A stretch of DNA of 64,000 nucleotides, from positions 1-64,000 of the forward strand of contig NZ_BIXZ01000006.1 of assembly GCF_005406125.1 (NCBI RefSeq). Reading direction: 5' to 3'. Below the pieces are notes generated by a model. That model did no database searches. It saw nothing but the letters and a program-made list of their open reading frames with translations, and was not told the DNA's origin. The position numbers and the translations under genes are program-made. Source of the DNA: Haloarcula mannanilytica (GTDB taxonomy: Archaea; Halobacteriota; Halobacteria; Halobacteriales; Haloarculaceae). This document shows positions 1 through 64,000 of this stretch, piece after piece. Within the stretch, counting starts at the first letter, position 1, and each line of letters starts with the position of its first letter.

Positions 1-209
1 CCCGTTGCGACCCGTAATTCAAGCCGACCCCAAACAGACGTTTTTTGTCAGGCTACGTTGGCAACCGCCGTTATCGGGATAGCTAGATATCTATCCGTGA
101 CGTTTTGCACTTCTTAGATTGCTCAATAACGAATAAATCCAGGTGTGGACAGTGACAGTACGGTGGTTTCCAATTCTGTTATATGCCGTCTCCCACACTC
201 AACCTGGCC

Positions 210-1421
210 TTACCCCTCCGTAATTATCTCGGCAACACGGTCGCGGTCGAAGAGTTGCTCATCCGATGGAATCTCCGGATAGTGATCGCCGTCTTGGTAG
301 GTTGGCCACGCACCGAAGATATCCGGGTACAGTTGTTTGGCAGTCATTTCGATCTGGAAGAGGTTCATGATCGGGCCGTGATATCGCATTCCGTGTGCGT
401 ACACACGGTCGTTTTTGACCGCCGAGAGTTCGCTCCCGACGTTGTGAGAGGTGAGTTTCTCGCGGACGGTTTCCATGTCATAGCGTGGTGTCATTCCCCA
501 GAGGTGGAGGATCACGTCGGGATCGGCCTCGGCCATCGTTTCGTAGCCGACCGACCCCCAGAGGCCGTCCCACGTTTCGTCCCCGAAGGCGTCGTTGGCC
601 GCGAGCGGACGCGTGTCGGCGAGCCAGAACCCGGGTCGGTTCAGGTGGTACGTCCAGAACTGGCCGTCCCCCAGCGTGACCCGAACGGCGGTCGGCCGCT
701 CCTCCTTCGGCGGGAGGTCTGTCTGGATGGTATTGACGAGGTCCTCGTGGACAGCCCTGAGCTGTTCGTACCGGTTTCGCTCTTGGAAGACCGTGGCAAC
801 ACGCCCGAAGAGGTCCCACAGCGTGTAATACTGGTAGCTCTCGCCGTAGGGTGCCTGTGGCTCACTGTGGGTTCCGCTGTAGAAATTACCGAAGAACGGG
901 CCGACGTTGTCAGCGATCTCCTCGATATCGGTCACGTCCCAGTTTTCCTGGGTAATCGCCCAGGCGGGGTCGAGGAGGTGAACGTCGCTGTCGAGGCTGT
1001 AAAAGAACTCTTTGCTGAAGTTGTTGTAGGGATTCGGGAGCTCCTCCCATTCGAAGGAGACGCCGCCGAGTCGCTCGTAGTAATGGTTCATCGACGGGCC
1101 GGCCATGTCCGGCACGAACATCGAGTTGACCGCGTCACCGTGGTTGAGCGCAACCAGCATGTCCGCGTACTGATTGTACATCGTGAAGACGTTCTGCGGG
1201 ACCGAGTCGAATGCTACGTCTCCCACAGGCGCAATCGACGCGGTGTAGGAGCCGTCGTCTGTGGGTGTCGATGTATCCGATTCGCCGGTGGTCCCCGTCC
1301 CAGTCGCGGTGGTGCTTGGGTCGCTACTGTCACCGGAGCAGCCGGCAATGAGTGACGAACCGAGCACTGCACTCCCGGCGGTGAGGTAGTTCCGTCGCGT
1401 GAGATCGGCTTTCTCGCCCAT
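210..1421 (-). CDS. Tat-exported lipoprotein, iron-siderophore/cobalamin-type ABC substrate-binding protein
   Basis: The 403-residue protein begins with a Tat signal (TRRNYL at about residues 8-13), a short hydrophobic stretch and a lipobox-like AGC, followed by a Thr/Ser/Gly-rich linker, as in haloarchaeal membrane-anchored binding proteins. The remainder resembles the periplasmic-binding fold of BtuF/FhuD-type proteins: phrases such as ADPDVILHLWG and the C-terminal NDRVYAHGMRYHG are typical of this family. It would capture an iron chelate or corrinoid outside the cell for an ABC importer. No permease or ATPase gene lies beside it in the window, so it is an orphan here. A DtxR-like palindrome lies a few bases upstream of the start codon, which favours an iron role. 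Ligand identity is inferred. Confidence 0.85.
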   Translation of the reverse strand: MGEKADLTRRNYLTAGSAVLGSSLIAGCSGDSSDPSTTATGTGTTGESDTSTPTDDGSYTASIAPVGDVAFDSVPQNVFTMYNQYADMLVALNHGDAVNSMFVPDMAGPSMNHYYERLGGVSFEWEELPNPYNNFSKEFFYSLDSDVHLLDPAWAITQENWDVTDIEEIADNVGPFFGNFYSGTHSEPQAPYGESYQYYTLWDLFGRVATVFQERNRYEQLRAVHEDLVNTIQTDLPPKEERPTAVRVTLGDGQFWTYHLNRPGFWLADTRPLAANDAFGDETWDGLWGSVGYETMAEADPDVILHLWGMTPRYDMETVREKLTSHNVGSELSAVKNDRVYAHGMRYHGPIMNLFQIEMTAKQLYPDIFGAWPTYQDGDHYPEIPSDEQLFDRDRVAEIITEG

Positions 1422-1425
1422 ACTT

Positions 1426-1439
1426 TTAGGTAAGCCTAA
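1426..1439. promoter_or_regulatory. DtxR/Idr-type metal-regulator box upstream of the binding protein
   Basis: The inverted repeat TTAGG-N4-CCTAA lies 5 to 18 bases upstream of the start codon of the minus-strand binding-protein gene. It matches the core of the DtxR/IdeR operator (TTAGG..AGCCTAA), and haloarchaea carry DtxR homologues. Its position overlaps where the transcription start of a leaderless or short-leader mRNA would be, so bound regulator would block initiation. The match is visible; regulation by iron or manganese is inferred. Confidence 0.6.
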
Positions 1440-1468
1440 TACACTGTATATGACTTTCGGATCGCTTG

Positions 1469-1550
1469 ATACGGATTATTGTAGATTATTTTCAGATTAC
1501 GCCGACCCCGAGGTCAGCGGACACCGGTAAATTGCTACAATAATCCGTAT
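1469..1550. repeat. 82-bp palindromic element, copy A (MITE-like)
   Basis: A perfect 16-bp terminal inverted repeat (ATACGGATTATTGTAG, 1469-1484, with its complement at 1535-1550) encloses 50 bp that contain a second, inner stem (GCCGACC / GGTCAGC). The reverse complement of 34082-34165 aligns with it almost end to end, including the interior, so it is a dispersed repeat rather than a chance hairpin. It sits between the 3' end of azlD and the binding-protein gene and would also fold in RNA read through from azlCD. No obvious target-site duplication is seen. Confidence 0.75.
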
Positions 1551-1555
1551 GAGAG

Positions 1556-1870
1556 TCACAAGACAACACGGAACGCGACGACCGCCCCGACACCCGTGAC
1601 GAGTGCGAGGAAAATGTTACCGGTCCGCCAGGCGACAGCCGCAACGACGCTGCCGGCGAGCCACTCTGGGGGGCCACCGGCGGCCAGTTCCGGCCCGAGA
1701 ACGGCAACGACAATTGCGCCCGGAAGCACTTCCAACGCTGCTTCGACCCGGTCACTGACACCAACGCGGGTCAGCAGCCACAGACCCCCTGTTTTCGTGA
1801 GATACGTGGCTACAGCCATCGCAGCGATAATCGCGACGACCGTCGGATCGAGCGCAAACGGATCAGCCAC
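1556..1870 (-). CDS. azlD: AzlD-family branched-chain amino acid transport subunit
   Basis: A small membrane protein of about 104 residues with three to four hydrophobic segments (IIAAMAVATYLTKTGG near the N-terminus, then LPGAIVVAVLGPELA and two more). This is the size and pattern of AzlD, the small partner of AzlC in branched-chain amino acid export. I place the start at the GTG at 1870 because that codon overlaps the azlC stop (GTGGCTGA), indicating translational coupling; another GTG at 1906 would add 12 residues. Substrate in archaea is not established. Confidence 0.8.
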   Translation of the reverse strand: MADPFALDPTVVAIIAAMAVATYLTKTGGLWLLTRVGVSDRVEAALEVLPGAIVVAVLGPELAAGGPPEWLAGSVVAAVAWRTGNIFLALVTGVGAVVAFRVVL

Positions 1871-2636
1871 GCCGGACCACCTCGGCGACAGCAGCGGCGA
1901 CGCCACCTGCGATGACGTGCCACTGACCGGTAAGGACCTCCGCGGTGATCAGCGCGGTGACCAATGCGACCGCCCACGGGATGGCTGTCGACGCACCGTC
2001 CCAGAGCTCGACCGCGAGGGCGACGAAGGTCGCAACGAGGACGAAGTCCAGTCCGAATGTGGCCGGATCGTCGATCACGCCACCGAATGCGACGCCGACG
2101 ACCGACGAGACGACCCAGAACACCCAGATGGCAAGCCCGCTCCCGAGCAGGAACGCACCCCGGTTACTGCCGGATGTGAGGTCACGCATCGTCAGCGCCC
2201 AGTTCTCGTCGGCCATGAAAAACAGGCTCCCGTAGGTCTGTGTTGCCGACAGGTGCTTGAACCACGGTCGGAGCGCTGCACCCATCAGTGAGTACCGGAG
2301 ATTCACCGCAAAAACCGCGAGCACGACCGTTGCGGCCGGGATCGGGTCAGCCCACAACTCGACGGCGATAATCTGGGAAGCGCCGGCCAGGACAGTGGCG
2401 CTCATTACTGCGACTTCTGCGGCGCTCAGACCGGCCTGGTCGGCGAGCACACCGAACGCGATCCCGTAGCCGGCGACGCCGAGCGCCACTGGGACGCAGG
2501 TCACGAACCCGGCACGTATGCCCGCCCGGTCGAACGTCACCGAATCCGGTGTGGCGTTGTCTGTCGACACCTCCGCCTCGTCGGGGGTGCTATCCGTCGG
2601 CTGCTTCGTTTCGGGAGGCGTATCTGTGGTGGGCAT
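1863..2636 (-). CDS. azlC: AzlC-family branched-chain amino acid permease
   Basis: A 257-residue protein with an acidic, soluble N-terminus of about 35 residues, then a multi-spanning region with AzlC hallmarks: ALGVAGYGIAFGVLADQAG, a following VMSATVLAGASQI segment, and the NLRYSLMGAAL motif. AzlC pairs with AzlD to export branched-chain amino acids or analogues in bacteria. The two genes overlap and clearly form an operon. The family assignment is secure; the substrate is not shown by the sequence. Confidence 0.88.
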   Translation of the reverse strand: MPTTDTPPETKQPTDSTPDEAEVSTDNATPDSVTFDRAGIRAGFVTCVPVALGVAGYGIAFGVLADQAGLSAAEVAVMSATVLAGASQIIAVELWADPIPAATVVLAVFAVNLRYSLMGAALRPWFKHLSATQTYGSLFFMADENWALTMRDLTSGSNRGAFLLGSGLAIWVFWVVSSVVGVAFGGVIDDPATFGLDFVLVATFVALAVELWDGASTAIPWAVALVTALITAEVLTGQWHVIAGGVAAAVAEVVRRG

Positions 2637-2742
2637 TTCGCTACTGACACTCTAATTATACCGGCGGTGAGACACCGTCGTCCCGGGGCCGTCACTTGAT
2701 TTAATACAGGTAGCGGACTAAACGGTGTTGGAAACGGATCCC

Positions 2743-3381
2743 TCAGTAGCCCGTTCCTAGGTACGTGTAGACGGCGTTTTCCTCTTCGAGTTCGTCGGCG
2801 AGGGCGATTGCGAAGTCTTCCATCGAGATGTAGCTGTCCCCCTCTTCGTCGGCCACGAGTTCGTGCTCGGCGGTCCGGTACGCTCCGGTCCGCTCTCCGG
2901 GTTCGATAAGCGCTGCCGGCGCGACGTACGACCACTTCAGGTCATCGGTCTCGTCGAGGATGTCGTACGCATCGATGGCCGCACGGGCGATTGGCTCCCA
3001 CTCCTCGGGGAAGTCCTCCGTTTCTATGAGCATCGTGTCCGGACCGACCTTGAGTCCGCCAGCCCCGCCGGTCCAGACGAGTCGGTCGACGGCAGCACGG
3101 CGGAGGCCGTCGATAACGGCCTCCATCATTTCAGTGAGCACCTCGGGTGACTCGTCATCGCTTGGGCCGAGCGCTGACACCACGGCATCGTGACCTGTCG
3201 CTAGTTTCGTGATGTCGTCGGCGTTGGTTGCATCCCCTGCCACGGCGACGAACTCGGCAGCCTCGACCCCGTCTACGGTCCCACTGCGGGAGACGCCTGT
3301 GACGGCGTGACCGCGGTCTGTGAGTTCTGTCGCTGTTCGCTGCCCGATTCGTCCGCTCGCACCGAGTAGTAGTACGTCCAT
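2743..3381 (-). CDS. NAD(P)-binding atypical SDR/NmrA-like protein
   Basis: A 212-residue protein opening with a Rossmann nucleotide-binding motif at the very N-terminus (LLLGASGRIG, residues 4-13), followed by VSALGPSDDE and the VDRLVWTGGAGG segment typical of NAD(P)H-binding proteins related to NmrA, YwnB and biliverdin-reductase-like SDRs. No Tyr-x3-Lys catalytic pair is evident, so it may be a redox sensor or atypical reductase. I chose the ATG at 3381 because the glycine-rich loop then starts at residue 7; a 25-residue upstream extension is not protein-like. It is divergent from an HxlR regulator, a common arrangement for HxlR-controlled oxidoreductases. Confidence 0.8.
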   Translation of the reverse strand: MDVLLLGASGRIGQRTATELTDRGHAVTGVSRSGTVDGVEAAEFVAVAGDATNADDITKLATGHDAVVSALGPSDDESPEVLTEMMEAVIDGLRRAAVDRLVWTGGAGGLKVGPDTMLIETEDFPEEWEPIARAAIDAYDILDETDDLKWSYVAPAALIEPGERTGAYRTAEHELVADEEGDSYISMEDFAIALADELEEENAVYTYLGTGY

Positions 3382-3454
3382 GTATTGTGTATAGTAGCTG
3401 ATAGTTGCGATGCGGTACAGGGCCATGAGTCCGAGATCCCAGTCACATAATCTC

Positions 3455-3510
3455 ACTTGGTATTAGAGCATGACCGTAATATAGTTCAGCAAACGTACGC
3501 TTGACCAAGT
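3455..3510. promoter_or_regulatory. Divergent promoter region with ACTTGGT/ACCAAGT inverted repeat
   Basis: The space between the NAD(P)-binding gene and the HxlR gene contains ACTTGGT at 3455-3461 and its exact complement ACCAAGT at 3504-3510, eight bases before the HxlR start. Widely spaced half-sites of this kind could bind the HxlR dimer and autoregulate both genes. The repeat is only 7 bp, so it may be chance. Confidence 0.3.
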
Positions 3511-3517
3511 CACACCG

Positions 3518-3853
3518 ATGTCATCACAGGACTCCCTGGAAGCGAAATACGGGGACTGCCCGGTTATCCAAACCCTCGAAGAGATCGGCTCCCGCTGGCG
3601 ACTGACGGTAATTCACGTTCTTCGGGAGGGCGAACTCCGATTCAACGAACTCAAACGTGCGACGAACGCGAACTCGCAAACGCTGTCCCGCGTACTCGAT
3701 GACCTAGAGGAAACCGGATACGTGCACCGCCGTGTCGAGGAGGGAAGTCCGGTTGCGGTCTACTACTCGTTGACACCGAAAGGCGAAGAACTGCTTTCGG
3801 CGTTCGATGAGATCAACGAATGGGGGGAGAAGTGGATCGCCGATAGTGACTGA
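3518..3853 (+). CDS. HxlR-family winged-helix transcriptional regulator
   Basis: A 111-residue protein with the complete HxlR signature: an N-terminal Cys before the first helix (CPVIQTLEEIGSRWRLTVIH, about residues 13-32), a recognition helix in LKRATNANSQTLSRVLDDLE and a wing ending in YYSLTPKGEEL. HxlR proteins are dimeric DNA binders that often sense reactive electrophiles or oxidants, sometimes through the N-terminal Cys, and regulate a divergent oxidoreductase. The neighbouring divergent NAD(P)-binding gene fits that pattern. Confidence 0.9.
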   Translation: MSSQDSLEAKYGDCPVIQTLEEIGSRWRLTVIHVLREGELRFNELKRATNANSQTLSRVLDDLEETGYVHRRVEEGSPVAVYYSLTPKGEELLSAFDEINEWGEKWIADSD

Positions 3854-4688
3854 GTACCTGTTCCTTGATACCGCTCTTAACTGACCACGAACGTAAATAC
3901 ATGAATAAAATAGTAGTTTTCATATAAGAAATACAGGTCTTACTAACAGACCGCAGATATGCCATCATATATATCGAGTTTACCATATCAAATACCTGGA
4001 GATGGAGATAGCTATCCCGTGGCAAAATAAAAAAGGTTACACACATAGATATCCTACTGAATTACATAAGATCAAAATATAAATTACTTGTATATAAAGT
4101 TGATTTCCGGAGGCTACATCACGTTGGTACTGTAGCGTCACTCTGTGTCTGTTTACATAACATCAGTACAGATGTTATTGTATTTCATCGTTTGGTCTCA
4201 GATTACAATCCACGCACCTGACACTTGATGGACTGTACCGAGAGCCACATCATAGACCGACCGCTGTCACCCGACTGCATCCCATTCCGTATGGCTGAAA
4301 AACACCGATTCCTCTATCAGGGATCCCATCTGAGACCTTCTAGTGGTCGTTCTGTGGTTGCAACCGGTGAACCACAGGAACGCATCTATTCCGACCGGTT
4401 CGGTTCCGCAATCATGTCTCACCGACTCGATTTCGCGCTCACCTGAGTATAAGCACCGACAGCCTGCTGCGTGCCACACTGACGAGTCATACATGAAGAC
4501 CGCAAGACCATGGGTAGCCTCCTCCTCGAAGTGGACTGAGAGAACCGACGGCACGACCGCTTTTGTTCGATTATTTTGAACATGCCTCGGTAATGACGAA
4601 CGTCTCGTTTTGAGACAGGATGGGAAATGGCTACGTCTGCACGGCACCGACTCGAAATACCAAACAACCGACGGTCACACGAACCGAG
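3854..4688. other. Intergenic, partly AT-rich, no supported gene
   Basis: The first 300 bases are AT-rich and full of stop codons. From 4225 to 4650 open frames exist on both strands (for example 4225-4446 plus and 4267-4647 minus), but their translations are rich in Cys, His, Ser and Arg and lack the acidic composition of genes here. A 5-bp hairpin GTCTC/GAGAC lies near 4600. I see no confident gene. Confidence 0.6.
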
Positions 4689-5759
4689 TTACAGTTCGAC
4701 GATATCGTCGCTCTCAGCGGCTTCGTGAATGGCCCGTATGATTCGCATGTCTTGGAGACCATGGTGACCGTCCGGGAATATCTCGCCGTCAGTCAATACG
4801 CGATCCGCGAAGTAGTCAAACTCTTCCCGCATTTCGTCTTCGGCATCAAATTCCTCGTGTTCGACGGTGATGGTGGTCCCGTTTCGGGATAGGTGGAGCT
4901 TTGCCTTGCCGTGGAACGCCGGATTGAGTTGGATCTGTCCCTCTGTCCCGGTTATCTTCAGTTGCGTGTCATCGTGTGCGTTCTGACTGTCGGTCGTGAC
5001 CATCTTGATACCGTCTTCCAGCGCGAGCAGTGCCCCGGAGCGTTCGTCGGGTACGTCTTCGAAGGCTTCCGCATGGGCGCTCATCTGCGCCTGAACTGCC
5101 TGGGGTTCCCTGTCAAGCAGGAACCGGGTCGTGTTAATCGAATAAATCCCCAGATCCATCACTGACGTACCGTAACCCGACAGGTCCGGATTAAGTCGCC
5201 ACTGGTCAGTGTTGGGATTCATCTCGAGTAACGGCTGGCTGTTGTTGCCGTATACGGACACCGGCTCACCGATGAATCCGTCCTCGATGAGTTCCTTGGC
5301 TCGTCTGACGGCTGGATCGGTCTGCATTCGATACGCGATCATAAGCGGCACGTCGGCGTCGTCACAGACTTCAACCATCTCTCGGGCCCGCTCGACTGTC
5401 GACTCCATTGGCTTCTCACAGAGGATGGCCTTGTCCAGATCCGCAGCTGTCTCAGCATATTCTAGATGGAAGGCGTTCGGTGTCCCGATGTAGATCGCAT
5501 CGTATGCGCCGGCCGCTTCGCCCTCGTGGAATTCGTCGTAACTAATCCCGTGATCGACGCCGTTCTCGTCGGCGAGTCGTTCGGCCTTCTCCGTGGAACT
5601 GCTGACGAACGTCGTGACTTCGCCCAGATCGGAGTCCCGAATCGCGGGGAGCGCCAGGTCAATCGTCCACCAGCCAAGGCCCAACAGTGCGTACCGAACT
5701 GTTCCGTCAGTGGTTGTTTGCCAGTCGCGCTCCTCATACGCGTCAATCCATTCTTTCAT
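4689..5759 (-). CDS. Gfo/Idh/MocA-family D-xylose 1-dehydrogenase-like oxidoreductase
   Basis: A 356-residue Gfo/Idh/MocA protein. The N-terminal Rossmann domain has ALLGLGWWTIDLALP (about residues 23-37) followed by the family motif CEKPMESTVERA, with Lys and Pro of the EKP active-site motif preserved; the C-terminal half holds the GTSVMDLGIYSIN segment containing the catalytic-type Asp. The sequence strongly recalls the haloarchaeal xylose dehydrogenase (Gfo6/XacA) that oxidises D-xylose to xylonolactone with NADP. It stands alone, without the lactonase, dehydratase or transporter genes of that pathway, so its sugar is uncertain. The ATG at 5759 is preferred over a GTG 16 codons upstream, since family members begin close to the ERRDW-like region. 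Confidence 0.8.
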   Translation of the reverse strand: MKEWIDAYEERDWQTTTDGTVRYALLGLGWWTIDLALPAIRDSDLGEVTTFVSSSTEKAERLADENGVDHGISYDEFHEGEAAGAYDAIYIGTPNAFHLEYAETAADLDKAILCEKPMESTVERAREMVEVCDDADVPLMIAYRMQTDPAVRRAKELIEDGFIGEPVSVYGNNSQPLLEMNPNTDQWRLNPDLSGYGTSVMDLGIYSINTTRFLLDREPQAVQAQMSAHAEAFEDVPDERSGALLALEDGIKMVTTDSQNAHDDTQLKITGTEGQIQLNPAFHGKAKLHLSRNGTTITVEHEEFDAEDEMREEFDYFADRVLTDGEIFPDGHHGLQDMRIIRAIHEAAESDDIVEL

Positions 5760-6781
5760 AGGATCCAGATTTAACCGCTGGCGGTAAAAACTTCGGATTC
5801 CGGACACGGCCCTGACGCGTGGACTGTCGTGGCAGATACCGTTTCGCTACTCCCACCAACCGACTATCTTCGTTTTGACAATGGCCCTTGATATATATTC
5901 AATACTAGGAAAGATGACAAGCAGAAGCTGGTAATGCACTCCTACCGTGATGGGATTTGAACCGGTTGGCGGTAGCGACGATTCCATGGAGACAGAACAG
6001 ATACTCGACATTTCGAAAACCTGGCTTGAATTGGCGGAAAATCTGCCGGAATTTTCTCTCAAGCAGTTGTTTTAGCCTGTTAATACATGATTATGATAGT
6101 AAGTTAATATTTATAAGCATGAATCCGGCAAAATCACTCACAAAATGTAGGTACTATATAGATATTACTTCATCAACATTTGGGAGTACGTAATAGCTCA
6201 CATCTCTAATGATTTCTTGAGTCTCCCCCTTATGCCGATCACCAAACATATCTTTACTCTCTAGCCGAAGTTAGTTGGAGAGTAGACGGTCCATACCTTT
6301 CACTAAGAGAGTAGTATCCGAGCCGTATTAGTAGTTACACTATCAGCTGAAGCCATAGAATATAATAACCGGACAGTGAGCTGCTGGTAACCGATGTTCT
6401 GCGTGCTGCGGAAATACGGGATTAACCTGCGTGTTTTTCGACCAATGAGGAACCCGCTAAGTGAGGGCTCCTATTACATGCTACCGATAATACAGTGAAG
6501 TCATATGTTTCCACTCGATATTACACTGTCAGCCTGTTTTTAGCAGAATTGTGAACGGTTCCCAATCCTGATCATACATGGAAACACCTGCGACGCGAAC
6601 ATTCTCTGACAGTGCGCGTTTAGGCCTACTACATTTCTGTTGGTATCATTTTGGTTCGGACGCGACTCAACCGGTATCATAGACGGCCTCGCTTTTGGCG
6701 AAGTATCGCCGTACGGTCGTGTAGCTGTTCGGAAAGCGGCATAAAAAACGGAAAATGGAACCTACCAGCTCTGACCGACTA
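5760..6781. other. Long AT-rich intergenic stretch
   Basis: About 1 kb rich in A+T with frequent stops in all frames. The only frame with acidic haloarchaeal character is the short one at 5950-6075, listed separately. The segment 6360-6720 looks like degraded coding DNA but no family could be recognised. No RNA gene was seen. Confidence 0.5.
5950..6075 (+). CDS. Possible 41-residue acidic small protein or gene remnant
   Basis: An ATG-initiated frame of 41 residues in an otherwise gene-poor region. Its translation is acidic and helical in its second half (ILDISKTWLELAENLPEFSL), like genuine haloarchaeal proteins and unlike the antisense frames, which are basic and Cys/Ser-rich. A GTG lies immediately before the ATG. 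No promoter or Shine-Dalgarno sequence stands out and no family is recognised; it could equally be the tail of a decayed gene. Confidence 0.3.
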   Translation: MGFEPVGGSDDSMETEQILDISKTWLELAENLPEFSLKQLF

Positions 6782-7414
6782 CTACTCGTTGTCCGTCTCT
6801 TCTCGTTCGACTGACCAGTGAAAGACGGAACACGCGGCTGCGACTCCCACTACCAGCGATAATAGAGTCAGTACCGTGCCCCCGGAAAGCGAGAGAACGA
6901 TAGAGGCAGCAAGGACGATTGCACCCAGTCCGGAAACAGCAGCGTAGTACCGGTACCACTGTCGATCCTGTTCCTGGTTGGGTTGGTCGAGATACTTTTC
7001 GAAGTCGCTGGCTTTCTCGGTGAGCGTGATATGGCCCCGGTCTTGATTGAAATCAACGACACCAATGTCGTCCATCTTCGGAAGATGGCACTGGTAGAGG
7101 CCTACGTACACGCGCTTGCGCTCACTAGATGTCAGTGCATCAGTGGTGGTGTCATTCTCGATAGCCGCGACGTGTTCCGCGAGCTCTCCAAGAGAGACCT
7201 GTTCGTCTCGCTCCCGGAGAAAGTGGAGGACTTCCCGTCGACGGCTGTTTTTCAGTATTTCAAAGATAACGTCCAGGGACGCACTCGCATCGTCGCCTTC
7301 CTGTGACGCTACTTGACCAGCGTTGCTGTCAGGCTCGCTGGGCTCCGATACGGACTCATCGCTCAATTCAGTACTCGGTTCTGCTTTCGTTTGTGCGGTG
7401 TCTTTGACTCCCAT
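6782..7414 (-). CDS. DUF7344-type winged-helix protein with two C-terminal TM segments
   Basis: A 210-residue protein in three parts: a Ser/Glu-rich disordered N-terminus (1-45), a winged-helix domain (about 48-140; IFEILKNSRRREVLHFLRER, then the ENDTTTDALTSSERKRVYVG helix and LYQCHLPKMDDIGVVDFN), and two hydrophobic segments after a WYRYYAAVSG motif. The layout is that of a haloarchaeal family in which a DNA-binding-type domain is tethered to the membrane. Role and target are unknown. A paralogue with the same architecture lies at 34664-35218, on the other side of the polysaccharide island. Confidence 0.85.
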   Translation of the reverse strand: MGVKDTAQTKAEPSTELSDESVSEPSEPDSNAGQVASQEGDDASASLDVIFEILKNSRRREVLHFLRERDEQVSLGELAEHVAAIENDTTTDALTSSERKRVYVGLYQCHLPKMDDIGVVDFNQDRGHITLTEKASDFEKYLDQPNQEQDRQWYRYYAAVSGLGAIVLAASIVLSLSGGTVLTLLSLVVGVAAACSVFHWSVEREETDNE

Positions 7415-8204
7415 ATTTACCCACTTCCTGTGTGCTGCGACATCGTTTACCCGTCTGGAATCGCGCTCACACAGCCCCCCGGCTGTATCGACGGAACGTT
7501 ACGCTGTCAGCCAGCATTTCAATTCAACATCACCTTGCTACTTAATACTTTGTTATGTAATGAATTGGATGATTTTACTCTGGTTACCATCACAGGTAGT
7601 CAGTGATTGTTTCGGTATTCTGGGTGTAATAGTTCTCTTCCGACGGATCTCGGCCAATTCACACTACAGAGTCAGAGCTAATTCGTATCCTCACTGATGA
7701 GCTCACAGAGACTGAATACAACGGTTGAGATACGTTTCAGTGCAGTTAGTACGCGATTTCTCGACAACCCCTCCAGCAGGGTACATCCTACCGCCACAAC
7801 ATGTCAATGCCTACGATGTAAGTAACTTGATCTTACAGGTGGCTGCGAATGACTCTCGGCTTACACAGATCCCTTCAAGTGCATCGAAATGTCGATGAAT
7901 GAGGACATTCTTTGATAGCCGTCAGAAATTGGAACAGTACACTCATACACAGCATCCTCGACGAATTGGTCGTCGTATGGGGTGGTTTACGGACAAAACG
8001 CCTGGGAATGTAGTTCTAGCGGCAGAGCGGTATTACTCACCATATACTCATTATGCGGAGTAATCAACTAAACCCGTGTATGGCTACGAAACGAGACCAA
8101 TCGACACGAGCGAAACAATTAACCACAGGCACATGGAATAACAACGTACACGAGTCTCTGTCCAATGAAGGTAGTTGGTACACTCGTGCATACGAATAGA
8201 TACG
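7415..8204. other. Intergenic region with a weak 48-codon frame
   Basis: About 790 bases without a convincing gene. The only frame worth recording is 8053-8199 (plus, 48 residues; second ATG at 8080), which ends five bases before the start of the wHTH gene at 8205 and could act as an upstream leader frame. Its composition is neutral (Asn, Thr, Arg) rather than acidic, so support is poor. Confidence 0.4.
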
Positions 8205-8486
8205 ATGGCAGACTTTGATCAGTGGGACGAAGTGAGCTACGTTATCAGTTCACGGTATCGAGTCGAGACTCTCCGTAGATTGTCTGAAGGCCCGGCGACA
8301 CCGTCTTTAATCGCGGATGACAGGGAAATGAGTATCGCTCACGTCTCTCGCGCGTTGCAAGAGCTTCGGGAGTCGGAACTTGTCGACCTACTCGTATCAG
8401 AAGACCGGAAAAAAGGGCGCGTGTATGATATCACCGAGAAAGGTGTCGATATCTGGGAAACGATCGAACGGAAGAACATGGCGTAA
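8205..8486 (+). CDS. Small winged-helix transcriptional regulator (ArsR/MarR-like)
   Basis: A 93-residue single-domain protein: VISSRYRVETLRRLSEGPAT (helices 1-2), IADDREMSIAHVSRALQELR (helix-turn-helix) and a wing with GRVYDITEKGVDIW. This is the usual haloarchaeal small wHTH layout, close to ArsR or MarR-like proteins. There are no metal-binding Cys residues. The ATG at 8205 is preferred to one ten codons upstream because the upstream residues are not conserved-looking. It precedes the CARDB surface protein on the same strand but is 257 bases away, so shared regulation is only a guess. Confidence 0.8.
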   Translation: MADFDQWDEVSYVISSRYRVETLRRLSEGPATPSLIADDREMSIAHVSRALQELRESELVDLLVSEDRKKGRVYDITEKGVDIWETIERKNMA

Positions 8487-8743
8487 CTATCACGATTCGG
8501 TTCCGGACTGATGACGCTTGCTTGCCGCTAGACGTATCGATCTAGCATCATCTCTTCTTCTGTCACCCGCTTGAAGCCCGCGTTCGTATCTGCGGGCAGG
8601 GCGCGCTTTGTAGACCGTCTTACTGCGTCAATTCTGTGTACACTGGTGGATGCTGCGTCGACAATCGGCTCACCTAGCAGCGCAGAGAGTGTATACCAAC
8701 GAGTATAGCGGTCGTAACAATGGTGAATTGTATCCCACATTGT

Positions 8744-10597
8744 ATGATGCTATCAATAGATCATGGAAAATTACTGGTCGGGTGCGTTGTTGGATTGCTA
8801 GTCCTCGGTGGGGCCACGCTTGGGCTCGGAATCGGTGGGTTCGCTACTGAGCAGGCAGGGTCCAACGTCACTGACAGCGGCGCCGAATTAGAAATCGGTA
8901 CTGTGAATGCTCCAACCGAAGTCCGCCCCGATGAACCGCTACAAGTACAACTTCGAATCACCAACACGGGGAAGAGGACAGCAACCAAGCAAGTAGCATT
9001 ACGACTGAACAGGAACGGAGATACCCAGGCTCAAGAGACGGTCGGGGCAAAACAGGTCGAACTTTCGGCGACCGAATCCACCAACGTGACATTGATCGCG
9101 GGGGCCGACCACATACGCTCCGGGGAATACACGTTTGCAGTTGCAGTCGGCGAATCGTCATCACCGGAGACGACTGGAAACGTGCGTGTTCTCACACCAC
9201 CGACGTTCTCACTCGATGACACAACTGAGAACGCTACCGTCGTTCGCGGAACAAACAGCATGATCAGTGCAAACCTGACTAACGTCGGTGCGTATCGCGG
9301 AGTCAGGACCGTTGAGATCGCTGTTGACTCCGATCGAAACGGCCAGTACCCCGACAATGAAACCCTACACGAGAGCACCCTCTCGCTTGCCGGCGGCCAA
9401 AGCCAGGAGGTCACTGCCACAGTTAATACCACGAACCTGGAACCCGGGCAGTATCAGTACAGTATCGCCACGGCAAACACCACAACGAATGGAACACTAC
9501 GTGTCCAACAACCGGCGACGATACAGGTGGTGAATACGAGCCATCGAGTCACTGTCACAAACGGAGAGCCGGCAAACGTCTCAGGAGTCATCCGGAACGT
9601 CGGTGATGTGAACGGCACCGATACTGTCACGCTGTGGAGCAATTCGACGAACACCACCTACTCGCGTACCGTTTCCCTCGGTGCCAACGAAACCAAAACG
9701 GTGTCAGTTGGTGTGAACACGACGAACCTGAGCCGTGGTACATACAACTACTCGCTCGGAACTACTGACGACAGAGGGACTGTCCCGGTGAGAGTACAGG
9801 ATACCCAGTTCGAGGTGTCTGAGCTGAAAGGACCAAATGTCCTGTACCTCAGAGACACCGCTGTGTTCTCCGCAGAAGTGACCAATACTGGTGATATCAA
9901 TGGGACCCAAACGATCCAGCACCGCATCGATAGCGATGGCGACGACCGACCGGAGGCCTACGGAGTCGAGAGGAATATAACGCTTGCCCCCAACGAATCG
10001 ACCCGCGTTCGGTTCGAGGTCGAATACACGCTGGCTGATTCGACGGAGTATCCCGTCGAACCACTGCGCCTCCAGACGTACGTCTACGGTATTTATTCAC
10101 GGGACTCGCGCGCGACGACGGCCATGTCGGTTAAACCACCTTGGGTTAAATACGACGATAGCGGCTCCAGTGCCGGCGGGAGCACCACCGTCTCCAACGG
10201 TGATCGCGCGTCACTCGATGAAATAACCCAGGACAAGTACGGCCTCTATTACGACGAGGTGAGCAGCGAGACGAAACGTCAGGTCGAAGAGATTCACGAG
10301 CGTCAACCGTTTGCTGACGGGCTTGTCGCTGCCGAAGTGCGGACGCGTGAGGAAATCGCCCGCCAAGACTACGGGGCCGATGTCAAGCCCGGAGAAAACT
10401 TCGATTTCACTGGCCTCAACATTGCGGTCCAACAGAAGGTCGAAGCGGACTTCGATGCACAGTTCCAGACCCAATCCGGTGACCGGATCGAGTCCTGGGA
10501 CGAACTCGCGCGGGACACGTACGGAACTTCCTACGACAATCTCACTTCCAGTCGTCAAGCGGATATCAGGACGACGTATCAAGACCAATTCGAATAG
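8744..10597 (+). CDS. CARDB-repeat surface protein with a C-terminal three-repeat domain
   Basis: A 617-residue secreted protein. Residues 1-35 form a signal-like hydrophobic segment (LLVGCVVGLLVLGGATLG). From about 50 to 470 there are four beta-sandwich units of CARDB/COG1361 type, each with a VTNTGDxNGTxTV-like phrase and many N-x-S/T glycosylation sequons. The last 130 residues contain three related units with the pattern E-I/L-A-R-x-x-YG near the start and Q-x-x-V/I-x-x-x-Y/F-x-x-QF near the end. No C-terminal anchor is present, so it may be released or held by the N-terminal segment. The ATG at 8744 sits directly before the hydrophobic run; an ATG at 8720 is possible. It lies just before the glycan island. 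Confidence 0.8.
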   Translation: MMLSIDHGKLLVGCVVGLLVLGGATLGLGIGGFATEQAGSNVTDSGAELEIGTVNAPTEVRPDEPLQVQLRITNTGKRTATKQVALRLNRNGDTQAQETVGAKQVELSATESTNVTLIAGADHIRSGEYTFAVAVGESSSPETTGNVRVLTPPTFSLDDTTENATVVRGTNSMISANLTNVGAYRGVRTVEIAVDSDRNGQYPDNETLHESTLSLAGGQSQEVTATVNTTNLEPGQYQYSIATANTTTNGTLRVQQPATIQVVNTSHRVTVTNGEPANVSGVIRNVGDVNGTDTVTLWSNSTNTTYSRTVSLGANETKTVSVGVNTTNLSRGTYNYSLGTTDDRGTVPVRVQDTQFEVSELKGPNVLYLRDTAVFSAEVTNTGDINGTQTIQHRIDSDGDDRPEAYGVERNITLAPNESTRVRFEVEYTLADSTEYPVEPLRLQTYVYGIYSRDSRATTAMSVKPPWVKYDDSGSSAGGSTTVSNGDRASLDEITQDKYGLYYDEVSSETKRQVEEIHERQPFADGLVAAEVRTREEIARQDYGADVKPGENFDFTGLNIAVQQKVEADFDAQFQTQSGDRIESWDELARDTYGTSYDNLTSSRQADIRTTYQDQFE

Positions 10598-10976
10598 CTC
10601 TCTGTAAAACGCGGATAACCGCATTACGTCGGCGTTTATCAGATCCGGTCTAACGCGATATTTATTATCGAACAATACGCTGTATACGACAGCTAATTCT
10701 GGAAAGTAAGGAATAACAATAGATCGATTTGTCCAACATGGGGATAGAGAGGGCCGCGTACTGATGACCGGAGCGTGGTCCTACGACCTACCATGACTAT
10801 CACTGAACCGGAGGTTGCTATTGACGAATGGGTCTGGCACGGGAGCCGGCCCGAGACGAGTAGTTGCCAGTTCGGTACCTCTATCTGCACTGTTGTAGCG
10901 CAGCTTCAACGATGGACCCGCACTGTGCAACTCACAGAAACGAAACAGCGCTGCTCAGTTTCAAGGGGGGTATAAC
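10598..10976. other. Intergenic region before the glycosyltransferase island
   Basis: About 380 bases. A frame at 10793-10975 (60 residues from ATG) ends two bases before the next gene, but its composition (Cys, Thr, Arg, Gln) is unlike its neighbours, so it is not called. The purine run AAGGGGGG just before the GTG at 10977 serves as the ribosome-binding site for the glycosyltransferase. Confidence 0.5.
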
Positions 10977-11807
10977 GTGTACAAAAGTTCGACAGTCGGC
11001 GTCGTTATCCCCGCGTACAACGAAGAGGGGTTCATCGGCGATGTCCTCGATTCACTCCCGGAATTCGTCGACCAGGTGTTCGTTATCGACGACTGCTCGA
11101 CGGACAACACGTGGGCCGAAATCAAGGAGTACGTCGACGCAGAAGCTCACCAAGCCAGTGGAACCGTTGCTGGCACAGACCAGATGATGATTGCCGATGG
11201 GGCTGGGGAGGCGGTTCCCGAAAGCCAGCGGTTCCTCGATAGGCGAATCGTTCCGGTACGTCACCAGACCAACGGGGGTCGCGGAGCCGCCGTCCAAACC
11301 GGGTACGAACTGGCTCTGATGAGTGATATGGACGTGATTGCGGTCCTTGACGGTGACGGACAGATGGACCCGGACATTCTGGATCGGATACTCGACCCAG
11401 TCGTCGACGGGGATGCGGATTACGCGAAAGGCAACCGCTTGATATCCCGAAGCCACTGTGGACAGATGTCCAACTGGCGGCTGTTCGGCAACGTCGTCCT
11501 TACGATACTGACGAAAATAGCCAGTGGGCACTGGAACATGCGCGATCCACAGAACGGGTACACTGCTATTTCCACGACGGCGCTCGAACAGTTATCGTTG
11601 AACGATCTGTTCGATGACTACGGCTTCCTGAACGATATCTTGATTCACCTAGACGCACACGGGATGACCATCCAAGATGTTCCGATGGAAGCACTCTACG
11701 GTGACGAGTCAAGCGGTATCCGGTATGGCTCGTTCATCCCACAGCTCTCTATGCTGCTGCTCAGCGGGTTTTTCTGGCGGCTTCAGCGGAAATATTTCCC
11801 GGCTTGA
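10977..11807 (+). CDS. Family 2 glycosyltransferase (dolichyl-phosphate sugar synthase-like)
   Basis: A 276-residue GT2 enzyme with GT-A fold motifs: VVIPAYNEEGFIGDVLDSL at the N-terminus, VIDDCSTDNT, NGGRGAAVQTGYELA, the metal-binding LDGDGQMDP (DxD) and a C-terminal hydrophobic stretch (LSMLLLSGFFWRL). The layout resembles dolichol-phosphate mannose/glucose synthases and AglD/AglJ-like enzymes that charge or extend lipid-linked glycans on the cytoplasmic face. An insertion of about 30 residues between the second and third motifs (the GTVAGTDQ region) is unusual. Initiation is at a GTG preceded by a strong purine-rich site. It opens the polysaccharide island; donor and acceptor cannot be read from sequence. 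Confidence 0.88.
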   Translation: MYKSSTVGVVIPAYNEEGFIGDVLDSLPEFVDQVFVIDDCSTDNTWAEIKEYVDAEAHQASGTVAGTDQMMIADGAGEAVPESQRFLDRRIVPVRHQTNGGRGAAVQTGYELALMSDMDVIAVLDGDGQMDPDILDRILDPVVDGDADYAKGNRLISRSHCGQMSNWRLFGNVVLTILTKIASGHWNMRDPQNGYTAISTTALEQLSLNDLFDDYGFLNDILIHLDAHGMTIQDVPMEALYGDESSGIRYGSFIPQLSMLLLSGFFWRLQRKYFPA

Positions 11808-11966
11808 GTAATTTCGAGCCACCGCGTTCCGGAGATGTGCTACCCGATACTTCTCTTGCCGGCAAACGGGTCCTGGGCTGTTCAGTCCGTGTGGATCGGG
11901 ACACAGGCGATGGGGAGACAGATTATGCTGTTGCTACTTATGCGTCTGGAGTAGTGAGTTCCCGTC

Positions 11967-12905
11967 ATGGGTCGGTGGTCAGATACGTTGACAGCGGTTT
12001 CAGATTTAGTTGGTATTGTTGTACTCACAGCGATTGCACTTGCTGCGACTATCTCACCCCTTGACGGACTGTTGCTTGCTGCCGTTGCGATCCCGTTTCT
12101 CCTGTTTGTGCCGGGCTATGCGCTCATTGCTGCCTTGTTCCCGGACCGGGAGTCAACGTACCAGCAGCACCGACTTATCGGTTTAGAGCGGATCTTGTAC
12201 GCTGTGGTCGCGAGTATCTGCTTGGCGGTTATAGTCGGGGTGAACTTGGATTTCACCGGCTGGCCGATCCGACCGGTCCCGGTTATCTCGGTCCTCGCTG
12301 CGGTGACACTTCTGTCGACGTTCGTCGCTCTCTATCGCCGGTTCACCTCGGATTCGGCGGCGACTAAAACAGCGGTGCAGTTCAATACAGGTTCGAACAG
12401 TACGTCACAGTCGAGTGGCGGCGGCGTACAGCTAGTCTCAATCGTTGTCGCAGTGGCTATCCTGATTACCCTGGCCAGTGTGACCTTCGTCGCTGCACAG
12501 CCCCAACGTGGGGAAGCATACACCGAATTTGGACTGTTGATCGAGAACAACGGGACGTTGCAAGCGGACGGCTATCCCGAGGAGATGACGCTTGGTGAGT
12601 CGAGTGAGCTGTACTTCACTGTCACAAACCGTGAGCAGCAACAGACAAACTACATCGTCGTTGTCCAACTCACGCGAACAGCACCTACGGGAGATGTGCT
12701 CGAAAAAGCGCGCCTCGACACGTACACTAATACAACCGATCCCGGTGAAACGTGGCGACAAAGTCACACCGTCACTCCAGTTCTCGAAGGGGAACGGCTA
12801 CGGCTAACGTATCTCCTGTACCGGGACGGCGTCCCTGCGCAACCGACGGTCGACAATGCCTACCGGGAGATCCACATCTGGGTGGATGTACTCCAGCGCA
12901 ACTGA
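11967..12905 (+). CDS. DUF1616 membrane protein
   Basis: A 312-residue membrane protein. The N-terminal half has four hydrophobic segments with the DUF1616 hallmark LLAAVAIPFLLFVPGYALIAALFP (about residues 36-59, shown in part), then another TM near 155-175, followed by an extracellular-type beta-rich domain containing SELYFTVTNREQQQTNYIVV that resembles a CARDB-like sandwich. DUF1616 proteins are frequent in archaeal glycan and surface-protein loci, but their biochemical role is not known. It converges with the GT4 gene on the other strand. Confidence 0.85.
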   Translation: MGRWSDTLTAVSDLVGIVVLTAIALAATISPLDGLLLAAVAIPFLLFVPGYALIAALFPDRESTYQQHRLIGLERILYAVVASICLAVIVGVNLDFTGWPIRPVPVISVLAAVTLLSTFVALYRRFTSDSAATKTAVQFNTGSNSTSQSSGGGVQLVSIVVAVAILITLASVTFVAAQPQRGEAYTEFGLLIENNGTLQADGYPEEMTLGESSELYFTVTNREQQQTNYIVVVQLTRTAPTGDVLEKARLDTYTNTTDPGETWRQSHTVTPVLEGERLRLTYLLYRDGVPAQPTVDNAYREIHIWVDVLQRN

Positions 12906-12930
12906 GAATAGGATTCTCCGTTCGTCGCCC

Positions 12931-14100
12931 TCAAAATGCGGCCGGTGATTCGGGGCTGGTCTCGACTGATTCTCTGGTGGCGGGCTCGACGTACTGGCGA
13001 ACGAACGCCTCGTACTCGTCAATCACGGCATCGGGTGCGAAATCGTTTGCCCGCTCGATGAGTCGGTCCGCGGGCAACGGGGAGTCCAGTGTTGCTTCGA
13101 TTGCCTCCGCAAGTGCTGTATCGTCTCCAACGGGTGTCAGACGACCGTAAGTGCCGTTGTCGAGTATCTCTGCGGGGCCGCTCGGACAGTCCGTGGAGAC
13201 AACCTGACAGCCACAGGCGAGTGCCTCGATGAGAACCGTCGGGAGCCCCTCGTGGATCGATGACATCGCGAGGACGGACGCGCCGCCCATGTATCCGTAT
13301 GGGTTATCGACGAATCCAGGAAACGACACCACATCTTCGATATCTAACTCAGCCGCTACCGCTTCGAGTTCCGCTCGTTTTGACCCCTTCCCGACAAGTA
13401 TCGCTCTCGTCTGTGGCCGGTTCTCGTGTAGTTGCGCGAAGGCTCGGAGGAACGAACTGAAGTTCTTTGCCCGTTCAAGCCGTCCGACGCCCAAGATCAC
13501 CTCGTACTCCGGGGAGTCGAGCCACCGGTGGTCGACAGCCTCACGAGCCTGTTGCTGGACTTCACGCACCGGAACAGGGTTGTGCAAGACCGAGACTTTC
13601 TCCCGGTCGACGCCGACGTTCTCGACCACGCTCTCTGCAACCCCCTCCGAGACAGCGACGAACTGATCGGCCTGGCCTGCCAGCCGCCGCTGCAGCAGCT
13701 GCACGAACTTCTCCTTTGGCTCTTCCTGCATGCCGAGTGTATTGTGTATCGTCCCGATCGATACGGTCTCGGACCTCGCCACCAGCTGTGAGACCAGATA
13801 GATCCCGTTGGCGTAGGTCATCTGTGAGAACAGGATGGCCGGTGACCGTGCCGAGAGATATCGCGAGAGACACGGAACGCTCGCTCCGATTCCCAGAACC
13901 GGGATCTTCGTCGTGTCTAGGTCGACGACCGTTACCCGCTCGTCAACTTCCGCTCGAAACGCCCCATCGTTGAACGATACTACCAGATCCACCTCGTATC
14001 CCCGTTTGGCAAGTCCGTTCGCGACGGAAACCGTCACACGTTCTGCCCCGCCGACGGTCAGTGACGGTAGATAGAAGGCTATCGGCCCAGTCTTTCCCAT
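12931..14100 (-). CDS. Family 4 glycosyltransferase
   Basis: A 389-residue GT-B enzyme. The N-terminal domain has PSLTVGGAERVTVSVANGL (acceptor side); the C-terminal domain has VILGVGRLERAKNFSSFLRA and the nucleotide-sugar motif E-x7-E in SSIHEGLPTVLIEALACG. This is the retaining GT4 signature. It would transfer a hexose or similar residue from an NDP-sugar onto the growing lipid-linked glycan in the cytoplasm. It is the only gene on the minus strand between 11 and 22 kb, divergent from the GT4 at 14446. Confidence 0.9.
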   Translation of the reverse strand: MGKTGPIAFYLPSLTVGGAERVTVSVANGLAKRGYEVDLVVSFNDGAFRAEVDERVTVVDLDTTKIPVLGIGASVPCLSRYLSARSPAILFSQMTYANGIYLVSQLVARSETVSIGTIHNTLGMQEEPKEKFVQLLQRRLAGQADQFVAVSEGVAESVVENVGVDREKVSVLHNPVPVREVQQQAREAVDHRWLDSPEYEVILGVGRLERAKNFSSFLRAFAQLHENRPQTRAILVGKGSKRAELEAVAAELDIEDVVSFPGFVDNPYGYMGGASVLAMSSIHEGLPTVLIEALACGCQVVSTDCPSGPAEILDNGTYGRLTPVGDDTALAEAIEATLDSPLPADRLIERANDFAPDAVIDEYEAFVRQYVEPATRESVETSPESPAAF

Positions 14101-14445
14101 TACTGAGATACAGTGTGTGGGGGTGTTTGTTTATGCTGTCCCTACGACAGTCCAGAGACAACGCTACAATAGGGCTCTGAAACAGCATCTCGTGCCCATT
14201 CTCCGATAGATCCGGTAGAGTCCTCCTGTCCGTACAGCTGGCGTAACCGCTGTAAGCGGTCGGAAGTGCGGTCATAAATTCAGCAGTTTGACAACGATAC
14301 AGCCGCATCTAACACACCTGAAACCCCTGGAATTTGCCTTTGGCTGAACTCAATCAAGTGAAAATATTTTGTGGCGTAGAAAGCCGTTACTCGGAAAATC
14401 TGATTATTAACTAAACCTGTCTCTGCATAAGTCTGGGGTGAACAA
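14101..14445. promoter_or_regulatory. Divergent intergenic region between two GT4 genes
   Basis: The 345 bases between the divergent glycosyltransferase genes hold no plausible gene. The AT-rich part 14360-14420 probably contains the plus-strand promoter, and GGGGTGA at 14435-14441 is a good Shine-Dalgarno sequence a few bases before the ATG at 14446. No strong operator was found. Confidence 0.5.
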
Positions 14446-15645
14446 ATGCGTATTCTTCGGGTGGCTCAGGATATCTTCCCTGAAACGGTCGGTGGTGCAC
14501 CGTACCACATACACGCTCTCAGTCGCGACCAGGCCGCGCGCGGTCACGACGTAACTGTCTTGACCGTTTCGGGCGAGGTGGACCAGCGTGAGACCGTCGA
14601 ACGTGACGGATACACGCTTATCCGCCAACCGCCGAGGGCTGAGATCCTGGGCAATCAACTCTTCACGAACACGATCGGGACGCTCCGAAACAATGCGGAC
14701 TACGATGTCGTTCACGCACACTCCCACCTGTTTTTCTCATCGAACGTGGCCGCGGCCTACTGTCGACTGGAGGATATTCCCCTTGCCGTGACCTGCCACG
14801 GTTTGAACTCCCAACGTGGGCCGTTCTGGTTCTCGCGCGCGCACCTGCGAACACTGGGGAAGTGGACGTACGACTCGGCCGACGTGACGTTCTGTTACAC
14901 GGACATTGAGCGGTCGAAACTCCGAAACCTGGGAGTCGACGCGGACATCGCAGTCGTAAACAACGGTATCGATACTGACCGATTCTCTCCATCGGGGCCA
15001 AAACACGAGGGGATCGATGCAACCCCCGGTCCCGCAATCGCTTTCGTCGGTCGGCTCGTGGACGGCAAACGCCCACAGGACGCGTTGGCGGCGTTTGCTG
15101 AAATCCGAGATAGATGCCCGGACGCACAGCTTTTCTTCTGTGGCGACGGTCCGATGCGTGACAGTCTGGAGAACACTGTCACTGAAACGGGGCTGGATGA
15201 TGCCGTCACCTTCCTCGGACGTGTCCCTTACAGTGAGATGCCGACAGTGTTCAGAGCGGCTGACCTGTTCGTTTTGCCCAGTCGGACCGAGGGATTCCCG
15301 CGAACGGTCTTGGAAGCCCTGTCGTGTGAGACACCGGTCGTTGCCAGCAACCTCGAACAGACTTCGAAAATCGTCGAACAGACCGGTGCAACCGTCGAGG
15401 TCGGTGACATCGAGGGGCTTGCGACGGCCGTCGCCGATCTGATTGAAGACGAGCAACTCCTGTCCGATCTCGGAAACCACGGACGCCGGATCGTCACAAC
15501 ACGCTACGATTGGGAAGACACTGTTCGGGAAACGACGAACGTACTGGGACAGGTCGCTGCCATCAGTGAGCCAGCGACGACAGAACGCGAGGACCCGTCC
15601 CGTCCTCAGATTCCATTGACACGAGACGATCTGGAGTCCAAGTAA
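14446..15645 (+). CDS. Family 4 glycosyltransferase
   Basis: A 399-residue GT-B enzyme with an N-terminal Rossmann start (RILRVAQDIFPETVGGAPYH), then HAHSHLFFSSN, the VNNGIDTDRFSPSG domain linker, AFVGRLVDGKRPQDALAAFA and the E-x7-E donor motif in SRTEGFPRTVLEALSC. A short acidic/proline tail follows. It is a second GT4 of the island, with probable cytosolic action on a lipid-linked glycan. Donor specificity is unknown. A Shine-Dalgarno sequence (GGGGTGA) supports this start. Confidence 0.9.
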   Translation: MRILRVAQDIFPETVGGAPYHIHALSRDQAARGHDVTVLTVSGEVDQRETVERDGYTLIRQPPRAEILGNQLFTNTIGTLRNNADYDVVHAHSHLFFSSNVAAAYCRLEDIPLAVTCHGLNSQRGPFWFSRAHLRTLGKWTYDSADVTFCYTDIERSKLRNLGVDADIAVVNNGIDTDRFSPSGPKHEGIDATPGPAIAFVGRLVDGKRPQDALAAFAEIRDRCPDAQLFFCGDGPMRDSLENTVTETGLDDAVTFLGRVPYSEMPTVFRAADLFVLPSRTEGFPRTVLEALSCETPVVASNLEQTSKIVEQTGATVEVGDIEGLATAVADLIEDEQLLSDLGNHGRRIVTTRYDWEDTVRETTNVLGQVAAISEPATTEREDPSRPQIPLTRDDLESK

Positions 15646-15840
15646 GAAAACACTCCCGTGATGGACCTGTTCCACGTGGGTTCTGCTATCAGCGCGTCGG
15701 CCGGAACTGCTCGGGTTCTTCGGTGCAACCGAGCGTGTAGTTCCCGCGACTGGGCCGTTAGTTTCTGATTACTTAAGAATGGGACGGTGTAAGAGTGGTT
15801 CAGGAATGGGTCGACAACGGAGCAATAGTAACTAAAACAC

Positions 15841-17631
15841 ATGGGCTACGAGACAGATATTGACAGGGGGATCTTCGACACCTATCAGTTTGCAAACCGG
15901 GATCTACAGGAGTACCTGGTAATCATACTGGCAGGGTTCCTCGTTCTGGAAACCGCTGTTTTCCTCACGATACAGCCGGCAACAGGGTACGAAACATCTC
16001 TCAGTGGTGCAGTCCCACAATCGTTCTGGTACCTGTTCTACATCGTCCTCGGGGGCGGGATACTGACGCTGGTTGCCGCTGCAGCGACTGGGTCGGGATA
16101 CTGGCGGCACGGTCTCGGTCTCATCATCGCCAACTACGCGATGTACTTCTTTCTGCCGAAGGCACGCGGCTACCGGTTCTATGGACAGGGAACGGCGGAC
16201 GCGCTCCGGCACTTTGGTGATGTGAAAGGGATACTGGCGACGGGGTCGCTTCCGGGGATCTGGTACCCCGGTGAACACGTCTTGATGGCCCAGATGACGA
16301 TGCTTGGGGTTCCATTGGACGCTATTCCGTATCTGACAGCGTTGCTGTTTACAACGATACAGATCATCGGTATCGGCGTTCTCGTTAGGACCATTTCCGG
16401 ACAGTCCGGGAGCATGGCGGCAGGACTGGCAGCCGGGACGCCGCTTATCTACACGACGTTCCATCTCTCGAATCACCCGGCCATGAACTCGTTCATGATC
16501 GTGCCGGTGCTGCTGACGCTGACGGAACTGTACCGTCGGAGCAACGACAAGGAGTATTTCATCCTGTTCCTGCTCATCGGTGTCTTTGTCATCTATTTGC
16601 ACCCGATGACGACACTGTTCATGGTGGGGCTGTTACTGCTGACTGCGGTGTACTCCGGCGTGTTCAGCCGGCTCTCACTGACCCGTATCCGGACGCTCAG
16701 TCCGAGACTCGGCGTCGCATTTTTGCCACTCCTGTTTGCGTGGCTAACGAAGTTCGGTCAGACGGAACAGGCGATTATCCAGATCGTCAATTCACAGGAC
16801 GACGCGACGCCCGCAGCGAGAGAGCTACAGCAGGCCGGTTCTGTGGAGTTCTCGGCGGCGCAACTGGCCGAGAAATTCATCACACTGTATGGCACCACGG
16901 CGATATACTTCACTATCGCTGGGCTGTTCACTCTGGTGACTATCTACTGGTTCCTGTGGCGCGGCCAGCGATATGACTGGGGACTCGGAACCACGCATTT
17001 CATCGCCGGTCTCGCTATCGCGGCGACGTTCCTGCTGGGCAATCTCATCGTCAAAGGGATTATCCGAGCGAACCGCTACTCGCTGTTGTTCGCCGCTGTC
17101 GTTGTTGCACTCGCCCTCATACACAGTGCAAGCGAGAAATACTCGGGTATGACGGTTGTCCTGGCGATCCTGCTGGTGACGAGTGGCGTTTTAGCCGCGG
17201 GTGCAGCGTACGAACCGAACAATCACATGACATACGCCGAATACGACGGGACTCACTACATAGCGACCCACTACGACCAGGGAGTTCCGATCCACGCGAT
17301 GGACACCTCCCACAAGATGCAGGCGTTCGTCCTCGGCAAAGACAGCCCGAGATAATATCCGGCGGACATCAACCTCAACAACAACATCCCACAGAACCTC
17401 GGGTACTTCAGCCCAGATGTCACGGCGGCGGATACGTTCGGCCGAAGCTACGTCATGACGAAAACCCACGACACAGAGCAGCACACGGCGTCGTACTATA
17501 CGGAACAGCAACAGGAGTATCTGTTCAGATATGGCGAGGAGAGCCTCGCACGGTTCCACAATGACCCGACCGCGAACAAGGTGTACACCAACGGTGGCTT
17601 CAGTGGCTGGTCGGTCTCACCCGATAGCTGA
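15841..17631 (+). pseudogene. Multi-TM glycan polymerase/transferase-like protein interrupted by in-frame TAA
   Basis: The frame from the ATG at 15841 encodes 504 residues with about ten TM segments, ending at TAA 17353-17355. The same frame continues for 91 further sense codons with typical haloarchaeal composition and GC-rich third positions to TGA at 17629-17631 (for example NIPQNLGYFSPDVTAADT and YYTEQQQEYLFRYGEE). So the ancestral protein was about 596 residues: a membrane domain plus a C-terminal soluble tail, as in Wzy-like or GT-C-like integral enzymes of surface glycan loci. The tail includes the expected post-TM extracytoplasmic part. A single base change (for example CAA or GAA to TAA) explains the stop. 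The 504-residue product keeps all TM segments and may still function; a sequencing error is also possible. Confidence 0.8.
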
Positions 17632-17704
17632 TCCACACTGTGTATGGCGGCACATAGTGAGGCACTAACTTTACTCCGGTATCGCTAATCCCGGGACCAA
17701 GACC

Positions 17705-18661
17705 ATGTCGCAACCGCTGGTAAGTGTCGTTATTCCGACGTACAAACGACCGGACAAGCTCAGGCGCGCCACACGGAGCGTCGCCGAACAGACCTACCCC
17801 AACATCGAACTCATCGTCGTCGACGATCACTCACCACAGCCAGCCAGCGACACGCTGTCGGGCGACTCCTTCGATACTCTCGATCTCGTCTGTATTCGCC
17901 ACGAGGAAAACCGTGGCGCGAACGAGGCCCGAAACACCGGAATCCGCGAGGCCGACGGGGAGTACATCGCCCTCCTCGATGACGATGACGACTGGCGGCC
18001 GGAAAAGATCAGCAAACAGGTCGACGTGCTCCAGCGGTCCGAAGACGGCGTCGGTGTCGTCTACACCGGCTGTGAGTACGACTACGGCGCCTACACGCGC
18101 GAGGTTATATTCACCTGTGAAGGGAACGTGGCTGAAGACCTTTTCGTCGGGAAATCCTTCGGTGAGTTCTCGACGCTGATGGTCCGACGTGATGTCATCG
18201 AGGCAGCAGGGTTGCCCGACGAGCGATTCCCGAGCTGGCAGGACCGTGAGTGGCTGATTCGCCTCTCCCAACACACGGAGTTTCGGGTCATACAGGAGCT
18301 GCTGACGCGACGGCATTGCCCGGAAGACGAGGAGCGGATCAGCAACAACTACACCGAAAAACGCGACGTTTCCTTCCCGTTACTGGTGGAAAAACATCGA
18401 GACCTCGCCAGAAGCTACGGCCGCAAATACGAACGGCTGTTTCTGGCATCGCTCCTGTTCATCCTTGGACAGGACGCCCTCCGGAATCGGTTCTACAGCG
18501 ATGCCAGGAAACAACTGCTGAAGTCCGTCTACTACTATCCCTTTGACGCTGACCGGGTGATCTACGCGCTCGTGGCCCTCGGTGGCCGACTGAGCTACGA
18601 ACCAGCGCGATATCTCGCACGGACGATGCACGGTCGCTCTGACGGGACGATAACCGAATGA
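17705..18661 (+). CDS. Family 2 glycosyltransferase
   Basis: A 318-residue GT2 enzyme: SVVIPTYKRPDKLRRATRSV, IVVDDHSPQP, NRGANEARNTGIREADGEYI, the DxD region LLDDDDDW and the acceptor-side SWQDREWLIRLSQ motif. A C-terminal helical region of about 90 residues with RFYSDARKQLLKSVYYYP resembles the TPR-like tail common in haloarchaeal surface-glycan GT2 proteins. It lies between the broken membrane protein and a GT4 on the same strand, probably in one transcription unit. Substrate is unknown. Confidence 0.9.
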   Translation: MSQPLVSVVIPTYKRPDKLRRATRSVAEQTYPNIELIVVDDHSPQPASDTLSGDSFDTLDLVCIRHEENRGANEARNTGIREADGEYIALLDDDDDWRPEKISKQVDVLQRSEDGVGVVYTGCEYDYGAYTREVIFTCEGNVAEDLFVGKSFGEFSTLMVRRDVIEAAGLPDERFPSWQDREWLIRLSQHTEFRVIQELLTRRHCPEDEERISNNYTEKRDVSFPLLVEKHRDLARSYGRKYERLFLASLLFILGQDALRNRFYSDARKQLLKSVYYYPFDADRVIYALVALGGRLSYEPARYLARTMHGRSDGTITE

Positions 18662-18872
18662 CTGCCACTCTCGCTCGGATATCCAGAATGATGAATCGCC
18701 GTGCTGAAGGGCAAATATTCGGACACAGTAGGAGTTGACTTACAATGCAATTCGATACGCAGGGATTTGGCAATATGGGCAGCACTGCACCGATGGTCTG
18801 CGACCGACCCTGGAACCATGCCGTGGGGGAATTGTGTCCTGACTGTTCGACGGAGTGGATGGTGATGTTTCC

Positions 18873-20027
18873 ATGACCACACTCTGGTACTTTATCGGCG
18901 CACTGGTCATCGGAGGCGCTGAGCGTACCCTCGTCGATCTGGTAAACGACATCGACCACGACGAGTACGACGTGACTATCTGGACGATGTTCTCGACGAA
19001 CCCGCTCGAATCGGAACTCGATTCGGCGGTGACGGTACGCTGTCTGACCGACGCCGGCCAGTTCGAAAACGGGACGATTGCAGATGTCGAGACACCGCTG
19101 GCGTACGTCATCGCGCCACTTCGGTTCTGCATCGCGGCCCGACGTGAAGACCCGGATATCATCCAGTCGTTTCTCTTCTACGGTAACGTCATCTCTCGCA
19201 TAGCGGGCCTCACCTGTTCGGCGAGGATTATCACTGGGGTTCGCTCCGTTCCTGATTCGGAGCCGCTCGTTCGCCGTCTCATCGACAAAGCAACACTGCC
19301 TCTTTCCGACGCTATCGTCTCGAACTCGACGGCTGGACGGGAGTTCGTCGTTGAGCGGGGGGCATCGCGGGACGACGTTGCTGTGGTGTACAACGGTCGA
19401 AACATAGATACCTACCGCTCCGCTACGCCGGCGTCGTTACACGAAGAACTGGATATTCCCGCGGATGCGACTGTTATTGGAACGGTCGGTCGTCTTCTCG
19501 AACGGAAGGGCCACTTCGACTTACTGGAAGCCTGGGTCACAATCACTAAAGAGGTCCCTGATGCGCACCTTGTGTTCGTCGGCGATGGCCCAGCACGCCA
19601 AGATCTCGAACGGCGTATCGAAGAGCTGGACTGTTCGGATTCGGTCCATTTCCTCGGGACCCGGGACGATGTCCCGTCGCTGCTCAACGCTATGGATGTC
19701 TTCGTCTTCCCGTCGCATTTCGAGGGGCTTCCCGGGGCAGTCATCGAGGCGATGGCAGCCGGTCTCCCTATCGTCGCAACGCCGGTCGACGGCAACAGCG
19801 ATCTATTAGAAAACTACCGATCCGGTCTGTTCGTCGATGTCCGGTCGCCACAGCAACTCGCCTGGGCGACGATCCGGTTGGCGAACCACCCCGACTTCGC
19901 AGCGGATCTCGGTGCGACAGCAACCGATCGGGCAGCGGAACAGTTCACTGTTGCCGCCATGGTCGACGGATTCGAGACCGTGTACCGCCAGGTATCCATG
20001 AACGCAAAAGAAGAGACTGTTTACTAA
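18873..20027 (+). CDS. Family 4 glycosyltransferase
   Basis: A 384-residue GT-B enzyme. WYFIGALVIGGAERTLVDLV forms the N-terminal glycine-rich acceptor motif; VIGTVGRLLERKGHFDLLEA and the E-x7-E donor motif in PSHFEGLPGAVIEAMAAG follow. The ATG at 18873 is preferred because GGTGAT, a classical anti-16S match, lies 7 to 12 bases upstream; an in-frame ATG at 18855 would add six residues. It ends the plus-strand glycosyltransferase run before the tailspike-like genes. Confidence 0.9.
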   Translation: MTTLWYFIGALVIGGAERTLVDLVNDIDHDEYDVTIWTMFSTNPLESELDSAVTVRCLTDAGQFENGTIADVETPLAYVIAPLRFCIAARREDPDIIQSFLFYGNVISRIAGLTCSARIITGVRSVPDSEPLVRRLIDKATLPLSDAIVSNSTAGREFVVERGASRDDVAVVYNGRNIDTYRSATPASLHEELDIPADATVIGTVGRLLERKGHFDLLEAWVTITKEVPDAHLVFVGDGPARQDLERRIEELDCSDSVHFLGTRDDVPSLLNAMDVFVFPSHFEGLPGAVIEAMAAGLPIVATPVDGNSDLLENYRSGLFVDVRSPQQLAWATIRLANHPDFAADLGATATDRAAEQFTVAAMVDGFETVYRQVSMNAKEETVY

Positions 20028-20077
20028 AAGAACGCGCCGGATACTCTCCGAAACGGCCTCGTTGAGTCAGTAGCGAC

Positions 20078-20090
20078 AGTATATTTTACT
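20078..20090 (+). promoter_or_regulatory. Probable TATA box for the tailspike-like gene
   Basis: The run AGTATATTTTACT lies about 23 to 35 bases before the ATG at 20113, the spacing expected for an archaeal TATA element driving a very short-leader mRNA. No Shine-Dalgarno sequence precedes the ATG, which fits near-leaderless translation. Confidence 0.5.
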
Positions 20091-20112
20091 AGGCTGACGG
20101 GAACTACTGGAT

Positions 20113-21405
20113 ATGGCCGAGGACACTCCGAACCACAACTATCAACGCCCGGACCGTGGGGCACAAGACTGGCACGTTCCCCTCAACGAGAACTTCGCCC
20201 GCATCGATACAGATGTCGAGATCAAAGACGCCGCCGAGAACATGTCGGACTACGAACCGAAAGCCGGTGCGCGGTTCCTCGCGACGGACACACGCCGTAT
20301 CTTCATGGGGGACGGCGAGCAGTGGCAGGAGTTCGGCAGTGTTGCGGGCAGCGCGTCAGCGGTTCCTCTCGATGACACCGGAGGGACAGCCACGCGCATG
20401 AGTGACGGGACGTTTGTCGCGGAACCCGGGCAGCTCCAGTCGGTTATTGACGCTGCCGCCACAGGGTCGGAGTTCGGAGAGAGTCCCGCACAGACGGTGC
20501 GGATGGTTTCGGGGGAACAGTACGACATCAAGGACACGATACGCCTTCAACGCGGTGTCCGACTCGAATGTAACGGGGCGAAAGTCGTGCCGGAGGGTGA
20601 CTTCAACATCTTTGAACTCGATCGGGACACCCAGCTCGTGGACCCGTTCGTCGACACCCGCGACATGGGGTGGAGTTCGGTGCAGGTCGTCGTTGGTCCT
20701 GAGGACGTAAACAAACTGGATACCAGAAACCGAGCGTGGGTCAAAAACGCCTATCTCCACAGTGACCCCGGGAGCGGTATCGGTATTCAGTTCCGTGGCG
20801 GCTCCGCCCCCTGTTCGATGCAGGTCGCAAGCGGGACACTCAACGGGTTCGATCGGGCACTGGAATTCTACGCGGCCGGAGACAATACCGGCGGCCAGGG
20901 CGACTGGTCCAACGGAAACCAGTTCTGGGGACGATTGCAGGATTTCCGTATCGGTATCAGCATGCGTTCAGAGGGAGCGGCAGTGAGCGGGAACTCGGTC
21001 AGAGTTCAGGCTCAGACCGGGGGTGTGAGTGAGTGGCTCTGGAAGATGGACCGGGATCCCCGGGACTCCCGCGATGATAACAATTACGTGATGAACGGGA
21101 ACACTGTCATTGCCCATCCCTGGGACACCGCTGCCTATGAGGCTAACAATGAGTACTACTCCGACGGAGATCGTGGCGCTCCGTTCTGGTTTATCGGCCG
21201 CGGGAAACGGTACGGGAATTCGCTGTTTGATCTCAGTGGTACCCGCGGAAACCAGTATCTGGTGAACAATTCGGATACGCCCGACCGGAACGGCATCTTC
21301 ACGGCCCACGGGAGCTTCGTCTTGGGGACGACGGAATTTCAGATAGATCCGGCATACCAGCAAAACGATAGCCGAAACTGGCACTACGAGTCACGGAACT
21401 CCTGA
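20113..21405 (+). CDS. Tailspike-like beta-helix protein, paralogue 1 (no signal peptide)
   Basis: A 430-residue acidic protein of unassigned family. Residues 15-75 resemble the head-binding part of phage tail fibres: DWHVPLNENFARID, then YEPKAGARFLATDT and a FMGDGEQW phrase. From about 105 the sequence has the features of a right-handed beta-helix (QSVIDAAATG, RLECNGAKVVPEGDFNIFEL, a GDWSNGNQFWGR turn), as in pectate-lyase-like or tailspike depolymerases. There is no Sec or Tat signal and no TM segment. A close paralogue lies at 22529-23788 on the opposite strand, with a methyltransferase between. It may cleave, bind or scaffold the polysaccharide made here; function is not established. Confidence 0.75.
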   Translation: MAEDTPNHNYQRPDRGAQDWHVPLNENFARIDTDVEIKDAAENMSDYEPKAGARFLATDTRRIFMGDGEQWQEFGSVAGSASAVPLDDTGGTATRMSDGTFVAEPGQLQSVIDAAATGSEFGESPAQTVRMVSGEQYDIKDTIRLQRGVRLECNGAKVVPEGDFNIFELDRDTQLVDPFVDTRDMGWSSVQVVVGPEDVNKLDTRNRAWVKNAYLHSDPGSGIGIQFRGGSAPCSMQVASGTLNGFDRALEFYAAGDNTGGQGDWSNGNQFWGRLQDFRIGISMRSEGAAVSGNSVRVQAQTGGVSEWLWKMDRDPRDSRDDNNYVMNGNTVIAHPWDTAAYEANNEYYSDGDRGAPFWFIGRGKRYGNSLFDLSGTRGNQYLVNNSDTPDRNGIFTAHGSFVLGTTEFQIDPAYQQNDSRNWHYESRNS

Positions 21406-21605
21406 TTATCGGTGAGTATGTTATGACGACCGAACCGGTAACGCCGCATCAAATACTGCATTATAGATCCGGCACCCGAATCAAGCAACCCCTGTCAATT
21501 ATAGTGACTTGATACTACATTTATTACAATAACTCACAAACTGACAGACCATTGTCTAGTTCTTCTATTACTTTGTACTTATCATCTGATTAATCGCCTA
21601 TACAG

Positions 21606-22433
21606 ATGCGGAAAATACTGGAACGGATGGCCTCCCCGCGTATGATTGCCACCGGAATCCGAGACCCGAGTGAGGTCTTTCATTACCTCCGCTCAGTCAG
21701 ACACAGGCATCCCGACCCGGAGAACCGAGCGAGGCGTTTGCACCGGGACTTCAATACCACCAACAGTTTTGAAACGCTAACGGATGTTCTGCGCACTGAT
21801 ATCCAGTCCCTCCGTACGTATATCGACGAATTCTCGTCGGAAGTCAAACCACGCGTCGATGACTGCCGAACGGAGTTCGAGACCAAGCCCTTCGAGATCG
21901 GCGGTATCGAAGTCGAGGCACCGATTCTGTACGCTTCGATCCGTATTTTTCAACCGGAACGCGTCGTTGAGGTCGGGGTCGCAAACGGTGTCTCGTCGTA
22001 CTATATCCTCTCCGCACTAGCGGCAAACGACAACGCCGGAACGCTGACCAGTATCGATCTCCCGAAGTACGAGGACGACCACACGGGGGAATGGGATGCA
22101 GACGCCGGGGCGTGGATTCCCTCGGGACGGGATGTCGGCTGGATCGTCCCGGACGAGTATCGGGACAAGTGGGAAATTCAGATCGGGAGCATGAGCGATC
22201 TGCTCCCCAACGAACTGTATTCCGGTTCTGTAGACGCGTTTGTCTATGACGGTCCAAAGCGGTACTCCGAACGGAAGCGAACCTTCGACATGGTCGCGAA
22301 TAGCGCCGGAAACTGCCTGTATTTTTGCGATGACATCGCGTGGAACCCGTCCTTCGAGCGATGGGCGGACCAGAACCGGCTACGGTGGGACACGTTTGGC
22401 AACGCCGGACTCGCTGTGGACGGCGAACTCTGA
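21606..22433 (+). CDS. Class I SAM-dependent methyltransferase
   Basis: A 275-residue protein. The N-terminal 85 residues are helical and variable; then comes the SAM-binding motif I VVEVGVANGVSSYYILSAL, an acidic residue after the second strand in TSIDLPKY, and a DAFVYDGPKRYSERKRTFDM segment where class I enzymes of the Methyltransf_24/CmcI-TylF type hold catalytic acids. FCDDIAWN follows. Such enzymes O-methylate sugars or small metabolites, and here it probably methylates a glycan residue. It is enclosed by the two convergently oriented tailspike-like paralogues. Confidence 0.82.
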   Translation: MRKILERMASPRMIATGIRDPSEVFHYLRSVRHRHPDPENRARRLHRDFNTTNSFETLTDVLRTDIQSLRTYIDEFSSEVKPRVDDCRTEFETKPFEIGGIEVEAPILYASIRIFQPERVVEVGVANGVSSYYILSALAANDNAGTLTSIDLPKYEDDHTGEWDADAGAWIPSGRDVGWIVPDEYRDKWEIQIGSMSDLLPNELYSGSVDAFVYDGPKRYSERKRTFDMVANSAGNCLYFCDDIAWNPSFERWADQNRLRWDTFGNAGLAVDGEL

Positions 22434-22528
22434 GATAGTGACCGTGCTGCACGGTCCCCGTGACATGTCCTATCTTAGAACACCAGAATGCCCGACACGG
22501 TACAACCGAAATCGAGTGCGAGTGATCC

Positions 22529-23788
22529 TCAGTTGATCGACCCGTCGTGCCACATGCGGCTGTCGCTGTTTGGCTGATAGGACGGCGGGTGGAAGAACTG
22601 GCTCGTCCCGGTCACCTGGCCGCCGTGATACGTGAAGATACCGTTCCGGTCGGGGTGATCGGAGTTGTTGACGATGAACTGGTTCCCCAGCGTGCCGGAC
22701 TGATCGACCAGCGAGTTCGCGTAGTTTTTCCCCTTTCCGAGGTACCAGATCGGTGCGCGGCGGTCACCGCTCTCGTGGTAGGGGTTATTGTCCTTGAACA
22801 GGGCGGTGTCCCACGGATAGACGACCATCGTGTTGCTGCCCTTGACATAGGAGTTGTCACCGCGTTCACTCTCCGAGCGCGGGTCGTCCTCCATGTACCA
22901 GAGCCACTCGCTTACGTCGCCCGATGGCTGGACCATGAGGTTGAACACGTTGCCGGACACTTCGGCCCCTTCGGACCGGTGGTTGACACCGATGCGGAAG
23001 TCCGTGATGGTGCCGGAAAAGCGGTTTCCGTTGGACCAGTCGCCCTGACCGGAGGTGTCGCTGCCGCTTGCGTAACAGTCGATTGCGATATCGAATCCTG
23101 AGATGTTGCCGCTTGCGACCTGCATCGAACACGGTCGAGACCCGCCGCGGAACTGGAGGCCGATTCCTTCACCTTTGTCACCCATGAGGTACGCGTCCTC
23201 GACAGTGGCGCGATTGGCCGGTTCGATCTTGTCCGCGTCCGGCGCACCGACGACGACCTGCGTCGAACTCCAGCCGACCGGCCGCGTGTCGATGAACGGG
23301 TCGACGAGCTCCGTGCCGCGGTACATCTCGATGACGTTGAAATCACCGTCCGGCACGATTCGAGCGCCGTTGCATTCGAGCCGGACGTTCCGTCTCAGCT
23401 TGATCGTGTCTGACGGGAAGTAGTTCTCCCCGGAGACGAGCTTCACGGTCCGACTCGGGCCCTGTGCCCAAGTGTGGGATTTGGACGCCTGATCGATAAC
23501 GGACTGCACGTCTCCTGGCGGTGCAATGAGCGTCCCGTCGTCAGCCTCGGAAACCGAATCGTCGGACGCACTGAGGCTCCCGACGCGGTTCCAGTTGCTG
23601 CCGTCGCCGATGTACACCGTGCCGGTGTCGGTCGCGAGGAATTTCGATCCCGTTTTCGGTTCGTACTGGCTGAGGTTGGATTCGGCGTCCCGGAGCTCCA
23701 CGTGACTGTCGAGCTTCTCGAAGTTTTCGTTGAGCGGTACGTGCCAATCGAGTGTGCCCTCAGCGGGCGTGTTGTATCGTTCTGCCAT
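22529..23788 (-). CDS. Tailspike-like beta-helix protein, paralogue 2 (no signal peptide)
   Basis: A 419-residue protein homologous over its full length to the one at 20113: both share DWHVPLNENF, YEPKxGxxFLATDT, RLECNGAxxVPxGDFN, CSMQVASGxxxGFD, QGDWSNGN and a terminal DSRxWH. Differences are spread evenly, so the duplication is not recent. It also lacks a signal peptide. It starts ten bases after the stop of the CBM6 lipoprotein and is surely in the same operon. That link to a carbohydrate-binding lipoprotein supports a role in surface glycan binding or cleavage; how it would leave the cell is not evident. Confidence 0.75.
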   Translation of the reverse strand: MAERYNTPAEGTLDWHVPLNENFEKLDSHVELRDAESNLSQYEPKTGSKFLATDTGTVYIGDGSNWNRVGSLSASDDSVSEADDGTLIAPPGDVQSVIDQASKSHTWAQGPSRTVKLVSGENYFPSDTIKLRRNVRLECNGARIVPDGDFNVIEMYRGTELVDPFIDTRPVGWSSTQVVVGAPDADKIEPANRATVEDAYLMGDKGEGIGLQFRGGSRPCSMQVASGNISGFDIAIDCYASGSDTSGQGDWSNGNRFSGTITDFRIGVNHRSEGAEVSGNVFNLMVQPSGDVSEWLWYMEDDPRSESERGDNSYVKGSNTMVVYPWDTALFKDNNPYHESGDRRAPIWYLGKGKNYANSLVDQSGTLGNQFIVNNSDHPDRNGIFTYHGGQVTGTSQFFHPPSYQPNSDSRMWHDGSIN

Positions 23789-23797
23789 TGGTCTGTA

Positions 23798-25984
23798 TTA
23801 CTGGGTACCTCCGTACCCACCCATGCCGTAGCCTTCGCTGCCGAAGTCGTCAGTTCCCGATTCGGTCGCGGTCTCCGTTTCGGTCGGTGTCGCCGTTTCC
23901 GTCGGCGTCTCTGTCTGGGTCGGTGTTTCCGTCTCTGTCGGCGTCTCTGTCTCACTCGGGGTCTGTGTCCCACCAGATTCGCGCAACTCGAACCAGTTGA
24001 AATCGATGCCGGAGCCGACTGCTTTGACCTGGATGACGTGTTTGCCACCGGAATCGACCGTTACGTCAGGGAGCGTGGCCGTTTCCCAGGTGGTCCAGCC
24101 ACCAGTGTTCGGGACATCCACAGTCCCGATTGCCTGGCCGTCGAGAGACACCTGTAGCTGTCTATTGTCTCTGGTTGTAGCGACGCGAACGTCGATGTCG
24201 TAGGTGCCGGCCGAGACATCGGCGGTGTATTCGAGCCATTCGCCGTCCTCGAAGTAACCGATGTTGTACTCCCCGGAGGAGTCTTGCGTCTCTCGGATAT
24301 CGACATCGGAGTCACGGTAGTCCAGACCGTACTCGCTTCCGTCGGTAGTATCGTGGTACGATACGCCTTCACCACCGAGGTCGTAATCCTGGGCCTGAAC
24401 ACGGCCCGGTAGCGTCGGCATGTTGTTGAACGGTTGGTTGCCGGTGCCGGTGCTGGTGGCAGTGAATTCGGCCCAGTTGAAATCGATTCCGGAGCCGATG
24501 GCTTCAATTCTGAGGATCCGCTGTCCGTCTGCATCGATGCTCACGCCCTCCAGTGTTGCCGTCTCCCAGGTGGTCCAACCGCCGGTATTGGGAACGTCGA
24601 GAGTGCCTAGCTCTTGGTCACCAAGCGAGATCCGGAGTTGTCTATTGTCCCGAGTCGTCGCAACACGGACCTTGAGGTCGTACTGACCCGGCGAGACATC
24701 GGCTGTGTACTCGAGCCATTCGCCGTCCTCGAAGTAACCGATGTTGTACTCTCCAGAGGCGTCCTGGGTCTCTCGGATGTCGACATCACTGTCGCGGTAA
24801 CTGGTGTCGTACTCGTTGCCGGCGGTCGTATCGGTGTATGAGATCCCCTCGCCACCTTTGTCGTAGTTCTGTGCCTCGATGCGTCCGGGAATCTTCTCGG
24901 GAGTCCCATTGTACGGTTGCTGTGTATCGACCCGCTCGAATTCGAGCCAGTTGAACTCCACGCCGGAGTCCAGCGCCTCGACACGAAGCGTCGATTGTTC
25001 CTCGGTCTCGATTTCAATGTTCTCGACCGTGACTGTCTCCCAGGAGGTCCAGTCGCCGGTGTTGGGAATGTCGACGGTTGCGAGCGTTCGGTCTCCAAGT
25101 GACAGTTCGAGTTGTCCGTTAGAGAGCGCTGACGCGACTCGAACCCTGATATCGTACGTCCCTGGTGAGACGGCCGCCGTGTACTCAAGCCATTCTCCTG
25201 CCTGGAAGTAGCCGATATTGTACTTCCCGGACTTGTCTTCAGTCGGTCGGATGTCGACATCAGTATCTCGAGTCTCGGAGCCGTAGATGTTCCCGCTGGA
25301 CGTATCGTGATACGCCTTACCCTCGCCACCGATATCGAAATTCTGCGCCTGAATCCGGCCGGGGATTGATTTGACAGTCCCTTCGTACGGTGACTGGGAC
25401 TGGGTCGTGCTATCCGTAGAAACGTTCAGTGCGTACTCGCCGCCGGTTCGACTGACATCCATGACCTGTAGGTAGTGTGTGCTACCAGCATCAACGGACT
25501 CGGGGAGAAACACCGGGGCAGTCGAACTCGCGTACGCCTGGGACAGTAGCTCACCGTCGGGGTTGAATAGTCCGAGGGCAGTGGGTCCCGTCTCGGAATC
25601 AGGTGTAAACTTGACTGTCACGTCTTCGCCGTCGGGCTTGAACGCGAAGAGATCAGACGAACCTGAGGATAGTGTCGTCGACAGCGAGGAGTCGATGCTG
25701 AGACTGCTGACCGAATTCAACAAGCTCGTGTCCTCGGCCACCTTCGAAACATCGACTGCAGTGAGTTGTGCCGTCACTGGAGGCTCACCACCGTATCCGA
25801 ATTTAGCTGCCGATCCACCTGTGGTAGGACCGCCTTTACCGGTGCAACCTGCGAGAGAAGCAGCGGCGACACCTGCCAGCTTCATGCACGTGCGGCGGTC
25901 TACGACGGTTGTTCCCTTCGAATTGCTATCTTCCCGCGACACTCCATCAGTGTCGCGCGAGTGATTCTGTTCTTTGTTGGTCAC
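23798..25984 (-). CDS. Tat lipoprotein with three CBM6-like carbohydrate-binding modules
   Basis: A 728-residue secreted protein. DRRTCMKLAG (about 29-38) with the following AGC is a Tat lipoprotein signal after an unusually long n-region; initiation is at GTG. Residues 60-195 form a pre-peptidase-like beta domain (FKPDGEDVTVKFTPDSETG). Three repeats of about 145 residues follow, each with IPGRIxAQNxDxGGEGxxY, YNIGYFxxGEWLEYTAxVS and FNWxEF: the CBM6 fold that binds beta-glucans, xylans or related polymers. A Thr/Glu/Pro spacer leads to a GSEGYGMGGYGGTQ tail. No catalytic domain is visible. Repeats 2 and 3 are nearly identical in places, suggesting recent duplication. It probably anchors or organises polysaccharide at the cell surface. 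Confidence 0.85.
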   Translation of the reverse strand: MTNKEQNHSRDTDGVSREDSNSKGTTVVDRRTCMKLAGVAAASLAGCTGKGGPTTGGSAAKFGYGGEPPVTAQLTAVDVSKVAEDTSLLNSVSSLSIDSSLSTTLSSGSSDLFAFKPDGEDVTVKFTPDSETGPTALGLFNPDGELLSQAYASSTAPVFLPESVDAGSTHYLQVMDVSRTGGEYALNVSTDSTTQSQSPYEGTVKSIPGRIQAQNFDIGGEGKAYHDTSSGNIYGSETRDTDVDIRPTEDKSGKYNIGYFQAGEWLEYTAAVSPGTYDIRVRVASALSNGQLELSLGDRTLATVDIPNTGDWTSWETVTVENIEIETEEQSTLRVEALDSGVEFNWLEFERVDTQQPYNGTPEKIPGRIEAQNYDKGGEGISYTDTTAGNEYDTSYRDSDVDIRETQDASGEYNIGYFEDGEWLEYTADVSPGQYDLKVRVATTRDNRQLRISLGDQELGTLDVPNTGGWTTWETATLEGVSIDADGQRILRIEAIGSGIDFNWAEFTATSTGTGNQPFNNMPTLPGRVQAQDYDLGGEGVSYHDTTDGSEYGLDYRDSDVDIRETQDSSGEYNIGYFEDGEWLEYTADVSAGTYDIDVRVATTRDNRQLQVSLDGQAIGTVDVPNTGGWTTWETATLPDVTVDSGGKHVIQVKAVGSGIDFNWFELRESGGTQTPSETETPTETETPTQTETPTETATPTETETATESGTDDFGSEGYGMGGYGGTQ

Positions 25985-26459
25985 ACTGCGTTAATCCCTA
26001 TTTACTATTTTATCCGTTGTTACGAATTAGATCTTTTTCAGCTGGCTTGATCCCCAAGATATGTTTTTTGCATACCAGAGATACACTGCAACTCAATTTT
26101 GAAAATGACAACAATCCAATTTTAATCTACGCTCAGTATGAACATATTACTACACTTAGCCGCGAGTAGGTAACAATTATTGCAGCAAACCAACCGTCCA
26201 ATTCCGGTCTATACTGTCCTTTCAGGGGGTAGTTACTGTATTTCGATACAAACAGGCGTCGACCAGTCGTTCCCGAAGCCAAGACACTCGGGCCGTACGT
26301 TGGCGGTTTCTGTGCCCGATAAATTGGTTCTTATTCGACTGGATTCTCAGCACTGATTCTTGGGGAACGTTATCAACCGTCTCAGTAATCGGCTACGCGG
26401 TACTACTTCTGGACTGCCTCAGCGTAAAGTGCCGAACGACCCATCTGTCCGACTGGTTG
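25985..26459. other. AT-rich intergenic region
   Basis: The first 200 bases are AT-rich and likely hold the promoter of the CBM6 lipoprotein on the minus strand. The rest, up to the 3' end of the next minus-strand gene, has no frame with coding character. Confidence 0.5.
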
Positions 26460-27020
26460 CTACTGGTCCGTTGTTGGGTCTTCGACTCCGACCGGGCACC
26501 GGTGTTGGAGGGACTCGCGCTCGCTCGTGAGACACGATAGTGAGATGATTGTGTCAGCCTTCAGAAGGGAGGTCTGAAACGAAATGTGATCTCCGACAGC
26601 GATCCCACTGTAGAGTGCTCTTGATGTTTGGTATTCTATCGTCCCAGTCCGGCCAAGGATGCTGAGACCGTCACCGTGATGGCTGACCGTCGTTTGAAAG
26701 CGCAGGTCATCGTACGCTTCACCGAGAGAGTTTGCAGCCTCTGTTGTGATCTCTCCCGGCGCCTGACCGAGCAACTCCTCGTGTTCGTTTGAGACGGTCG
26801 CTCCGTCGCTGTCGAGTACGGCGATTTCAGTCATTCCCTCGTCAGTGATACCAAGCAACCGTTTTCTGACGACCTTGCCTTGGTTAACGAGCGACAACCG
26901 ATCTAACCACTGCCCGGCCTGTAACAACGGTAGGACGCCGGCAAGCACTGTTCGTCGTTTCATTGGTGTTTCTTCTTTTGTCCGGACGTTCGCTGTCTCA
27001 TTTTGATCACGCGAGTGCAT
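26460..27020 (-). CDS. Putative Tat-exported protein of unknown function
   Basis: A protein of up to 186 residues. KRRTVLAGVLPLLQAGQW near residues 20-38 looks like a Tat-type signal with a short hydrophobic core and no lipobox. The mature part (about 145 residues) is predicted mixed alpha/beta and contains a PGEITTEAANSLGEAYDDL helix; no family was recognised. The listed ATG at 27020 overlaps the flippase stop by 14 bases, suggesting coupling; an internal ATG at 26963 gives MKRRT at the very N-terminus and is an equally good start. Its position directly after the flippase ties it to glycan export or assembly. Confidence 0.6.
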   Translation of the reverse strand: MHSRDQNETANVRTKEETPMKRRTVLAGVLPLLQAGQWLDRLSLVNQGKVVRKRLLGITDEGMTEIAVLDSDGATVSNEHEELLGQAPGEITTEAANSLGEAYDDLRFQTTVSHHGDGLSILGRTGTIEYQTSRALYSGIAVGDHISFQTSLLKADTIISLSCLTSERESLQHRCPVGVEDPTTDQ

Positions 27021-28512
27021 CGAAAATCGATTCCAGATTCTGTTTCACTTGCCAATCGAAACTGAACATGAGGGCCAGTGCGAGCGCTACGTAGACCCCG
27101 ATACCTACGAGTATCAGCAGGATAAACTCCAATATCGGTGCATTGAGAGCTACTGTCTGATACACGTAGGTTACGGCTGCTGCCATCCCGAGACTTGCCA
27201 CGAAGGGATACGAGACCTCTCTGAGAACCCGAATCGGAGACGCTTCGACGGTCCGGGCGATAAGATAGGTGTCTATCGGCATCATCGGGAAGATGTAGAT
27301 ACCGGTAATGAGGGCTGAAGTCCCTTCGATTCCGTACATCATCGTGACCGGGTAGATGAATATCGCGATAAGGATCACTCGTAGCGTTGAGAGCTTCGCG
27401 ATATAATCAGGCCGTCCGACTGCCTTCCAGATGGGGCCCATCGTCGCCCCCATCGAACGCAACAGCCCGTAGATAGCTAACAACTGCATCACCGGTATCA
27501 TCGGTTGCCATTCTGGCGTAAAAAACGCATCAATGAATGCGGGCGCGATTGCCGCGATTCCCATCGCCGCTGGGAACGAAGCCAAGGTCGTCATCCTGAG
27601 TGTCTGGAAGTATCCAGAGCGGAGCTTCTCAACGTCGTTTTGCACTTTCGAATACGCCGAAAACGTCACGCTGGAGATCGTCTGGGTAATTTCGGTTGCC
27701 GGCGCGTTTGAGAGCCGATAGGCAAGCTGGTAGAACCCCAGTGCGCTTGCCATGAGTGCCCAGCCGACGAACCAGTCGTCCCCTCTACTGTACAGGAAAT
27801 ACAGGATCGAGTTCGCTGTGACCCACTTTCCGAAACTGAACCGCTTTTTGGCGATATCGAGATCGAACGAGGGCCACGGTCGGTAGCCGTCCGCTATGTA
27901 TGAGACGATGAACCGGGCTGCGTCGCCGGCGATATACCCAATCGCCAGAGCATAGACAGTTGGGTCATACAGGGCTACACCCAGAGTGACGACGAAGTAC
28001 GCAACTGCACCGCTCACTCTATACACGAACTCTTTGTGGAAGTCCAGGCTTTTCTGGAAATAGACAACAGCGGGGTTCCGTAACCCGACGATGAACGGCG
28101 AGAGTGCGATGACCCGAAACAGGTTAGTCGCGGCCGGTTGGTTGAATACTGAGGCAATAAAGGGGGCCCCGAGAAACAAGACCGATCCGATTACGGTTCC
28201 TCTGGCTGTTTCGATCGTCCAAGCGGTGTTGAGTTCCTCGTCGACGTTGTCCTCCTCAGCCTGTATCAGTGCCTCTTTGATTCCCAATTCAGAGAACTTC
28301 TTGAGCGACGAGAGCGTCAGTAACGCAATCCCCATCAACCCGAACGCGCGTGGGGACAACAGTGAGGCGACGATGACGAGCAACACCAGCTCCAGTCCCC
28401 GTTCAGTGACGTTCATGACGCCGACCCACACGCCACTCTTTACGGCCTGCTCCATGACGTTATCACTGGCCGGGAGCAGTCGCTTTATGAGCCGCTTTAG
28501 CTTGTCTAACAT
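27007..28512 (-). CDS. Wzx/RfbX-type lipid-linked oligosaccharide flippase
   Basis: A 501-residue polytopic protein with about 14 TM segments. The N-terminal SGVWVGVMNVTERGLELVLL and the LSPRAFGLMGIALLTLSSLK segment are typical of polysaccharide-transport (MOP superfamily) flippases, and the C-terminal half has the GATMGPIWKAVGRPDYI motif seen in WzxC/TuaB-like members. It would move the undecaprenyl- or dolichyl-linked glycan across the membrane. It is the only flippase in the island, which suggests one lipid-linked product is exported here. Confidence 0.88.
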   Translation of the reverse strand: MLDKLKRLIKRLLPASDNVMEQAVKSGVWVGVMNVTERGLELVLLVIVASLLSPRAFGLMGIALLTLSSLKKFSELGIKEALIQAEEDNVDEELNTAWTIETARGTVIGSVLFLGAPFIASVFNQPAATNLFRVIALSPFIVGLRNPAVVYFQKSLDFHKEFVYRVSGAVAYFVVTLGVALYDPTVYALAIGYIAGDAARFIVSYIADGYRPWPSFDLDIAKKRFSFGKWVTANSILYFLYSRGDDWFVGWALMASALGFYQLAYRLSNAPATEITQTISSVTFSAYSKVQNDVEKLRSGYFQTLRMTTLASFPAAMGIAAIAPAFIDAFFTPEWQPMIPVMQLLAIYGLLRSMGATMGPIWKAVGRPDYIAKLSTLRVILIAIFIYPVTMMYGIEGTSALITGIYIFPMMPIDTYLIARTVEASPIRVLREVSYPFVASLGMAAAVTYVYQTVALNAPILEFILLILVGIGVYVALALALMFSFDWQVKQNLESIFDALA

Positions 28513-28731
28513 CGCTGTCTGTCCTCCGTAGCGAATGAGCGGGGGGTGACAGCACCGTGCCGGTTAGTCCATCTCATGGCGGTGTTCCGACTTCGTATTC
28601 CATATCGCTGTTCCTGCATAGACTCGTCGTTGCTACATACTTCGGATACCATCTGTTTGTTATAGACGGTGTAATCTGTGGCCAATCGGACCATTCGGCC
28701 GAGATCATCTCCGACTGGGCTGAACTGGGGC

Positions 28732-29868
28732 TTATTGGTTCTCAGAACTGAGCAGTTGACCGTTTTCGACCATCGACTCCAGTGGATTGTCCTCGATCTC
28801 CAATGGAAAATCGACCCGACCACACCGCCGAGCTGACTCCCAGCACCCGAATATAAGCTCCGTGGCCTGCAGCGCATTGTCAGCAGAGAGTTCCGGTTCA
28901 CGCCCCGTCGAAAGTGCGTCAACTGTGTCCGCTATGGCTCGGTCGATATAGGACTCCGGTCTGGCATTTTCGACAGAGGTTCCCGGTAGTCGCGCGCTAA
29001 TCTTTTGCTTTGCAGCGTCGATAATCGTCTCGTTGGGGCCGTGTACGTCTTCTCCGCCCGTGTCGATTGATTTCCATTTTCTCCCGGTCCGGGTCCGCAG
29101 CGGCACTTCTCCGCCGATTTCGATCATGCCATCTGTACCGAGCAGCCGCATATGGCAATCGACAATTCCGCCATCTCCCGTCGAAGCGAGCCCATTGACA
29201 CCGTTCGTGTACCGCCACTGTGCAATGGCCTGGTTTTCGTTGTGCGCGCCGAACTGCACGTTCTCCTCGCTGTACTCGATCCCGGCCATCACCCACTTCG
29301 ACATTGCCTGGTCAGTGAAGTATCCACAGAGGTCAAACAGGTGTGAACCGTAGTCGAACAGATTCTTCCCGCCGAGTTCGATGCGCTCCAAGGACCCGAT
29401 CTTTCCCTCTTCAAGCAGCGACTTGGCCTTCCGGAACGGTTTTCCAAACCGCCGCTGGTGGTTGAATGTGAGCTGGATACCGGCCCGCTTGCAGGCTGAT
29501 ACCATCTGCTGGCAGTCCTCCCATCTCGTTGCCATCGGCTTCTCGCAGTGGATCGCGTCCATGACACCGCTCTCAGCACACGTCATAACCACGGGAGCGT
29601 GAATATGTGGGGGCACACAAATGCTGACAATATCGGGCTCGATGGCTGTCAGCATTTTCTCAGTGTCCGTGTAGACGTTCTCTTCCGGGAGATTCCACCG
29701 TTTACCGAAGCTTTTCGCGTTCTCCGGAACGACATCGGCACAGGCAGTGAGTTCACATGAATCCAATCGCCTGTACGCACCAGCGTGTCTGTATGCCATT
29801 GCGAACCCGTCAGTATCCGGATCATCCGGATCTGCGCCGGTCCCAATGACTGCGACAGTGTAAGTCAT
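28732..29868 (-). CDS. Gfo/Idh/MocA-family sugar oxidoreductase
   Basis: A 378-residue NAD(P)-dependent oxidoreductase: Rossmann motif VAVIGTGADPDD at the start, the EKPMATRWEDCQ motif near residue 105 (Lys of EKP preserved), and a FNHQRRFGKPFRKAKSLLEE segment leading to the C-terminal domain with DYGSHLFDLCGYF, whose His is the usual catalytic position. The island context suggests oxidation or reduction of an NDP-sugar or a glycan precursor. An upstream in-frame start at 29958 would place 30 unrelated residues before the Rossmann strand and is rejected. Confidence 0.85.
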   Translation of the reverse strand: MTYTVAVIGTGADPDDPDTDGFAMAYRHAGAYRRLDSCELTACADVVPENAKSFGKRWNLPEENVYTDTEKMLTAIEPDIVSICVPPHIHAPVVMTCAESGVMDAIHCEKPMATRWEDCQQMVSACKRAGIQLTFNHQRRFGKPFRKAKSLLEEGKIGSLERIELGGKNLFDYGSHLFDLCGYFTDQAMSKWVMAGIEYSEENVQFGAHNENQAIAQWRYTNGVNGLASTGDGGIVDCHMRLLGTDGMIEIGGEVPLRTRTGRKWKSIDTGGEDVHGPNETIIDAAKQKISARLPGTSVENARPESYIDRAIADTVDALSTGREPELSADNALQATELIFGCWESARRCGRVDFPLEIEDNPLESMVENGQLLSSENQ

Positions 29869-30373
29869 CGCTGGATGAGTGGGGGAGTGGCCCCAATAGT
29901 AGTAACCTCGTACTGATTCACTTCGGCTGTCACTACAGACAGACTGGTGTCTTGTCACTATCGAGGCGGTACGGTTGTTTGTTTACCTTCCTCGCTACGA
30001 GAGGCAGCAAACAGCTATCTACTGTGGCTTTAGGGCGTAAACAGAATATTATAGAACTCTTAATGATACCTACGATGCACGGCCATCGGCTTGGGCTGGC
30101 GGCAAAATCGTCAGGTCTTCATTTCCGGGAAACACGCATGATCCCGTCGCAGTATGATAAATATCTGTTGTGACCTGACTGGCGTCTCTCTGTTTGGCCT
30201 GCTGTAGCTTCTATCTCAGCCGCATAAAGACAAATGGCGTCATATCCGTGTAGATGTCGGTATGACCTGTCTACTAAAACGCTCCCCGTCTTTGGATTCC
30301 TGACAAGGATGACCCGAGGCAGTCGTCGTCGAAGTGGAGCTACGGTATCGAGGGGGAACGGCGCACTGTACTG
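29869..30373. other. Intergenic region, no gene seen
   Basis: About 500 bases between divergently placed features. Frames are short and of non-coding composition. GAGGGGG at 30347-30353 is too far from the ATG at 30374 to be a standard ribosome-binding site. Confidence 0.5.
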
Positions 30374-30547
30374 ATGTCTTCAGCCGAAGACCCCACGTCC
30401 TCAGCGTCGAAACGACCTACGCGACGAACAGTTCTAGCTCTGGTCGGCACTGCACTCTCGTTTGGAGTTGCAGTCCTCTTAGAGCGGGAGCTGTTCTACC
30501 GAGGCTACGGTGAGGACGGCTACGGTGAGCAAGGCTTTGGCGGCTAA
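30374..30547 (+). CDS. Small membrane-anchored protein with GYG-rich tail (57 residues)
   Basis: A 57-residue protein with a clear layout: a hydrophilic N-terminus, a twin-arginine RRTVLALVG entry into one hydrophobic segment (about residues 19-36), then LERELFYRGYGEDGYGEQG and a final FGG. Codon use is GC-rich and the acidic/aromatic tail is not random. The tail closely resembles the GSEGYGMGGYGG end of the CBM6 lipoprotein at 23798. It probably sits in the membrane with the tail outside. Family and function are unknown; I infer a surface role from the island context. Confidence 0.65.
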   Translation: MSSAEDPTSSASKRPTRRTVLALVGTALSFGVAVLLERELFYRGYGEDGYGEQGFGG

Positions 30548-30638
30548 CTGTCCAGTGTTGTCGCCAACCTCAGATGACAGTAATTCTGACCCAGAGAGGA
30601 ACCCAAGGTTAGTTGACCATGTGGTTCCTCAACTCACG

Positions 30639-31448
30639 TCAATCTGAAAACTCCGATGTTGTCTCAGAGGGGCTTTTTATATCGGGGATCTCGCTGGGAT
30701 GTTTTCCGGAGGTAGCGTCGTCCAAGAGCCCTCTCATACGCCCCGCCGTTTTTGCAACGGTACTGCCCGCCTCTGTGACAGCAGCTAGTGGGGTTTTCCT
30801 GACGTAATTCAACGGATCAATCGCATCGCAGAAAATCTTCTTGAGTTGCTCTGTCCGCGAAATGTTACACTCAGACCAGTAGTATGGGCTCTTAGTTTCG
30901 AGTTTATACTGCTTTTTCCAATACTCCGTAATCGACGACGCGTACGGATGTTTGACGACGAGTTTGGGATCGTACCGAATATCAAACGACTCTCTGACCC
31001 GTCTTGCAAGCTCTTTCTCTTCGTGGCCCCACCCCATTTGCTCGTCCCAGCCACCGACGGTCTCGAACACGCGCCTGTGAATGCCCATATTACATCCCCA
31101 GAAGTGGTTGACGTAGCAGGGCTCATTGCCCCAGTTGTAGTGGTTGGTGAAGTGGCGTGCAAACATATCATCGGCCGGATGGACAGTTCGACCCACGTAG
31201 GCCGCCTCCGTTTCGAGGACTTTGTTAGCTCTCCGGAGATAGCCCGGCTGGGGTCGAGAATCGTCGTCGAGAAATACGATCTTGTTTGACTTCGCTTCCT
31301 GTATCCCCTCATTTCGAGCTTTCGTAACCGGACTGTCATCACAGACGATGACCTCGAAGTCCTGGAACGAATCGTCTTCGAGGCATTGTATCGCCTCAAT
31401 TTCATCACGCGACTTCAGTGTCGCAATAACAACGCTGACCGATACCAT
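30639..31448 (-). CDS. Family 2 glycosyltransferase (galactosyltransferase-type acceptor motif)
   Basis: A 269-residue GT2 enzyme: VSVVIATLKSRDEIEA, IVCDDSPVTKARNEGIQEA, the metal-binding IVFLDDDSRPQPG and, near residue 150, GGWDEQMGWGHEEKELARRV. The last is the W-G-x-E/ED motif typical of beta-1,4-galactosyltransferase-like and chondroitin-polymerase-like domains. The C-terminal 60 residues are Ser/Thr-rich and probably disordered. The N-terminal part is short compared with relatives. A cytoplasmic transferase of the island; donor unknown. Confidence 0.87.
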   Translation of the reverse strand: MVSVSVVIATLKSRDEIEAIQCLEDDSFQDFEVIVCDDSPVTKARNEGIQEAKSNKIVFLDDDSRPQPGYLRRANKVLETEAAYVGRTVHPADDMFARHFTNHYNWGNEPCYVNHFWGCNMGIHRRVFETVGGWDEQMGWGHEEKELARRVRESFDIRYDPKLVVKHPYASSITEYWKKQYKLETKSPYYWSECNISRTEQLKKIFCDAIDPLNYVRKTPLAAVTEAGSTVAKTAGRMRGLLDDATSGKHPSEIPDIKSPSETTSEFSD

Positions 31449-31534
31449 GTGATTCTTTCTATGAGGGTACAGTTTCTTTCACGATATTAGTATAAGCGTC
31501 CTGCATGAGTAGGTAGTGTCTTCACCTATCTGAC

Positions 31535-32050
31535 TTACGCAGCCCCGGTCGATATGACTGCCTGTACCCACGAAACGACTCCGTATACGAACACGACAAA
31601 CCCACTCATAGAAACCCAGCGCAATCGCTTGTGATTCTTCGGTCTAATACCGTCTGGATTACTCAACTCGACTGCAAACAGGAAGCCAGCGTAACTGAGT
31701 AAGTAGTACAACAATGGGTTCCAGAGATCAATATACACCATCCCACCGTACGAAACGGAGAGCCACCCGAGGAAAACCCCGATGAATTGTCGAAACCATG
31801 CAGCGCACATAGTCCACCTATAGAGGCCTTCCTGTTTTGTTATGCTATTACTAGTGTATGTTTGCGTCTCTGAGTCCTGATCACAATGAAAACACCTGGC
31901 GACCATGTATTTCCTATAACGGTAGATGTGAAGTGATGTCAGCGATAGTAGTACCGCAGTATACACTGGATAAACGACTTGTGTCTCTGATCGGTACAGA
32001 TGAACTACCCAGTCAGATGGTTTTCGACGATATCTGAGACCAGTGAGCAA
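31535..32050 (-). CDS. Four-TM membrane protein of unknown function
   Basis: A protein of about 171 residues with four hydrophobic segments (VVYPVYTAVLLSLTSLHIY; AAWFRQFIGVFLGWLSVSY; LLYYLLSYAGFLFAVEL; SGFVVFVYGVVSWVQAVI). A CFHC motif lies between TM1 and TM2. It is rich in Trp, Tyr and basic residues, poor in acidic ones, and its codons are less GC-rich than those of its neighbours, so it may be an acquired gene. The start is uncertain: the frame opens with TTG at 32050, and no ATG precedes TM1. No family recognised. Confidence 0.5.
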   Translation of the reverse strand: MLTGLRYRRKPSDWVVHLYRSETQVVYPVYTAVLLSLTSLHIYRYRKYMVARCFHCDQDSETQTYTSNSITKQEGLYRWTMCAAWFRQFIGVFLGWLSVSYGGMVYIDLWNPLLYYLLSYAGFLFAVELSNPDGIRPKNHKRLRWVSMSGFVVFVYGVVSWVQAVISTGAA

Positions 32051-32141
32051 GCAAGAAGTGCGTACCTCTTTGCTTCGATCGCCTGTTCCCCGTGTCGCTA
32101 AGTAGGTTTATACCGTACTGCTGGAGACTCCCACGGACACC

Positions 32142-32921
32142 TCAGTCGTCGTCCATCGAAGTCGGTTCAATTTCCTTGGTTATTCCACTATCAGACGATG
32201 GCATGGGGGGTTCCGCTGTGAGGCGTTGCTCTGCGGCGTCCCGGTCTTCAGGATATCCCACATCGATACGCCAGCCGTTAAGACGAACAGCATCGATTGT
32301 TCTCCCGCTTTCCATCAGTAAATCAATGGCATCACTGAGTTCGTATTCGCCGCGGTCGGATGGTTGGACCAACCTACAGGCTTTGAATATGGCGGGTGAG
32401 AACGTGTAAAAACCAGTCATGACCAGATTCGAGGGCGGGTCATCCGGTTTCTCGACTACGTCGATGATTTCACCGTAATCGTTCGTCACGCAGACGCCGT
32501 ATCTAGACGCCTCGTCTTCAGGAACCGTTTCAACCAGGAATGCACAGTCCACTCGCTGTTCCTGTTGTCGCTGCACAACCGTGTCAAGGTTCCCCCGGAA
32601 GACGTTGTCTCCCAGCATCACCATAAAATCGTCCTCGATTTCGGGTTCGGCTTGTAACAGCGCGTCTGCGAGGCCAGCTGGATCCTCTTGATGGACATAT
32701 GTTATCGGCACTCCGTTGTACGAGTCTCCGTAGTAGTCGATGATCTGCTCTTTCCGGTAGCCGACCACAATAACGAACTCGCTTGCATCAAGCGAGACGA
32801 GCTCGTCAAGACAATGCGTCAGAAGTGGTTTTCCGTCGATAGTCACCAGTCCTTTGGGGAGCTCATCCGTTAGCGGGCGAAGTCGTGTTCCCTTTCCGGC
32901 CGCAAGAACTACTGCTTTCAT
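32142..32921 (-). CDS. Sugar-1-phosphate nucleotidyltransferase (RfbA/AglF-like)
   Basis: A 259-residue nucleotidyltransferase. The N-terminal KAVVLAAGKGTRLRPLT is the NTP-binding signature, PKGLVTIDGKPLL the second conserved motif, and MLGDNVFRGNLDTV carries the catalytic GDN. VVEKPDDPPSNLVMTGFYTF and GWRIDVGYPED complete the glucose-1-phosphate thymidylyl/uridylyltransferase pattern. It would activate a sugar phosphate to an NDP-sugar for the neighbouring glycosyltransferases. An acidic tail of about 25 residues is extra. ATG at 32921 places the signature at residues 2-18. Confidence 0.9.
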   Translation of the reverse strand: MKAVVLAAGKGTRLRPLTDELPKGLVTIDGKPLLTHCLDELVSLDASEFVIVVGYRKEQIIDYYGDSYNGVPITYVHQEDPAGLADALLQAEPEIEDDFMVMLGDNVFRGNLDTVVQRQQEQRVDCAFLVETVPEDEASRYGVCVTNDYGEIIDVVEKPDDPPSNLVMTGFYTFSPAIFKACRLVQPSDRGEYELSDAIDLLMESGRTIDAVRLNGWRIDVGYPEDRDAAEQRLTAEPPMPSSDSGITKEIEPTSMDDD

Positions 32922-33032
32922 CACTCACACGAATCCGCAGAAATGACATTGTAATGCTGCTACTAATTGGAACTAGCCTTCTGCTGGCTTCCGTATTTAT
33001 ATAAGTTCAGTGGGGTACCGGTTTTGGCTCAC

Positions 33033-33230
33033 TTATCGCCGAAGGTCACGCAGTGAATCTGAGTGGATGACGATGAACTCTTCGTCACCGAGTTGGGACT
33101 CATGCTCCGGCAAAAATATCAACTGCGAATCGGTTGATGATTTCACAACCGTTAGTTCTTCCATCTCGTATCCGAGGTCCGATTCCGGGTCCGGATCTGT
33201 CGGTACTTCTTTCCACTCCTCTGAAGTCAT
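33033..33230 (-). CDS. Small conserved haloarchaeal protein (65 residues)
   Basis: A compact acidic protein with the phrases EWKEVPTDPDPESDLGYEME, LIFLPEHESQL and EEFIVIHSDSLRDL. This pattern (DLGY..., then a LPxxE element, then a FIV strand ending in a DLRR-type C-terminus) belongs to a widespread haloarchaeal family of about 60-80 residues whose function is unknown. Starting at the ATG at 33230 gives the usual family N-terminus; the in-frame extension to 33296 is not acidic and is dropped. It lies at the edge of the island. Confidence 0.75.
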   Translation of the reverse strand: MTSEEWKEVPTDPDPESDLGYEMEELTVVKSSTDSQLIFLPEHESQLGDEEFIVIHSDSLRDLRR

Positions 33231-34506
33231 CATTCCGATACCACTCCGTGTAAATGTCCCGGTATTGACAAACTCAACTGCGCGTACGAAAACCACACCC
33301 TGTAACTCTCTTTAAATCGCTCTAATCTTGGATTATGGATATCTTTCGACCTCCCTACTATCCTGCTAATAGCATGCATGTTCCGGAAAGGTGTAATTAC
33401 TATATTAACAATTGTGCCCTCATACATAGTATTCACTTATCACCTCATATCCAGTTACTTACCAGAATTTTCTACCAGTCTCTGTCCAATGACTCGCGAA
33501 AACGGAAAACACACTGATAGTAAGGTGGAATTACTGTATCAAACTAGGTGTCTGATAGAAAGTAATATATCACAATACTGTATTGATGATTGAATAGCCG
33601 TCGAATGGAGCCACGGAATTCGCTGTCAGTCGTGACTAGGACCTCCCCTGGCGTTTGGAAGTCAAACGGTACAAACCGGCAGTTGAACCCTGGTATCTGG
33701 GCTTATTGACCCTGAGTAGCCTGATCCGATTTGTTCGTCCTATCCTGAGCGGACCCATTCACTATCGTAGTGATAGAGTCGGATACCGCAGTTCACACCG
33801 TAAACCAGGGCTGGTAGGCTTTGCTGTGTTGAAATAACACGATTATAACAATACATGCCTGCGTGTTACTGTCTGCTGGAGAGGGCAGTTACCCGACACC
33901 CACAACACCGGCCCAATCCTTACCACCCACCCCCCTCAGGGACGCTCGTGCCCTGTTTAGTCGCTGTCGACTCGGATCGCTCTCTCCACCTTTATGATGA
34001 GCCGGGACGGTTTCGGTTACACCGTCTTTCCGGCTTGTTTTGACCGATGCACCACCTACCGGTGCTGGCACGTAATCTCTGATAGTGATCATTGTAGCGA
34101 TTCACCGGTACGCGCCGACCCCCCGGGGGCGGCGCTATCCGGAAATAATCTACAAGAATCACTATGAGTCAAGCTTCGCTCTAATATAGTCATAATAACG
34201 TTCTCAGACACTAGTCAGTCGAAGATAGACCATCATCGTCACTAGTTTACAGTAGATATGACCGCTTCTATGTGGCGATTTTCTCCTCAGAGATAGACTA
34301 CTGCGCGTGGTCGGAGATCTTGGATGCTTGTCATGGCCTGATAAACGTTCGGTCGCACTTCGAAAGTCAAACGAAAGCACTCCGGAACTCGGATGCTTGG
34401 CACCGACCCGTCCCGAGATATCGAATACCGACAAGCGCATAGAAGAATACGACTACCTCAAATATGAACTCAATTACTAAACTGTAACAGCTACAGGTAG
34501 CGGTGT
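33231..34506. other. Long gene-poor relic region
   Basis: About 1.3 kb with stops in all frames. The part 33231-33600 is AT-rich. The part 33600-34060 has higher GC and a phrase GGCTTTGCTGTGTTGAAAT that looks like insertion-sequence flank or terminus, but no transposase frame remains. The palindromic repeat at 34082-34165 is listed separately. Frames such as 33889-34092 on the minus strand run through this relic and are not credited. Confidence 0.4.
34082..34165. repeat. 84-bp palindromic element, copy B (MITE-like)
   Basis: Arms ATAGTGATCATTGTAG (34082-34097) and CTACAAGAATCACTAT (34150-34165) pair at 14 of 16 positions, and the interior adds a strong CCGACC..GGGGCGG-type stem. Its reverse complement matches copy A at 1469-1550 across arms and interior (shared TTGTAGATTATTT, GCGCCG or ACGCCG core, ACCGGTRAATYGCTACAAT). 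Arm sequences differ between copies but covary so that pairing is kept in each copy. Confidence 0.75.
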
Positions 34507-34626
34507 ATGCCGGAACATATCTCCGACAGCGAAATGGAACGGATTTCGGAATTTGCGAGTACACCGATGTACAAGCGGTCCCCGGATCAGTTGCTGCCAG
34601 AAGGGGCGGCCGAAGACGAAGAGTAA
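34507..34626 (+). CDS. Small acidic haloarchaeal protein (39 residues)
   Basis: An ATG frame of 39 residues with strongly haloarchaeal character: SDSEMERISEFASTPMYKRS followed by PDQLLPEGAAEDEE. The pattern helix-TPxYxRxPxQLLP-acidic tail recurs in short haloarchaeal proteins of unknown function, as I recall them. GC-rich third positions support it. It ends 38 bases before the 3' end of the DUF7344 gene on the other strand. Confidence 0.6.
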   Translation: MPEHISDSEMERISEFASTPMYKRSPDQLLPEGAAEDEE

Positions 34627-34663
34627 CACATTCTCGGGGGGTGTTTTTCCGTGTAGTTTCAGG

Positions 34664-35218
34664 TTAAGGCTCGCCAATATCGAAGGATTTGTCGTTATCA
34701 TTTCGACGGATGGCGACTGCATGAACAACAGACAGAATGAGGAATGAACTAATGACGACCAATCCGATAACGATTGGACTGACCGAGCTGAGCAGTGGAA
34801 TGCCGATAACCGTCCCAAGTAGTAACAGTGCGTTCAACAGGGCGACGGCCCCATAATACCGGTACCAATTAGACTCGCCATCGCTGTTGCTGATAAACGG
34901 CTCGACTTCCGGTGCGTCCTCCCGAAGTGCGATCTCACCTGTATCAGCGTTGTACGTTATCAGTCCTGCTTCTTGGAGTTTCGGAGCATGGGTTTGATAC
35001 AGTGAGACGTACACCCGCTTTCGCGCCTGCGAGGAGAGCTCTTCGACGGTTGTATCGTTTTCCCACGCAGCCAGCTCCTCAGCCAGGTCGGTCAATTGGA
35101 CCGGCTCCTGTTGCTGGCGCAGATAGTACAGAGTATATCGACGCCTCGAACTGCTGAGGATATCGAACATTCGGTCGCGTGAGAGCTCTGGTTCTTCCTC
35201 TACCATCGGTTCGCTCAT
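34664..35218 (-). CDS. DUF7344-type winged-helix protein with two C-terminal TM segments
   Basis: A 184-residue paralogue of the protein at 6782: MFDILSSSRRRYTLYYLRQQ, a WENDTTVEELSSQARKRVYV helix, SLYQTHAPKLQEAGLITYN and, before the two TM segments, NWYRYYGAVALLN. Conserved arginines around RKRVYVSLYQTH suggest DNA or nucleotide contact. As with its paralogue, the domain appears tethered to the membrane. Its acidic N-terminus is shorter. An 8-bp inverted repeat lies 64 bases upstream of the start. It marks the right flank of the polysaccharide island. Confidence 0.85.
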   Translation of the reverse strand: MSEPMVEEEPELSRDRMFDILSSSRRRYTLYYLRQQQEPVQLTDLAEELAAWENDTTVEELSSQARKRVYVSLYQTHAPKLQEAGLITYNADTGEIALREDAPEVEPFISNSDGESNWYRYYGAVALLNALLLLGTVIGIPLLSSVSPIVIGLVVISSFLILSVVHAVAIRRNDNDKSFDIGEP

Positions 35219-35606
35219 GACCTCGATTGCTGCATTGGTTTGTGTTCAGGCCGCGAGAGCGACATATGTACACGCAACCCGGGGTAACGTTTTGTTACAC
35301 CCCCGTTACCCTCTAGCTCCTGAGTAAGAAAGAGCTACTTGTCGGGATCATTAGACCACCGTTCTTCACCGGCTGGCCACAGTTGGCTTATAATCTGTGG
35401 GTCCATCGTTGTCGGAAATATTCGCTGTTCTGGAGACTGTAATCACTATACAATTGCATAAATAAAAAAAGGCATACATATGAAACCGCTGTGCAGTAGG
35501 CCATTGGTTGGCTTGGTACGAGCTGGATTACTCTCTTAGTCACGCCCTGAATACGCTTGTATTCGCGGATCTATGTTTATTAATACGACGCTATCCGGCT
35601 ATGTGG
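35219..35606. promoter_or_regulatory. Upstream region with GGGTAACG/CGTTACCC inverted repeat
   Basis: A gene-free interval of about 390 bases. GGGTAACG at 35282-35289 and CGTTACCC at 35304-35311 form a perfect 8-bp inverted repeat with a 14-base spacer, upstream of the minus-strand DUF7344 gene and thus a candidate operator. The rest, up to the IS target duplication at 35607, is AT-rich with no coding signal. Confidence 0.4.
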
Positions 35607-35622
35607 GTACGCTAGGCACTGT

Positions 35623-36302
35623 CTAGTTCTGGACCTCCTCAGCTGGCGTTCGTCCGTCGAGAGCTTGATTGGGTCGTTCGTGGTTGTAGTGGTGTCTGAA
35701 GCGTCGTATCCACTGTTTCGCGCTCCGATGACTGCCCCTCCAGAAGGAGTGAAAGCGGTCGATTCGCATGGTCACAGTCTGGAACCATTTTTCGATGTGG
35801 TTCCGGATTCGATAGTCGAGTCGACCGCTCAAATCGTGTCGTGAGAGGGCAGTCAGATAGCCGCCAGCATCGACGAGAAACACTGAATCGGCGACATCGT
35901 GTTTCTGAGTGAGCCGGTGCAGGAACGCCGCCGCGGGGTCAGTCCCGCGGCGGCTGAATACGTCAACTTCGAGCAACAGTTTTGATTCGGTGTCGACAGC
36001 GGCGTACAACCATTTCTTTTCGCCGTCGACCTCGATTTGTTTCTCATCGACCGCGACCCGCGACGGCTCCGCCGTCGCGGGTCGCTCTGTGCTTCAGAGA
36101 GCGTATGAACCCAGTTCCAGACTGCACCGTGAGAACGATCGACACCCAACAACTCTAAAATAGCGACCGTCTCCCTGATCGACAGCCCCGCCGTGTGGAG
36201 ACGCACCCCAAATCGCCGGACGGGTGTCGGGGTGCGCTCGTTCTCCCAAACGTCTTGATTGTCCTCATCTAAAGTCTCTCTGAGGAGGTCTGCGAGTTGC
36301 AT
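35623..36302 (-). pseudogene. IS6-family transposase, frameshifted
   Basis: The N-terminal part reads from ATG at 36302 (MQLADLLRETLDEDNQDV, a helix-turn-helix RRFGVRLHTAGLSIRETVA) through VWNWVHTLSEAQSDP, then runs out of frame. The catalytic part is intact in another frame: EVDGEKKWLYAAVDTESKLL, then FLVDAGGYLTAL, the AGG-type DDE domain, and the IRNHIEKWFQTVTMRIDRFH and FRHHYNHERPNQALDGRTPA ends. The span of 680 bases is one short of 227 codons, so a single-base deletion restores sense. The break lies inside the hairpin at 36053-36085. Parent length of about 226 residues is normal for the family. Confidence 0.9.
36053..36085. repeat. Perfect 15-bp hairpin at the transposase frameshift
   Basis: GCGACCCGCGACGGC (36053-36067), a TCC loop, and GCCGTCGCGGGTCGC (36071-36085) form a 15-bp perfect stem. 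Restoring the frame requires one additional base in one arm, which would make the palindrome imperfect. The sequence therefore looks like a quasi-palindrome corrected to perfect symmetry, with loss of the reading frame as the side effect. Confidence 0.7.
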
Positions 36303-36366
36303 GGACACTTCTCGCTACGGCCTCCTCACTTCTCAAACTCGCTCAACTAGACAGTGCCGTACGCTA

Positions 36367-36797
36367 TATTATATCATTAATAATATATTACAATTCGGGC
36401 AATTTAAGCGGTACTGACCGATGGCACGGGTAGAGTGAATTCAGCCTGGAAGCAAATCTCGTAGTATATCTGGTCTCTATTCAGATTCACTGCTCGACAC
36501 CGATCTGATCTCGGACTGCAATATTCCACACCGATGTGATAGATCATCTGGCTTTCACTGTCTCACCGATAGCAAGGCTCCCTATCGCTGGTATCTCTGC
36601 TGGGCTCTTCGGCGGTTCGGAACTACGGACCTGTCGACTGATCAGTCCGAGAACTACCCTCTTTGCTGATTGCCTTGCCAACTGATGGTCCGCTCTCGCC
36701 AACCGCTGTTTGGCTGTCGCGATGCATTCGATAGAATACGCTATTGTGGGCTGTCAGTATCTATTTACGGAAGAACTAGTAGCTGACTACCAGTGGA
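36367..36797. other. Intergenic region with a start-less open stretch
   Basis: The first 60 bases are AT-rich. On the minus strand, from about 36753 to 36547, one frame stays open for roughly 68 codons with a plausible protein-like run (for example AKQRLARADHQLARQSAKRV), but a stop lies immediately upstream and no ATG or GTG opens it. It may be a fragment of a decayed gene. Nothing else is seen. Confidence 0.35.
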
Positions 36798-37061
36798 TTA
36801 CGTCGATGTTATCTCGATAGTTTCGCTGTCCCGGATCCGGACAGTGTATCCGCTGTAGGTGAAGCTGATCTGAATATCGTCGGCTGACTGCCCTACAACA
36901 AGTGTGTCCAGGGCGTCCGGATCGACCTGATTATATAACGGGGGAAGACTCGTTTCCGTTACGCGCTCTTTGGCCGCGACGGTGGTTACGATCGCTTCGC
37001 TCGGTGATTCGTGCTGGTCTGCCCAAAAGACAGTTTCTGTCTCGTTCCACTCCAGACTCAT
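36798..37061 (-). CDS. HalOD1 output-domain protein
   Basis: An 87-residue single-domain protein matching the halobacterial output domain 1: ESPSEAIVTTVAAKERVTET near the start, a SLPPLYNQVDPDALDTLV core and the strand pair ISFTYSGYTVRIRDSETIEI. HalOD1 proteins are small haloarchaeal domains thought to act as outputs of signalling systems. It lies 70 bases downstream of the large Bat-type regulator on the same strand, so the two may be co-transcribed and work together. The ATG at 37061 is used because domain homology starts there. Confidence 0.82.
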   Translation of the reverse strand: MSLEWNETETVFWADQHESPSEAIVTTVAAKERVTETSLPPLYNQVDPDALDTLVVGQSADDIQISFTYSGYTVRIRDSETIEITST

Positions 37062-37131
37062 TACCTGTTGTATGAACACACACCCGTATCAGCCTATACG
37101 CTATCAGGCTAGCAAACTCAGATTGGCTATG

Positions 37132-40100
37132 CTAACTATCTAGATGCTGCGTCGTTCCCCCCTCGCTAAACAACTGTTCGAGGAGCTTCCGGACCGCGAC
37201 CCGAAGGTGGTGGCTGAACGTTGGCTGGGAGATATCGAGTGTATCGGCGATTTCTTGGCCGGTCTTGTCCCGGGGTGATTGATAGAACCCACTGTAGAAG
37301 GCTGCGAGCAGGACCTCGAACTGTCGGGGCGTCAACTGTGACGTCAATTCCGAATAGAACGACTCCCGTGTCTGAACACCGCGTTCCTGTTTGTGCCGAC
37401 TTACCAGTTCGATATCCGGACACGAGCGCTGTAATTCCGAGATAAGTTGGCGAATATCGACGGTCTGTGGGACTTCAAGCTGGATCTCCAGCATCTCACC
37501 GTCAGACCTGAGAAGTTGCGGAGCCCCGCCTTGTTCGGCGACAGTCAGTGCGAGTTGCGGGCCTGAAACCTTTGCTTCAAACAGGCTCGTGTCCTCTGTG
37601 TCGGTTAAACACTCTAATCGTTGAATCCGGGGGAGAACATCCGAACACGCTTCCAGCTCATCGGGTAGAGCGTCAGTACTGAAAAACACGATACAGCTGC
37701 TATCTCCCTGTGGGACGATCCCTTCGAAGGTGACCTCAGCGTCAACGATAGCCGCGATCCGATGGAGGATGTCGTCAGATTCCGTCGCTTCCAACTGAAT
37801 CTCGATGGCACGATCCGCGACGAGACCCTGCTTCGTTTCAATGCTGTTGATCGCATATCCGACCGTGTCACTCACCTCTTCGAGTACTGACTGGGTGGGC
37901 AGATCGAAGACATCGGGTGTTTCCGCGTACACGGTCAGGATGCCATAGGAGAGTTGTTGATAGCTGAGCGGGATGCTGACAACTGATTGGAAGCCCCGCT
38001 CTAACAGCCGGCGCTGCCACCCTTTCCCGTTGAGTCGGTCTGCGATGTTGTTGTCCAACGTCTGTTCGTCAGTTCGGGCCGTCTGGACCGCTGGGGGCGG
38101 CGGTGTTTCATTCGACGGTGTCCGGGACTCTTCCAAGAAACCACGGTCGGTTCCTGCCCACGTTCGCGGCGTAACGCGATCCGTGTCTGACTCGTACTCG
38201 CCGATCCAGGCGAACGAACAGATATCGGATGCGACCAACTGGTCACACACCGCCTGCTCTATTTCGGACCGACTGTCGGCCCTGAGGACCTGCTCGTGGA
38301 TCCGTTGACTCAGCTCCGTCAGTCGGTTCATTTGCTCCAGTTGAACCGTCTGCTGTTCTAAGTCTCGCTGCCTGTCTTCGAGTTCCGTTTCGTATGTCAG
38401 CCTGTCGAATGCTGTCCGAATCGTCGCACCAAGGAGTTCAGTGATCCGTCGGGACTGCGTGTCGAACACCCCGCCGACCGTGTCGCCGGCCCGGAGAACG
38501 CCGTGGTCGCCCAGCGGGACAAAAACGGCTTTCCCGTCGATCATCGCACCTTCCTCGGCCTCTTGAGTTGTACTGTCGTCGCACACGACGGTTTCTTCCG
38601 TAAAAAAGGCCGAACTCACGAGACTATTGTCGTCCGCTGGGATGGCTTGACGATCCTCTGTCCCCGAAGTTGCAAGCGGACGAAAGGCGTTTGTCTCGCT
38701 GTCGAACGCGTACAGTACAACTTCCGGGAGCCCGATGATATCGCGGGTCCGCGAGACGACGATCTGTGCGGCCTCCTCCTCCGATGTCACACCGAGGAGG
38801 TCAGTCGCCGTCTCGTACAACTGCGTGAAGCCCATCTCAGCCCGCTGTGTCTGGAGTTCGTTTCCGATCCACTTGCTCAGCAGATCCACGAGCGTTACGT
38901 CCCAGTCCGAGAATCCGGTGTCGCTCGGCCCAGACCCGTAGAAAGAGAGGGTCCCGTAGGTACTCCCACCGACAGTGAGCGGCGTTCCGAGATATCGAGT
39001 AATCCCGTTATCCCACATGAGATTTCGGTCAGTATCGCTTCTGTCGGCGTCGATGTCTGTCAGGACGACCGTTTCCCCGTTTGCAACGACCTTCGAACAG
39101 GGCGTCTTCGACAGCGAAATGGTTCCCCCCGAAAAGATCGTCTCATCGGGCGTTTGGAGCACCTCGAACTCGTATTCCGAACCGGTGATGCGTGACAGCG
39201 TCGCGTACTCGGTCCCCAGCACGCTGCGGCCGACTTGCATGAGGTCCGCGATCTGTTCCCGCAGCGACCCCTCTCGTGTCGTGAACACCTCGGTGATGGT
39301 TCGCAGTACCTCTTCCCGCATTTCGAGTTCGGCACGCGTGGCGGTCGAGTGGAGACCGTCGGCGACGATCTCAGCGAGTTCCGTCAGTACGGTTTGCTCT
39401 GCTTCGTCGAACGCGAACGGCGTATCAGCGTATATCGATATTACACTCTGTACTGATCCTGTATACTGGATCGGGAGGACGATCATCGATCGGAACCCGT
39501 ACTCCGTGGCGAGTTGTTGCCACGGCTGGTCCGATGACTCGGTGCGGATATCCGACGCTACTTGCTGCGTACCGGTTTCAGAGGCACGCCCAAACGGTCC
39601 GTCATCGAACACGGAGGGGCCGTAGCGGGAACGCAACTCTTCGACGTACTCCAGTGCGTCGCCACCGCCCGCTGTGGGGACGATCTCACCCGACTCGTTT
39701 TTCTCTCCGATCCAGGCGAACTGATAGGCGTCAGAACTCGTTAGGATCTCACAGACGGCTTCCTTGATTTCCTCGGCTGTTGACGCCCGCAGGACTTGCC
39801 GATTGATTTCCCGAAACAGGGAGTTGATCCGTGACAGTCGGGCCGTTTCCCGACGGAATCGGTGTGATTCGACTGCGTTCTCGATTCTGTTTGCGAGCAC
39901 CGCATACTGCTCTGGACCCCCACCTTTGACGAAGTAGTCAGTGACGCCCGCCGAAACGGCTTCGCTTGCGAGTGTCTCGCTCCCCTGTCCGGTCAACAAA
40001 ATAAACGGGAGGTCCCCGTTTTTCTGGCGCACCGTTTCGACGAATTCGATCCCGTCCGCCTCTGGCATCTCGTAGTCACTGACGATACAGTCGATCGACT

Positions 40101-40296
40101 CGGAGTCGAAGTAACTGAGCGCATCCTCGACACTTGCGGCTTCGATGACCTCGATACGGTCGTTTTCGTGTTCTAGCAGTTCCGCCGTCGTCTGACGGAA
40201 CTCGCCGTAGTCGTCGACTAATAATACTCGTATCCTTGAGGTAACCGTTTCACTACCCGTTGGTGCCGGCCCGGTCTCACCGGCCAACTTCCGCAT
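37132..40296 (-). CDS. Receiver/multi-GAF Bat-type transcriptional regulator (HTH_10)
   Basis: A 1,054-residue multidomain regulator. Residues 20-140 are a receiver domain (RVLLVDDYGEFRQTTAELLE; phospho-acceptor Asp in CIVSDYEMPEADG; Lys in YFVKGG). Four GAF-like regions follow at about 155-315, 330-490, 500-645 and 665-820, with PLSYQQLSYGILTVYAETP-type ligand pockets. A bacterio-opsin-activator domain spans about 835-965, and the last 80 residues hold the HTH_10 domain LTPRQFEVLLAAFYSGFYQS...GQEIADTLDISQPTFSHHLR (shown in parts). It would take a phosphoryl signal and small-molecule or redox inputs and bind DNA directly. No partner histidine kinase is in the window. The downstream HalOD1 gene is a likely companion. 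Confidence 0.88.
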   Translation of the reverse strand: MRKLAGETGPAPTGSETVTSRIRVLLVDDYGEFRQTTAELLEHENDRIEVIEAASVEDALSYFDSESIDCIVSDYEMPEADGIEFVETVRQKNGDLPFILLTGQGSETLASEAVSAGVTDYFVKGGGPEQYAVLANRIENAVESHRFRRETARLSRINSLFREINRQVLRASTAEEIKEAVCEILTSSDAYQFAWIGEKNESGEIVPTAGGGDALEYVEELRSRYGPSVFDDGPFGRASETGTQQVASDIRTESSDQPWQQLATEYGFRSMIVLPIQYTGSVQSVISIYADTPFAFDEAEQTVLTELAEIVADGLHSTATRAELEMREEVLRTITEVFTTREGSLREQIADLMQVGRSVLGTEYATLSRITGSEYEFEVLQTPDETIFSGGTISLSKTPCSKVVANGETVVLTDIDADRSDTDRNLMWDNGITRYLGTPLTVGGSTYGTLSFYGSGPSDTGFSDWDVTLVDLLSKWIGNELQTQRAEMGFTQLYETATDLLGVTSEEEAAQIVVSRTRDIIGLPEVVLYAFDSETNAFRPLATSGTEDRQAIPADDNSLVSSAFFTEETVVCDDSTTQEAEEGAMIDGKAVFVPLGDHGVLRAGDTVGGVFDTQSRRITELLGATIRTAFDRLTYETELEDRQRDLEQQTVQLEQMNRLTELSQRIHEQVLRADSRSEIEQAVCDQLVASDICSFAWIGEYESDTDRVTPRTWAGTDRGFLEESRTPSNETPPPPAVQTARTDEQTLDNNIADRLNGKGWQRRLLERGFQSVVSIPLSYQQLSYGILTVYAETPDVFDLPTQSVLEEVSDTVGYAINSIETKQGLVADRAIEIQLEATESDDILHRIAAIVDAEVTFEGIVPQGDSSCIVFFSTDALPDELEACSDVLPRIQRLECLTDTEDTSLFEAKVSGPQLALTVAEQGGAPQLLRSDGEMLEIQLEVPQTVDIRQLISELQRSCPDIELVSRHKQERGVQTRESFYSELTSQLTPRQFEVLLAAFYSGFYQSPRDKTGQEIADTLDISQPTFSHHLRVAVRKLLEQLFSEGGTTQHLDS

Positions 40297-40929
40297 ATTG
40301 GGCTACTTATGCGACAGGCGGTATAAACGTTTGACTTGCGATGTGCCGCGGCATCTGCACCGAGAGCCGTACAATATATCGTGGCGACGCTCGGCGTTCT
40401 CCCAGACTGGCACAGAAACCGTTGACAGTCCATGGACTCCTACTGGGACGACTGTCGTGTTAGTTATATTTGGCTGATACAACTACATTTTCGGTCGGCT
40501 TCGATATCCACTTTAGGAAAAATATACGATAGATATAATACTAATATATACTGTATGATTGCGCGAGATACAAGATATCCACTTCCCAATTTCGGGATAG
40601 ACACTGCTATTTGAGTTATCCATAACTGGTGTCCACGTGGATATTCAACGGTTTAATTGAATTCAACACTGGCGTTCAGTTGGGGCACTCACTTCGGTGA
40701 TTTCGCTGCCACACCTACCTTAATAGTCAAATAAATATAAATATCGTACTAATATAAAAAATATAATACTCTGTGTTTGAGCGATAGGTGATTTTAAACC
40801 CGTATGAGTCCCCTCCCCATATTCACATACTAAGGGTATAAATTAACTCCCTCCAGTTCCCGAGATATGCAGACTGTACGTAACCATTCCGTCAAAAACT
40901 ATTACTGAACGGGTCGAAACTGTCCGATA
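40297..40929. other. Gene-free AT-rich region before rdfA
   Basis: About 630 bases; 40690-40860 is very AT-rich (runs such as AATATAAAAAATATAATA) and probably contains the rdfA promoter, while TATA-like GGTATAAATTAA at 40834-40845 is the best single candidate. No coding frame of note. Confidence 0.45.
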
Positions 40930-41577
40930 ATGGCTGCTGACTCTGGTTGTAAAGTAGACACGGTTATCGACAAGTACGGGTTGGCGTCGGCGGACCCGGT
41001 ATACGATTCGCTTGACGACGGCCTGCTTGCGCGGTGGACGGGTGCGGACGACCGAACCACAATGGGGTATCGGTCACTGACAGCGTGGTTCAACAAACGG
41101 CTCCTCAAACGAGTCTACACTGAACACGGCCGTGAATCCCTCGATACCCGTATAGATAGCGACTACGAAACGTTGCGAGGCGATGACGACCTACGGCGGG
41201 ACGAACTCATCGAGCGGCTGCAGGCCGTTGGAATTCCCGGTGGAACACTCCGAGATGACATGGTTTCGTGGGGCACAATGCGAACCCACCTCAACGACTG
41301 TTTGGACGGTCGAAAGGAGCCACAGAAGGCGACGACTAACTGGGAGCGTGAGAGCGTCGCAACGGCCAAAACCGTCGTCGAACGGAAGGCCGAAACAGCA
41401 CTGTCCTCGCTGGCGAAGAAAGGCGATATCGACGGCGGCGACGCCGCGGAGATTGAAGCCCAGATCCAGCTCGGGTGCCCTGACTGTCCCACTCGTGTCC
41501 CGTTTGACGTAGCACTTCAACGTGGGTACGTCTGCAAGCAACATCGGAGCCCGCAACTCCCGTCACACAACTCATGA
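40930..41577 (+). CDS. rdfA: RdfA-family (rod-determining factor A-like) protein
   Basis: A 215-residue protein matching the haloarchaeal RdfA pattern: CKVDTVIDKYGLASADPVYD at the N-terminus, LLARWTGADDRTTMGYRSLT, a central helical region and a C-terminal zinc-ribbon-like LGCPDCPTRVPFDVAL with a further CKQH. In Haloferax volcanii RdfA is needed for rod-shaped cells, by an unknown mechanism. Its last codon overlaps the start of the SMC-related gene (ATGA), a fixed pairing in many haloarchaea, so they almost certainly act together. Many haloarchaea carry several copies, so this may be an accessory paralogue rather than the shape determinant. Confidence 0.75.
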   Translation: MAADSGCKVDTVIDKYGLASADPVYDSLDDGLLARWTGADDRTTMGYRSLTAWFNKRLLKRVYTEHGRESLDTRIDSDYETLRGDDDLRRDELIERLQAVGIPGGTLRDDMVSWGTMRTHLNDCLDGRKEPQKATTNWERESVATAKTVVERKAETALSSLAKKGDIDGGDAAEIEAQIQLGCPDCPTRVPFDVALQRGYVCKQHRSPQLPSHNS

Positions 41578-43364
41578 CTTGGACCCTCGAAATCAAACGG
41601 ATCGCTGGGATCCTGGATGGCTCGTCGACACTGGAGCCGGGCGTGAACATCGTCCGTGGTTCGAACTGGCAGGGGAAGTCGAGCTTCATCGAAGCTATCA
41701 AAGCGGCGCTCGGTGTCTCTACCGAACTGACTGAAGGGGCTGACAGCGGGACGGTACATCTCGAAACCCCGAGCGGAGTGTATGACGTGACGCTCACCCG
41801 TGAGAACGGTGTTGTTTCCCAGCAGGGCCAGCCATACCTCACCGACGAGTATGACGTTATCCGTGCTGGGCTGTTTGCGTGTCTGGATGAGCGGAATGCC
41901 GTCCGTCGCGCTGTTCGGGCGGGGGAAAACCTCGAAGACGTACTGTTGCGTCCACTCGACTTCCAGAATATCGATGCACAGATCGAGACATTACAGCGGG
42001 AGCGCGAACAGATCGAAACAGAACTGTCGCAGGCGCGCGAGGCGAAAAAGCGGCTCCCGACCGTTCAAGAGAAAGTGACACGGCTGGAAACTGAAATCGA
42101 GGAACTACAGGCCAAACGTGAGACAATCGACAACCAGACGAGTAGTGCCGACAGTTCGGAGTCGGTTCGCCGCCAGCTCAGCCAGGCTCGGTCCGAGCAG
42201 AACCAGGCTCGGAACCGTATCGACAGACTCGAACAGAGTATCGAGCGGACGGAACAGCGACTCTCGGAACGGCGCGCTGATCTCGATGCACTCGAAATCC
42301 CGGAGTACACTGATATCGAGGAGCGACTCGCGGACGCGCGCGAGAATCTTTCGCAAGTAGAACGGGACGTTGAGGTGCTCCAGTCCGTGTACTCCGCCAC
42401 TGAGATGGTCCTCAGCGAGAACCGACTGGACTTGCTTACTGACGTAGAGCGCGATATCGACGGGGATACCGTCGCCTGCTGGACCTGTGGCAGCGAGACC
42501 ACACGGGCGGACGTAGCGGACCAGCTGAACGCGCTGGGGGACGAACTCACGGCGCGTCGCGCACAGAAGGAGACCTACCGCGATACCGTTGAGGAACTGG
42601 AAACACAGCGCGAGGAGATAAGCCAGGCGCGCCGTCGCAAAGGCGACTTAGAGGAGGAAATCGCTGATCTGGAGGCGACGCTAGCAGACCGGGAACAGAG
42701 CCTCGAAGCGGCCAGAAACAGGCTCGAACAGGCCCAGGCGGAGGTTGAACGACTGTCCGACCGTGTCGATGAGACGGTGGCGGAACTGTCGGATGTCGAA
42801 AGCGAAATCAAGTATCGCGAGGCCGAACTGGAGGAGACGGCCGACGAACTGGCACAACTGGAAACGAGGGCCGCCCGTGTCGAGGCCTTAGAAAGCGACC
42901 TCGAATCGGTTCGTGACGATCTCACGGAACTCCGGAGCCGTAAAGACCGAACCAAACGCGAGGCACGGGAGGCGTTTGATGCGGCGATGCAGGACATCCT
43001 TGCTCGGTTCGGGACCGGGTTTGAAACGGCCCGGCTCACCCCGGAATTCGATATCGTCGTGGCTCGGGACGGCCAGGAAGCGAGCCTGGATGCGCTTAGC
43101 GAGGGTGAACTCGAACTCATCGGCTTCGTGGCAGCGTTGGCCGGCCGACAGTCCTTCGACGTTGACGAGACTGCCCCACTCATGCTGGTCGACGGCCTGG
43201 GGGGGCTTGATGATGACAACCTCCACACCCTTATCGAGTATTTACAGCAAGGAACCGAGTACTTGGTGTTTACTGCGTATCCGGAATACACGGCCTTCGA
43301 TGGGCACGAAATCGATCCAACAGAGTGGCACGTCGCAAACGAGAAACAGGCCTCGGCTGACTGA
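41574..43364 (+). CDS. Archaea-specific SMC-related coiled-coil ATPase
   Basis: A 596-residue Rad50/SMC-like ATPase. The N-terminal lobe has Walker A GSNWQGKSSFIEAIKAALG; a long coiled coil (about 120-300 and 315-500, rich in Glu, Arg, Gln) follows; a zinc-hook-like CWTC lies at residues 302-305 in the middle; the C-terminal lobe has the signature-type LDALSEGELELIGFVAALAG and Walker B LMLVDGLGGLDDDN. The short coiled coil makes it smaller than Rad50. It overlaps rdfA by four bases. Such proteins probably dimerise at the hook and act on DNA or on cell-shape machinery; substrate unknown. Confidence 0.85.
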   Translation: MTWTLEIKRIAGILDGSSTLEPGVNIVRGSNWQGKSSFIEAIKAALGVSTELTEGADSGTVHLETPSGVYDVTLTRENGVVSQQGQPYLTDEYDVIRAGLFACLDERNAVRRAVRAGENLEDVLLRPLDFQNIDAQIETLQREREQIETELSQAREAKKRLPTVQEKVTRLETEIEELQAKRETIDNQTSSADSSESVRRQLSQARSEQNQARNRIDRLEQSIERTEQRLSERRADLDALEIPEYTDIEERLADARENLSQVERDVEVLQSVYSATEMVLSENRLDLLTDVERDIDGDTVACWTCGSETTRADVADQLNALGDELTARRAQKETYRDTVEELETQREEISQARRRKGDLEEEIADLEATLADREQSLEAARNRLEQAQAEVERLSDRVDETVAELSDVESEIKYREAELEETADELAQLETRAARVEALESDLESVRDDLTELRSRKDRTKREAREAFDAAMQDILARFGTGFETARLTPEFDIVVARDGQEASLDALSEGELELIGFVAALAGRQSFDVDETAPLMLVDGLGGLDDDNLHTLIEYLQQGTEYLVFTAYPEYTAFDGHEIDPTEWHVANEKQASAD

Positions 43365-43587
43365 TCCCGTCAGCTGTCTCTCTTTCAAGATATTTGCTGT
43401 GACGAAATGCTTCACAGACGGACAGTCGACAGTCTGACCCTCTCCCCGACCGAGTTAATGATTTGGCGGTTCTCTCTGCCCTGCGTTATCCATTTATTAC
43501 TGCTTGTTGAGAGTGTGGTAGGTGTATTTTTACTTCTAGGGGCATTATACAAAAATCCTATTAGTATTAGCTCCATCTCTAGCTCAA

Positions 43588-44412
43588 ATGGCGACTATTA
43601 GGGTTAAAGACTGGACGAAAACGGAATTAGAGAAAATACGGAATGAGGAATCACACTCATCACACGATTCGGTCATCAAATCGCTGTTGAAAGACCGCAA
43701 ACTCGCGAAGTACGCGGACGGTTCTCCCGAGGCTGTACCGGACGAGACCGGCCAGTCACGGGGTTCCGAAGTCGACAAGACGTTTGAGGACTTGACTGTG
43801 CTGGCCGAAGTGACTGACGTGGACAACGACGTGTTGTTCCTGTGGTGTCCGAACTGCGGGAACGAACTCGTCCATCTGACTGTCGAGCGCCCGCTTGGCC
43901 TGTCCGTGTTCGAAATGGAATGTCAGCGCTGTCTCACCCATCTCGACCGCCACGCTATCGTCGCTATCGAACTGCGATATCCCATCGAGCAGAAGATGGT
44001 CGAGGGACGCCTGCAAGCGGACCTCAAAGACTGTGTTATCGACTACTGGGACCGGACGCTGGCGGCGGCCGCCGATGGCACGCTCGAAACTGAGACCGCT
44101 GTCGACCGGCTCGTGTGGCAGTTCGACCAATATCAAAAGCAGTTCACCTGGGACTGGCCCTCTGATGTGCCGGTTGTCAGCATCGCGCCCGGTGTCACGT
44201 ACCGCAACACCGTTACTGATGACCGAATCGAAATCGTCGAACCTGTCACCGAAAACCGGAACGCACTGGATTCGTATGCAATCAACCGCTGTACTGCGGA
44301 CGGTGATGTGGTATCGGACCAGATGGACAGCAGTACGATTGTCGACCGGATCGTCAACCGTGAACTGGTCGTCACCGAGCAGTCCGTAGACACGACCAGC
44401 CCCGCGAAGTGA
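43588..44412 (+). CDS. Ribbon-helix-helix plus zinc-ribbon protein of unknown function
   Basis: A 274-residue protein. Residues 1-35 resemble a ribbon-helix-helix DNA-binding motif (IRVKDWTKTELEKIRNEE, then SVIKSLLKD). A zinc ribbon follows at about 85-120 with CPNCGNELVHL and CQRCLTH. The C-terminal 150 residues have helices and a PGVTYRNTVTDDRIEIVEPV strand region with no family recognised. It lies 223 bases after the SMC-related gene and has its own AT-rich upstream region with TATA-like ATTATACAAAA at 43543-43553. It may be a regulator linked to the rdfA pair. Confidence 0.65.
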   Translation: MATIRVKDWTKTELEKIRNEESHSSHDSVIKSLLKDRKLAKYADGSPEAVPDETGQSRGSEVDKTFEDLTVLAEVTDVDNDVLFLWCPNCGNELVHLTVERPLGLSVFEMECQRCLTHLDRHAIVAIELRYPIEQKMVEGRLQADLKDCVIDYWDRTLAAAADGTLETETAVDRLVWQFDQYQKQFTWDWPSDVPVVSIAPGVTYRNTVTDDRIEIVEPVTENRNALDSYAINRCTADGDVVSDQMDSSTIVDRIVNRELVVTEQSVDTTSPAK

Positions 44413-44824
44413 GGAGTTTCGTTGCCGTTCAATCTGTTTTGTCGCCGATTAAATCAGGGTTCTCTCGGATACGACTCGGTGAAGTCTGTTGTGCGTCACC
44501 GGGGACACTCCAACAGTGTTTCGTACACCATGCACCCAGACCATTGTTTTACGAATAGACAATTATCTCGCAAAAACTCATCCTATCTAGAATCTATAGC
44601 TTTGCAATTCATATGACTTCGATAGATTCACCGAGAAAAACTTTATATAACTAAATGTAATATATAAGGTGTATCGAGGCTACCAAAGACACTCATGACG
44701 TTTGTCGACAACAGTTATACGACACCAGTGGACTACTTCCTATCATGACTAGGCTGGTTGGATGCATGCGTTCCGGTAGTCGCATCTCTAAGGTACATCG
44801 CGGTTGGCGCGGGAGGGAACTGCT
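44413..44824. other. AT-rich intergenic region
   Basis: About 410 bases with no coding frame of note. TTTATATAACTAAATG-type AT tracts near 44640-44670 may form a promoter. GGGAGGG at 44811-44817 serves as Shine-Dalgarno sequence for the GTG start at 44825. Confidence 0.45.
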
Positions 44825-45673
44825 GTGAGTAAAGCAACGCATCCCCACACGCTCAAACTCCCCCGCGAGGACAACGGATTAGCCACGTCGAAAGCAGCGA
44901 CCAGGCGGATCCAGGGGATCCTCCCGGCGTTTTTAGAGAACAAGATCATCGAGGCGGAGGCAAACGGGCTGGTTGTCCCGCTCGATGGCAGTGTCGAATC
45001 GACTGTCGCGGCGGCGCTGGCCGTCGACGGGATCGGGGCTGATTACGTGACTGGACTGGTGATGCCGGTCCAACTGAACGACGAAGCGCCTGCCCGGACG
45101 GCCGAAACCGTCGCGTCGCTGCTTGACATCGAATGTCATCGCCTTCAGCTACAGCCCGTGCTGACGGCGTTCCAGCGGGTCGTCGGCGACGCCGGTGAGC
45201 CGACTGACGACCTCATGGCGATGCAAAACGCCAGCGAGCGCTTCCGGATGGCGTGTAAATACTACGTCGCAAACACCAGAAACGAGCTGGTCGTGGGAAC
45301 AGTCCCCCGGACGGATCGGCTGCTTGGCTCCGTTGCGAAATACGGCGAAAACGGTGTGGACCTGTCGCTGTTCGGTGACCTCTACCGGACCGAGATCGAG
45401 GCGCTGGCCGATGCCCTCGCTGTCCCTTCGGAGATACTCGACCACTCCCCCCATCCGATCAAGCACACGAGCGCAACTGATGCGGCGGAACTGGGCGTCG
45501 ATCAGACGGACCTCGACAGCATCCTCCACTTTGCGATTGACAGGGACTATTCCGCACCTGAGGTCGCCGACCGAGTCGATGTCGAGCAATCCGTTGTCGA
45601 GCGAGCGATTCGGTGGTGTGCCCAGACGCGGCACAAACGACACACGCCGCCGAAACCCTCGATGGATCACTGA
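44825..45673 (+). CDS. NAD synthetase-like protein with degenerate P-loop
   Basis: A 282-residue protein similar to ammonia-dependent NAD synthetase (NadE): the fold follows its order, with NASERFRMACKYYVANTRNE, VVGTVPRTDRLLGSVAKYGE and FGDLYRTEIEALADALAVP typical of the family. The ATP-pyrophosphatase motif SGGxDS, expected near residue 46, reads DGSVES, so catalysis of NAD formation is doubtful. The C-terminal 60 residues resemble a helix-turn-helix. The GTG at 44825 is chosen for its Shine-Dalgarno sequence. It may be a regulator or an enzyme with changed chemistry; another NadE elsewhere in the genome is expected. Confidence 0.7.
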   Translation: MSKATHPHTLKLPREDNGLATSKAATRRIQGILPAFLENKIIEAEANGLVVPLDGSVESTVAAALAVDGIGADYVTGLVMPVQLNDEAPARTAETVASLLDIECHRLQLQPVLTAFQRVVGDAGEPTDDLMAMQNASERFRMACKYYVANTRNELVVGTVPRTDRLLGSVAKYGENGVDLSLFGDLYRTEIEALADALAVPSEILDHSPHPIKHTSATDAAELGVDQTDLDSILHFAIDRDYSAPEVADRVDVEQSVVERAIRWCAQTRHKRHTPPKPSMDH

Positions 45674-45728
45674 GCCAGCGTTCTGTGAGCAAAGCAGTTA
45701 ACAGCCTCACTCCGGGAGACTCACATCC

Positions 45729-45926
45729 ATGGATGCTGACCCCCAGGAGATAATCGACGCCGGCGACAGGCTGCTGGCGGAGTATCCGGAGTTGTTTACA
45801 GAGCAGTACGAGACCAACACTCGCTTGGTGCAACGACTCGTCGGCGTGGACTCGTTTCGCATCCGAACCCGGCTCACTGGATACATTACACGGAAAAAGC
45901 GGACGGGGAACGGCACCCAACGGTGA
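45729..45926 (+). CDS. Divergent ribosomal protein S17e-like small protein
   Basis: A 65-residue protein that follows the S17e pattern over most of its length: LLAEYPELFTEQYETNTRLV matches the S17e helix LxxRYPDxFxxDFExNKxxV, and RIRTRLTGYITRKK matches its VRNRIAGYVTRKx. The central NIESKGVRNR consensus is changed to GVDSFRIRTR. Genuine archaeal S17e is better conserved, so this looks like a second, divergent copy. It lies 55 bases after the NadE-like gene on the same strand and probably shares its transcript. Confidence 0.65.
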   Translation: MDADPQEIIDAGDRLLAEYPELFTEQYETNTRLVQRLVGVDSFRIRTRLTGYITRKKRTGNGTQR

Positions 45927-46045
45927 CGCCACCTCGACGCACACGGGCCACACGGCGTGGCACATGTGTGTTGTGGGGTCTCATCACGTCGGCGGTCGGC
46001 CCGGCATGGGGACCTTCTTTATGCTGAGACCGTTTTGCAGGACGT

Positions 46046-47380
46046 ATGTTACTCACTGGGACTGTCGTTGCGGATTCCGAGACTGTCCTGCCGGACGGGG
46101 CGGTTGCAGTCGACGGAGACCGCATCACGGCTGTGGGTTCCCGTGCCGACCTCGAAGCACAGTACGCCGACCACGAACACCAGTCCTACGATGTGTTGTT
46201 GCCGGGACTCGTCGGCGGTCACATCCACTCAGTGCAGAGTCTCGGCCGCGGTATCGCCGACGACACGGAACTGCTCGACTGGCTGTTCGACTACATCCTC
46301 CCGATGGAGGCCTCCCTGACGGCAGAGGAGATGGAGGTCGCGGCGAAACTGGGCTATCTGGAGATGATCGAGAGCGGAACCACGACCTGTATTGACCACC
46401 TCTCAGTTGCCCACGCGGACCGCGCCTTCGAAGCGGCCGGCGAAATCGGTATCCGCGGCGTGCTCGGCAAGGTGTTGATGGACCAGCGCTCGCCCGAGGG
46501 GCTGCTGGAGGACACGCAGGCTGGACTGGACGAATCAGAACGGCTGATTCAGGAGTACCACCAGTCCTACAACGGCCGAATCCGGTACGCCGTCACGCCC
46601 CGCTTTGCCGTCTCCTGTAGCGAGGCCTGTCTTCGCGGCGCACGCGAACTCGCTGACAAATACGACGGTGTTCGCATCCACACCCACGCCAGTGAGAACC
46701 AGAGCGAGATCGAGACCGTCAAAGAAGACACCGGCATGCGCAATATCCACTGGCTCGACGAGGTGGGCCTCACCGGCGAGGACGTGGTGCTGGCCCACTG
46801 TGTCTGGACCGACGAGAGCGAGCGCGAAGTCCTCGCCGAGACGGGAACGCACGTCACTCACTGCCCGTCCTCGAACATGAAACTCGCCAGCGGTATCGCG
46901 CCGGTCTGGGACTACCGCGACCGCGGTATCAACGTCGCCATCGGCAACGACGGGCCGCCCTGTAACAACACGCTCGATGCCTTCACCGAGATGCGACAGG
47001 CGAGTCTCCTCCAGAAGGTCGACCAGTTGGACCCGACGGTAACTCCGGCGAGCGAGATATTCGAGATGGCGACGCGCAACGGCGCGAAAGCCGCTGGCTT
47101 CGAGAAGCTCGGGGCGATTCGGGAGGGCTGGCGTGCCGACATCGTCGGTCTGGATACGGACCTCACGCGGGCGACGCCGCTGCACGACGTACTCTCACAT
47201 CTGGTGTTTGCGGCCCACGGCGACGATGTTCGCTTTACGATGGTCGACGGCAACGTCCTCATGGAACACGGCGAGGTAACCACCATCGACGCCGATGCTG
47301 TCCGCTCTCAGGCTTCGAGGATGGGCCTGGAGATGGACCTCGAAGCGGAACGCAGGTCCGCCCAGGAACAGAAACCCTGA
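46046..47380 (+). CDS. Amidohydrolase of the MtaD/SsnA group (purine or deoxyadenosine deaminase-like)
   Basis: A 444-residue metal-dependent hydrolase of the amidohydrolase superfamily. GGHIHSVQSLGRGIADD provides the metal-binding HxH, HTHASENQSE and HCVWTDESERE the next two metal ligands, and IGNDGPPCNNTLDAFTEM the catalytic Asp. This set is that of methylthioadenosine/S-adenosylhomocysteine or 5'-deoxyadenosine deaminases and related guanine deaminases. SsnA, another member, is encoded in bacterial selenium-dependent molybdenum hydroxylase loci, so its place at the edge of such a locus suggests a purine-like substrate. It converges on the phnE-like gene 35 bases away. Confidence 0.82.
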   Translation: MLLTGTVVADSETVLPDGAVAVDGDRITAVGSRADLEAQYADHEHQSYDVLLPGLVGGHIHSVQSLGRGIADDTELLDWLFDYILPMEASLTAEEMEVAAKLGYLEMIESGTTTCIDHLSVAHADRAFEAAGEIGIRGVLGKVLMDQRSPEGLLEDTQAGLDESERLIQEYHQSYNGRIRYAVTPRFAVSCSEACLRGARELADKYDGVRIHTHASENQSEIETVKEDTGMRNIHWLDEVGLTGEDVVLAHCVWTDESEREVLAETGTHVTHCPSSNMKLASGIAPVWDYRDRGINVAIGNDGPPCNNTLDAFTEMRQASLLQKVDQLDPTVTPASEIFEMATRNGAKAAGFEKLGAIREGWRADIVGLDTDLTRATPLHDVLSHLVFAAHGDDVRFTMVDGNVLMEHGEVTTIDADAVRSQASRMGLEMDLEAERRSAQEQKP

Positions 47381-47414
47381 CACAATGTGTGTTTTCCTGA
47401 ACAAGCCACTGGCC

Positions 47415-48293
47415 TCAGCCCAGTCGCCTCCGCACCCGTGACGCGAGCCAGTCGCTCGTGATGACCAGCCCGAACACGGCGAGGATAGCAGTCAGGAGTT
47501 TCCCGTACTGCAGCCGCTGGATCGTGATGACGAGGTAGTATCCGATGCCGCCCGCGCCGACGAACCCGAGGACAGCGGCCGACCGAATGGTACACTCCCA
47601 GCGGTACAGCGTGTACGAGGCAATCGTGGGCGTCACCTGCGGGACCATCCCGTGACAGACCGCCTGGAGCCGTGTCGCGCCGCTCCCGGCGACCGCCTCG
47701 GTCGTCCTCGGATCCGTGTCTTCGAGGAAATCGGCGTACAACTTCCCCAGGACACCGGCGTTGTGGACCGCCAGCGCGAGAACGCCAGCAAAGGGACCGA
47801 GACCGATAGCGGTGACGAACAGGAATCCCCAGACAATTCCGGGGACGGACCGCAGGAAGCTCAGTACACTTCTGCTGGCGTGATAGATGCCACGGCCGAC
47901 GGCGACACGCCAGGACGGGGCGGTGGTGTACAGCGGCCCGCGATGCGTGACGGTGGCAGCACTGGTCAGCCCTAGCGGGACGGCGAACACGACTGCGAGC
48001 GTGGTTCCGACGACACTGATCGCCAGTGTCTCGACGACAGCCCACAGCAGTCCATCCCGCAGACCTCGGCCCAGCAGATACTCGCGGCTCGTCTCCGGTG
48101 GAAATCCGTCGGCTACGAACGCGACCATCTGCTCACGAGCGCCGGCGGAGAGCAGGGCCATCGGGTCTACTTCGGCGATCCACGCCGCGAGGGCGAAGAT
48201 GAGACAGCCGGCCAGTAGTGTCGTGAGCTGGCGTTTCGAGAGTCCACCATCACTGTAATCGGCCGCGTTCGGACCACTATATCTCTCAGACAT
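47415..48293 (-). CDS. PhnE-like ABC transporter permease
   Basis: A 292-residue permease with about six TM segments. The region [20 protein letters not shown] and following [16 protein letters not shown] form the EAA loop that docks to the ATPase, as in PhnE of phosphonate importers. It starts inside the ATPase stop (ATGTCTGA overlap). It is the last gene of the operon yqeC-mocA-ridA-phnD-phnC-phnE-like. Substrate in this setting is unlikely to be simply phosphonate; a selenium oxyanion, an oxoacid such as molybdate-like anions, or a purine derivative should be considered. Confidence 0.82.
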
Positions 48294-49104
48294 ACCACGC
48301 GGGGGACGGGGTATCGTTCTCTGCTTTTGGCTGCCTGGCAGCTGTGTCCGGCGTGGACGCGCCTGCTGCAAATAGGGCGTCGAGCTGGTCGTCGCTCACC
48401 GCTTTCGGGGTTGTGTCGAATCTGATACGGCCATCGGCGATACCGACGATCCGATCAAAGTGTTCCAGTGCCAGCTCAACCTCATGGAGAGCGGTAACGA
48501 GCAGTTCCCCGTCGAGGACAGCGCCGAGTACGTCGATGACGTTCCGGCGAGAACTGGGGTCGAGGTTCGCTGTCGGTTCGTCGGCGAGGACGACTTCGGC
48601 ATCCTGCATGAGTGCTCGGGCAACGGCGACGCGTTGGCGTTCGCCGGCGCTCAGGGAGTGTACGGGAACGTTGGCCCGTTCCGCCAGCCCAACCGCAGCC
48701 AACCGTTCGAGGGCGGGCTCGGGATTTCGCGGCACAATCGGCTCGAGAAACCCACGGACCCAGGACAGCGCGCCGACGCGCCCGCTCAGGACGTTCGACA
48801 ATGCCGTCCGCCGGTCGACGAGCGTCTCCCCCTGATAGGCAAGCGTTACAGCCGAACCTGTGATCGTGGCCCCGCCGAACGTCACTGTTCCCGTATCGGG
48901 TCGCAATGCGCCGGCTGCCAGCCTGAGCAGCGTGGTCTTGCCGGCACCCGACGGGCCGATAACCGCGACCCGCTCACCGGCTTCCAAACTGAGCGACACC
49001 TCTCGAAGCGCGAACTCCTCGCCGAACCGCTTGGTCACGCCGTCGAAGACGAGCCGTCGACGCGGTCGCGTCCCCTGCGACTGTGCTGTGGGCGTGTCCC
49101 TCAT
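48286..49104 (-). CDS. PhnC-like ABC transporter ATPase
   Basis: A 272-residue ATPase with Walker [17 protein letters not shown], signature [17 protein letters not shown], Walker [17 protein letters not shown] and the switch His in [14 protein letters not shown]. Similarity is to PhnC-type phosphonate-importer subunits. The ATG at 49104 overlaps the binding-protein stop (ATGA), which fixes the start; the long in-frame extension upstream is Arg-rich and not protein-like. Confidence 0.87.
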
Positions 49105-49976
49105 CTGCTTCCTCCCTGTTCGATGCCAGCCATTTCGACGGCGGTCTCTAGCGAGGTGAACGCCTCGTGGCTCACCCCAACGTATCTGTCGACGGCTTGC
49201 TGGTCGAGAATGTCTGTTCGGCCCTTTGCATCGAGGCTCGTGAACGCTGCCCGGACGGCATCTGCTGTCGTCGCTTCCAGCGATGGGGCGACGGCCCACG
49301 GGTAGTCCGGGAAACCGGGCGTTCGCCAGAGCTCTCGAACCCCTTCGATCACGCCGTCCGCGCGTAATCTATCGTAGATACGGGCGTTTAGCGCTCCGAC
49401 AACGCCGTCAGTCCGGCTGACTGTTTTCGCCGTTGCGTCGTGAGCACCGACGTGGGTGACCTGTGCGAACGCTTCGGTGTGCAGCTCGTACTCCGTCCGA
49501 AGATGGTACGTCGGCATCACCGTCCCGCTGGTCGAGAGCGGGTCGCCGAACACCAGTTCAGTCTCGCTCGCGGTCTCGACCACCTCCGCCATCTCCGTTA
49601 GGTCACCGTCCGCCGGAGCGATGAACACGGAGTGCCACTCCGTCTGTCCGTCCTTTGACCCGACGACCACTGGCGTCGCACCGGCCCGGTGATGTGCGAG
49701 AACGTATGATACACCCCCGTAGTAGGCGATGTCGACTTGCTCCGCTACCATCGCCTGGACCATCCCGGCGTAATCAGCCGCAGTACGGAGTTCGATTTCG
49801 ACGCCGAGTTCCTCCGCCAGATACGCCGCAAGCTCCGTGTTCTGTTCGATGGCTGTATCCGGATCGACATCCGGCACGATACCGACGGTCACTGTCGGCG
49901 TCGCCGTGCTTCCGAGACAGCCGGCCAGCGAGAGTGCTGCCGCTGTGCCCAGGAACCCGCGCCTCGTGTGCTGCAT
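49101..49976 (-). CDS. PhnD-like Tat lipoprotein, ABC substrate-binding protein
   Basis: A 291-residue binding protein with a Tat lipoprotein signal at the N-terminus ([18 protein letters not shown]). The mature part has [39 protein letters not shown]-type PhnD signatures (here [20 protein letters not shown]), and [20 protein letters not shown], the YxS/W ligand pocket region of the phosphonate/phosphite-binding group. The ATG at 49976 places the signal at the start. It is encoded between the ridA-like gene and the ATPase. The ligand cannot be deduced. Confidence 0.85.
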
Positions 49977-50061
49977 GTACCCTCCGATGGTGATCCACCA
50001 GGCTTGAAACTTGTGTGGGACACATCTCGGGTGGTCCGGAACAGAAACCCTGTGTGACCCC

Positions 50062-50442
50062 TCACTCGCTCGTTGCGATAGCCTCGATCTCGACACCGAC
50101 TCCCTTTGGCAGATTTGCGACCTCGACTGCGCTGCGAGCCGGCGGCTCCTCGTCGAAAAAGCCCGCGTACGTGTCGTTCATTGCATCGAAGTCCTCGATA
50201 TCGTCCAGATAGACAGTCACTTTCAACACGTCGCTCATCTCCACTCCCTCTGCGGCAAGCACCGCCTCGATGTTCGACAGCGCCTGTTCTGCCTGCGTGG
50301 AGATCGGTTCGTCGTCTAAAAGTTCGCCGTCGGGTGTCAACGGGATTTGACCCGCGGTGAACACGAGCGATTCATCTATTGTCGCCTGGCTGTACGCGCC
50401 GACTGCATCTGGGGCATCAGCCGTGTTGATGGTTCGTTTCAT
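50062..50442 (-). CDS. ridA: RidA-family enamine/imine deaminase
   Basis: A 126-residue protein typical of RidA (YjgF/YER057c/UK114): DAVGAYSQATIDESLVFTAG, QIPLTPDGELL, LKVTVYLDDIEDFDAMNDTY and, near the end, PPARSAVEVANLPKGVGVEI with the key Arg that binds the carboxylate. RidA hydrolyses reactive enamines and imines such as 2-aminoacrylate to keto acids and ammonia; some relatives act in purine or pyrimidine degradation. It is in the operon between mocA and phnD-like genes. Confidence 0.9.
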   Translation of the reverse strand: MKRTINTADAPDAVGAYSQATIDESLVFTAGQIPLTPDGELLDDEPISTQAEQALSNIEAVLAAEGVEMSDVLKVTVYLDDIEDFDAMNDTYAGFFDEEPPARSAVEVANLPKGVGVEIEAIATSE

Positions 50443-50473
50443 CGGTCGGCTTTCCACCAACAGCGGCTTAAAT

Positions 50474-51091
50474 TCACAGGCCGCTGTGGCGGTCGGAGAA
50501 CTCCTCAAGGTCGGATTCAGTATCGATATCGCGGTGGATACCAGGGTCCGCCACTTCGATTACTGCCGCCCCGTCGTGGGTTTCGATGAGTTCCCGACCG
50601 CCGCGGTCCCCGGAGACGGAGGCGAGCGTCTCGAAGTGGCGGCTGTCGAAAAGCACGGGGTTGCCCCGCTGTCCATCGTGTCCGGGCGCAACGATAGTCG
50701 CCGTCCCTGATCGGTAGGTGTCGATCAGCCGCTCGATTGTCCCCGGCCGCACGAACGGCATATCGCCCAGCAGGAACAGGGCTGCGTCCCAGCCGGATTC
50801 CTGTGCGTAATCGACGCCGTGGCGCACGGACGTACTCTGCCCTGCCGCGTACTCGTCGTTGTCCCGTTCCTCCAGTGCCAACCCGGCCAGCGTCTCCGCG
50901 ACAGCCACGCTCTCGTAACCGAGGACGGCGACGGTTTCCGACAGCGACGACTCGCATGCGGTTTCGGCGACGTGCCGGACGACTGCTTTGCCGTCGATGG
51001 TCGCAAGCAGTTTGTTGCCAGACTCGTACCGTGAACTCTGCCCAGCGGCAAGGATGACACCGCCGACTGTTGTCCGGTCCGCCGTGTTCAT
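50474..51091 (-). CDS. mocA: Molybdenum cofactor cytidylyltransferase (MocA)
   Basis: A 205-residue nucleotidyltransferase: VGGVILAAGQSSRYESGNKL is the MobA/MocA signature with the NTP loop, LFLLGDMPFVRPGTIERLI carries the metal-binding GDMP, and GQRGNPVLFDSRHFETLASV follows as in MocA. MocA makes the cytidine dinucleotide form of the Mo cofactor used by xanthine dehydrogenase-type hydroxylases. It is 42 bases downstream of yqeC and serves the two hydroxylases encoded from 56 to 62 kb. Confidence 0.9.
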   Translation of the reverse strand: MNTADRTTVGGVILAAGQSSRYESGNKLLATIDGKAVVRHVAETACESSLSETVAVLGYESVAVAETLAGLALEERDNDEYAAGQSTSVRHGVDYAQESGWDAALFLLGDMPFVRPGTIERLIDTYRSGTATIVAPGHDGQRGNPVLFDSRHFETLASVSGDRGGRELIETHDGAAVIEVADPGIHRDIDTESDLEEFSDRHSGL

Positions 51092-51133
51092 GGCTCACTT
51101 CCTCTTGTGCTTATACTGGCTATTTCCCAGAAA

Positions 51134-51916
51134 TCAGTCATTGCTCGCCTCCCGCTCAGGTGTCGCAGTGACGACTTCACAGATGCCTGCCTCGAACGAC
51201 GTAACAATTCCCCGAGAACACCGCGAAGTCTGCGATAACGCATCGGTGAGTACCGCCTTGGCCGTCTGTCGCCGAGATTCAGTGTCGGCCTTGTTGACAA
51301 GCGGTATCACAGTCGCCTCGGATGGAGCGTTCCGCAGGCCTCCGGCAGGATGGGTGAGTACCGTCCCGACAGCCATCGCCGTTATCGTGTCGCCTACGTC
51401 GAGGGCGGTGATGGCCGCAACCCGCTCCGGTCGGTGAACCACGTCCGTTGTCAGTGTCTCGCCGACAACAGCGACCGATGCGACCGGGACGACGTGGGTC
51501 GCCGTGCTTGGGATGACTGGCTCCCCGCTACCGGGGGCTTTGAACTCCCGCTTGCGTGCGCCGTCGGCCTTGACGAGCAGCCAGTCGAACAGCCCGCTGT
51601 CGGCTATCCGGTCGACCACTTCCGGCTCGAAACCGCGAACTTTCCGTTCCACTCGCTCCGGGTCGGCCACACTTTCATGGGCAAAAGCAACCGGTGGCTC
51701 CTTGGCTGTGAGATCGGACCGCCATTCGTCAGGACCAGTCAGCACTATCGGCAAGTCAGGTGGTGGCGGCATCGCCGTCGTCGTCGTGTACCCGACTGCG
51801 TCGCCGTCGCTGGTCCCTTCGGCGGTCAGTTGGCCCATCGCGGTTTTCTTCCCGCCAGCCCCGACGAGGGCCACAACGGCACTGGAACCCAGCCCCAGCG
51901 CGTCAGCCAGGTGCAT
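51134..51916 (-). CDS. yqeC: YqeC-like selenium-dependent hydroxylase accessory protein
   Basis: A 260-residue protein with the YqeC pattern: HLADALGLGSSAVVALVGAG followed by GKKTAMGQLTAE (P-loop), TTTTAMPPP, DWLLVKADGARKREFKAPG and VIPLVNKAD. YqeC is a P-loop protein found only with selenium-dependent molybdenum hydroxylases; its exact step in adding selenium to the Mo centre is unknown. I start it at the ATG at 51916, from which the LVGAGGK loop lies at residues 16-22. A TATA-like TATTTTTG lies about 26 bases upstream, consistent with a leaderless mRNA. Confidence 0.85.
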   Translation of the reverse strand: MHLADALGLGSSAVVALVGAGGKKTAMGQLTAEGTSDGDAVGYTTTTAMPPPPDLPIVLTGPDEWRSDLTAKEPPVAFAHESVADPERVERKVRGFEPEVVDRIADSGLFDWLLVKADGARKREFKAPGSGEPVIPSTATHVVPVASVAVVGETLTTDVVHRPERVAAITALDVGDTITAMAVGTVLTHPAGGLRNAPSEATVIPLVNKADTESRRQTAKAVLTDALSQTSRCSRGIVTSFEAGICEVVTATPEREASND

Positions 51917-52007
51917 ACGATAGCTCTGCGAAGCACACAAAAATAGCTGCTGGGACAAGCGGTGTGGCGGCGACAGCGTTTTTGTGACCAAATCATACAC
52001 ATTGGGT
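51917..52007. promoter_or_regulatory. Divergent promoter region yqeC / tusA-like
   Basis: A 91-base gap serves the yqeC operon (minus) and tusA-selD (plus). T/A-rich elements sit about 26 bases before each start codon: AAAAATA at 51939-51945 for yqeC and TTTTTG near 51979 for tusA. Both fit leaderless transcription. The shared control region would couple cofactor-insertion genes to selenium supply. Confidence 0.5.
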
Positions 52008-52256
52008 ATGCCTCGCGTAGACGTTCGCGGTGAAATCTGTCCCCGACCGGCGCTCATCGTCCGCCAGGCGCTTGCAGACCTCGACACCGGCGAGATCCTC
52101 ATTGTTCGGGGGGATTACCCACCAGCCGAAGAGAACCTCCGCCGGATGTGTACCAAGCATGGGATCGACGTGACAGCCACAGAAACCACCGCCGAGGCCG
52201 ATGAGTTCGAACTCAAACTCCAGGTAACCGAGATGGCATCGTTATCGGAGGCCTGA
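52008..52256 (+). CDS. TusA/SirA-family sulfur (selenium) carrier
   Basis: An 82-residue TusA-like protein with the active-site motif EICPRPALIVRQAL; the acceptor Cys is Cys11 in the CPxP motif. TusA relays persulfide sulfur from cysteine desulfurase to acceptors; SirA-like proteins are also found with selenium genes. It ends two bases before the selD GTG, with GGAGG in its 3' end acting as the selD ribosome-binding site, so the two are coupled. In this locus I infer that it may carry sulfur or selenium to SelD or to the Mo cofactor. Confidence 0.85.
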   Translation: MPRVDVRGEICPRPALIVRQALADLDTGEILIVRGDYPPAEENLRRMCTKHGIDVTATETTAEADEFELKLQVTEMASLSEA

Positions 52257-52258
52257 GC

Positions 52259-53299
52259 GTGGGACGTGACGCGGAGACTGACGGCGACGACCGGCCGACC
52301 CGCCTGACGGAGTACACGGAACTCCACGGGTGTTCCTGCAAGGTCGGGCAAAGCGACCTCGATTCGCTCCTTGACGATGCGGGTCTCTCCGGTAACAGTG
52401 ACCAACTGCTGTTTGGCATCGGTGCGGACGCCGCTGCACGGCGACTGACCGACGACCTTGCGCTGGTTTCAACGGTGGATTTCTTTACCCCTATCGTCGA
52501 TGACCCGTACGACTTCGGCCGAATCGCGGCCTGCAACGCCGCCAGCGATGCCTTCGCCACGGGCGCGGTCGAGAATCTCGACTGCCTGGTGGTCCTCGGG
52601 CTACCGCGGGAACTGATCGACAGCGCGGCACCGATCCTTGCCGGCATGGCTGACGCGCTGGACGGGATGAACGGCGTTATCGCTGGCGGCCACACCATCA
52701 TGAGTCCGTGGCCCTTTGCCGGCGGCGCTATCTCGGCGACGGCCCACCCTGAAACCCTGCTCACCGCGCAGGGAGCCAGCCCCGGCGACCACCTCTACCT
52801 GACCAAACCGCTCGGGACCCAGCCGGCGATGGGGGCGACCCGCGTGACTGACGAGCAGTTCGTCGCGACGGTTACCGATGCCACTGACCGCCCACTCGAC
52901 CGGATCGCCTCGGAGGCCGTTGCGTGGATGAGGACGCCGAACCGCGACGCGGCACTCGCGTGCCGCGAGTTCGCTACTGCCGCGACCGACATCACCGGCT
53001 TCGGCCTCGCCGGACAGAGCCGTGTGGTGGCTGCCCGCTCGAACGTCAGTATCGAACTGACACACCTTCCGGTCATCGCAGGAACGCCCTCCCTCTCGTC
53101 CCTTTTCGGATATGGACTGACTGACGGCGAGAGTGCAGAGACCAGCGGCGGACTGCTCCTCTCTGTCCCGCCGGCTGAGACAGATGCTATCGAATCGGCC
53201 CTCGATGAGGCTGGCGTGTTCTATCGGGCTGTCGGGCGCGCCACGGCCGGACGCGGCGTCACTCTTGACGACCCGACTATCGAAGAAGTCAGTCGCTAA
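52259..53299 (+). CDS. selD: Selenide, water dikinase (selenophosphate synthase)
   Basis: A 346-residue SelD. The N-terminal GCSCKVG (Cys25, Lys28) is the active-site Cys/Lys region of the family, here Cys rather than Sec. Then come GIGADAAARRLTDDLALVST, the VDFFTPIVDDPYDFGRIAA motif that binds ATP phosphates and metal, and AGGHTIMSPWPFAGGAIS. It makes selenophosphate from selenide and ATP. No selA, selB, tRNA-Sec or selU-type gene is seen nearby; with YqeB and YqeC this is the orphan SelD type that supplies labile selenium to molybdenum hydroxylases. Start is GTG with a good Shine-Dalgarno sequence. Confidence 0.92.
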   Translation: MGRDAETDGDDRPTRLTEYTELHGCSCKVGQSDLDSLLDDAGLSGNSDQLLFGIGADAAARRLTDDLALVSTVDFFTPIVDDPYDFGRIAACNAASDAFATGAVENLDCLVVLGLPRELIDSAAPILAGMADALDGMNGVIAGGHTIMSPWPFAGGAISATAHPETLLTAQGASPGDHLYLTKPLGTQPAMGATRVTDEQFVATVTDATDRPLDRIASEAVAWMRTPNRDAALACREFATAATDITGFGLAGQSRVVAARSNVSIELTHLPVIAGTPSLSSLFGYGLTDGESAETSGGLLLSVPPAETDAIESALDEAGVFYRAVGRATAGRGVTLDDPTIEEVSR

Positions 53300-53316
53300 T
53301 GTCGATTAGGAGCGTT

Positions 53317-54897
53317 CTACTGGAATCGAAGCACCGCCTCCAGCACGCCACCGCCGAGGCAGAGCGCCTTGTCGGAGATTTTTGTCGGGTCGACAGAGTC
53401 GCCCCGAGGGTCGACATCGCCGAGTTTCGTCCCTTCGCTGACGCTGAGGCCGCCGTGGACCAGGCCGCGAACGAGGCCGCCGATTTCGGTTTCGACCGGC
53501 TGGTCGCCGACGGTACCGACCACGTCGCCGGCTGTGACACTGTCTCCGATGGCGACCGCTGGGTTCCACTCACCGTCCGCGGGGGCACGAAGCACCCGTT
53601 CGTGGGTGTAGCCACGGCGCTCGCCGGGCTCGCCGTCGTACTCACTCGCGGTCCCCTCGTAGAACACGCGGCCGAGTTCGTGCCCGCGGTCCGTTTCGAC
53701 GACGGCGTCCACATCCTCACCAGCCTCGAACCCGGGTCCCATCCCGACTACTACCTCGGCATCTGTTCGGCGCGTGCCGGTGTCGAACTGCCCCTTCGCC
53801 ATGATGCCGTCGACGAGAACCGCGGCGTCGAGTTCGCTGGCGACGGTCGCGTCGGGGTCAACGAGTACCGGGACGACATCGTCGGCGAGGAGTTCGAGTG
53901 CCGCATCGACATCCGAGGCTGCCCGGGCGGTGATTCCCTCGACCGTCACCTCGTCTTCGTACAGCGCCGCACCGAAGGCGACCGCCCGCCGGACGACCGT
54001 CGGCTGCTTGACTTCGGTGACGATGACCGGGAAGCCGGCCTGCTGGAGGCGGTAGACCACGCCACTGCCGAGGTCGCCGCCGCCGCGGACCACGACGAGG
54101 TTGTCGAGGTTCAGGCGTGCAGCCCGCTCGCCGGTGGCGTCGTGGCGGTCCATGGTGACTTCGGCGAGAATCGAGAGCGCGACGGCGGCCGGCCCGCTCC
54201 CACCGAGGTCGAGGCCAACCGGTGTCCGGACCCGACAGAGGTCCCGACGAGCGTAGCCCGCCGCGGCCAGCGAGTCGAGGACATGTTGGGCTTTCGTCTC
54301 GCTGGCGACGAGGCCGACATAGCCCGCCTCGCCGTCCAGCGCCGCGGCGACGGCGTCTTGGTCGAAGGTTCCGCTCCGCGTCGCAACGGCTACCGCTGTT
54401 TCGCTCCCCATCGGAAGGTCGCCAAGCGCTTCGCCGTAGTCGCCGTGAACCACGTCAGTGTCGTCGGGAAACTGTGCCGGGTCGGCGTAGGCTTCGCGGT
54501 CGTCGACCACCGTGACGGCGTAGCCCAGTCGCTCCGCCAGCGGAGCCAGTTCGACGCCGATGTGGCCGCCACCGGCGATGTAGAGCCGCGCCTGCCCGCG
54601 AACGTGGTCGATAAACACGTCCATCTCGCCGCCACAGACCATACCCGTGTTGCCGCCGCGTTCGAGTTCGTACGTTCGGACGCCGGGGTCGTCGGCTCCC
54701 GAAAGCACCGCTCGGGCGTCCTGTATGGCGAGGTGCTCGACAGTGCCGCCACCGATAGTGCCGTACTCCTCGTCGGCAGTGACGACCATCTTGTCACCCA
54801 CATCCCGCGGCGCGCTGCCGTCCTTGCGGACGATGGTTAGCAGCGCCGCTGGTTCCCCGCGTGCGGCCAGTTCGTCGAGCCGTTCGAACAGGCTCAT
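53317..54897 (-). CDS. XdhC-YqeB fusion, molybdenum hydroxylase maturation and selenium accessory protein
   Basis: A 526-residue fusion. Residues 1-255 are XdhC: LLTIVRKDGSAPRDVGDKM, MVCGGEMDVFI with Cys88, and a Rossmann domain ARLYIAGGGHIGVELAPLAE. Residues 266-526 are YqeB (EF2563 family): NLVVVRGGGDLGSGVVYRLQ, VVRRAVAFGAALYEDEV, ILVDGIMAK-like AVLVDGIMAKGQ and a lipoyl-like end with AIGDSVTAGDVVGTV. XdhC sulfurates and inserts the Mo cofactor into xanthine dehydrogenases; YqeB is the conserved partner in selenium-dependent forms. The fusion implies that the two act at the same step. The start at 54897 overlaps the tusB-like stop (ATGA). It converges on selD. Confidence 0.88.
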   Translation of the reverse strand: MSLFERLDELAARGEPAALLTIVRKDGSAPRDVGDKMVVTADEEYGTIGGGTVEHLAIQDARAVLSGADDPGVRTYELERGGNTGMVCGGEMDVFIDHVRGQARLYIAGGGHIGVELAPLAERLGYAVTVVDDREAYADPAQFPDDTDVVHGDYGEALGDLPMGSETAVAVATRSGTFDQDAVAAALDGEAGYVGLVASETKAQHVLDSLAAAGYARRDLCRVRTPVGLDLGGSGPAAVALSILAEVTMDRHDATGERAARLNLDNLVVVRGGGDLGSGVVYRLQQAGFPVIVTEVKQPTVVRRAVAFGAALYEDEVTVEGITARAASDVDAALELLADDVVPVLVDPDATVASELDAAVLVDGIMAKGQFDTGTRRTDAEVVVGMGPGFEAGEDVDAVVETDRGHELGRVFYEGTASEYDGEPGERRGYTHERVLRAPADGEWNPAVAIGDSVTAGDVVGTVGDQPVETEIGGLVRGLVHGGLSVSEGTKLGDVDPRGDSVDPTKISDKALCLGGGVLEAVLRFQ

Positions 54898-55139
54898 ACG
54901 AAGCTTTTGACCTCCTGTTCGACGATGGCATCGACTACGTCGTCGTAGGATATGCGGTCGATGTCCGGCGGGAGGCCGACCCCGCGAACGTCTACGTCTC
55001 TCTCGACCGCCGAAACGGGCGCATCGATATCCGGCGAGAGGTAGACGCCGTCCTGAATGAGGACGACGCGAGCCGCGGGGTCCCCGGCAGCGGTTCGCAG
55101 TCCGATCTCGGCCATCGGTTTGTCGATGAGATACAGCAT
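54894..55139 (-). CDS. DsrH/TusB-like sulfur-relay subunit
   Basis: An 81-residue protein with MLYLIDKPMAEIGLRTAAGD, then VVLIQDGVYLSPDID and a C-terminal DIDRISYDDVVDAIVEQEV. Size, the LIQDGVY strand-turn and position after two DsrE/F-like genes mark it as TusB/DsrH-like. No Cys is present, as is usual for a structural subunit. It lies 2 bases after the tusC-like gene and overlaps the XdhC-YqeB fusion by four bases. Confidence 0.75.
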   Translation of the reverse strand: MLYLIDKPMAEIGLRTAAGDPAARVVLIQDGVYLSPDIDAPVSAVERDVDVRGVGLPPDIDRISYDDVVDAIVEQEVKSFV

Positions 55140-55141
55140 TG

Positions 55142-55495
55142 TCAGAAGTCCAGTGTTCGGTCGGCCTCGCGGATGCGGGCGGTGACGCGGTCGCCCGACC
55201 AGACCGCCACGTCGTCGGCGATTTCGCTCTCGTCGACACCGCGCTCTGCCATCGCCGCGCCGTCCGCGACCATCTGTCCGTCCTGTTCCGCCAAGTCGGC
55301 GACGTGCCCGCTCATGTTGAGCGCGTCACGGTCGACAGCCGCCCGAGCGCCGTACACGCCGTCTTCGGTGAACAACACCGTCACGTCGTGCCTCTCAAAG
55401 CCGGCTGCGACGCCACGGGCCGCGCGCAGTCCCTCCGGGATGTGGACCCTGCCGTAGGGGGCACGGGTCAGCATCACGACAACGTCTCGCTTCAT
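55142..55495 (-). CDS. DsrF/TusC-like sulfur-relay subunit
   Basis: A 117-residue DsrE-superfamily protein: VVVMLTRAPYGRVHIPEGLR, VTVLFTEDGVYGAR and DVAVWSGDRVTARIREAD. The first and second segments are the conserved strand-helix-strand of DsrF/TusC. It has no cysteine, in keeping with a structural role beside a catalytic DsrE. Start ATG overlaps the stop of the upstream gene (ATGA). Confidence 0.78.
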   Translation of the reverse strand: MKRDVVVMLTRAPYGRVHIPEGLRAARGVAAGFERHDVTVLFTEDGVYGARAAVDRDALNMSGHVADLAEQDGQMVADGAAMAERGVDESEIADDVAVWSGDRVTARIREADRTLDF

Positions 55496-55863
55496 AGCGA
55501 GACCACCCGGTCGGCTTCGCCGATGATGTCCGCGAGGTCCGGGAGCAACCCGACTTCGACGCCCTCGGGGTAGTCGTCGGGGGCGTCGATTCCGCGCGCG
55601 TCGACACAGAGCCCACAGCAGATGACTTCTGCACCGTCCGCGATGAGTTCCTGGAACTTCTCGGTCGGCATCTCGTCGTACAGCCCGGTGTCCGAACAGC
55701 CGGGAAGCGTCTGATCAGCGACGGGGACGAGCGCGCCGTCGAGGTAGTGGAAGTAACTCACCTCGTGGCCCTGGTCCAGTGCCGTCCGCCCCAGCTCGTA
55801 GGCGGTGCGCCAGCGCTCGCTGTCGAAGGGACCGCCTGTCAGCAGAACCCCGATGTACGCCAT
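55492..55863 (-). CDS. DsrE/TusD-like sulfur-relay subunit (catalytic type)
   Basis: A 123-residue protein: AYIGVLLTGGPFDSERWRTA, a QGHEVSYFHYLDGA strand and, at residues 81-87, ICCGLCV. The cysteines at 82, 83 and 86 occupy the position of the persulfide-carrying Cys of DsrE/TusD. With the two following genes it makes a DsrEFH/TusDCB-like set that could pass sulfur or selenium from TusA to XdhC-YqeB. The ATG at 55863 is directly 25-30 bases downstream of TTAAGA, fitting a leaderless transcript. Confidence 0.8.
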   Translation of the reverse strand: MAYIGVLLTGGPFDSERWRTAYELGRTALDQGHEVSYFHYLDGALVPVADQTLPGCSDTGLYDEMPTEKFQELIADGAEVICCGLCVDARGIDAPDDYPEGVEVGLLPDLADIIGEADRVVSL

Positions 55864-55887
55864 ACTGTCGGGATTTCGGTGAATCGC

Positions 55888-55924
55888 TCTTAATGGTTTG
55901 CCCGACACACGCTTCGGTGTGTCG
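55888..55924 (-). promoter_or_regulatory. TATA element and hairpin upstream of the tus-like operon
   Basis: TTAAGA on the minus strand (55888-55893) lies 25-30 bases before the dsrE-like ATG. Just upstream, CGACACAC (55903-55910) and GTGTGTCG (55917-55924) form a perfect 8-bp inverted repeat with a 6-base spacer, covering positions about -40 to -61. It could be an activator or repressor site, or, in RNA read from the hydroxylase gene, an end hairpin; no T-run follows it. Confidence 0.45.
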
Positions 55925-55964
55925 AATGTGACATTAGTCGGTGGGAAACCGACCGGACGACAAC

Positions 55965-58439
55965 TTACCGTTCACCACCTGCCTGCTCGTCGAGTGCCGC
56001 CTTCACGTCGTCCGCGGTAAACGGCAGTTCGGTGAGCCGAACGCCGACGGCGTCGCGGATGGCGTTGCTCAGGGCCGGCGGGACGCCGTTCGTCGGGAGT
56101 TCTGCGATGGATTTCGCGCCGAATGGGCCCGTTGGTTCGTGCGTTTCGACGAGGATGGTCTCCATCTCGGGATGGTCCGTCGTCCGTGGCATCCCGTACT
56201 GGCGGAACCCAAGCACGTCGGGGTTCCCGTCGTCGTCGAACGAAAGGCCGCCGCTGGTGGCGTATTCGAGGCTCATGTGCTCGCCACCCTCAATCTGCCC
56301 CTCCACCAAGGCAGGATTGATGGCGACGCCGCAGTCGGCCGCGAACACCAGTTTGTTCAGGTCGTACTCACCCGTTTCCTCGTTGACCGTCACGTCGACG
56401 AACTGTGCCCCGTAGGGCGGGGGACTCTCGTCGGTCGAATGATTGCCGTCCCCGAGGATGTGTTCGCGCTGGTCGTCGCCGTAGGTGGCTTCGTAGCCGA
56501 TTTCCTCAAGCGACGCGCGGTTCCCGGTCTCCCTGCTGTACACCCTGCCGTCACCGGTATCCAGCACTTCCGGCGGCTCGTCGAGTAGCTTTGCCCCCCA
56601 CTCCAGTAACCGCTCTTTGGCGTCCTCGGCAGCGTTCTTGACTGCGCGACCGCTGATGTACGTCGTCGAGGAGGCGTAGGCGCCGTAATCGAAGGGGGTC
56701 AGGTCCGTGTCGGCGGCGATGACGACGACATCCTCGGGGGGACAGCCAAGCACTTCGGCAGCTATCTGGGAGAACATCGTGTCCGCACCTGTCCCGGTGT
56801 CGACGCCGCCGACTTGCAGGTGAAAGCTCCCGTCCTCGTTCATTTTCACCTGCGCCGCGCCGAGTTCCTTGCCCGCGACGCCGCTGCCCTGGGCGATGAG
56901 TGCCATCCCGACGCCGCGGTGTAGATGGTCAGCCTCGGGCTGTTCGAGGTCGTCGTAGCCGATTGCTTCCTTTCCGCGCCGGACGCATTCGCGGATGCCA
57001 CACGAGCGGATTTTCCGAGTGAACCGGTCGCCGTCTTTCAGGATAGCAACGCTCCGGTCGAGGTCACCCTCTCGAACCGCGTTCTGCAGGCGGAACTCGA
57101 TTGGATCGAGGTCGAGGCGGCGGGCCACCTCATCCATGTGGGACTCGACGGCAAAGTGGCCCTGTGGCGCGCCGTAGCCCCGCATCGCCGCCCCCATCGG
57201 GAGATTCGTGTGTACTACATCCCCGGAAAAGCGTACGTTGGGGACCCGAGGATAGAGGGGGAGCGGCTTCGTCCCGACGTTGTTCGCGACGGTCATCCCG
57301 TGGGTGCCGTAGGCTCCCGAGTTCGACAGCGTGTCGAGGTCCATCGCCTCGATGTCGCCGTCATCGGTCACGGCGGTCTTCATCCGCATCCGCATCGGGT
57401 GGCGAAAGCGCAACGCGGTGAACTCCTCGCGTCTGGTCATCTCCAATTTGACCGGACGGCCGGCTGCCAGGTGGAGCGCGAACGCGATTGGTTCTATCGC
57501 CATCTCCTGTTTCGAGCCAAAGCCCGCGCCGATACGCGGCTTTGTCACCCGCACGTCACGGATGGGCACGTCGAACAGGTGGGCGATCTGCCGGCGCGTG
57601 TGAAAGGGAACCTGCGTCGACGTGATGAACACGTGCCGGTCGTCCTCGTCCGTGTAGGCGATGGTCGTGTGTGGCTCCGGGACGCAGTGGGACTGGTACG
57701 GTGTCTCCCACGTCGTCTCGATAACGCGGGCGTTGTCCCTATCTCCGGCGTTCTCGAACGCGGCGTCCACGTCACCGATTTCTCCCTCGAAGTGCGATTC
57801 GAGGTTTCTGCTGTAGTCCGCGCCCGATTGCTTGTTTTCCACCTCATTGGCCTCGAACAGTTGCGGGGCGTCCTCGTCGAAGGCCTCCTCGGGGTCGAAC
57901 ACTGCGTCCAGTTCCCGGTACTCGATATCGACTTTCCGCGCGGCGCGGTCGGCTGTTTCCGGGTCCTCAGCCACGACGGCTGCGACCGGGTCGCCGACGA
58001 AACGGACGTGCTCGCGCAGTACTGTCAGGTCCCACGGGCTCGGTTCGGGATAGGACTGGCCCGAACTGGAGTACAGTTTGTCCGGGACCACGTCGTCAAA
58101 GGGCGTGATGACGGCGTCTACCCCCTCCAATGCCTCGGCAGCGCTCGTGTCGACTGATTCGACGTGGCCGTGGGCGATGTCGCTGCGAACTACCTTCCCG
58201 TGGGCGAGGTCCGGGAACCGGTCGCGGTAGTCCGCTGTGTAGCGAGCCTCGCCCGTGACGATCTTCCGAGCGTCGTCTTTCTCCGCATTCGTCGTGATGT
58301 TCTCGCGCTCATCCGGGGCCTTGCGGTCCGGCTCACTGGCCGCGTCGTCCACTGTTCCGCTGGTGGCCGCTTTCTCTTCCTCCGCCCGTGCGCTGTCGGT
58401 TCCGTCGTCGAGGTCCGATGCCTTCTCCGAGTCGCTCAT
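55965..58439 (-). CDS. Molybdenum hydroxylase (xanthine dehydrogenase/aldehyde oxidase) large subunit 1
   Basis: An 824-residue Mo-binding subunit without signal peptide. An acidic, probably disordered tail of about 70 residues precedes RKIVTGEARYTADYRDRFPD. Motifs include GAGFGSKQEM (canonical GGGFGGK), AMRGYGAPQGHFAVESHMDE, GGVDTGTGADTMFSQIAAEV and, near the end, GPFGAKSIAELPTNGVPPAL with the catalytic Glu. It would hydroxylate a purine-like or aldehyde substrate at a Mo centre carrying, in this locus type, selenium. It overlaps its [2Fe-2S] subunit gene by four bases. It is a paralogue of the protein at 59099-61549. The N-terminal acidic tail is not usual for the family. Confidence 0.9.
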   Translation of the reverse strand: MSDSEKASDLDDGTDSARAEEEKAATSGTVDDAASEPDRKAPDERENITTNAEKDDARKIVTGEARYTADYRDRFPDLAHGKVVRSDIAHGHVESVDTSAAEALEGVDAVITPFDDVVPDKLYSSSGQSYPEPSPWDLTVLREHVRFVGDPVAAVVAEDPETADRAARKVDIEYRELDAVFDPEEAFDEDAPQLFEANEVENKQSGADYSRNLESHFEGEIGDVDAAFENAGDRDNARVIETTWETPYQSHCVPEPHTTIAYTDEDDRHVFITSTQVPFHTRRQIAHLFDVPIRDVRVTKPRIGAGFGSKQEMAIEPIAFALHLAAGRPVKLEMTRREEFTALRFRHPMRMRMKTAVTDDGDIEAMDLDTLSNSGAYGTHGMTVANNVGTKPLPLYPRVPNVRFSGDVVHTNLPMGAAMRGYGAPQGHFAVESHMDEVARRLDLDPIEFRLQNAVREGDLDRSVAILKDGDRFTRKIRSCGIRECVRRGKEAIGYDDLEQPEADHLHRGVGMALIAQGSGVAGKELGAAQVKMNEDGSFHLQVGGVDTGTGADTMFSQIAAEVLGCPPEDVVVIAADTDLTPFDYGAYASSTTYISGRAVKNAAEDAKERLLEWGAKLLDEPPEVLDTGDGRVYSRETGNRASLEEIGYEATYGDDQREHILGDGNHSTDESPPPYGAQFVDVTVNEETGEYDLNKLVFAADCGVAINPALVEGQIEGGEHMSLEYATSGGLSFDDDGNPDVLGFRQYGMPRTTDHPEMETILVETHEPTGPFGAKSIAELPTNGVPPALSNAIRDAVGVRLTELPFTADDVKAALDEQAGGER

Positions 58440-59011
58440 GGCTCGCCTCCCGAGCAGTCACACCTGCCGGGCGGACAGCCCGAATCAAGCATTCTACCGT
58501 CCGCATCGTCTTGTGGCCCGCCGTCAGTCGCGACCGCGCGTTCACCCTCCAGTCGGTCGGCGGCGTCCAGCACCGCTTCGACGATTTTCTTGTAGCCCGT
58601 ACACCGACAGAGGTTGTCCGATAGCGCCTCGCGGACCTCCTGTTCTGTCGGGTCGGGGTTCTCGTCCAGCAGTGCTGTCGAGCGCATAATCATCCCCGGG
58701 ATGCAGAAGCCACACTGTAGCGCGGTGTTGTCCACGAAGGCCTGCTGGACCGGGTGCAGGTCGTCCTGCTCGCCCAGGCCTTCGATTGTCTCGACCGACG
58801 CGCCGTCTGCCTTGGCCACCGGCGTCACGCAGGATGTCACCGGTTCGCCGTCGACGTGGACCGTACAGAAGCCACAGGCTCCGGTGTCACACCCCCGCTT
58901 TGCCCCGGTGTACCCGTTTGCCCGCAGTACGTCGAGGAGAGAGTCTGCCTTCGACGCCTCGAACGTCTCCGTCTCACCGTTCAGTTCCAGTTCGATTTGC
59001 ATATGGCTCAT
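58436..59011 (-). CDS. Molybdenum hydroxylase [2Fe-2S] subunit 1 with Cys-rich tail
   Basis: A 191-residue iron-sulfur subunit. The plant-type cluster ligands are complete (Cys41, Cys46, Cys49, Cys61 in GCDTGACGFCTVHVDGEPVT and after), as are those of the second cluster (Cys100, Cys103, Cys135, Cys137 in QCGFCIPGM and LCRCTGYKK). Beyond the standard end there is a Gly/Asp-rich linker and GCPPGRCDCSGGEP with three additional cysteines (179, 184, 186). It passes electrons from the Mo centre onward. Start is ATG at 59011 or, nine bases later, 59002. Confidence 0.9.
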   Translation of the reverse strand: MSHMQIELELNGETETFEASKADSLLDVLRANGYTGAKRGCDTGACGFCTVHVDGEPVTSCVTPVAKADGASVETIEGLGEQDDLHPVQQAFVDNTALQCGFCIPGMIMRSTALLDENPDPTEQEVREALSDNLCRCTGYKKIVEAVLDAADRLEGERAVATDGGPQDDADGRMLDSGCPPGRCDCSGGEP

Positions 59012-59098
59012 CAACTCGCTGGTATGTCCGCTACGTGACGGCCAGACCCCTAAATAGCTATCGCGGACAGCGGCTCGCACACGGGAAGTTGTGGCCTA

Positions 59099-61549
59099 TC
59101 AGCCCCCGCGCTCGTCCAGTTTCGCCCGAATCTTCTCGGCAGTAATAGGCATCTCCCGGATTCGGACACCGACGGCGTCTCTGACAGCATTCGACAGCGC
59201 CGGCGGCACCGTGTTCGTCGGCACTTCAGCGACCGATTTCGCGCCGAAGGGACCCGTCGGTTCGTGCGTCTCGACAAGTATCGACTCGATGGGCGGCGTC
59301 TCAGTCGCCGATGGTAGCCCGTACTCGTCGAAGTCCGATACTTCGGCCCGGCCCTCGTCGTCGAGCGTGATACCCTCGCTGACGGCCATCTCGTAGCTCA
59401 TATGGTTTGCGCCCTCAATCTGGCCCTCGGCCATACCGGGATTGATGGCGACGCCGCAGTCGACGGCGACGACCAGTTTGTGGACCTCGAACTCACCGGT
59501 CTCCTCGTCGACCGTCACGTCGACGAACTGCGCGGCGAAGGGTGGGGGACTCTCCTCGGTGCAATGGGTTCCCTTCCCCAGGATGTGCTCTCGTTCGTCG
59601 TCGCCGTAGGCGGCCTCGTACCCGATCTCTTCGAGCGTGACGGAATCACCACTGTTCTCGCTGTACACTGTTCCATCGCCGGTTTCCAGATTCTCGACCG
59701 GCTCGTCGAGCAGCTTCGACCCCCAGTCGAGAATCCGCTCCTTGGCGTCCTCGGCGGCCTTCTTGACGGCCATGCCGCTGATGTAGGTCGTCGAGGAGGC
59801 GTACGCCCCGTAGTCAAACGGCGTTACGTCGGTATCGGAGGACTTGACGATTATGTCGTCCTCGTCACAGCCAAGCACCTCGGCAGCGATCTGGAGGAAC
59901 GCCGTGTCAGCGCCGGTCCCGATATCGACGCCGCCGACCTGCAGGTGGAAGCTCCCGTCCTCGTTCATCATTATCTGGGCGGCCCCGAGTTCGTCGCCGG
60001 CGACGCCGGTTCCCTGTGCGGACAGCGCCATCCCGATGCCACGATGCAGGTGGTCCGCGTCGGGCTGTTCGAGGTCGTCGTACCCGATTGCTTCCTTTCC
60101 GCGCTCGATGCACTCGGAGAGGCCACACGAGCGGATACGTCGGTTCGCCCCCTCGCCACCCATCATTCCCGCAATCTCGTCGAGGTCGCCGACTTCCATG
60201 TGGTGTCGCCGTCGGAATTCGATGGGGTCGAGACCGAGATCGCGGGCCACCTCGTCGAGATGGCCTTCCAGCGCGAGTGTCCCCTGTGGCGCGCCGTAGC
60301 CCCGCATCGCGCCGGTCTGTGGCGTGTTCGTGTGGACGATGTCGGCCTCGAAGTGGACGTTCGGGACCTTCGAGTACAGCGGCAGGGGCTTGCTCCCGAC
60401 GTTGCCCGCGACGGTCATGCCGTGGCTCCCGTACGCGCCGGTGTTCGACAGCGCGTAGATGTCGATGGCCTCGATGTCGCCGTCGTCGGTCACGGCCGTT
60501 CTGGTCCGGACTTTCATCGGATGCCGCGAGCGCATCGCGTAGAACTCCTCTTGCCGGCTGGCTTCGTACAGTACCGGGCGGTCGGTGGCCAGCGACAACG
60601 CGAGGGGAATCGGCTCGACGACCATCGCCTGTTTGCCGCCGAACCCGCCGCCGACCCGCGGTTTCGTCACCCGGATGTCGCGGATGGGAATGTCGAACAG
60701 ATGGGCGAGCTGGCGGCGCGTGTGGTTCGGGACCTGCGTACTGGTGATGAGGACGTGGCGGTCGTCCTCGTTCGTGTACGCCAGCGCAGTGTGTTTCTCC
60801 ACGTTGGCGTGGGACTGCCGGATCGTCTCCCACTCGGTCTCGTGGACGTGGGCGTCGCCGTCCAGCGCCGCGTCTACGTCTCCGAGTTCTCCTTCGATAT
60901 GGGCCATCCGGTTGCGGTTGTAGTCGTGGCCGACGATTTCGTTTTCGACCTCATCGTCCTCGAACAGTTGCGGCGCGTCCGAATCGAAGGCCGCCTCGGG
61001 GTCCGTGACGTAGTCGTCCTCCTCGTAGGACACCTCAATAGCCTCGACGGCGGCGTTCGCAGTCGCTCGGTCTTCGGCTGCGACAGCGGCAACCGGGTCG
61101 CCGATGTAGCGGACGTGCTCGTTCAGCACGTGCATGTCCCACGGGCTCGGTTCGGGGTAGGACTGCCCGGCGCTGGTGTATTTCGCGTCCGGGACCGCGT
61201 CAGATTCGGGTGTCAAGACCGCTTCGACGCCATCCATTGCTTCGGCCGTGCTCGTGTCGATGTCGGTCACGCGACCGTGTGGGATTTCGCTTCGGACGAC
61301 CGCCGCGTACGCCAGGTCGGGATATCGTTCCTCGTAATCGGCGGTGTATTTCGCTTGTCCGGTGACGAGCTTTCGGTCGTCATACTTCTCCGCCCGGTGG
61401 GAGACGCTGTCGCGTTCGTCGGGGGCCTTGTCGTTGTTCTCGGGTTCGTCCCATTCGAGCGGGTGCTCCTCGGACCGCTCGTCTTCGACGGGGTCTGACT
61501 GTGAGGCCGTGCCGCCATCCGGTTTGGCCGGCTCGTCGTCCTCACTCAT
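59099..61549 (-). CDS. Molybdenum hydroxylase (xanthine dehydrogenase/aldehyde oxidase) large subunit 2
   Basis: An 816-residue paralogue of large subunit 1, with which it shares long stretches (for example YTADYEERYPDLA, SAGQSYPEPSPWDMHVLNEH, GYDDLEQPDADHLHRGIGMA). The Mo-site motifs are nearer canonical: GGGFGGKQAM, AMRGYGAPQGTLALEGHLDE and FGAKSVAEVPTNTVPPAL with the catalytic Glu. It also has an acidic N-terminal tail of about 65 residues and no export signal. The stop-start overlap with small subunit 2 (ATGAGTGA) fixes the start at 61549. Sequence differences in the substrate channel suggest a different substrate from copy 1. Confidence 0.9.
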   Translation of the reverse strand: MSEDDEPAKPDGGTASQSDPVEDERSEEHPLEWDEPENNDKAPDERDSVSHRAEKYDDRKLVTGQAKYTADYEERYPDLAYAAVVRSEIPHGRVTDIDTSTAEAMDGVEAVLTPESDAVPDAKYTSAGQSYPEPSPWDMHVLNEHVRYIGDPVAAVAAEDRATANAAVEAIEVSYEEDDYVTDPEAAFDSDAPQLFEDDEVENEIVGHDYNRNRMAHIEGELGDVDAALDGDAHVHETEWETIRQSHANVEKHTALAYTNEDDRHVLITSTQVPNHTRRQLAHLFDIPIRDIRVTKPRVGGGFGGKQAMVVEPIPLALSLATDRPVLYEASRQEEFYAMRSRHPMKVRTRTAVTDDGDIEAIDIYALSNTGAYGSHGMTVAGNVGSKPLPLYSKVPNVHFEADIVHTNTPQTGAMRGYGAPQGTLALEGHLDEVARDLGLDPIEFRRRHHMEVGDLDEIAGMMGGEGANRRIRSCGLSECIERGKEAIGYDDLEQPDADHLHRGIGMALSAQGTGVAGDELGAAQIMMNEDGSFHLQVGGVDIGTGADTAFLQIAAEVLGCDEDDIIVKSSDTDVTPFDYGAYASSTTYISGMAVKKAAEDAKERILDWGSKLLDEPVENLETGDGTVYSENSGDSVTLEEIGYEAAYGDDEREHILGKGTHCTEESPPPFAAQFVDVTVDEETGEFEVHKLVVAVDCGVAINPGMAEGQIEGANHMSYEMAVSEGITLDDEGRAEVSDFDEYGLPSATETPPIESILVETHEPTGPFGAKSVAEVPTNTVPPALSNAVRDAVGVRIREMPITAEKIRAKLDERGG

Positions 61550-62096
61550 CGCAGCCACCTCCACAGCAGCCGGCTGACTCGCCTGGTTGGGGCGGCCCAC
61601 TGGCCGGCTGGCCGCCGTCCGCGGCGACCGACTGCTCTCCTCGCATCCGACCCGCTGCGTCAAGAACGGCTTCGACCGGCTTCTGATAGCCGGTACAGCG
61701 ACAGACGTTGTCGGAAAGCGCTTCCCGGACTTCTCGCTCGCTCGGGTCTGGGTTCGAATCCAGTAGCGCGACCGCCTGAATGATCATTCCCGGAATGCAG
61801 AACCCACACTGGACGGCGAAGTTGTCGACGAAGGCCTGCTGGACCGGGTGCAGGTCGTCCTGTGTTCCGAGCGCTGCGACGGTCCTGATTTCGCTCCCGT
61901 CGGCCTCCCTCGGGGCCATCCCACAGGCCATGCGTACTTCGCCGTCGACGAACACCTTCGACGCGCCACAGGTTCCGCCGTCACAGCCGCATTTCACGCC
62001 GATGTAGCCGTGCTGTCTCAATACCGTCGCCAGGTCGTCGGCCGACCCGGCTTCGACTGTCGTCCTTTCGCCGTTGATGGTGAGTTCGATGTCCAC
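61542..62096 (-). CDS. Molybdenum hydroxylase [2Fe-2S] subunit 2 with altered cluster ligand and Cys-rich tail
   Basis: A 184-residue subunit starting at GTG 62096: GGAGGT lies 6 bases upstream on the coding strand, an ideal Shine-Dalgarno sequence, while ATG at 62120 has none. The first cluster motif is VKCGCDGGTCGASKVFVDG: Cys38, Cys43 and Cys58 are in place but the third ligand (normally Cys46) is Ser46, and an extra Cys36 appears two residues before the motif. The second cluster is complete (Cys97, Cys100, Cys132, Cys134). The tail ends in AGCCGGGCDE with three further cysteines. First gene of the hydroxylase operon. Confidence 0.9.
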   Translation of the reverse strand: MDIELTINGERTTVEAGSADDLATVLRQHGYIGVKCGCDGGTCGASKVFVDGEVRMACGMAPREADGSEIRTVAALGTQDDLHPVQQAFVDNFAVQCGFCIPGMIIQAVALLDSNPDPSEREVREALSDNVCRCTGYQKPVEAVLDAAGRMRGEQSVAADGGQPASGPPQPGESAGCCGGGCDE

Positions 62097-62344
62097 AGAG
62101 ATACCTCCAGTATTCGGCATGCGGTACGAACACACGCCTGTTAGTGACCAACTGTGGAACAGCGTTGCATATATGTATGGTTCACAGGTTTCCGAAAGCG
62201 GTGTTGGCACACAGTGTTATTGACCCGTGGGACACACTGGCTGGGAGACGACAGATGCCGCAACTGGACAGATGGCCGCAACTGCGACAGATGTGTGGCG
62301 TGTGCCACATTTGTGGCTCGGTCACTGTCCCATTTTCCGGCCGC
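62097..62344. repeat. Intergenic region with ACAGATG direct repeats and a small hairpin
   Basis: Three ACAGATG units start at 62251, 62268 and 62287; the first two are followed by (G)CCGCAACTG, giving an imperfect 17-19 base tandem repeat. TGTGGC (62294-62299) and GCCACA (62304-62309) form a 6-bp hairpin right after. The interval lies between the M20 hydrolase stop and the hydroxylase operon start, all on the minus strand, so repeats may be regulator sites for the operon. No gene is present. Confidence 0.45.
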
Positions 62345-63577
62345 TCACTCGTTGGCCTTCTTTCGGACTGCGTTTAGCAGCACCTCAGTTCCCGTGACGA
62401 TGTCGTCCCACTCGGTGAACTCGCTCTCTCGGTGGCTGATCCCGTCGACACTCGGAACGAAAATCATGCTCGTCGGAGCTATCTTGTTGAGGTAGTTCGC
62501 GTCGTGGCCCGCACCGCTGACAAGCCGCGTGTACTCACAGCCGACCGTCTCGGCGGCCGCGACAACCGTGTCGATGCAGTCCTGGTCGAACGGGTCCGCA
62601 TCGACTCGCATGATTTCCTCGATTTCGTACTCAAGTCCCTCGCGTTCGGCCGCATGGGCGACCTCCGCTCTGATCTGGTCGACGGCCGCGTCGACGACTG
62701 CGTCGTCGTACGAGCGGAAATCGAGCGTGAACTCAACGCGTTCGGGGATGACGTTGATGGCGTTTGGCCACACGTCGACGCTCCCGACCGTGCCGACGAG
62801 GTCCGTTCCCTCAGTCGCCGTGATACGCCTGACTGCACGGGTCACGTCCGCCGTGGCGACGAAGGCGTCGTGGCGCATGTCCATCGGCGTCGGGCCAGCG
62901 TGGTTGGCCTGCCCCTCGAAGGTGACGTTCAGCCAGGAAAAGCCGAATACGCCCTCGACAGCGGCGACGGGGATGTCCTGCTGTTCGAGAAACGGCCCCT
63001 GCTCGACGTGCATCTCGAAGTAGCAGTGGATTTCGTCTGCTTCACAGGGGGTCTCACCCTTGTAGCCGATGCGTTCGAGTTCCTCGCCGAAGCGCTTGCC
63101 GTCCTTGTCTTCGCGCTCGTACGCGTAGTCGAGATCGAAGATATCACAGTAGACACCGCTACCGAGCATATCCGGCTGAAAGCGCACGCCTTCCTCGTTG
63201 CTCCAGGCGACGACCTCCAGCGGGCGTTCGGTCGTCACGTCGGCGTCGTTGAACGCCTCGATAACCTCCAGCGCGCCGAGGACGCCGATAACGCCGTCGT
63301 ATCGCCCGCCGTTGTACTGGCTGTCGATGTGTGACCCGAACAGGACCGGCGCGGCGTCGCCTTCAGTGCCGTCCCGTCGACCGAAGATGTTGCCCATCGT
63401 GTCGATGCGGACCTCCAGCCCGGCGTCGCGGAACCACTCGACGAGCGTGTCGCGGGCTTCCTTGTTCGCGTCGGAGAGACTCGGTCTGTTCACGCCGCCT
63501 CGTTCTGTCGCGCCGATCTCGTTGAACGCATCGAAGCGCCGTCTGAATCGCTCGCTGTCGAGACTGACGGATGGCAT
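62345..63577 (-). CDS. M20-family allantoate/N-carbamoyl-L-amino acid amidohydrolase
   Basis: A 410-residue binuclear metal amidohydrolase: GVNRPSLSDANKEARDTLVE, the metal-binding FGSHIDSQYNGGRYDG (Asp bridging) and NEEGVRFQPDMLGSG (Glu), then HVEQGPFLEQQDIPVAAVEG and ANHAGPTPMDMRHDA, all typical of allantoate amidohydrolase and L-carbamoylase (AllC/HyuC). It would release ammonia and CO2 from ureido or carbamoyl compounds. In bacterial selenium-hydroxylase loci an M20 protein (YgeY) occupies the same context. This supports a purine or hydantoin degradation role for the locus. The ATG at 63577 gives the family N-terminus. Confidence 0.88.
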   Translation of the reverse strand: MPSVSLDSERFRRRFDAFNEIGATERGGVNRPSLSDANKEARDTLVEWFRDAGLEVRIDTMGNIFGRRDGTEGDAAPVLFGSHIDSQYNGGRYDGVIGVLGALEVIEAFNDADVTTERPLEVVAWSNEEGVRFQPDMLGSGVYCDIFDLDYAYEREDKDGKRFGEELERIGYKGETPCEADEIHCYFEMHVEQGPFLEQQDIPVAAVEGVFGFSWLNVTFEGQANHAGPTPMDMRHDAFVATADVTRAVRRITATEGTDLVGTVGSVDVWPNAINVIPERVEFTLDFRSYDDAVVDAAVDQIRAEVAHAAEREGLEYEIEEIMRVDADPFDQDCIDTVVAAAETVGCEYTRLVSGAGHDANYLNKIAPTSMIFVPSVDGISHRESEFTEWDDIVTGTEVLLNAVRKKANE

Positions 63578-63725
63578 TGGGTAGCTGTTCCGCGGTGGTG
63601 TCTTGAAGATTGTGTCGGGGGAGCGCCACACAGGCTGACAGACACGTGTGCCACGCGCTCGCCCGCCGTCACACACGGGTGAGACCACCGAAAAAGCCAA
63701 ACGACCGTTCCGCGAGTCGGCAGAC

Positions 63726-64000
63726 ATGACCGAGCCGAGTGCCGCGTCTATCGCGTTCCGAGATGCGCGGGTGCTGGACGGGAGCGGTCGCCCTCCGTTC
63801 ACTGCGAGCGTGCGTGTCGCCGACGGTCGAATCGACGCTATCAGCGACGCCCCGCTCGACGCCGACCGCGTCGTCGACCTCGACGGGTCGTATCTCGCGC
63901 CGGGGTTCATCGATATGCATGCCCATTCGGAGCTCCGACTGTTCGAACACCCCGGAGCTGCGGAGAAACTGACCCAGGGGATCACGACGGAAGTCCTCGG
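63726..64000 (+). CDS. N-acyl-D-amino acid deacylase/dihydroorotase-like amidohydrolase (5' part)
   Basis: The window cuts this gene after 91 codons. The visible part has the typical amidohydrolase N-terminal beta domain (RDARVLDGSGRPPFTASVRV; VVDLDGSYLAPGFIDMHAHS) with the metal-binding HxH, then LTQGITTEVLG as in D-aminoacylases. It could hydrolyse N-acyl-D-amino acids or a ring amide. It is divergent from the M20 amidohydrolase, so the two may share control and pathway. The rest lies outside the window. Confidence 0.8.
   Translation, partial: MTEPSAASIAFRDARVLDGSGRPPFTASVRVADGRIDAISDAPLDADRVVDLDGSYLAPGFIDMHAHSELRLFEHPGAAEKLTQGITTEVL

Follow-up and report, generated by a model that had tools for sequence, protein, structure and literature searches.

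A TusA-like carrier and a DsrEFH-type trio accompany the selenium-dependent molybdenum hydroxylase maturation genes of haloarchaea

In haloarchaea, a TusA-like carrier and a trio of DsrE-, DsrF- and DsrH-like subunits are tied in a dedicated fashion to the selenium-molybdenum cofactor genes. This link is supported by a survey of 391 Halobacteria genomes, in which YqeB, SelD and the DsrE clade each occur in 30 genomes, and these 30 are identical. That the trio and TusA always accompany the selenium-molybdenum genes in haloarchaea suggests that together they supply this cofactor with selenium (or sulfur). From the analysis as a whole, we lean towards the view that TusA and DsrEFH act as a dedicated carrier of zero-valent chalcogen, most likely selenium, for the maturation of selenium-dependent molybdenum hydroxylases (SDMHs), and that they may be the haloarchaeal split counterpart of YedF. 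More narrowly, and put forward with some hesitation, they may form a relay for selenium and not sulfur, dedicated to the Mo-Se cofactor in haloarchaea and with an acceptor other than DsrC/TusE. For selenium-dependent hydroxylases, the route of selenium to SelD and to the Mo centre is an unsolved problem, and YedF is without an assigned function in the literature found. If the proposal is true, the DsrEFH complex, known for sulfur, would have been recruited to selenium, and as TusA and DsrE are separate proteins in the culturable genus Haloarcula, the steps are open to one-by-one testing.

Organization of the gene cluster

The window is a stretch of 64,000 nucleotides (nt) from Haloarcula mannanilytica (contig NZ_BIXZ01000006.1, positions 1 to 64,000). 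SelD, YqeB and YqeC are found together in its cluster, each above the curated cut-off (TIGR00476, 125 bits; TIGR03309, 220 bits; TIGR03172, 73 bits), and by gene content the cluster is of the SDMH maturation type (Table 1). On the minus strand, the DsrE-like, DsrF-like and DsrH-like genes are arranged head to tail and lead into XdhC-YqeB. The DsrF-like and DsrE-like open reading frames share 4 nt, and the DsrH-like and XdhC-YqeB frames share 10 nt (54894-54903), with the same overlap in most loci. The TusA-SelD pair on the plus strand, separated by 2 nt, runs towards XdhC-YqeB and away from YqeC. Beyond YqeC lie MocA, RidA and a PhnDCE-type transporter; the opposite flank carries a Zn hydrolase gene along with the two pairs of Mo hydroxylase genes. 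Coordinates and family scans together confirmed the original prediction that TusA adjoins selD and that the DsrE-DsrF-DsrH trio overlaps XdhC-YqeB. The PhnD of the transporter scored 171 bits against the putative selenate SBP family TIGR04553, below the cut-off of 250. At another haloarchaeal locus (L025, 13366-16293), a PhnDCE-type transporter adjoins TusA and SelD, all in one direction.

Table 1 Features of the cluster in the H. mannanilytica window. The start of YqeC is taken from the 783-nt H. marismortui gene.
Feature	Position	Strand	Details
PhnD-PhnC-PhnE-type ABC transporter, candidate selenium oxyanion uptake	47415..50000	-	PhnE over cut-off
MocA/YgfJ-like Mo cofactor nucleotidyltransferase	50474..51091	-	PF12804; TIGR03310 148 bits, below cut-off 186
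YqeC, selenium cofactor biosynthesis	51134..51916 (approximate start)	-	TIGR03172 195 bits
TusA-like carrier	52008..52256	+	82 aa; CPRP motif; PF01206 5.4e-17; directly upstream of selD
SelD, selenophosphate synthase	52259..53299	+	TIGR00476 270 bits
XdhC-YqeB fusion	53317..54903	-	selenium-dependent Mo cofactor maturation; PF02625, PF13478, TIGR03309 372 bits
DsrH-like subunit	54894..55139	-	81 aa; no Cys; PF04077 4.8e-5, under cut-off; TusB/DsrH fold
DsrF-like subunit	55142..55495	-	117 aa; without conserved Cys; PF02635 3.5e-11; best NCBIfam match TusC
DsrE-like subunit	55492..55863	-	123 aa; CCGLC motif; PF02635 1.5e-19
Mo hydroxylase large + 2Fe-2S subunits, candidate SDMH 1	55965..59005	-	XdhA-like 658 bits, under equivalog cut-off
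Mo hydroxylase large + 2Fe-2S subunits, candidate SDMH 2	59099..62210	-	XdhA-like 665 bits, under equivalog cut-off

Identity of the trio and its cysteines

The three adjacent genes encode subunits of the DsrEFH/TusBCD type, with DsrE and DsrH assigned by fold and DsrF by Pfam. The DsrE-like and DsrF-like proteins pass the Pfam cut-off for PF02635 (71 and 44 bits), and the DsrH-like protein falls slightly short for PF04077 (23.9 bits against 24.4). With the TusB/C/D equivalog models (TIGR03010/03011/03012), the trio scored 31, 24 and 19 bits, each below the respective cut-off of 94, 49 or 89. Predicted structures settle the fold of two subunits. The AlphaFold model of the DsrE-like protein best matches DsrE of A. 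vinosum (2hy5_A, 1.5e-8), with further matches to YchN and TusD, and that of the DsrH-like protein (pLDDT 95.7) best matches TusB (2d1p_C), followed by DsrH (2hy5_C). In the closest named relatives, all Haloarcula, the counterparts of the DsrE-like protein are 95-97% identical.

Across 30 loci, C83 and C86 of the DsrE-like CCGLC motif (residues 82-86) are invariant, as are TusA Cys11, located in CPxP, and Cys48 (numbering from the ATG at 52008) and C25/C27 of SelD, while no conserved cysteine is found in the DsrF-like or DsrH-like subunits. The cysteine pattern of the original prediction was recovered; of the cysteines listed there, Cys82 varies between loci and is replaced by V in one (L015). 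In a bacterial relative (L017), the first cysteine of CGIC aligns to the catalytic Cys78 of A. vinosum DsrE (2hy5_A), and, by alignment through this relative, DsrE-like Cys83 takes the position of Cys78. The CxxC motif also occurs in DsrE relatives from dsrAB or other clusters and is hence not specific to selenium.

Distribution and conservation among Halobacteria

In the survey, YqeB and SelD were counted above the curated cut-offs. Members of the DsrE clade show 63-100% identity, and the next-best DsrE in the 391 genomes reaches ~35%, apart from a single remnant. Co-occurrence of this clade with yqeB had been suggested as a check of the original prediction, and within haloarchaea the clade is present in 30/30 yqeB-positive genomes, while intact copies are found in 0/361 yqeB-negative ones. 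The positive genomes span five families and nine genera, and as each of these genera also holds genomes without YqeB, SelD and the DsrE clade, the state has changed several times, always together.

The same core block, with DsrE-DsrF-DsrH-XdhC/YqeB facing SelD-TusA, is seen in nearly all of the ~30 loci, also where the flanks differ, and the parts are still together in two rearranged blocks (L015 and L025). TusA adjoins selD in all loci inspected; at L008, L033 and L035, direct inspection located it where an overlapping yqeC frame had masked it. Given the ~30 conserved loci and a dN/dS of 0.06-0.25 for the trio, the arrangement is beyond chance. Distances among the trio proteins and XdhC-YqeB correlate at 0.84-0.92, as joint inheritance would give.

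Since the genes form a single, physically linked cluster, often on megaplasmids, co-transfer alone can yield shared presence, and the co-occurrence falls short of proof of joint function; for the latter, purifying selection and the conserved layout argue. It could be speculated that the trio serves some other sulfur or redox function, such as detoxification or sulfane sulfur handling, and is kept merely by linkage on a mobile cluster, as the frequent plasmid location and the wider family, found in a dsrAB cluster and in yqeB-free genomes, would allow. Yet, such hitch-hiking is very improbable, given that DsrE is under strong purifying selection (dN/dS 0.06-0.15) and, with a mean identity of 82%, is the most conserved of seven compared cluster proteins, that the trio has stayed in place in five families and despite local rearrangements, and that none of the 391 haloarchaeal genomes carries an intact copy without yqeB.

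Natronococcus jeotgali (G130) holds the remnant mentioned above, a 34-aa piece of DsrE running into an XdhC-like fragment with a hydroxylase gene adjoining (L018, 8001-8280; also L036). No yqeB or selD over cut-off is found in this genome, and the remnant looks like the scar of a deleted SDMH maturation module.

Comparison with known sulfur and selenium systems

The classical partners of Dsr and Tus proteins, of which the original prediction had seen none accompanying the trio, are missing from the positive genomes where tested. DsrC/TusE (TIGR03342) was found in 0/30 genomes, with a matching E. coli control, DsrA over cut-off in 0/30, where weak matches span a short part of the model, and selenouridine synthase (TIGR03167) in 0/25 genomes tested, which makes the classical roles unlikely. 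As a main role, tRNA thiolation was rejected, with the clade missing in 361/391 haloarchaea and TusE missing; dissimilatory Dsr metabolism and selenouridine synthesis were rejected on the DsrA and SelU counts, respectively. A phage origin was likewise set aside, as a DsrE match was present in 0/50,697 phage records. A second TusA is encoded on the host's own chromosome (L069, 908-2112), with DsrE2-like and rhodanese/metallo-beta-lactamase-like neighbours identified by eye. This set probably serves the host in the general handling of sulfane sulfur, and the existence of a separate chromosomal TusA makes the cluster TusA look dedicated. In the 2008 literature, H. marismortui is reported to lack a Sec system.

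The best parallel is YedF (TIGR03527), which combines a TusA domain carrying CPxP with a DsrE-like domain carrying CGxC and, in E. faecalis, is encoded between selD and yqeC-yqeB. YedF is a single fused chain of ~195 aa without DsrF or DsrH, whereas haloarchaea have a separate TusA and a three-gene DsrE set. The cluster TusA and the TusA half of E. faecalis YedF share 37% identity, and a profile comparison of DsrE with the YedF C-terminal domain (hhalign) placed C83/C86 on CGAC (E 3.4e-4 for a single comparison, probability 38%), with weak likeness beyond the motif. It is from this parallel with YedF, with its gene position, the TusA identity and the CGAC/CGLC alignment, that a carrier of zero-valent selenium is proposed. 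Fused YedF (cut-off 110 bits) was found in 0/30 positive genomes, where the TusA half alone matches. YedF has been tied to SelD by phylogenetic profile, with a predicted role in selenium metabolism (PMC5322559, PMC2276186), and reported absent from archaea (2008 and 2015).

The trio shares with DsrEFH/TusBCD (2hy5, 2d1p) the E-F-H gene order, the folds (modelled for DsrE and DsrH) and the confinement of cysteine to DsrE at the Cys78 position. It differs in the lack of DsrC/TusE or DsrA in its genomes, in the additional Cys86, which gives CGxC, and in far lower equivalog scores. The recently described DsrEFH type II (2026, PMC13293266) is also divergent, with TusA nearby, and persulfide transfer from TusA to DsrE has been proven for it in vitro; unlike the trio, it mostly occurs with reductive dsrAB in sulfate reducers, and its text names neither selenium nor Halobacteria.

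The orphan-selD/SDMH cluster on pNG700 of H. marismortui (Haft & Self 2008; Zhang et al. 2008) includes mocA, yqeC, a SirA/TusA-like gene, selD, XdhC-YqeB and hydroxylases. The trio is present there as well, with two members annotated publicly as 'DsrE family protein' and the third as 'hypothetical protein', and goes unnamed in the parts of both accounts that were covered. The original prediction knew of no described relay of this type, and this needs correction: bacterial YedF beside selD/yqeC/yqeB is known, and an account of the haloarchaeal cluster that includes the SirA/TusA-like gene dates from 2008; the trio part is undescribed in the literature found. No paper linking DsrEFH to selenium was found in the main texts of the open literature.

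A proposed route for selenium

In the proposed selenium carrier system, selenium would enter the cell, be reduced and be held as selenopersulfide on TusA Cys11 and on DsrE Cys83 within a DsrEFH complex. Most likely, SelD would next receive it from the carriers as a protected selenium donor; in addition or instead, the carriers would keep the chalcogen ready for XdhC-YqeB, the protein that would put it on the Mo cofactor. The formation of the complex, selenium over sulfur as cargo and the direction of transfer are what we infer here. SDMH clusters without the trio exist in E. faecalis and in the archaeon G565, so the trio appears dispensable for the chemistry as such.

Alternatively, TusA and DsrEFH may bring persulfide sulfur to XdhC-YqeB, with the sulfurated Mo cofactor then being selenium-exchanged or used as is. 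Ordinary Mo hydroxylases require a terminal sulfido ligand, usually provided by a desulfurase acting with XdhC, and the cluster has no desulfurase gene beside it; genes of the cysteine desulfurase type lie elsewhere in the genome. A sulfur cargo would also be in line with the overlap of the DsrH frame with XdhC-YqeB and with the DsrEFH and TusA families being proven sulfur carriers (PMC13293266). However, the partner of TusA is fixed to selD and not to xdhC, and we consider sulfur an unlikely cargo.

Less probable again is the direction favoured by the original prediction, in which the trio would act after SelD, taking activated selenium from selenophosphate to XdhC-YqeB. While the operon overlap of DsrH and XdhC-YqeB would fit this order too, selenophosphate is already an activated donor and a direct substrate for SelA and SelU. 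In addition, the literature predicts a YedF-type carrier to act before selenophosphate synthesis, around selenium supply.

Relatives beyond the haloarchaea

DsrEFH-TusA looks like a general sulfur cassette family, of which the haloarchaeal clade would be a specialised branch, and from which the trio seems to have been recruited. The wider DsrEFH family is 28-45% identical, and YqeB was found in 1/40 genomes of other Halobacteriota carrying its DsrE relatives. The original prediction was to be doubted if its DsrEFH clade proved common without yqeB; for the haloarchaeal clade this is not the case, but the wider family is yqeB-free in 39/40 genomes. The closest non-haloarchaeal relatives found are on a bacterial MAG contig (L017, 1149-8412) with dsrA-dsrB, a GltD/ferredoxin-like gene, several DsrE/F/H genes and TusA, where a DsrE (45%)-DsrF-DsrH-TusA set lies behind dsrA and dsrB. 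In the single YqeB-positive genome of the 40, the non-haloarchaeal archaeon G565 (L091, 3688-10687), YqeB is encoded near Mo hydroxylase, MocA-like and XdhC-like genes, and neither the trio nor TusA was found near this yqeB. Other Halobacteriota carry DsrE relatives that are 28-41% identical, some with DsrF- and TusA-like neighbours. In three of their loci (L082, L083 and L086), inspection by eye revealed CxxC DsrE-like genes beside apparent ArsR-type regulators, some with an Acr3-like transporter, and a role of these genes in arsenic or sulfur metabolism is possible.
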